The translations under genes were made by a program, and so were the position numbers. The notes under the pieces were generated by a model that worked only from the letters and a program-made list of their open reading frames with translations, made no database searches and was not told the origin of the DNA. Source: Rhodobacter sp. (GTDB lineage Bacteria; Pseudomonadota; Alphaproteobacteria; Rhodobacterales; Rhodobacteraceae). From it: a stretch of DNA of 18,478 bases. This document shows positions 1-18,478 of the stretch, in pieces. The stretch spans positions 1 to 18,478 of the forward strand of contig PNND01000146.1 of assembly GCA_013824045.1 (NCBI GenBank), written 5' to 3'. Numbering within the stretch: the stretch's first letter is position 1; every line of letters starts with the position of its first letter.

Positions 1-194
1 CCGCCGAAAGGGCGATCCTTGGCCGTGACGCCCGGGGGATAGCCGCGGTGGAACTGGCGGCACATGGCATCATAGATCGCGCGTTGGTCGGCGATGGACA
101 GGGTGGCGGTGTCGGGGGGGTAGGCGGCTTCGGACCTGCGGATGAAGTCCCAGGTCGCTGTGTCAATGATCCGGGTGTAATCGGGCGGCGTCAT
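1..194 (-). CDS. Alpha/beta hydrolase (acetyl-esterase type), N-terminal part only
   Basis: The minus strand from the ATG at 194 reads 64 codons without a stop and runs off the left edge, so only the N-terminus is present. It starts MTPPDYTRIIDTATW and contains SIADQRAIYDAMCRQF followed by HRGYPPGVTAKD. From memory this resembles the helical cap at the front of alphaproteobacterial Aes-like alpha/beta hydrolases (HSL family). The catalytic HGGG, GxSxG and Asp/His motifs would lie outside the window, so activity cannot be judged. No strong Shine-Dalgarno precedes the ATG; the upstream bases are poor in G. Codon use is typical of the window. The family assignment rests on N-terminal similarity only. 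It lies downstream of the cspA terminator and is probably transcribed from its own promoter within 195-298. Confidence 0.5.
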   Translation of the reverse strand, partial: MTPPDYTRIIDTATWDFIRRSEAAYPPDTATLSIADQRAIYDAMCRQFHRGYPPGVTAKDRPFG

Positions 195-290
195 AGCTGC
201 GAGTTTGGGGCAGGCTTGCGGCCTTGGCTAGGCGGTTTCGACTGCCGCGCATGTCGTGTTCGGCGCAGGGCACGATTCCGGGCTTTCCGG

Positions 291-327
291 AAAAGCGAAA
301 GGGCGCAACGGGTTGGGTTGCGCCCTT
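291..327 (-). terminator. Rho-independent terminator of the cold-shock gene
   Basis: The arms 299-309 and 317-327 form a perfect 11-bp GC-rich stem with a 7-nt loop. Read on the minus strand, the stem is followed by TTTCGCTTTT. It lies about 26 bases past the cspA stop codon. Confidence 0.85.
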
Positions 328-353
328 GGCTGGATCGGAACTTTTGCTGCGGA

Positions 354-560
354 TCAGGACAGCGAAAGGTTGGTCGCCGATTCGCGACCGTCGCGGCCGG
401 CTTCGATATCGAAGGTCACAGCCTGACCGTCTTTCAGGCCACGCAGGCCTGCACGTTCCAGTGCGGTGATGTGAACGAACACGTCCTTCTTGCCGCCTTC
501 CGGGGCGATGAAGCCGTAGCCTTTGGTTTCATTGAACCATTTCACGGTGCCCTTGGCCAT
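354..560 (-). CDS. cspA: Cold-shock domain protein (CspA family)
   Basis: A 68-residue single cold-shock domain, the usual length for the family. It binds single-stranded RNA and DNA as a cytoplasmic RNA chaperone. RNP1 is visible as KGYGFIAP and RNP2 as DVFVHITAL; the start [14 protein letters not shown] is canonical. I chose the ATG at 560 over an in-frame upstream start because the protein then begins at the domain and an AGGAGA Shine-Dalgarno sits 6-8 bases upstream. It is monocistronic with its own terminator. The distance back to the nearest promoter-like sequence suggests a leader of roughly 115 nt, and long leaders are common on cold-shock mRNAs. Whether this copy is cold-induced cannot be told from sequence, because alphaproteobacteria carry several constitutive and growth-phase csp paralogues. 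Confidence 0.97.
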
Positions 561-681
561 CGTGAAGTCTCCTGTCAAGTCTGCCGCCCGCACTGTGCGG
601 CGGCCTGGCCCCGTCAGCCTGGTCGATGCTGTGGCCGGAAAATCCGAAACAGAAGTCGAGTAGAGTTAACGTCGCAAGGGG

Positions 682-710
682 GATATGAGCACAAAGGGCC
701 AGAAAATCAA
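682..710 (-). promoter_or_regulatory. Possible cspA promoter
   Basis: On the minus strand, TTGATT (710-705) and CATATC (687-682) are separated by 17 bases. The match to sigma-70 boxes is modest (4/6 and 3/6). It would give a leader of about 115 nt for cspA. This is a weak prediction. Confidence 0.25.
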
Positions 711-760
711 GGAAATTGGGGGTGTTTCGGCGGCCCTGCGGGGGCGGCGTTTTCATGACT

Positions 761-784
761 AAACATTCAGTATATTGAATGTTT
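761..784. promoter_or_regulatory. SqrR/BigR-type operator palindrome
   Basis: A 24-bp AT-rich palindrome pairs at 11 of 12 positions and contains ATTC-AGTATATT-GAAT, an exact match to the ATTC-N8-GAAT consensus described for the sulfide/persulfide-responsive ArsR-family repressor SqrR and close to BigR sites. It lies 67 bases upstream of the DUF2892 start codon and about 200 bases from cspA. DUF2892 genes are frequent members of BigR/SqrR regulons. The AT-rich sequence stands out from a very GC-rich surrounding. No repressor gene is in the window. Confidence 0.75.
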
Positions 785-850
785 ATGGAAACTCGCCTAT
801 GTGAGAGTCATCGTAGCCCGCTGATTGGGCTGCCGCATGGAGTTGATAAC

Positions 851-1051
851 ATGACCCTTGACCGTGCCGTGATGACATTTGCCGGTGTGATGGTGCTGGT
901 GAGCGTGCTGCTGACCAGCTTTGTTTCCCCGTATTTTCTGTGGTTTACCGTTTTCATCGGGGTGAACCTGATCCAGTCGTCCTTTACCGGCTTCTGCCCG
1001 GCGGCGATGGTGATGAAGCGGTTGGGCCTGCGCCAAGGCGCGGCGTTCTGA
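851..1051 (+). CDS. DUF2892 (YgaP transmembrane-type) small inner-membrane protein
   Basis: A 66-residue protein beginning MTLDRAVMTFAGVM. It has two predicted membrane segments, about residues 6-22 and 27-45, joined by a short turn, then the conserved GFCPAAMV motif with Cys49 and a short cytoplasmic tail. That is the whole DUF2892 domain, which is otherwise fused to rhodanese in YgaP. The family is linked to sulfane-sulfur handling, but its biochemical role is not settled. An upstream in-frame ATG at 785 is rejected because the family starts at this Met and GGAG (839-842) is correctly placed before 851. The gene sits directly behind the ATTC-N8-GAAT palindrome, so induction by sulfide, persulfide or related oxidants through an ArsR-family repressor is the likely control. 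Confidence 0.9.
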   Translation: MTLDRAVMTFAGVMVLVSVLLTSFVSPYFLWFTVFIGVNLIQSSFTGFCPAAMVMKRLGLRQGAAF

Positions 1052-1060
1052 GAATTGCGC

Positions 1061-1097
1061 GACTCTCGGATTGAGAGTCTTTGCGACTCTCAATCCG
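1061..1097 (+). terminator. Strong hairpin with two mutually exclusive pairings; possible DUF2892 terminator
   Basis: Arms 1067-1079 and 1085-1097 are perfectly complementary over 13 bp with a 5-nt loop. The GAGAGTC at 1073-1079 can instead pair with GACTCTC at 1061-1067, giving a shorter 7-bp stem. The hairpin lies 16-46 bases after the DUF2892 stop. No U-tract follows, so terminator function is uncertain; an mRNA 3'-end stabiliser is an alternative. Confidence 0.45.
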
Positions 1098-1118
1098 GGA
1101 CTCTTGTCTGGGTTGCGT

Positions 1119-1156
1119 GTGCAGCACGCGGTGCAGACACGCAGTGCAGACAGGCG
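1119..1156. repeat. Three imperfect tandem repeats of 12-13 bp
   Basis: GTGCAG recurs at 1119, 1131 and 1144. Each copy is followed by a 6-7 base segment of the type CACGCG, ACACGCA or ACAGGCG. The short unit and imperfect copies could be protein-binding iterons or chance slippage. Confidence 0.5.
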
Positions 1157-1248
1157 TATGCACGCAGCGGACTGCGGATTCAGAGAGTGTCAATCTGAGA
1201 TAAGGAATTTTTCCGGCTGCGGCGCATGGGGTCGCGGGCTGTTATCGG

Positions 1249-1275
1249 CCAGCCCTGAGGGCCCAGCCGTGAGGG
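1249..1275. repeat. 14-bp-period direct duplication
   Basis: CCAGCCCTGAGGG at 1249-1261 is followed, after one base, by CCAGCCGTGAGGG at 1263-1275, with 12 of 13 bases identical. It looks like a recent slippage duplication in non-coding DNA. Confidence 0.5.
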
Positions 1276-1413
1276 TATGGTCGGGCAACTGACGAAGGTC
1301 CTAGACCTTTGGCCAAAAAATCGCTGGACCTCTCTCCGGTCACAAGACGGCCCAAATTCTGCCACATTCGACGAGGTGCCAGCACTGGCGTGCAGACGAG
1401 TCGGAGAAGGTGA

Positions 1414-1500
1414 ATGACAGCAAGACTGAAATTGCGAGTGGCGGTCTCGCCAGCAAACCGTGTGGGCCGTGTCTCGGCTCTGACGGGGGATATGGCATGA
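1414..1500 (+). CDS. Possible 28-residue leader ORF overlapping the next gene
   Basis: The ATG at 1414 opens a 28-codon frame (MTARLKLRVAVSPANRVGRV...). It is preceded by GGAGAAGG at 1403-1410, the best ribosome-binding sequence in this area. The stop TGA at 1498-1500 overlaps the ATG at 1497 of the next gene in an ATGA arrangement, the geometry of translational coupling. The product is basic with no recognisable domain. It may be a real small protein or simply a device that loads ribosomes onto the downstream gene. A competing reading is a GTG start at 1410, in the frame of the downstream gene, but the Shine-Dalgarno would then directly abut the start codon. Confidence 0.35.
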   Translation: MTARLKLRVAVSPANRVGRVSALTGDMA

Positions 1501-1775
1501 CCAGTGCGCGGATCACCTTTATCGACCAGTATCGCCAGACCGAAAGCTTGCTGGAGCGCGCGCGGCGGCGGCGGGATGAGGCGCTGGGGCGCCGAATGGC
1601 CTGCATCATCCAGACGTCGAAAGACGGTGAAGGGGTGGTGGACCATGTGTTCAGCAACGTCCCACGGTTGGGCGAGTTGATCGCCCGGACCGGCCCGGAT
1701 GTCTGCATTGTGGGTGTCCGGATGGAGCCTGTGGTGGGGCGCAAGATCTGCGACGTGGCGAAGGCCGCGCCGTAG
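1497..1775 (+). CDS. Hypothetical small protein, 92 residues
   Basis: I do not recognise this protein. The ATG at 1497 is preceded by GGGGGA (1485-1490) at good spacing. The N-terminal third contains a strongly charged helical stretch with the run RARRRRDEALGRR (about residues 25-37). The C-terminal part resembles a small alpha/beta unit with hydrophobic strands (RMACIIQTS, PDVCIVGVRM). Codon use matches neighbouring real genes, which supports coding. An alternative N-terminus at the GTG at 1410 would add 29 residues of low-complexity composition and is less likely. There is no signal peptide or membrane segment. The ATGA overlap with the 28-codon ORF suggests coupled translation. A terminator lies 177 bases downstream. 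Confidence 0.55.
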   Translation: MTSARITFIDQYRQTESLLERARRRRDEALGRRMACIIQTSKDGEGVVDHVFSNVPRLGELIARTGPDVCIVGVRMEPVVGRKICDVAKAAP

Positions 1776-2080
1776 GGCCCGGCTGCAGTGATCGGCCTGA
1801 CCGGATCTGTGGCGCTGGGGGGCGTGCGCAGGTCACCTGCGGGGGACCGGGGATGACGGACGTCGTTGTGGTGCGGGGGCGCCATGGGGCGGACGGTTGT
1901 CAGCGGGCGGGGGTTGGGTCGATCCTGTGGTTATGGGTTGTTGGATGTCAGAGGCGATCCGTGCGGCGGATCGCCTTTGTTCGTTTCTGCGGGTCTGAGG
2001 GGAGTTGATGTCACCGGGCAGGCTGCTACCTGAGCGGCGGGCGCGGCATCACCGCCGGCCCGCAACATGCTGGATGCCGG
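1776..2080. other. Intergenic stretch before the glycosyltransferase operon
   Basis: There is no convincing gene. A 52-codon frame from the ATG at 1853 has weak support and runs through the terminator at 1952-1976. The remaining sequence up to 2080 must hold the promoter of the operon that begins at 2081, but I cannot pick out convincing -35/-10 boxes. Confidence 0.5.
1952..1985 (+). terminator. Rho-independent terminator
   Basis: Arms 1952-1961 and 1967-1976 form a perfect 10-bp GC-rich stem with a 5-nt loop, followed by TTGTTCGTTT. It is oriented to end transcription from the 92-residue gene and to insulate the operon that starts at 2081. Confidence 0.75.
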
Positions 2081-3130
2081 ATGCCCCTGACTGCCGCCTT
2101 CGCCGTTCCCGGCGCGCTGACCACCCTGACGGGGGGGTTTTTCTATGACCGGCGACTGGTAGAGGGCTTGAGCGGCCTTGGCCATGATATCCGGGTGGTA
2201 ACGCTGCCTGACGGGTTTCCCGATCCGGGAGACGCGGCGATGCGGATGGCGCTGGCGCAGCTGCAGGCGCTGCCTGCGGATATGCCGGTGATCGTGGACG
2301 GGCTGGCCTTTGGCGCGCTGCCAACGGACGGGGTGGCGCGGATGGCGGCCCCGATCATTGCGATGGTGCATCATCCGCTGGCGCTGGAGACAGGTCTCGA
2401 TGCGGCTGTGGCCGGCGCCTTGCGGGCGCGGGAGCGGGACAATCTGGGATTTGCGCGGCATGTTCTGGTGCCCAGCCCGCATACCAAGGCGGTCCTGATG
2501 GCCGAATACGGGGTGGCCGCAGAGAAGATCACTGTGCTTGTGCCGGGGATCGACCGGGTGGCCGGGGCGGCTGTCGCGAAGGCCGATCCGCCGCTGATCC
2601 TGTCGGTGGGTATTCTGCATCCGCGCAAGGGGCATGATGTGCTGATCGCGGCGCTGGCGGCGATTGGCGATCTGGACTGGCAGGCGGTGATCGTGGGCAA
2701 TCCGTGGGATGCGGCGCATGTGGCCGATCTGGGCTGGCGGATCGCTGACGCGGGCATGTCGGGGCGTATCCGGCTGGCGGGCGCGGTGGATATGGATGAG
2801 CGGGACCGGCTTTACGGTGCGGCATCGGTGTTCGCGCTGGCGACGCGGTATGAGGGGTATGGCATCGTGTTCAACGAGGCCTTGGCGCAGGGCTTGCCCA
2901 TCGTGAGTTGCCGAACGGGCGCGGTGCCGGACACGGTGCCGCCGGATGCGGGGTTGCTGGTGGGGGTGGATGACGCGGCGGCCTTTGCCGGGGCCTTGCG
3001 GCGGGTGCTGGAGGACCCTGCGCTGCGGGGCGGGATGGCGGCGGCGGCGGCGCGGGCCGGGGCAGCGCTGCCCGGTTGGGACGATGTGGCGCGGCGGGCG
3101 GCGGTGGTTCTGGCGGGAGTGGCGGTATGA
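2081..3130 (+). CDS. Glycosyltransferase family 4 protein
   Basis: A 349-residue GT-B fold enzyme, normal length for GT4, expected to transfer a sugar from an activated donor to an unknown acceptor on the cytoplasmic side. The N-terminal domain has the glycine-rich loop GALTTLTGGFFYDRRL (about 11-26). The C-terminal donor-binding domain begins near PLILSVGILHPRKGHD (171-186). It carries the retaining-GT signature E-x7-E as E258 to E266 in YEGYGIVFNEALAQG. There is no signal peptide or membrane helix. No in-frame start exists between the ATG at 2081 and the preceding stop. It is first in an operon: its TGA overlaps the phosphatase ATG. Donor and acceptor cannot be read from sequence; the sugar-phosphate-type phosphatase next door suggests a glycoconjugate. 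Confidence 0.9.
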   Translation: MPLTAAFAVPGALTTLTGGFFYDRRLVEGLSGLGHDIRVVTLPDGFPDPGDAAMRMALAQLQALPADMPVIVDGLAFGALPTDGVARMAAPIIAMVHHPLALETGLDAAVAGALRARERDNLGFARHVLVPSPHTKAVLMAEYGVAAEKITVLVPGIDRVAGAAVAKADPPLILSVGILHPRKGHDVLIAALAAIGDLDWQAVIVGNPWDAAHVADLGWRIADAGMSGRIRLAGAVDMDERDRLYGAASVFALATRYEGYGIVFNEALAQGLPIVSCRTGAVPDTVPPDAGLLVGVDDAAAFAGALRRVLEDPALRGGMAAAAARAGAALPGWDDVARRAAVVLAGVAV

Positions 3131-3909
3131 GCGGGTTGGGTGTGGAGCTTGCGCTGGCGGTAACGGCGGCGGAGGAGGCGGGGGAGATCCTGCTGCGCCA
3201 TTACCGGGCGCGGGACCGGTTGACGGTATCCTCAAAGCGGGCGGGGGATTTCGTATCGGAGGCGGATGTGGCGGCCGAGGCGCATCTGCGCGGGCGGTTG
3301 CTGGGGGAATGGCCGGGCGATGGCTGGCTGGGCGAGGAAACGGCGGCTGCGGAGGGCGGGCGGCGCTGGGTTGTCGATCCGCTGGACGGGACGACGAACT
3401 TTCTGCGCGGCATCGGGCATTGGTGCGTGTCGGTCGGGCTGGAGGTGGGGGGGCGGCCGGTGATGGGCGTGGTGCATGATCCGCTGCGGGGCGAGACATT
3501 TGCGGCTGCGCCGGGGGGCGGGGTGATGCTGAACGGGCGGGCCGTGGGATTGGCGCCGACGGAGGATATGGCGGGGGCGTTGTTCGGGACGGGGGTGCCG
3601 TTCGGCGGAATGGCGCATATCGGGGACCATGCCGCCGATATCGCGCGGCTGATGCCGCATTGCGCGGGCGTGCGGCGGATGGGGGCGGCGGCGCTGGATC
3701 TGGCCTATGTGGCGGCGGGGCGGCTGGACGGGTTCTGGGAGCGGCGGTTGCAGCGGTGGGACATCGCGGCGGGGCTTGCGCTGCTGGCAGAGGCAGGTGC
3801 GCGCGTGGAAGGGTTGGTGCCGGGCGAGGACCCTTGGGAAACGGGGACCGTGGTGACGGCGGTGCCTGCGCTGTTTGACCGCTTTGCCGGGCTGTTGCGG
3901 GATGGATGA
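3127..3909 (+). CDS. Inositol monophosphatase family protein (SuhB/HisN/CysQ superfamily)
   Basis: A 260-residue Mg-dependent, Li-sensitive-type phosphatase. Metal ligands are visible in order: Glu70/Glu71 in WLGEET, Asp84 and Asp87 in DPLDGTTNF (84-92), and Asp212 in WDIAAG (211-216). All key residues are present, so it should be active on a small phosphorylated substrate such as inositol phosphate, histidinol phosphate or a phosphoadenosine. The sequence around DPLDGTTNFLRGIGHW is closest to the IMPase subgroup, but the substrate cannot be fixed. The ATG at 3127 overlaps the GT4 stop in an ATGA arrangement, so the two are translationally coupled. The last bases overlap the start of the kinase-like gene. 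Longer N-terminal extensions would be glycine-rich shadow sequence and are rejected. Confidence 0.93.
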   Translation: MSGLGVELALAVTAAEEAGEILLRHYRARDRLTVSSKRAGDFVSEADVAAEAHLRGRLLGEWPGDGWLGEETAAAEGGRRWVVDPLDGTTNFLRGIGHWCVSVGLEVGGRPVMGVVHDPLRGETFAAAPGGGVMLNGRAVGLAPTEDMAGALFGTGVPFGGMAHIGDHAADIARLMPHCAGVRRMGAAALDLAYVAAGRLDGFWERRLQRWDIAAGLALLAEAGARVEGLVPGEDPWETGTVVTAVPALFDRFAGLLRDG

Positions 3910-5218
3910 GGGCGAGGGGCGGGCGGTCCCGAGCGGGCGGTTGCGGCGGATGGTGGCGTTGGGCGGTTTGGCGACGGGGATTGGCGGGCGCGTGCTGGCC
4001 GAGGGCGCGATGCGGCTGGCGCAGGGGGAGCGCCCAAGCCTGCCGGACCTGCTGCTGACGCCGGGCAATGCGCGGCGCGTGACGGATCAGTTGGCGCAGT
4101 TGCGCGGGGCGGCGATGAAGGTGGGGCAGCTTCTGTCGATGGATGCGGGGGAGATGCTGCCTGCGGAATTGGCTGGCATTCTGGCGCGGCTGAGGGCGGA
4201 TGCCGAGCCGATGCCGCCCGCGCAGTTGCGGAGGGTATTGGATGGGGCCTGGGGTGCCGGGTGGCTGGGGCGGTTCCGGCGGTTTGATGTGCGGCCCATC
4301 GCGTCGGCCTCCATCGGGCAGGTGCATCGGGCGCAGACGAAGGACGGGCGCGATCTGGCGATAAAGGTGCAATATCCGGGGATCCGGGCGAGCATCGACA
4401 GCGACGTGGACAATGTGGCGGCGCTGATGCGGATGTCGGGACTGGTGCCGGGGCGGCTGGACGTGAAGCCGCTCTTGGCCGAGGCGAAGCGGCAGTTGCA
4501 TGAGGAGGCGGACTACCGGCGCGAGGCGGCGCAGATGCGGCGGTTCGGGGAATTGCTGGCGGGGCGGGCGGGGTTCGTGGTGCCGGTGCCACAGGAGGAT
4601 CTGTCGGGCGGCGAGGTGCTGGCGATGGATTATGTGGACAGCCTGCCCATCGAGGTGCTGGAGGATGCGCCGCAAGAGGTGCGGGATGATGTGGCGGCGC
4701 GGCTGATCGGGCTGGTGCTGGAGGAGTTGTTCGACTTCAACCTGATGCAGACCGATCCGAATTTTGCGAATTTCCGCTGGCAGGCGGAAACGGGGCGTGT
4801 GGTGCTGCTGGATTTCGGCGCAGCGCGGAGTTTTCCCGATGGGCTGGCGGAGCGGTTCCGCGAGGTGGTGCGGGCCGGGATCGCGGGGGAGCCAGAGGCG
4901 ATGCTACAAGCGATGGTGGCGATGGGCTATCTGCCGGAAGGATTGGCCGAGGGGCATCGGCAGGCGGTGGTGGAGCTGGCCGATCTTGCCTTTGGGCCGC
5001 TGCGGGCGGGGGGTGTTTATGATTTCGCGCGGCGCGATCTGGTGATGGAATTGCGCGACCGGGGGATGGCCTTGGGGATGGACCGCGACCTGTGGCACGT
5101 GCCGCCGCCCGAGGTGCTGTTTTTGCATCGCAAGTTCGGGGGGCTGTATCTGCTGGTGGCGCGGCTGAGGGCGCGGGTCGATCTGGACCGGGTGATGGGG
5201 CGTTATTTCGCGGATTGA
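3902..5218 (+). CDS. ABC1/UbiB/COQ8 family atypical kinase
   Basis: A 438-residue protein of the UbiB/COQ8 protein-kinase-like family, which supports isoprenoid-lipid (ubiquinone) metabolism through ATPase activity. The family-specific KxGQ motif is present as KVGQ (73-76). The alanine-rich nucleotide loop reads ASASIGQVHRA (134-144), the lysine is Lys155 in AIKVQYPG, and the metal motif is LDFGAAR (303-309). The catalytic-loop segment is QTDPNFAN (283-290), the form I associate with mitochondrial COQ8/ABC1 rather than the HADPHPGN of classical bacterial UbiB. There is no C-terminal pair of membrane helices as in E. coli UbiB. The ATG at 3902 overlaps the phosphatase stop by eight bases, so this is the third gene of the operon. 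The 3' end overlaps the convergent FkbM gene by 16 bp. Confidence 0.92.
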   Translation: MDEGEGRAVPSGRLRRMVALGGLATGIGGRVLAEGAMRLAQGERPSLPDLLLTPGNARRVTDQLAQLRGAAMKVGQLLSMDAGEMLPAELAGILARLRADAEPMPPAQLRRVLDGAWGAGWLGRFRRFDVRPIASASIGQVHRAQTKDGRDLAIKVQYPGIRASIDSDVDNVAALMRMSGLVPGRLDVKPLLAEAKRQLHEEADYRREAAQMRRFGELLAGRAGFVVPVPQEDLSGGEVLAMDYVDSLPIEVLEDAPQEVRDDVAARLIGLVLEELFDFNLMQTDPNFANFRWQAETGRVVLLDFGAARSFPDGLAERFREVVRAGIAGEPEAMLQAMVAMGYLPEGLAEGHRQAVVELADLAFGPLRAGGVYDFARRDLVMELRDRGMALGMDRDLWHVPPPEVLFLHRKFGGLYLLVARLRARVDLDRVMGRYFAD

Positions 5219-5943
5219 AGCCGTGCGTAGAGGTCGCCGGATTTTTCGCCGGGCGGCAGGGAGCGGAGCCATGCGATGGTATCGGTGGCCTTGCGCCAGT
5301 CTTGCCAGAGAAACTGCCCGCTTTCCCCGCGTACGGGATTGAAGCGGTAGGGGCCGAGGGTTTGCAGCCGTTCGATCACGCGGACTGTCTGATCGGGCAG
5401 ATCGGGAAGGTATTCCACGGAGACCAGAGGCAGCGGACGGCTGACGCCGGAGAGGACGTCAAGCTCAAACCCTTCGACATCGATCTTCACATAGGCGGGC
5501 AGGCCGTGGGTTTCGATCAGGCGGTCCAGTGTTGTGACGCGGACGCTTTGCTGCTTGTCCCATCTGACATGGGCGAAGCCGGGGGTCGCCCCGGCGGTGG
5601 CTGCGAAATCGGGCTGCAGCGAGGAGACGGTGGGATGCAGCGAGGACACGGCCATGGTGGCGGTGGTTTCCTGCGGGCCTGCGGCGGCCTCGATCAGGGT
5701 GATGTCGCGCGGCAGGGTGCGGCGCAGGAAGGTGGCGAAGGGTTCCTGCGGCTCCAGTGCCACGACACGCGCCCCGGCGGCACGCATGGCGCGGGCACGG
5801 GTGCCGACATGGGCACCGACATCAAAGACCAGATCGCCGGGGGAGAGCAGGCTTTGGTAGAAGCGGCGCAAGGGTAGGGTGCGGATGGGGTTGTTGTAGA
5901 TGATCAGGGAACGGGCCAGACCCAGCCAAACGCGAAAACCCAT
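5203..5943 (-). CDS. FkbM-family SAM-dependent methyltransferase
   Basis: A 246-residue class I methyltransferase of the FkbM type, which O-methylates sugars or secondary-metabolite hydroxyls. Motif I is LVFDVGAHVGTRA (38-50), followed by the acidic strand end VVALEPQE. The FkbM-specific post-motif reads YVKIDVEGFELDVL (151-164). A Ser/Thr-rich insertion with the repeated phrase SSLHPTVSSLQP lies at about 100-111. I chose the ATG at 5943 because AAGGGG precedes it at good spacing; an upstream start would add 29 residues of unstructured sequence. It is transcribed convergently with the kinase operon, and the two stop codons lie inside each other's genes (overlap 5203-5218). It is divergent from the RibA-like operon across 179 bases. 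The acceptor is unknown. Confidence 0.9.
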   Translation of the reverse strand: MGFRVWLGLARSLIIYNNPIRTLPLRRFYQSLLSPGDLVFDVGAHVGTRARAMRAAGARVVALEPQEPFATFLRRTLPRDITLIEAAAGPQETTATMAVSSLHPTVSSLQPDFAATAGATPGFAHVRWDKQQSVRVTTLDRLIETHGLPAYVKIDVEGFELDVLSGVSRPLPLVSVEYLPDLPDQTVRVIERLQTLGPYRFNPVRGESGQFLWQDWRKATDTIAWLRSLPPGEKSGDLYARLQSAK

Positions 5944-6122
5944 GTTCTGCCCCTTGTCGTTACGCACGCCCTGCCGTGGCTTGAGAGTAGGACGGGTGGC
6001 GCGCTGTCGAGATGCAAGTTCCGCGCCCACGGAAACGTGAACGGATCATCGAATTTCTGTCATCCCCCTTGCCGCGTGAGTCGGCGGACTAGGTAACGGC
6101 TGACATCTTGCCCGGGATTGCC

Positions 6123-7247
6123 ATGACTGTTCCTAACCGCGCGCTGCGTGCGGACCCATTGATTGAAAACCAGTTTCTGCCGACAAGCCGCGAGCGCGTG
6201 ATGCGTGCGCGCAGCGATTTGCGGCTGGGTCTGCCGGTGGTGGTGACGGGGCCGGGCGATGCCCTGATGCTGCTGGCGATTGAGGGCCTGTCGGAGGCGC
6301 GGTTTGCAGCGGCGGTGCAGGCGGGCGGGGCCGCGCTGGTGCTGACGGGCAGGCGGGCAGTTGCGCTGGGGCTGGATGGTGCTGCGCCGGTGGTGCGGCT
6401 GGAGGTGACTGGCCAGAGTTTCGCGCAGGTGCAGCGTCTGGCCGATCCGGTGCGGGATGGGGCGTTGCGGGGACCTGTCGCGGTGCCGGTGCTGCCGGGC
6501 GGTTTGGTGCAGGAGGCGGGGATCGCGCTGGCCCGGGCGGCGCAGCTGTTGCCGGCGGTGATATCGGTGCCGCTGGCCGATGCGGGGCGGGTGGCCCGGG
6601 ATCAGGGGCTGACGCTGGTTGCGGCCGGGGATGTGCTGGCCGAACTGGCGCGGATGACACCGCAGCAGGAGGTGAGCGCGGCGGCGCTGCCGATGGTGGT
6701 ATCAGAGGCGGGCCGCGTGCATGTGTTCCGCCCGGATGATGGCGGGGCGGAGCATTACGCGATCGAGGTGGGGGTCATTGATCCGGCGGGGCCGGTGCTG
6801 GTGCGGCTGCATTCGGCCTGTTTTACGGGCGATGTGCTGGGCAGCCGGAAATGCGATTGCGGCCCGCAGTTGCAGGCGGCTATGGCGGCGATGGCTGAGG
6901 GCGGGGGTGGGGTGTTGCTCTACCTCAATCAGGAAGGGCGCGGGATCGGGCTGGCCAACAAGATGCGGGCCTATGCCTTGCAGGATCGTGGGCTGGACAC
7001 GGTGGAGGCGAACCATCACCTTGGGTTCGAAGATGACGAGCGGGATTTCCGCATCGGGGCGGCGCTGCTGGCGCGTTTGGGGATTTCCGAGGTGCGGCTG
7101 ATGACCAACAATCCGGCCAAGGTGGCCATGCTGACAGCGCAGGGGGTGCGGGTGGCGGCACGGGTGCCGCTGGCCGTGGGCCGGACCGCGCAGAATGCGC
7201 GCTATCTGGCGGTCAAGGCGCAGAAATCCGGGCATCTTTTGCCATGA
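6123..7247 (+). CDS. ribA: GTP cyclohydrolase II with degenerate DHBP-synthase N-terminal domain (RibBA-like)
   Basis: 374 residues. The C-terminal half (about 190-374) is a complete GTP cyclohydrolase II, converting GTP to 2,5-diamino-6-ribosylamino-pyrimidinone phosphate plus formate. It has zinc ligands Cys233, Cys244 and Cys246 in SACFTGDVLGSRKCDCG, plus EGRGIGL (271-277), DERDF (305-309), TNNPAKV (328-334) and the terminal KAQKSGHLL. The N-terminal half follows the DHBP-synthase layout (RSDLRLGLPVVV near 30-41; EAGIALARAAQLLPAVIS near 131-148). It has lost the acidic DDEDRENEGD metal site, now about TGPGDALML, and the GHTE motif, now GGLVQE. It therefore should not make DHBP. ATG 6123 has GGGA upstream. 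The ATGA overlap with the dehydrogenase makes it the first gene of a five-gene operon. It is probably a paralogue of the housekeeping RibBA. Confidence 0.9.
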   Translation: MTVPNRALRADPLIENQFLPTSRERVMRARSDLRLGLPVVVTGPGDALMLLAIEGLSEARFAAAVQAGGAALVLTGRRAVALGLDGAAPVVRLEVTGQSFAQVQRLADPVRDGALRGPVAVPVLPGGLVQEAGIALARAAQLLPAVISVPLADAGRVARDQGLTLVAAGDVLAELARMTPQQEVSAAALPMVVSEAGRVHVFRPDDGGAEHYAIEVGVIDPAGPVLVRLHSACFTGDVLGSRKCDCGPQLQAAMAAMAEGGGGVLLYLNQEGRGIGLANKMRAYALQDRGLDTVEANHHLGFEDDERDFRIGAALLARLGISEVRLMTNNPAKVAMLTAQGVRVAARVPLAVGRTAQNARYLAVKAQKSGHLLP

Positions 7248-8188
7248 CGGCGCGGGCGCTGTGGTGCGTGGCCTCCGGACAGGCCGAAATTCGGGATGCG
7301 GCGATGGGCGAGGGCGTGGCCGTGCGGGCGCTGTGGTCCGGGATTAGCCGGGGGACGGAGCGGCTGGTGTTCGGCGGTGGCGTGCCTGAGGCGGAATGGG
7401 CGCGGATGCGCGCGCCCTTTCAGGAGGGAACGTTCCCGTTTCCGGTGAAGTATGGCTACAGCATGGTGGGCGAGGCGACCGAAGGCGCGCTGGCGGGGCG
7501 GGCGGTGTTCGCGCTGTTTCCGCATCAGACCGCGTTCCGCCTGCCCGAGGCGGCGCTGATCGCGGTGCCCGATGGCGTGCCTGCGGCGCGTGCGGTGCTG
7601 GCCGCCAATATGGAGACGGCGCTGAACATCCTGTGGGACAGCGGGGCCGGGGCCGGGGACCGGATCGCGGTTGTGGGTGCGGGCGTTGTGGGGGCGCTGG
7701 TGGGGTATCTTTGCGCGCGGCTGCCGGGGGCAGAGGTGGTGCTGGTGGACCCGGTGGTGGAGCGCGGTGCGCTGGCGGCGGCGCTGGGCTGCGGGTTTGC
7801 TCTGCCCGGTGATGCGCCGGTTGAGTGCGATGTGGTGATCCATGCCAGTGCCTCGGCGGCGGGGCTGGCCTCGGCGCTGGGCTGCGCGGGGATGGAAGCC
7901 GTGGTGGTGGAGGCAAGTTGGCATGGCGCGGGGGAGACGCCCGTGCCGCTGGGCGGGGCGTTCCACAGCCGGCGGTTGCGGCTGATCAGTTCGCAGGTGG
8001 GGCAGGTGCCGCCTTTGCGCGCGCCGCGCTGGACCTATCGGCGGCGGCTGGAGAAGGCGCTGGACTTGCTGCGCGATCCGGTGCTTGAGGGGATGATTTC
8101 GGGGGAGAGCAGGTTTGACGATCTGCCCGCCCAATATGGCGCGGTGCTGTCCGCGCCCGGCACGCTGTGCCATCGCATTCGCTATTGA
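7244..8188 (+). CDS. MDR-superfamily dehydrogenase lacking canonical zinc ligands
   Basis: 314 residues, short for a medium-chain alcohol dehydrogenase (usually 340-370). The N-terminal GroES-like half carries WSGISRGTER (31-40), a signature shared with BchC-like and sugar-type dehydrogenases. It lacks the Cys/His/Glu catalytic-zinc set and the four-Cys structural-zinc lobe. The Rossmann half shows VVGAGVVGALVG (143-154) and the strand end VVLVDP with Asp169, which points to NAD(H) rather than NADP(H). A downstream block GGAFHSRRLRLISSQVG is conserved in this subgroup as I know it. The ATG overlaps the RibA-like stop (ATGA). Position in the operon suggests oxidation or reduction of a hydroxyl on a GTP-derived intermediate, possibly its ribityl or ribosyl chain; this is inference. 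No photosynthesis genes are nearby, so BchC itself is unlikely. Confidence 0.82.
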   Translation: MTARALWCVASGQAEIRDAAMGEGVAVRALWSGISRGTERLVFGGGVPEAEWARMRAPFQEGTFPFPVKYGYSMVGEATEGALAGRAVFALFPHQTAFRLPEAALIAVPDGVPAARAVLAANMETALNILWDSGAGAGDRIAVVGAGVVGALVGYLCARLPGAEVVLVDPVVERGALAAALGCGFALPGDAPVECDVVIHASASAAGLASALGCAGMEAVVVEASWHGAGETPVPLGGAFHSRRLRLISSQVGQVPPLRAPRWTYRRRLEKALDLLRDPVLEGMISGESRFDDLPAQYGAVLSAPGTLCHRIRY

Positions 8189-8203
8189 ACAAAGGAAAGA
8201 CGC

Positions 8204-8599
8204 ATGTTCGCTGTTGAGGTTCGGGACCATATCATGATCGCGCATTCGCTGCCCTCGCCGGTATTCGGCCCGGCGCAGGGGATGCATGGGGCGACGTTTA
8301 CGGTGGATGCGGCCTTCTTTGCCGAGGATATCGACGATCATGGGTTGGTGGTGGATATCGGGCTGGCGGTGGATGCGCTGGCGGCGGTGCTGGCCCCGCT
8401 GCGCTATCGCAATCTGGATGAGGTGCCGGAGTTCGCGGGCAAGTTCACCACGACGGAGTTTCTGTGCGGCGTGATCCACAAGGCGATGGTGGCGCGGCTG
8501 CGGGCGGGTGAGTTGAAGGATGCGGGCCGGGTGAAGCGGCTGCGGATCACGCTGCATGAGAGCCATATGGCGCGGGCCTGGTGCGAGGGTGAGGTCTGA
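8204..8599 (+). CDS. 6-pyruvoyl-tetrahydropterin synthase/QueD-fold protein with a degenerate active site
   Basis: 131 residues, the length of a single PTPS/QueD T-fold subunit. His14 (MIAHSLP) and His28 (MHGATF) match the first two zinc ligands, but the usual HGH is HGA, so the third ligand is Ala30. The catalytic Cys position (Cys27 of E. coli QueD) is Ala24. The LDHHYLN segment holding the Asp/His catalytic pair reads LRYRNLD. The conserved late Glu survives in LHESHMARAW. The fold is clear, but classic PTPS or QueD chemistry looks impossible. It may bind a pterin-like ligand or use a different mechanism. AAAGGAAAGA (8191-8200) is a strong ribosome-binding site. It lies 15 bases after the dehydrogenase and 3 bases before the methyltransferase gene, third in the operon. 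Confidence 0.85.
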   Translation: MFAVEVRDHIMIAHSLPSPVFGPAQGMHGATFTVDAAFFAEDIDDHGLVVDIGLAVDALAAVLAPLRYRNLDEVPEFAGKFTTTEFLCGVIHKAMVARLRAGELKDAGRVKRLRITLHESHMARAWCEGEV

Positions 8600-8602
8600 G
8601 CG

Positions 8603-9364
8603 ATGGGCTTTTCCGCCGATTGGCTGGCTTTGCGCGAACCTGCTGATCATGCGGCGCGGGATGGCGGCCTGCTGGCTGCGGCGGCGCAGGTGGCGGGGCC
8701 GGTGATCGTGGATCTGGGCTGCGGCACAGGGTCGACGCGGCGGGCTTTCGGCGGGTTAGCGGATGGGGCGCTTTGGCGGATGGTGGATGCCGATGAGGGC
8801 TTGCTGCGTCTGGCGGGGGGCGAGGGGCATTGCCTTGACCTGAACGAGGTGGAGGCCTTGCCTTTGGATGGGGCGGGGCTGGTGACGGCCTCGGCGCTGT
8901 TCGATCTGGTGTCGGCGGAGTGGGTTGAGCGGTTTGTGGCGCGGGTGGCGGGGTTGCGGCTGCCGGTCTATGCGGCGCTGAGCTATGATGGGGTGATGGC
9001 GTGGGAGCCAACCTTGCCCGAGGATGCGGCGGTGACCGAGGCGTTCAACCGGCATCAGGGGGGCGACAAGGGCTTTGGCCCGGCGCTGGGGCCGCTGGCG
9101 GCGGATCATCTGGCGGCGCGGTTGCGGGCAGCGGGCTATGCGGTGCGCGCGGCGGAGAGCCCGTGGCGGCTGGGGCCGGATCAGGCGGCCTTGCAGGCAG
9201 AACTGCTGGGCGGGATTGCGCAGGCGGCGGGTGAGGCGGGGTTTGCCGGGGCGGATGCGTGGCTGGCGGCGCGGCGGGCGCTGCTGGGGCAGGGGGAATG
9301 CCGGATCGGGCATCGCGACCTGTTGGCAGTGCCGCCTGCGATGGCTGCGAGTGAAGGGGGCTGA
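8603..9364 (+). CDS. Class I SAM-dependent methyltransferase
   Basis: 253 residues with a Rossmann-like SAM-binding domain. Motif I is VIVDLGCGTGSTRRAF (34-49), the motif II region is WRMVDADEGLLRLAGG, and motif IV falls around LVTASALFDLVSAEWVERF. The C-terminal 110 residues are helical and alanine-rich, with LAADHLAARLRAAGYAVR resembling the late strand region of small-molecule methyltransferases. There is no membrane segment. It starts three bases after the PTPS-like stop, with a weak Shine-Dalgarno inside the preceding gene, so translation is probably coupled. The substrate is unknown; the operon context suggests a pyrimidine or pterin intermediate. Confidence 0.85.
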   Translation: MGFSADWLALREPADHAARDGGLLAAAAQVAGPVIVDLGCGTGSTRRAFGGLADGALWRMVDADEGLLRLAGGEGHCLDLNEVEALPLDGAGLVTASALFDLVSAEWVERFVARVAGLRLPVYAALSYDGVMAWEPTLPEDAAVTEAFNRHQGGDKGFGPALGPLAADHLAARLRAAGYAVRAAESPWRLGPDQAALQAELLGGIAQAAGEAGFAGADAWLAARRALLGQGECRIGHRDLLAVPPAMAASEGG

Positions 9365-9366
9365 GG

Positions 9367-10212
9367 ATGCAGACGGTTGAGGTCACACCCAAGGTCTGGG
9401 AACGGATATTGCAGGTCCGGGCGGGGCATGGCTGCGCCTGCTGCGGGCGGTGGACGCCGGGCGAGCGCGCAGCGCTGGACCTGTATGCGCCCTTGGCGCG
9501 GCGCGATCTGGGACCGGTGACGGTGGCGCAGATCGGGCAGTCGCTGGATGGGCGGGTGGCCACTGTGACGGGCGATGCGCGCGATGTTTCGGGGCCGGAG
9601 GGATTGGCCCATCTGCACCGGATGCGGGCGCTGGTGGATGGGGTGCTGATTGGGGTGCGCACGGCGATCCATGACCAGCCGCAACTGACCGTGCGGATGT
9701 GCAGCGGGCCGAACCCGGCACGGATCGTGGTGGACCCGCGCGGGCGCTTGCCCGACGATGTGGCGCTGTTCCGTGCCGATGGGGCGCGGCGGATCGTGGT
9801 GCAGGGCGTGGCACGCACGCGGCCCCAGGGGGTGGAAGTGGTCACCCTGCCGCTCTGCGATGGGTGGCTGGACCCGGCGGAGATATTAGCAGCCTTGCAT
9901 GACCTTGGGCTGAATAGCGTGATGGTCGAAGGCGGCGGGATCACCATTGCGCGGTTTCTGGAGGCGGGGCTGCTCAATCGGTTGCAGGTGGCGGTGTCGC
10001 CCTTGCTGATCGGGGGCGGGCCGCAGGGATTGACTTTGCAAAGCCCGGTGGCGCGGCTGTCGGATGCGATGCGGCCTGAGACGCGGGCCTATGGGCTGGG
10101 CCCCGAGGTGGTGTTTGATTGCGCGCTGACGCCCAGTGCGGCGATGGCGTGGCAGCCTGTTCACGCGGCGCGGTTGGTGGCAGAAGGCGCGCGCGCCCTG
10201 CGGGTGCGGTAG
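9367..10212 (+). CDS. Stand-alone RibD-type reductase domain protein (RibD_C / dihydrofolate-reductase-like)
   Basis: 281 residues. The C-terminal domain of RibD reduces the ribosyl side chain of the GTP cyclohydrolase II product to ribityl using NADPH. The domain spans about 50-265: it opens with VAQIGQSLDGRVAT (53-66), continues with HLHRMRALVDGVLIGVRTA (83-101, substrate contact), then VEGGG (187-191) before the final strands SPLLIGGG. No cytidine-deaminase domain is attached. Instead there is a 50-residue N-terminus with the Cys cluster HGCACCGRW (21-29), possibly a metal site or a vestige. It starts two bases after the methyltransferase stop and ends the five-gene operon; the convergent b561 gene ends 11 bases further on. 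Co-occurrence with a GTP cyclohydrolase II paralogue supports a dedicated pathway separate from riboflavin. Confidence 0.88.
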   Translation: MQTVEVTPKVWERILQVRAGHGCACCGRWTPGERAALDLYAPLARRDLGPVTVAQIGQSLDGRVATVTGDARDVSGPEGLAHLHRMRALVDGVLIGVRTAIHDQPQLTVRMCSGPNPARIVVDPRGRLPDDVALFRADGARRIVVQGVARTRPQGVEVVTLPLCDGWLDPAEILAALHDLGLNSVMVEGGGITIARFLEAGLLNRLQVAVSPLLIGGGPQGLTLQSPVARLSDAMRPETRAYGLGPEVVFDCALTPSAAMAWQPVHAARLVAEGARALRVR

Positions 10213-10223
10213 GGCACGGGATG

Positions 10224-10772
10224 TTAGCGGCGGACCGGCGGCCAGATGCGGGACCATGTGCCATCGCGCAGGATCAGCGCGTGGTGCAGGGCGGCGGCGA
10301 TGTGCAGAGCCAGAAGGGCGGCAATTGCATAGGCGCCCAGTTCATGCACCGCTTTGGCCGTGGCGGCGAGGGTTTCCGATTTTGGCACGAGCGTAGGCAG
10401 GCCGAGCCGATCGAGCGCCTCGATTGGGAAGCCGCCAGCGCGGACGCGGATATAACCCGACAGCGGCATGACCAGCATCAGCACGTAAAGCAGGCCATGG
10501 CTGGCATGGGCAGCGCGGCGCTGCCATGCGGGCAGGCTTTCGGACAGGGGCGGGGCCTTGTGGCGCAGTTTGACGACGATGCGCAGGATCACAAGGATCA
10601 GGACGAGGACGCCCATATTCTTGTGCATGATGAACAGCGTGTTGCCGAGCGCGCGGGGCAGGCCCTGCTGCACCATCAGAAAGCCGGCGGCGATCATCGG
10701 CAGGATCATCAGCGCGATGATCCAGTGAAGGGCGCGTTGGCCGCTGCTGTAGCCGGGGGACGGTGTCTGCAT
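10224..10772 (-). CDS. Cytochrome b561-type di-heme membrane protein
   Basis: 182 residues, the usual size of bacterial CybB-like b561. Four membrane helices are visible, at about 14-35, 48-65, 90-108 and 142-162. Heme-ligand histidines are His16 (RALHWI), His50 (FIMHKN), one or both His in AAHASHGLLY (about 88 and 91), and His156 in LALHIAAALHH. It is expected to pass electrons from the quinol pool, possibly quenching superoxide. It lies on the strand opposite to its neighbours, between the reductase gene (convergent, 11 bp between stops) and the phosphatidyltransferase gene (divergent, 23 bp between start codons). This very short divergent gap means each promoter must reach into the other gene. 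The family call is firm; any link to the surrounding pathway is speculation. Confidence 0.92.
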   Translation of the reverse strand: MQTPSPGYSSGQRALHWIIALMILPMIAAGFLMVQQGLPRALGNTLFIMHKNMGVLVLILVILRIVVKLRHKAPPLSESLPAWQRRAAHASHGLLYVLMLVMPLSGYIRVRAGGFPIEALDRLGLPTLVPKSETLAATAKAVHELGAYAIAALLALHIAAALHHALILRDGTWSRIWPPVRR

Positions 10773-10795
10773 CTGAGCCTGCCTTCTGTGATGCC

Positions 10796-11512
10796 ATGAC
10801 AGTAGGGGTTGAGAAGATCAGATCAAGGGTTGGTGTGCCTGCCGGGTTCTGGCCTGCGGCGGGGCTGGCCGTGCTGGTGGCTTTGGTGCCGCTTGTGTTG
10901 CGGCCAGTGGGTGGCGGGATCGCCGCCCTGATCGCCGTGGCAGGGACGGGGGCGGTGCTGGTGTTCATCCGGGGCAAGCTGGGGCTGCATTACCCCCACG
11001 GGCGGTTTGGGCTGTGCAATATGGTGACGCTGGCGCGGGCGGCGATGGTGGCGGCGCTGGCGGGGATGCTGTGGCAGGGGCCGCAGGGATGGGATGTGCT
11101 GGTGCTGGCCACGGTGGCGCTGGCGCTGGACGGGGTGGATGGCTGGCTGGCGCGGCGGAGCGGGCTGACATCGGAGTTCGGCGCGCGGTTCGACATGGAG
11201 ACGGATGCGGCGCTGGCGCTGGTGCTGGCGGCGCATGTCTGGCTGGGTGGGATGACGGGGGCGGAGGTGCTGCTGCTGGGGGCGATGCGCTATGCCTTTG
11301 TCGCGGCCTTCTGGCCGTTTCCTTGGCTGGCGGCGGCCTTGCCCGACAGGTTCGGGCGCAAGGTGGTGTGCGTGGTGCAGATCGCCGCGCTGATCCTGTT
11401 GCAGGTGCCGGGACTGATGCCCGAACTGGCGCGGGGGGTGGCTTGGGGCGCGGTGGCGGCGTTGGTCTGGTCATTCGGGCGGGATGTGCTGTGGCTGTGG
11501 AGGCATCGGTAA
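10796..11512 (+). CDS. CDP-alcohol phosphatidyltransferase family membrane protein
   Basis: 238 residues. The complete catalytic signature D-x2-DG-x2-AR-x8-G-x3-D-x3-D is present, starting at Asp112 (DGVDGWLARR) and ending FDMETD. These enzymes move a phosphatidyl or other phospho-alcohol group from a CDP-linked donor to a hydroxyl acceptor in the inner membrane. About six membrane helices are visible, two of them before the motif (about 18-37 and 40-58). The start is uncertain: ATG 10796 lacks a good Shine-Dalgarno, and GTG at 10835 with AAGGG upstream would shorten it by 13 residues. The acceptor could be glycerol phosphate, inositol phosphate, serine, or something specific to this locus. 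The TAA overlaps the next ATG by one base (TAATG), so this is the first gene of a coupled operon. Confidence 0.9.
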   Translation: MTVGVEKIRSRVGVPAGFWPAAGLAVLVALVPLVLRPVGGGIAALIAVAGTGAVLVFIRGKLGLHYPHGRFGLCNMVTLARAAMVAALAGMLWQGPQGWDVLVLATVALALDGVDGWLARRSGLTSEFGARFDMETDAALALVLAAHVWLGGMTGAEVLLLGAMRYAFVAAFWPFPWLAAALPDRFGRKVVCVVQIAALILLQVPGLMPELARGVAWGAVAALVWSFGRDVLWLWRHR

Positions 11513-13140
11513 TGAGTGGGGGGATGATCTGGCGCGCGGTGCTGGCCGCCCTGATCCTGCATCTGGTGTTGATCCAGCCCAATCATCCGGGCGCGATGAC
11601 GTGGGGCGCGTTGCGGCTGTTTCCGCTGGAATTGCCGGTGCTGCTGTTGGGGTTGCCACTGCTGGGCGACGGGCGCGCGGGGCGTGTGCTGCGCGGGGTG
11701 CTGGCGGCTGTTTTGGTGCTGCTGGTGGTGTTGAAGGCGGCGGATTTTGCGATGTTCACGGCCTTTGGCCGGGGGTTCAACCCGGTGGGTGACCTGCCGC
11801 TGGCGGCGGCAGGGTTCAACCTGTTGTCGGGGTCGGTGGGGGTGCTGGGTGCGGTGCTGGCCTATGGGGCGATTGCCGGGGTGCTGGTGGCGCTGGGCTG
11901 GGCGCTGTGGTGGGCGATGGGGGTTTGGGCGCGGTTGGCCGTCTTTGGCGCGCGGCCGTGGTTACGGCGGGGCGCAGGGGTGGTGGCGCTGGTCTGTGCG
12001 GTGGCGGGGGTCTGGGAGGCGGCGGCGATCATGAACCGCTGGAAGATGCCGTTTGATCCACCCGGCGCGGCCTTTACCGCGCGGGTTGGGGCCGAGCGGG
12101 TACGTCTAGTGCTGCGGACGGTTGAGGATCTGCGGACCTTTCGGGTGGCGGCGGCGGCGGACCCGTTCCGGGGGCAGGAGGGGTTGCTGGACCGGATCGA
12201 CCGAGATGTGGTGGTGTTGTTCATCGAGAGCTATGGGCGGGCGAATGTGGAGGGGCCGCTTTATGCCGGGACGACTCGTGCGGTGTTGACCGATGCGGAG
12301 AGGGCGCTGGGAGCAGCGGGGTTTGTGATGCGGTCGGGATACCTCACCTCATCCACCAAGGGGGGGCAAAGCTGGCTGGCCCATGCGACGTTTGCCAAGG
12401 GGCTGCGGATCAATGATCAGGTGCGCTATCGCGCGCTGTTGGTGAGCGGGCGGGAGGGGCTGTTCCACATCGCGCAGCGGTCGGGGTTCGAGACGGCGGC
12501 GGTGATGCCAGCGATCACGATGGCTTGGCCGGAAGGGCGGGGGATGGGGTTTGACCGCATCCTTGCGGCGGCGGATCTGGGCTATCGCGGGTTGCCGTTC
12601 AACTGGGTGACAATGCCGGATCAGTTCACGCTGGCGGCGTTTGACCGGATGGTGCGGCAGGAGGCGGGGCGCGAGGGGCGGCTGTTTGCGCAGGTGGTGC
12701 TGATCTCGTCCCACGCGCCATGGGTGCCGGTGCCACGCATGGTGGATTGGGATGCGATGGGGGATGGCACGGTGTTCAACGCTATGGCGCAGGAGGGCGA
12801 TCCGCCCAATGTGGTGTGGCAGGATCGGGACCGTGTGCGCGATCAGTATCGCCAGTCTGTCGGCTATGCGCTGGAGGCGGTGTTCGGCTGGGCGGCGCGC
12901 ACGGCGGAGGAGATGCCGCTGATCGTGGTGCTGGGCGATCATCAGGCGGCGGGATTCGTGGCGCAGGAGGACCGGCTGGATGTGCCGGTGCATGTGATCG
13001 GGCCCGCCGATCTGGTGGAGGTCGCGGCGGGTTGGGGCTTTGCGCCGGGGCTTATCCCGCCTGAAGCACAGGTGGCGCTGCCGATGGAGGCGATGCGCGA
13101 TCTGTTTGTGAACGGTTATTCCAGTAAGGGGACACCGTGA
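11512..13140 (+). CDS. Membrane-anchored alkaline-phosphatase-superfamily transferase/sulfatase (LtaS/OpgB-like)
   Basis: 542 residues. The N-terminal 175 contain about five membrane helices, and a periplasmic catalytic domain follows from about residue 228. Catalytic elements are VVVLFIESYG with metal ligand Glu239, the nucleophile region TSSTKGGQSW with probable Thr282, SSHAPW (399-404), and LGDHQ with Asp476-His477. The arrangement is that of phosphoglycerol or phosphoethanolamine transferases and related sulfatase-like enzymes, which act on lipid or glycan head groups in the periplasm. The start is the ATG at 11512, overlapping the phosphatidyltransferase stop; the frame stays open upstream only as a shadow of that gene. 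The last base pairs overlap the next gene (GTGA). True sulfatase activity is unlikely because no C/S-x-P-x-R formylglycine motif is visible. Confidence 0.88.
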   Translation: MSGGMIWRAVLAALILHLVLIQPNHPGAMTWGALRLFPLELPVLLLGLPLLGDGRAGRVLRGVLAAVLVLLVVLKAADFAMFTAFGRGFNPVGDLPLAAAGFNLLSGSVGVLGAVLAYGAIAGVLVALGWALWWAMGVWARLAVFGARPWLRRGAGVVALVCAVAGVWEAAAIMNRWKMPFDPPGAAFTARVGAERVRLVLRTVEDLRTFRVAAAADPFRGQEGLLDRIDRDVVVLFIESYGRANVEGPLYAGTTRAVLTDAERALGAAGFVMRSGYLTSSTKGGQSWLAHATFAKGLRINDQVRYRALLVSGREGLFHIAQRSGFETAAVMPAITMAWPEGRGMGFDRILAAADLGYRGLPFNWVTMPDQFTLAAFDRMVRQEAGREGRLFAQVVLISSHAPWVPVPRMVDWDAMGDGTVFNAMAQEGDPPNVVWQDRDRVRDQYRQSVGYALEAVFGWAARTAEEMPLIVVLGDHQAAGFVAQEDRLDVPVHVIGPADLVEVAAGWGFAPGLIPPEAQVALPMEAMRDLFVNGYSSKGTP

Positions 13141-14060
13141 AGGGCACTGTCAAGACAGGCCTGAAGTTTGCTGTCGCTGTGGTGCTGATGGCATTGGTCT
13201 GGCGTATGGTGGACGGGGCCGAGGTGGCGACGCGGCTGCGGGCGCTGCGGCCGGGATGGGTGGTGGTGGCGGTGTTCTTGCTGCTGGGGCAGACCGTGCT
13301 GTCGGCGCTGCGCTGGCGGCTGACGGCGGCGCAATTGGGGCATCGGATGGGGCTGCGGCGCGCGCTGCGCGAGTATTTTCTGGCGCAGGTGGTGAACCTT
13401 GCCTTGCCTGGCGGGGTGCTGGGCGATGCGGGGCGTGCCGTGCGCGCAGGGGCGGTGGCGGGGCTGGAACGCGCCGGACAGGCGGTGGTGTTCGAGCGGC
13501 TGGCCGGGCAGGCGGCGCTGGTGGCGGTGGTGCTGATGGCGGCGCTGGGGGTCAGCCTTGCGCCGGGCGGGATCGTGCTGCCGGGCGCGATGCTGGCGGG
13601 GCTGGCCGTGGTGACGGTGGGGCTGCTGATGGCGGGGGGGCTGGTGGTGCTGACCGGGGCGCGCTGGCCGCGCGTGGCGGTATGGCGTGAAGCGGCGGCG
13701 CGGGCCGTCTTTGCGCGCGAGGTTTGGCCGCAGCAGGTTGCGTTAAGCTTGGGGACGGTGGCGGCGAACCTGCTGGCCTTTGCGGCCTGTGCGGCTGCGG
13801 TGGGTGTCTGGCTGCCCTTGGGGGCGGTTCTGGTGATCCTGCCGCTGGTGCTGTTCACCATGCTGGTGCCGCTGACCATCGGCGGCTGGGGCCTGCGCGA
13901 AGGGGCGGCGGTGGCGCTGTTTCCGCTGGCCGGTGCGACGGGGGCCGAAGGCTTTGCCGCCAGTGCCGCCTTTGGCGTGGTCTTCCTGCTGACATCCGTG
14001 CTGGGGATGGCACTGTGGCTTTGGCCGGGGCGGACAGAGCCGGGACGCCAGCAGGGTTAG
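13137..14060 (+). CDS. Flippase-like integral membrane protein (LPG synthase TM / UPF0104 family)
   Basis: 307 residues, seven to eight predicted membrane helices, with the family motifs LPGGVLGDAGR (90-100), FERLAGQ (119-125) and PLTIGGWGLREGA near residue 250. This is the membrane half of lysyl-phosphatidylglycerol synthase (MprF) without the aminoacyl-transferase domain. Stand-alone members are thought to move lipids or lipid-linked sugars across the membrane. The start codon is GTG at 13137, overlapping the previous TGA in a GTGA arrangement, so translation is coupled. It ends the operon; the convergent hypothetical gene stops two bases further on with no terminator between. With a lipid head-group transferase and a periplasmic phospho-transferase upstream, a role in exporting their product is reasonable inference. 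Confidence 0.9.
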   Translation: MKGTVKTGLKFAVAVVLMALVWRMVDGAEVATRLRALRPGWVVVAVFLLLGQTVLSALRWRLTAAQLGHRMGLRRALREYFLAQVVNLALPGGVLGDAGRAVRAGAVAGLERAGQAVVFERLAGQAALVAVVLMAALGVSLAPGGIVLPGAMLAGLAVVTVGLLMAGGLVVLTGARWPRVAVWREAAARAVFAREVWPQQVALSLGTVAANLLAFAACAAAVGVWLPLGAVLVILPLVLFTMLVPLTIGGWGLREGAAVALFPLAGATGAEGFAASAAFGVVFLLTSVLGMALWLWPGRTEPGRQQG

Positions 14061-14062
14061 TG

Positions 14063-14299
14063 TCAGCGGCGACGGACGGAATTGCCGCCGTCGATGATCT
14101 GATTGATCCGTTTGGCCACTGCTTTGTGCAACTCTTCATCTCCATCTCCGACGGGGGCGTCGGCATGGGCGGCGGCGGCGTCCTTGAGGATGCCGACAAT
14201 TTCCCGCTCGGGCAGGATGTTGCGGTCATTCAGGGCAAGGAGGAGCGATTCGACGATCGCAAGGGCGGCGTGCCCGGCGGAATGCGTTGACGTTGACAT
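14063..14299 (-). CDS. Conserved hypothetical protein, 78 residues
   Basis: I recognise this only as a small conserved-looking alphaproteobacterial protein without a known function. It is mostly helical: an amphipathic helix HAALAIVESLLLALNDRN (about 10-27), then PEREIVGILKDAAAAHADA and an acidic GDGDEELHKAV segment before a basic tail NSVRRR. There is no signal peptide, membrane helix or cysteine. The ATG at 14299 is preferred; in-frame Met codons at 14326 and 14341 would add up to 14 residues but overlap the putative promoter of the neighbour. No strong Shine-Dalgarno is seen. It is divergent from the Crp/Fnr regulator and may share control with it. Confidence 0.7.
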   Translation of the reverse strand: MSTSTHSAGHAALAIVESLLLALNDRNILPEREIVGILKDAAAAHADAPVGDGDEELHKAVAKRINQIIDGGNSVRRR

Positions 14300-14305
14300 C
14301 AGGTT

Positions 14306-14334
14306 TCGACTTTCACGGGGTTTCATGCCATAAT
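14306..14334 (+). promoter_or_regulatory. Sigma-70-type promoter of the Crp/Fnr regulator gene
   Basis: TCGACT (14306-14311, 4/6 to TTGACA) and CATAAT (14329-14334, 5/6 to TATAAT) are separated by 17 bases. Transcription would start near 14341, giving a leader of about 124 nt that includes the palindrome at 14378-14391. Confidence 0.45.
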
Positions 14335-14377
14335 CTGGCAACTAAGCAGCATCGTCGCAGGAAAGTGCCGCGTCGGG

Positions 14378-14391
14378 CTGATCTGCATCAG
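14378..14391. promoter_or_regulatory. FNR/CRP-like palindrome CTGAT-N4-ATCAG
   Basis: The two 5-bp arms are perfectly complementary and differ from the FNR-type box TTGAT-N4-ATCAA by one base in each half. It lies about 37-50 bases downstream of the predicted transcription start and 74 bases before the regulator's start codon, a position suited to negative autoregulation. Confidence 0.45.
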
Positions 14392-14464
14392 CGTTCGTCA
14401 TTCTCTTTTGAAGAATATGGCCGTGAAGCAGAGCCCCAAGAGCCCTGCCTTGGAAAGTGTGCCG

Positions 14465-15217
14465 ATGAAAGAACCGACCGCCGTTCTGTCAGTGCAAGAC
14501 AGCCCCTTTGCGCGAAAGCTTTCGGCCTTTGTTCGGCTTTCGCAGGAAGAGATGGAGGCGATGTCGGACCTCTATCGCCGTCGCCGCCATTTCACGGTGG
14601 GCAGCGATATGATCCATCAGGGGCAGAAAGATCAATGCGCCTATGTGCTCGCCTCGGGGTGGGCGTCGTCTTACAAGATCCTTCCTGATGGCTCGCGCCA
14701 GATCGTGGATTTCCAGATCCCGGGCGATTTTCTGGGCCTGCGGTCGGTGCTGTTCCGCACGTCAGACCATAATGTGGAGCCGCTGACCCCGGTTCAGGCA
14801 TCGGAGGTGCAACAGAAGGACCTGCTGGATGTCTTTGGCCGCACGCCCCGGCTGGCGACAGCGGTGCTTTGGGCGGCATCACGGGATGAGGCCATGGTCG
14901 TGGAGCGTCTGGTCGACCTTGGGCGCCGCTCGGCGTCGGTGCGGATGGCGCATTTTCTGCTGGAACTGGGCTCGCGGCTGCGGATGGTCGGGCTGGCGGA
15001 CAAGACCGGTTATGCCTGCCCGTTGTCGCAATATCTGCTGGCGGATGCGCTGGGGCTGAGCGCGGTGCATGTGAACCGCGTGCTGCGCGAATTGCGGGAA
15101 GAGGGATTGCTGACCTTTCAGCGCGGGCGGGTCAGCTTTGACGATTATGACGGGCTGGTCGCACATGCGGAGTTTGACCGGAGCTACCTGGATCTAGACG
15201 GGCCGTTGCTGGGCTGA
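14465..15217 (+). CDS. Crp/Fnr family transcriptional regulator
   Basis: 250 residues. The N-terminal cyclic-nucleotide-binding-like beta-roll (about 20-130) includes the turn LPDGSRQIVDFQIPGDFLGL (73-92). A long dimerisation helix follows (about 132-170), then a winged helix-turn-helix with recognition region LGLSAVHVNRVLRELREEGLL (196-216). Only two cysteines (58 and 185) are present and not in the FNR pattern, so it should not hold an oxygen-sensing Fe-S cluster. The cAMP-contact Arg/Ser signature is also not evident, so the signal is unknown. I chose ATG 14465 because GGAAAG (14452-14457) is well placed; an in-frame ATG at 14417 would add 16 residues with a weaker site. It probably autoregulates through the palindrome in its leader. 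Confidence 0.92.
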   Translation: MKEPTAVLSVQDSPFARKLSAFVRLSQEEMEAMSDLYRRRRHFTVGSDMIHQGQKDQCAYVLASGWASSYKILPDGSRQIVDFQIPGDFLGLRSVLFRTSDHNVEPLTPVQASEVQQKDLLDVFGRTPRLATAVLWAASRDEAMVVERLVDLGRRSASVRMAHFLLELGSRLRMVGLADKTGYACPLSQYLLADALGLSAVHVNRVLRELREEGLLTFQRGRVSFDDYDGLVAHAEFDRSYLDLDGPLLG

Positions 15218-15275
15218 GAGTTAGCCTGTCCGGAGCGCGGTTCGCCCCGGGCAGGCCCGGTGTGCCGGGGCCGGA

Positions 15276-15467
15276 TCAAGCAAGCGCGTGACAGGCGGCG
15301 GACAGCGACTTGAGACAATCGGCATCATTATGGGCCGAAAGCGATGCTTCTGCCGCCTGAAAATGGACCAGCGCCGCATCCTTTTTCGGGCCTGCGGGAG
15401 CCTTTTCCCAAGCGGCACGAACGGAGGACATCCGGTCGCGGGTGGAGGTGAAGTATTTCTTCGTCAT
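15276..15467 (-). CDS. Small conserved hypothetical protein, 63 residues
   Basis: The protein starts MTKKYFTSTRDRMSSVRAAW and is entirely helical, with a pattern of charged and alanine-rich stretches (KDAALVHFQAAEASLSAHN) that suggests a two- or three-helix bundle. It has two cysteines, no membrane segment and no signal peptide. AAGGA precedes the ATG at 15467 at 7-base spacing, which fixes the start; a longer in-frame reading upstream is basic, low-complexity sequence. I recognise the type from related genomes as an uncharacterised small protein but can give no function. It converges on the Crp/Fnr gene; the 58 bases between their stops hold overlapping GC hairpins (15244-15271) that could end transcription, without a U-tract. 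Confidence 0.75.
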   Translation of the reverse strand: MTKKYFTSTRDRMSSVRAAWEKAPAGPKKDAALVHFQAAEASLSAHNDADCLKSLSAACHALA

Positions 15468-15762
15468 GGTCGGTTCCTTGTGGGGCGCAGCTTTCCTTGC
15501 GATGCCGGATGCCCGCCGAGACCTGAAGGTGGGGCCTAAAGGCAGGACCGGGAGACGTCGTTGGGTTTGCCGGGATCGGGGGCTGTGCCGGATCGGCGAG
15601 GAGTCGCGGATCGGGGGGTCTATATAGGCTGATCCGCGGATGGATGAACTGATGCAGATTGGCATAGGCCCGATCCCGCCGCTTGGGCAGTTCCAACTGA
15701 GCCATCGGGTCGGCGTTTTCAGGCGGTGGTGAGGGCCCGTGCTGCCGGGCTGGGGGATCGGA
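15468..15762. other. Intergenic stretch between two minus-strand small genes
   Basis: I see no protein gene. TATATA around 15621-15626, within a GC-rich surrounding, may be the -10 region of the 63-residue gene, but no good -35 lies at the right distance. A 5-bp GC hairpin at 15735-15750 could be a weak 3' end for the 100-residue gene. Confidence 0.4.
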
Positions 15763-16065
15763 TCAAACCGGGTCTTCGCTTGGCCGTGTGCCGTTCGGGA
15801 TCAGGGTTTCCGGCAGACCGCGATCAGTTTTCAGGGCTGCGTCGAGATCCTCTTCGGTGATCGGGAGCAATTCGGTCTGCCCGGCCTGCACCCCGCGCCC
15901 CCAGACCCGCAGAAAGGTGGCGACGCGGCGGAAGGCTTCAAAGGTGAGGCCGTCAAGGCGTTCATCTTCGCGCAGGACATCGTAGCTGCCGGAGGGAAAA
16001 TCCCGGTCATGGCCGGGAAGGCGGAAGCTGTTCTGGAAGGTGACGGTCGCTGTAGTGGATCGCAT
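15763..16065 (-). CDS. Conserved hypothetical protein, 100 residues
   Basis: The protein begins MRSTTATVTFQNSFRLPGHDRDFPSGSYDVLREDERLDGL (split here only by description) and seems to form a small beta-rich domain: TVTFQNSFRL, then the turn PSGSYDV, then FEAFRRVATFLRV. From memory a family of short proteins with this MRSTTxTVTF opening and a GxYxV motif occurs in Rhodobacterales and Rhizobiales without known function. The start at 16065 is chosen because the family begins there; an in-frame ATG at 16107 would add 14 residues with no better ribosome site. The C-terminal third, rich in Glu and Asp, is probably flexible. It is divergent from the secreted protein gene across 235 bases. No signal peptide or metal motif is seen. 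Confidence 0.7.
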   Translation of the reverse strand: MRSTTATVTFQNSFRLPGHDRDFPSGSYDVLREDERLDGLTFEAFRRVATFLRVWGRGVQAGQTELLPITEEDLDAALKTDRGLPETLIPNGTRPSEDPV

Positions 16066-16300
16066 GGCTGTCGCGGACTCCGGCTTGGGCCCCTGATCCG
16101 GTGCCATCTGGCCGCGGTTGGGGTGGATGCGAGCCTATCACCGGGGCGGAGGCGCGAGGCTGATGCGGATCAGTGCGGGCGGGACTGCCGCCGCGCGATC
16201 TGTGCGGCGCGCCCGAGGCGGGGAACCGGACCGCCCGAGTTTGCGTTTGATCTGTGCAAGGGCTGTTTCGGCCCATGGCCACAGAAAATCGGAGACGCCC

Positions 16301-16804
16301 ATGGCGCAATTCAACAAATCCACTGTTCTTGTCGGCCCGCTTGTCGGGCTTTTGCTTGCCGGGGCGGCCTTTGCTGCACCGGAGGACAAGGTGAAATCCG
16401 TCGATGTCGAGATGGATATCACGGCGCTGACCAATGCGGCGGCTGCCGTGCGCTTTGCCAATACGGCCGATGACCTGCAGGGCGCGATCTTGGCGCGGGT
16501 TGTGGACCGGACGGCGGAAGACGGGATCGAGATCAAGATCGATCTGTCGGAGGTTGAGCTGAGCAATTCGTTCACCGATGCGGTCGGCGCGGCGGATACC
16601 CGTCTGGTTGGCGTGGTGAACGTATCGGACATGAACGACAACACCAACTTCAACACCTATGAGTTGACGGTGACGGTCGAGCAGGCGGCAATCTTCTTTC
16701 CGCAGGAATTCGACCAGACCACAATGACCGCCAGCAGTGACGAGTTCTATCAGGCGCTGATCGCCGCCTTCGCCGATGGCGTTGTGCGGCGTTTGGACGA
16801 ATAG
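16301..16804 (+). CDS. Secreted (periplasmic) hypothetical protein, 167 residues
   Basis: A Sec signal peptide is clear: positive N-region MAQFNKS, hydrophobic core VLVGPLVGLLLAG, and an AFA cleavage site after about residue 25. The mature part of about 142 residues is acidic. It carries alternating patches that look like beta strands and helices, such as DVEMDITALTNAAAAVRF, IEIKIDLSEVELS, LVGVVNVSDM and YELTVTVEQAAIFF. I do not recognise a family. There are no cysteines and no lipobox, so it should be soluble in the periplasm. GGAG at 16291-16294 is well placed before ATG 16301; longer in-frame starts are shadow sequence. It is monocistronic, with a strong terminator 22 bases after its stop. 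Confidence 0.85.
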   Translation: MAQFNKSTVLVGPLVGLLLAGAAFAAPEDKVKSVDVEMDITALTNAAAAVRFANTADDLQGAILARVVDRTAEDGIEIKIDLSEVELSNSFTDAVGAADTRLVGVVNVSDMNDNTNFNTYELTVTVEQAAIFFPQEFDQTTMTASSDEFYQALIAAFADGVVRRLDE

Positions 16805-16826
16805 GCCAAGGGTTCGGCAATCGGGG

Positions 16827-16854
16827 GGGCGGGGCTGGGTGCCCCGCCCTTTTT
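16827..16854 (+). terminator. Rho-independent terminator of the secreted protein gene
   Basis: Arms GGGCGGGG (16827-16834) and CCCCGCCC (16842-16849) form a perfect 8-bp stem with a 7-nt loop, followed directly by five T. This is the clearest terminator in the window. Confidence 0.93.
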
Positions 16855-16897
16855 CATGTCCCGCCACCGGGGCAGTGAGGTGGGTTTGCGGCGGCTG

Positions 16898-17692
16898 TCA
16901 GGACCGGCGCAGGAACCAACCCTGCAGCCAGCGCATGGGCGGGCCGGAAAGCCCGCCGAATAGGTGCAACGCCTTGATCGACCTGTCCGGCAAGACGAGG
17001 AAGCGGTTCGCCGCCATGCCGCGGATCAGCGCCGTGGCGACCTGATCCGCGCTGAGGATGCCGCCAAGGGCTGCGATCCGGTTGGTGACGGCCGGGCGCA
17101 GGGGGATTTCCGCCGCGAGTTGCGGCGTATCGGTATCGGGGGGCATGCAGAGCGTGACGCCGATGCCCTGTGGTGCCAGTTCCACGCGCAACACCTCGGC
17201 CAGACCGCGCAGGGCGAATTTGGAGGGGGCGTAGGCGCTGTAGCCGTAGAGCCCTGACAGGCCCGCTGCGGAAGAGATCAGGCCGATGCGCGCCTTGGGC
17301 AGAAGATGCGGCAGGGTGGCGCGCAGGGTGTTCACGCAGCCGAAGTAGTTGACATTCATCACATCGAGATGGGTTTCGGGTGTGAGGTCGGCAAAGAGGC
17401 CGGGCGCGGTGATGCCCGCCGAACAGACCACAATGCCCGGCGGCCCCAGCGCATCGACGCAGCGTCGGATGGCGGCTTGCAGACCTGCGGCATCGGTCAC
17501 ATCCGCAATTTCGACGTGTATCGGTAGACCGGGGCTTTGAGCGCCTATCCAGCGCGCGGCTTCGTGCAACGGTGCGTCTCGGCGGGCCAGCAGCGCGATG
17601 GGGTGGCCCCGTTCCGCAAGGCGCAGCGCCGTGGCGAGGCCGATTCCGCTGGAGCCTCCGGTTATGATGGCCGGTCCTTGGGGCAGGGGCAT
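16898..17692 (-). CDS. Short-chain dehydrogenase/reductase, 3-ketodihydrosphingosine-reductase-like
   Basis: 264 residues, a classical SDR length. The cofactor loop is TGGSSGIG (11-18), with Arg37-Arg38 at the end of the second strand, suggesting NADPH. The structural motif is NVNYFG (113-118). The catalytic residues are Ser141 in SSAAG and Tyr154/Lys158 in YAPSK. After the active site it reads MPPDTDTP (183-190) and, before it, SKFALRGLAEVLR. The pair matches the signature of eukaryotic 3-ketodihydrosphingosine reductase (KDSR), which reduces 3-ketosphinganine to dihydrosphingosine. Bacterial homologues with this signature may act on long-chain keto-lipids, but that is not shown here. The gene lies 41 bases downstream of the GT4 gene on the same strand and is probably co-transcribed. 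Confidence 0.9.
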   Translation of the reverse strand: MPLPQGPAIITGGSSGIGLATALRLAERGHPIALLARRDAPLHEAARWIGAQSPGLPIHVEIADVTDAAGLQAAIRRCVDALGPPGIVVCSAGITAPGLFADLTPETHLDVMNVNYFGCVNTLRATLPHLLPKARIGLISSAAGLSGLYGYSAYAPSKFALRGLAEVLRVELAPQGIGVTLCMPPDTDTPQLAAEIPLRPAVTNRIAALGGILSADQVATALIRGMAANRFLVLPDRSIKALHLFGGLSGPPMRWLQGWFLRRS

Positions 17693-17733
17693 GGAAACCT
17701 GTTTCAGCCGGAATGACCGGGGCGGTTGGGGGG

Positions 17734-18478
17734 TCAGATCGGGCGGTTGAGAACCTTGGAATAGACGTCGCGCAAACGGTCACGGTAGATTTCGGGGGAA
17801 TAGCGTGCAGCCTGCTTCACGCCAGCGGCGGACAGTTTCGCCCGCAGATCGGCGTTGCGATCCAGTTCGATGATCGCGTCAGCGATGGCGCGGGGATCGT
17901 AAGGGTCCACCAGCAGGGCGGCATCGCCCGCCACTTCCGGCGTCGAGCTTTCGCGTGAGGTAATGACGGGGGTTCCCAGCAACATGGCTTCGAGGATGGG
18001 CAGGCCGAACCCTTCGTAGAGCGATGGGAAGGTCACGGCTTTGGCACCCTGGATGAGGCTGACCAGCAGGGGGAAGGGCGCATAGTCAAAGCAACGGATA
18101 CGGTCGCGGGTGATGGTCAGGCTGCCGATCTGTTCCAGAAAGCGGTTGGTCGTGTCATTGATCAGGCGCAGTTCGTTCTCCGATTTCCAGGCCTGCGCGC
18201 CGACGATGACAAGGGGCGAGTCCACCTTGGACGACAGATAGGCTTCGATCAGGCGGCCCACGTTCTTTTTGGGTTCGAGCGAGCCGAAGAACAGGAAATA
18301 GCCCTTGTAGGGCAGGCCGAAGGTGCCTTCGACCTCGCGCTGGACCGCGTCGTCGGGGCGGTTGCACAGCTTGGCGGGGATGTCCACGGATTGGTAGGTG
18401 TTGGTGACCTTGTCTTCGGGACAGCGCAGCAATTCGATGATGTCGTTGCGCGAGGTTTCGGACACAGTGACGATGTGG
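17734..18478 (-). CDS. Glycosyltransferase family 4 protein, C-terminal part (5' end beyond window)
   Basis: The reading frame is open to the right edge and starts mid-protein with HIVTVSETSRNDIIELL, the linker after the N-terminal GT-B domain; the GTG at 18465 is an internal codon, not the start. About 248 residues are visible. They include the donor-domain entry YFLFFGSLEPKKNVGRLIEAY, the signature LYEGFGLPILEAMLLG with the E-x7-E pair, and the following TPVITSRESSTPEVAGDAALLVDPYD. That is the acceptor-to-donor layout of mannosyl- or similar GT4 enzymes in polysaccharide and lipopolysaccharide assembly. It is unrelated in detail to the GT4 at 2081. A glycan or glycolipid role is likely; the sugar is unknown. 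Codon use is slightly less GC-extreme than in the 2-14 kb block. Confidence 0.92.
   Translation of the reverse strand, partial: HIVTVSETSRNDIIELLRCPEDKVTNTYQSVDIPAKLCNRPDDAVQREVEGTFGLPYKGYFLFFGSLEPKKNVGRLIEAYLSSKVDSPLVIVGAQAWKSENELRLINDTTNRFLEQIGSLTITRDRIRCFDYAPFPLLVSLIQGAKAVTFPSLYEGFGLPILEAMLLGTPVITSRESSTPEVAGDAALLVDPYDPRAIADAIIELDRNADLRAKLSAAGVKQAARYSPEIYRDRLRDVYSKVLNRPI

Follow-up and report, generated by a model that had tools for sequence, protein, structure and literature searches.

The window, i.e., the entire analyzed stretch of 18,478 nucleotides, carries one copy of a gene cluster which, in a reading that we hold with moderate confidence, represents a widespread module converting GTP into a pterin-type compound in six proposed steps, following a riboflavin-like start without deamination. 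Such a start is favored by the replacement of RibA by GTP cyclohydrolase III in certain loci, by the pattern linking a RibA tyrosine to a creatininase-family partner, and by the lysine missing from the cluster reductases. The steps after reduction would yield a methylated, glycosylated and perhaps membrane-linked pterin-type compound; to our knowledge, there is no known product, assay or mutant for this cluster. The cluster may equip numerous bacteria and certain archaea with a previously undescribed small molecule; if this is a new cofactor, an overlooked part of bacterial metabolism would come into view.

Organization of the cluster in the window

Five genes occupy positions 6123–10212 of the window, all on the + strand. 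The first (6123–7247, ATG start) encodes a RibA-like GTP cyclohydrolase II that is extended by an additional N-terminal region, and its end forms an ATGA overlap with the gene for an MDR dehydrogenase (7244–8188) of a BchC-like subfamily without the catalytic zinc cysteine. A PTPS-like gene of the SCO6650/3d7j family (8204–8599) follows after 15 bases and a class I SAM-dependent methyltransferase gene (8603–9364) after a further 3, the MDR, PTPS-like and methyltransferase genes forming the cluster core, while the RibD_C reductase gene (9367–10212) closes the run after a 2-base gap. Pfam scores were 198 bits for GTP_cyclohydro2, 72 bits for PTPS and 127 bits for RibD_C, and the MDR and methyltransferase returned no Pfam match at 1e-3. 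The coordinates bear out the five-gene run of the preliminary description with its overlap and gaps, as well as the reported lack of RibE, RibH, FolE and QueC/E, none of which was found among the window genes (a subset of its reading frames) searched against family libraries. The conserved unit is, however, larger than five genes, the preliminary description having overlooked a GT4 glycosyltransferase and CDP-alcohol phosphatidyltransferase, flippase, sulfatase-like and cytochrome b561 partners.

Upstream of the run, the GT4 gene (2081–3130, +), which resembles the GT4 located between the PTPS-like and methyltransferase genes in many loci, shares an ATGA overlap with a gene for an inositol-monophosphatase-family phosphatase (3127–3909, +; PF00459, 185 bits), and an FkbM-family methyltransferase gene (5203–6030, −; PF05050, 57 bits) represents a recurrent neighbor. 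Downstream are a prokaryotic cytochrome b561 gene (10224–10772, −; PF01292, 102.7 bits), often found beside RibD_C, and a CDP-alcohol phosphatidyltransferase gene (10763–11512, +; PF01066, 51 bits), with the motif recorded as DGxDGxxAR...GxRxDMxxD intact. Its stop overlaps (TAATG) the start of a gene for a sulfatase/LTA-synthase-like membrane protein (11512–13140, +), which has no Pfam match at 1e-3, retains conserved ESYG, GGQSW and GDHQ motifs and has homologues annotated as sulfatases; a GTGA overlap connects this gene to that of a flippase-like LPG_synthase_TM protein (13137–14060, +; PF03706, 125 bits). No photosynthesis genes were present among the window genes examined, and no creatininase match was seen at the window locus.

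Distribution and conservation

The grouping of MDR, PTPS-like, GT4 and SAM-methyltransferase genes, in most cases with RibD_C as a further member, recurs in Pseudomonadota, Actinomycetota, Acidobacteria and Gemmatimonadales, and Haloarcula has a looser form of it. Similar sets had been proposed for other Rhodobacterales, and such recurrence was indeed seen, although the spread reaches far beyond that order: the PTPS-like family comprises at least 8000 protein clusters (all with an E-value of 1e-20 or better). Of 398 Pseudomonadota genomes drawn evenly, 27 (about 7%, own genome included) contained an orthologue of the PTPS-like protein (at least 185 bits, the next match scoring 48.6).

Among 101 loci picked via PTPS or MDR, many of which end at contig ends, matches were obtained for MDR in 100 (including L036, at 45 bits only), GT4 in 96, the methyltransferase in 95, the CDP-alcohol transferase in 78, RibD_C in 69, flippase in 63, RibA in 46, creatininase in 39, the sulfatase-like protein in 27, FkbM in 14, b561 in 10 and the inositol-monophosphatase-family phosphatase in six. 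A recount with more queries gave 63 for RibD_C, 90 for the methyltransferase, 26 for the sulfatase-like protein and 11 for b561, the lower values of which we take to stem from the one-gene-per-place rule with extended frames. At the 26 orthologue loci of the even draw other than the window's own, with 60 bits or more counted as a match, MDR was found at 26, GT4 at 25, the methyltransferase at 24, RibD_C at 22, the MdoH-like glucosyltransferase and the CDP-alcohol transferase at 12 each, RibA and flippase at 11 each, FkbM at eight, b561 (a seventh reaching 57 bits) and creatininase at six each, the sulfatase-like protein at five and the phosphatase at one. RibA is missing from 15 of these loci and the CDP-alcohol transferase from 14, and eight of the twelve MdoH-like loci lack the CDP-alcohol transferase as well as the flippase.

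Pairwise distances of the MDR, PTPS-like, GT4, methyltransferase, CDP-alcohol transferase and flippase proteins correlate (rho 0.52–0.84; none of 200 permutations exceeded 0.20). Since the neighbors recur across phyla and the gene distances agree, the cluster is not a chance grouping. RibD_C tracks the other genes least (rho 0.29–0.52), is unmatched in many Streptomyces loci, and is divergent in the actinomycete loci L075, L083 and L113 (27–29% identity to the window's copy). Gene order is conserved, as had been anticipated. The exact order RibA-MDR-PTPS-methyltransferase-RibD_C was observed at just three loci (the window's own, L019 and L125); a same-genus relative (L027) has the remaining genes without a RibA match at the locus. 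Unsupervised clustering of open reading frames returned mostly antisense or clade-specific groups, as judged from sequence starts, with the MdoH-like gene among the groups. Plasmid records annotate the PTPS-like neighbors with names such as alcohol dehydrogenase.

Opening of GTP

The window RibA passes the cut-offs of TIGR00505 (216.5 bits against 205.85) and PRK00393 (244.3 against 148) and falls below the PRK08815 equivalog cut-off (269.8 against 464), while alignment to E. coli RibA (PDB 2bz0) indicates that it keeps the zinc cysteine triad and the equivalent of Tyr105 (Tyr284). Judged from its sequence, it is a normal GTP cyclohydrolase II, and the earlier assertion that each enzyme of the run is altered from its canonical form does not hold for RibA. 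GTP cyclohydrolase II activity consists of the release of formate and diphosphate from GTP. In the first proposed step, which is supported, RibA would open GTP to 2,5-diamino-6-ribosylamino-pyrimidinone phosphate. In other copies, this step would be performed by GTP cyclohydrolase III, or by a RibA without the tyrosine together with a creatininase-family protein removing the formyl group. Haloarcula locus L024 carries a GCH_III protein (Pfam, 272 bits) in place of RibA, as does L122 according to its annotation. Furthermore, all 24 cluster RibAs without the Tyr105 equivalent are located beside a creatininase-family gene, as opposed to 13 of the 33 with it, in counts that are uncorrected for kinship; of the 24 RibAs lacking Tyr, 23 come from actinomycetes. 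Three creatininase proteins from other loci were closer to MftE than to ArfB and fell below both cut-offs (19–37 bits against the curated ArfB value of 180).

Reduction and separation from riboflavin synthesis

The window RibD_C lacks the N-terminal deaminase domain of bifunctional RibD. At the position equivalent to Lys151/152, where it has Gln, the 79 cluster reductases parsed out of 91 copies carry Gln (66), His (10) or Ser (3) and never Lys, whereas all eight family RibDs parsed out of nine carry Lys. According to PMC3631187, Lys at this site favors the 2-oxo (deaminated) substrate in RibD, and enzymes that use the 2-amino substrate have Thr in fungi and Asn in archaea. Because the RibD-type Lys is absent from the cluster reductases, the 2-amino group is probably kept during reduction, and the second step, supported by this discriminating residue, would be the reduction of the ribosyl to a ribityl chain with the 2-amino group retained. 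An alignment profile of the reductases scored 176 bits against the archaeal diaminopyrimidine reductase 6p8c and at most 123 bits against bifunctional bacterial RibDs, while the window protein alone remained below the NCBIfam cut-offs of TIGR01508 (97.3 against 186.45), TIGR00227 (118.5 against 150.15) and TIGR00326 (87.4 against 156.35). The residue data, together with the GTP cyclohydrolase III and Tyr/creatininase patterns, strengthen the earlier proposal that GTP is opened to a diaminopyrimidine whose ribosyl chain is then reduced.

A spare or specialized riboflavin supply operon, in which RibA and RibD_C add riboflavin flux and the remaining genes modify flavin, would be consistent with a normal RibA similar in sequence to a second copy and with the relationship of RibD_C to the RibD reductase. 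We regard it as very improbable: riboflavin synthase, lumazine synthase and deaminase are not annotated at any of 13 annotated plasmid loci, Lys151/152 is absent from all parsed reductases, the most constant cluster members are MDR and the PTPS-like protein rather than RibA, and riboflavin genes are located elsewhere in the genomes searched. The preliminary description had made its case for a separate product depend on the presence elsewhere in the genome of another GTP cyclohydrolase II and RibD reductase; of these, a second RibA (contig C39), 57% identical and with the same motif, was found, as was a further GTP_cyclohydro2 match beside RibH on contig C65. All 10 family genomes searched contain RibH, and in 9 of 9 near-complete relatives a long open frame with RibD_C (370–479 residues) is present apart from the cluster; in the window's own assembly (83% complete), the only RibD_C seen is the cluster copy. 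A cluster product separate from riboflavin, as had been suggested, is accordingly likely.

The PTPS-like protein, MDR and methyltransferase

Alignments to the family of the PTPS structures indicate that the window PTPS-like protein has Ala in place of Cys and Arg-Tyr in place of Asp-His, which we take to be catalytic residues of PTPS and QueD. One zinc His is also lost, HGH being HGA in the window and in every aligned row of the bacterial family, while the pterin-anchor Glu is invariant. The Haloarcula L024 protein keeps the HxH zinc pair, which suggests that the haloarchaeal PTPS need not perform the same chemistry. We find it barely credible that the cluster serves queuosine or folate synthesis with the PTPS-like protein acting as QueD: plasmid records do annotate this protein as 6-carboxytetrahydropterin synthase, and it is the sole PTPS-family match in nine of ten family genomes, yet it scores 27.6 bits against the curated QueD cut-off of 89.25, has lost the catalytic residues and is present in only 13 of 149 family genomes. 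A soluble tetrahydropterin route, with a DHFR-like RibD_C reducing a dihydropterin for cytosolic hydroxylases, could account for the retained pterin Glu, and RibD_C and DHFR have a common fold; as this route leaves the GTP cyclohydrolase II/III and creatininase-family partners as well as the membrane genes unexplained, we consider it quite improbable.

The MDR carries Ser at the catalytic zinc Cys and does not qualify as a zinc-dependent alcohol dehydrogenase. Its predicted structure has an MDR fold, with polyol dehydrogenases and enoyl reductases among the top fold matches; structure searches with MDR and GT4 named no substrate. The methyltransferase is predicted to adopt a class I SAM fold (pLDDT 94.9), and the search with this model returned no substrate class. 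In the third step of the favored module, the polyol-dehydrogenase-like MDR would oxidize a chain hydroxyl and the C5 amine would close on the resulting ketone, with the PTPS-like protein, which keeps the pterin Glu without the catalytic residues, perhaps binding the intermediate or guiding ring closure. The fourth step would comprise methylation by the methyltransferase and glycosylation by GT4.

Toxoflavin genes follow the same opening logic (GTP cyclohydrolase II, a RibD-like protein and a methyltransferase), and ToxA is among many weak PDB matches of the window methyltransferase (21 bits), as might be expected if the product were an azapteridine or other secreted toxoflavin-type natural product exported by the flippase. 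This is unlikely, however, as ToxA matches no better than many other methyltransferases, the cluster reductase has no deaminase domain, and the occurrence in at least 8000 protein clusters and in haloarchaea looks more like that of a cofactor or structural metabolite.

Membrane-associated partners

CDP-alcohol phosphatidyltransferases are characterized by the motif DG(x)2DG(x)2AR...G(x)3D(x)3D, to which the window protein conforms, its PDB enzyme matches being weak (35 bits). PDB profile matches of GT4 include D-inositol 3-phosphate glycosyltransferase and a phosphatidylinositol-mannoside mannosyltransferase. In a fifth step, of which we are less sure, the CDP-alcohol phosphatidyltransferase may attach the product to a lipid phosphate, with the flippase and sulfatase-like proteins handling it at the membrane; other copies have the MdoH-like glucosyltransferase but lack the CDP-alcohol transferase and flippase. 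Given the 14 loci without a CDP-alcohol transferase and the eight MdoH-like loci devoid of it and of the flippase, the lipid linkage may not be general.

Cytochrome b561 was found in 7 of 15 same-class loci, compared to about 0.26 expected (61 matches in about 70.6 Mb), and a sixth step, guessed from this neighborhood, would have the product act with b561 in electron transfer at the membrane. It is conceivable, albeit doubtful, that the product represents a new class of membrane-anchored redox cofactor spread over bacteria and haloarchaea: a glycosylated 2-amino-pteridine that bears a polyol chain and is joined to a phosphatidyl group, derived from ring-opened GTP, flipped across the membrane and serviced by b561. 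Titles and abstract beginnings in the open-licence PMC literature yielded nothing relevant on a lipid pterin or on pterin combined with b561.

Comparison with known systems

The PTPS-like protein has the Pfam PTPS family and the pterin-binding Glu in common with the T-fold enzymes PTPS and QueD, from which the bacterial cluster family differs by its loss of the Cys, the Asp-His pair and one zinc His. BchC is an MDR without the zinc Cys, as is the window MDR, to which it bears a weak family likeness (NCBIfam, 21.6 bits; cut-off 291.25). In Sinorhizobium, the formamidase BrbF, according to PMC9478397, is a creatininase-family protein working alongside a GTP cyclohydrolase; it acts in riboflavin synthesis, whereas the window is without a match to the cluster creatininase.

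The archaeal and fungal riboflavin order (ArfA/RibA, ArfB, reductase before deaminase) would share the same GTP opening, optional deformylation and 2-amino reduction. Unlike that route, the cluster has no deaminase domain, lumazine and riboflavin synthases are unannotated at the 13 annotated loci, and MDR, the PTPS-like protein, methyltransferase and GT4 come after.

Among the closest known counterparts, Streptomyces coelicolor SCO6650 (PDB 3d7j) belongs to the PTPS-like family (208.8 bits). The order of the Streptomyces locus L094, PTPS-GT4-methyltransferase-flippase-creatininase-RibA, fits the numbering SCO6650 to SCO6655; compared to this type, the window keeps the Tyr in RibA and has RibD_C, gives no creatininase match at the locus and has its GT4 set apart. 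SCO6655 reportedly makes a formyl-retaining product and SCO6650 is said to be without PTPS activity, the work on both reportedly having dealt with single genes; in the open-licence PMC literature, SCO6655 was encountered only as a table row in one paper and SCO6650 was not found. As the gene set points to an intermediate, to genes and to a solved structure, this old loose end becomes testable.

Composition of the five-gene run

A re-reading of the sequence confirmed the run of RibA, MDR dehydrogenase, PTPS-like, methyltransferase and RibD_C genes (6123-10212, forward strand), which follow each other with an ATGA overlap or gaps of 15, 3 and 2 bases, as first described. The preliminary description held each gene to be altered from its canonical form, and this is borne out for the PTPS-like protein, whose catalytic residues are replaced in alignments, for the reductase, which is without a deaminase domain and carries Gln at the position of the RibD Lys, and for the MDR, in which a Ser aligns to the catalytic zinc Cys. 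It does not hold for RibA, which is a normal GTP cyclohydrolase II according to curated models, retains the zinc cysteines and the equivalent of E. coli Tyr105 when aligned to E. coli RibA, and has the stretch YLNQEGRGIGLANKMRAY in common with a second RibA of the same genome. The methyltransferase returned no Pfam match and is predicted to be a class I enzyme (model with mean pLDDT 94.9).

The closest solved structure to the PTPS-like protein is 3d7j, 'Uncharacterized protein SCO6650' (208.8 bits), with PTPS and QueD chains ranking behind it at 19-30 bits. At the alignment positions which we take to be catalytic, the Cys and the second HGH His are each replaced by Ala, and the Asp-His pair by Asn/Arg-Tyr; a Glu near the end of the protein is invariant. 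The 3d7j protein is reported to have no zinc, no triad and no PTPS activity, yet a pterin-type pocket.

According to PMC3631187, the preference of bacterial RibD for the deaminated 2-oxo substrate is promoted by a lysine (Lys152 of the E. coli enzyme, Lys151 of the B. subtilis one); fungal enzymes carry Thr and archaeal ones Asn at this position, and yeast RIB7 used the 2-oxo substrate about threefold better once its Thr was changed to Lys. Among the 79 cluster reductases that could be parsed (of 91), the position is Gln in 66, His in 10, Ser in 3 and never Lys, compared to Lys in all 8 parsed RibDs (of 9) from genomes of the window's family. The 12 unparsed proteins comprise eight divergent actinomycete sequences and four whose motif was missed by the pattern, Gln being visible in three of the latter, outside the count. 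Furthermore, the cluster-reductase profile best matches archaeal diaminopyrimidine reductase (176 bits), with bifunctional bacterial RibD at 123 bits or less; the window reductase alone falls below every NCBIfam reductase cut-off. We infer that the cluster reductase step retains the 2-amino group, which fits the conserved Glu of the PTPS-like protein.

Conservation of a larger unit

The conserved unit exceeds the five genes. When the window was set beside 20 loci from plasmids and relatives (L019-L038), recurring neighbours emerged, encoding a GT4 glycosyltransferase, an inositol-phosphatase-like protein, FkbM, a CDP-alcohol phosphatidyltransferase (CDP-OH), a sulfatase-like protein, a flippase-like protein and cytochrome b561. 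Within the window, the start of the sulfatase-like gene overlaps the end of the CDP-OH gene, and its own end the start of the flippase gene; the GT4 and phosphatase genes overlap in the same manner. A genome scan gave at least 596 pattern matches, of which 582 were confirmed; the best 80 of these, kept as loci, derive from Alpha- and Gammaproteobacteria, Burkholderiales and relatives, Actinomycetota, Acidobacteria and Gemmatimonadales. In the combined set of 101 loci (window, L019-L038 and these 80), which was picked by PTPS or MDR similarity and in which many loci end at contig edges, matches to E 1e-4 were counted for PTPS in 101, MDR 100, GT4 96, methyltransferase 95, CDP-OH 78, RibD_C 69, flippase 63, RibA 46, creatininase 39, sulfatase-like 27, FkbM 14, b561 10 and phosphatase 6. 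The safer MDR count is 99, as a match is lacking in L030 and that of L036 reaches only 45 bits.

For a fairer count, 398 Pseudomonadota genomes were drawn evenly; 27 of them, the window's own included, hold a PTPS-like orthologue of at least 185 bits (next match, 48.6 bits). At a 60-bit threshold, the 26 loci other than the window's contain MDR (26), GT4 (25), methyltransferase (24), RibD_C (22), MdoH-like (12), CDP-OH (12), RibA (11), flippase (11), FkbM (8), b561 (6), creatininase (6), sulfatase-like (5) and phosphatase (1) genes. Within the window's own family, the PTPS-like gene occurs in 13 of 149 genomes. A PTPS subfamily from 37 genomes (1.4-3.1 Mb) of a single pseudomonadotal family scores ~33-46 bits to the cluster profile, well separated from the cluster family at 185 bits and more.

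An ABC1/UbiB-type kinase gene (3902-5218, forward strand) overlaps the preceding phosphatase gene; it is excluded from the module, as only L037 matches it besides the window among the 101 loci. A candidate CRP/FNR-type regulator lies downstream of the module (14408-15217, forward strand). At locus L073 (9004-9978) a stop codon falls inside the MDR match, which may represent two frames or a broken copy.

Membrane and possible redox partners

Cytochrome b561, which frequently adjoins RibD_C, occurs in 7 of 15 cluster loci from the window's class (taken as Alphaproteobacteria) against a chance expectation of ~0.26 in 295 kb (61 genes in ~70.6 Mb of those 15 genomes), and in only 10 of the 101 loci of the wider set. 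Three Rhizobiaceae loci (L119, L120 and L023) lie on large plasmids, with RibD_C adjoining cytochrome b561.

The CDP-alcohol transferase has an intact motif and weak best PDB matches, and the sulfatase-like protein retains the ESYG, GGQSW and GDHQ stretches, presumably the metal and nucleophile sites of this fold. An MdoH-like membrane glucosyltransferase gene stands beside the cluster at 7073-8872 of L021 and in 12 of the 26 even-draw loci. As CDP-OH and flippase are both absent from eight of these 12, at least two types of membrane part exist, and the glucosyltransferase may be an alternative membrane step. Lipid linkage is therefore rated well below the early steps.

Ring opening and the creatininase partner

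Complete deformylation by E. coli RibA is reported to depend on Tyr105, and a Streptomyces enzyme carrying Met at this position to leave the formyl group in place (Spoonamore and colleagues, 2006). A cluster that requires the deformylated compound would be expected to pair each RibA lacking the Tyr with a deformylase. The Tyr is absent from 24 of 57 cluster RibAs, with Met in 17, His in 6 and Ile in 1. A creatininase-family gene is present at every one of these 24 loci and at 13 of the 33 with a Tyr-type RibA; the other 20, the window included, have none. The association (Fisher 5e-7) is uncorrected for kinship, 23 of the 24 loci being actinomycete and the Ile type of Halomonas halmophila (L086) the single exception. 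Additional queries found no further creatininase genes in the 101 loci. According to PMC9478397, a creatininase-family formamidase acts in Sinorhizobium riboflavin synthesis; counting against a deformylase role here, the three cluster proteins tested against NCBIfam are closer to MftE than to ArfB, and below both cut-offs.

Three loci on Haloarcula plasmids carry MDR, PTPS-family, GT4 and CDP-alcohol transferase genes, together with a methyltransferase gene or an unnamed one at its position. GTP cyclohydrolase IIa immediately precedes the MDR in two (Pfam GCH_III, 272 bits, in the one tested), and a creatininase-family gene lies nearby in the third. GTP cyclohydrolase III, an enzyme not related to RibA, likewise opens GTP; an opened GTP ring is thus probably what the cluster requires. 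Because the haloarchaeal MDRs are 31-34% identical among the matches listed, and the PTPS of one locus (L024) retains the HxH pair, the haloarchaeal product may differ.

Probable separation from riboflavin synthesis

The preliminary description proposed a product separate from riboflavin, and the window RibA is indeed not the only GTP cyclohydrolase II of its genome: each family genome searched, its own included, has two to four GTP_cyclohydro2 matches (two of the four in G074 being pieces of one frame). RibH was found in 10 of 10 family genomes, the window's included, and FolE in 6 of 10. A long RibD_C frame lies away from the cluster in 9 of 9 near-complete relatives, with a deaminase motif in the eight frames read; in the window's own assembly, which is 83% complete, another RibD_C was not found. 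In L027, from the window's own genus, the module is present and no RibA match adjoins the MDR. The RibA copy at the locus thus seems dispensable where another RibA exists.

Proposed pathway

The gene set, its conservation and its residues are read directly from sequence, and the mechanistic steps are graded below them. GTP opening, followed by a reduction in which the amino group is kept, is supported. Oxidation at C2' of the ribityl chain would then allow the C5 amine to close a dihydropterin ring, as judged from the chemistry; the MDR is the candidate oxidiser, since its closest folds in a structure search include polyol dehydrogenases, as well as enoyl reductases. The protein families would point to methylation, glycosylation and lipid linkage of the product, for which a redox role is a guess.

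We file the cluster as a putative GTP-derived cofactor pathway. Among the papers listed in searches of the open-licence PMC literature, none was found to describe the cluster; two of its members have apparently been studied singly in Streptomyces. Its parts are of known kinds, while for their combination, and for the product, we know of no precedent.
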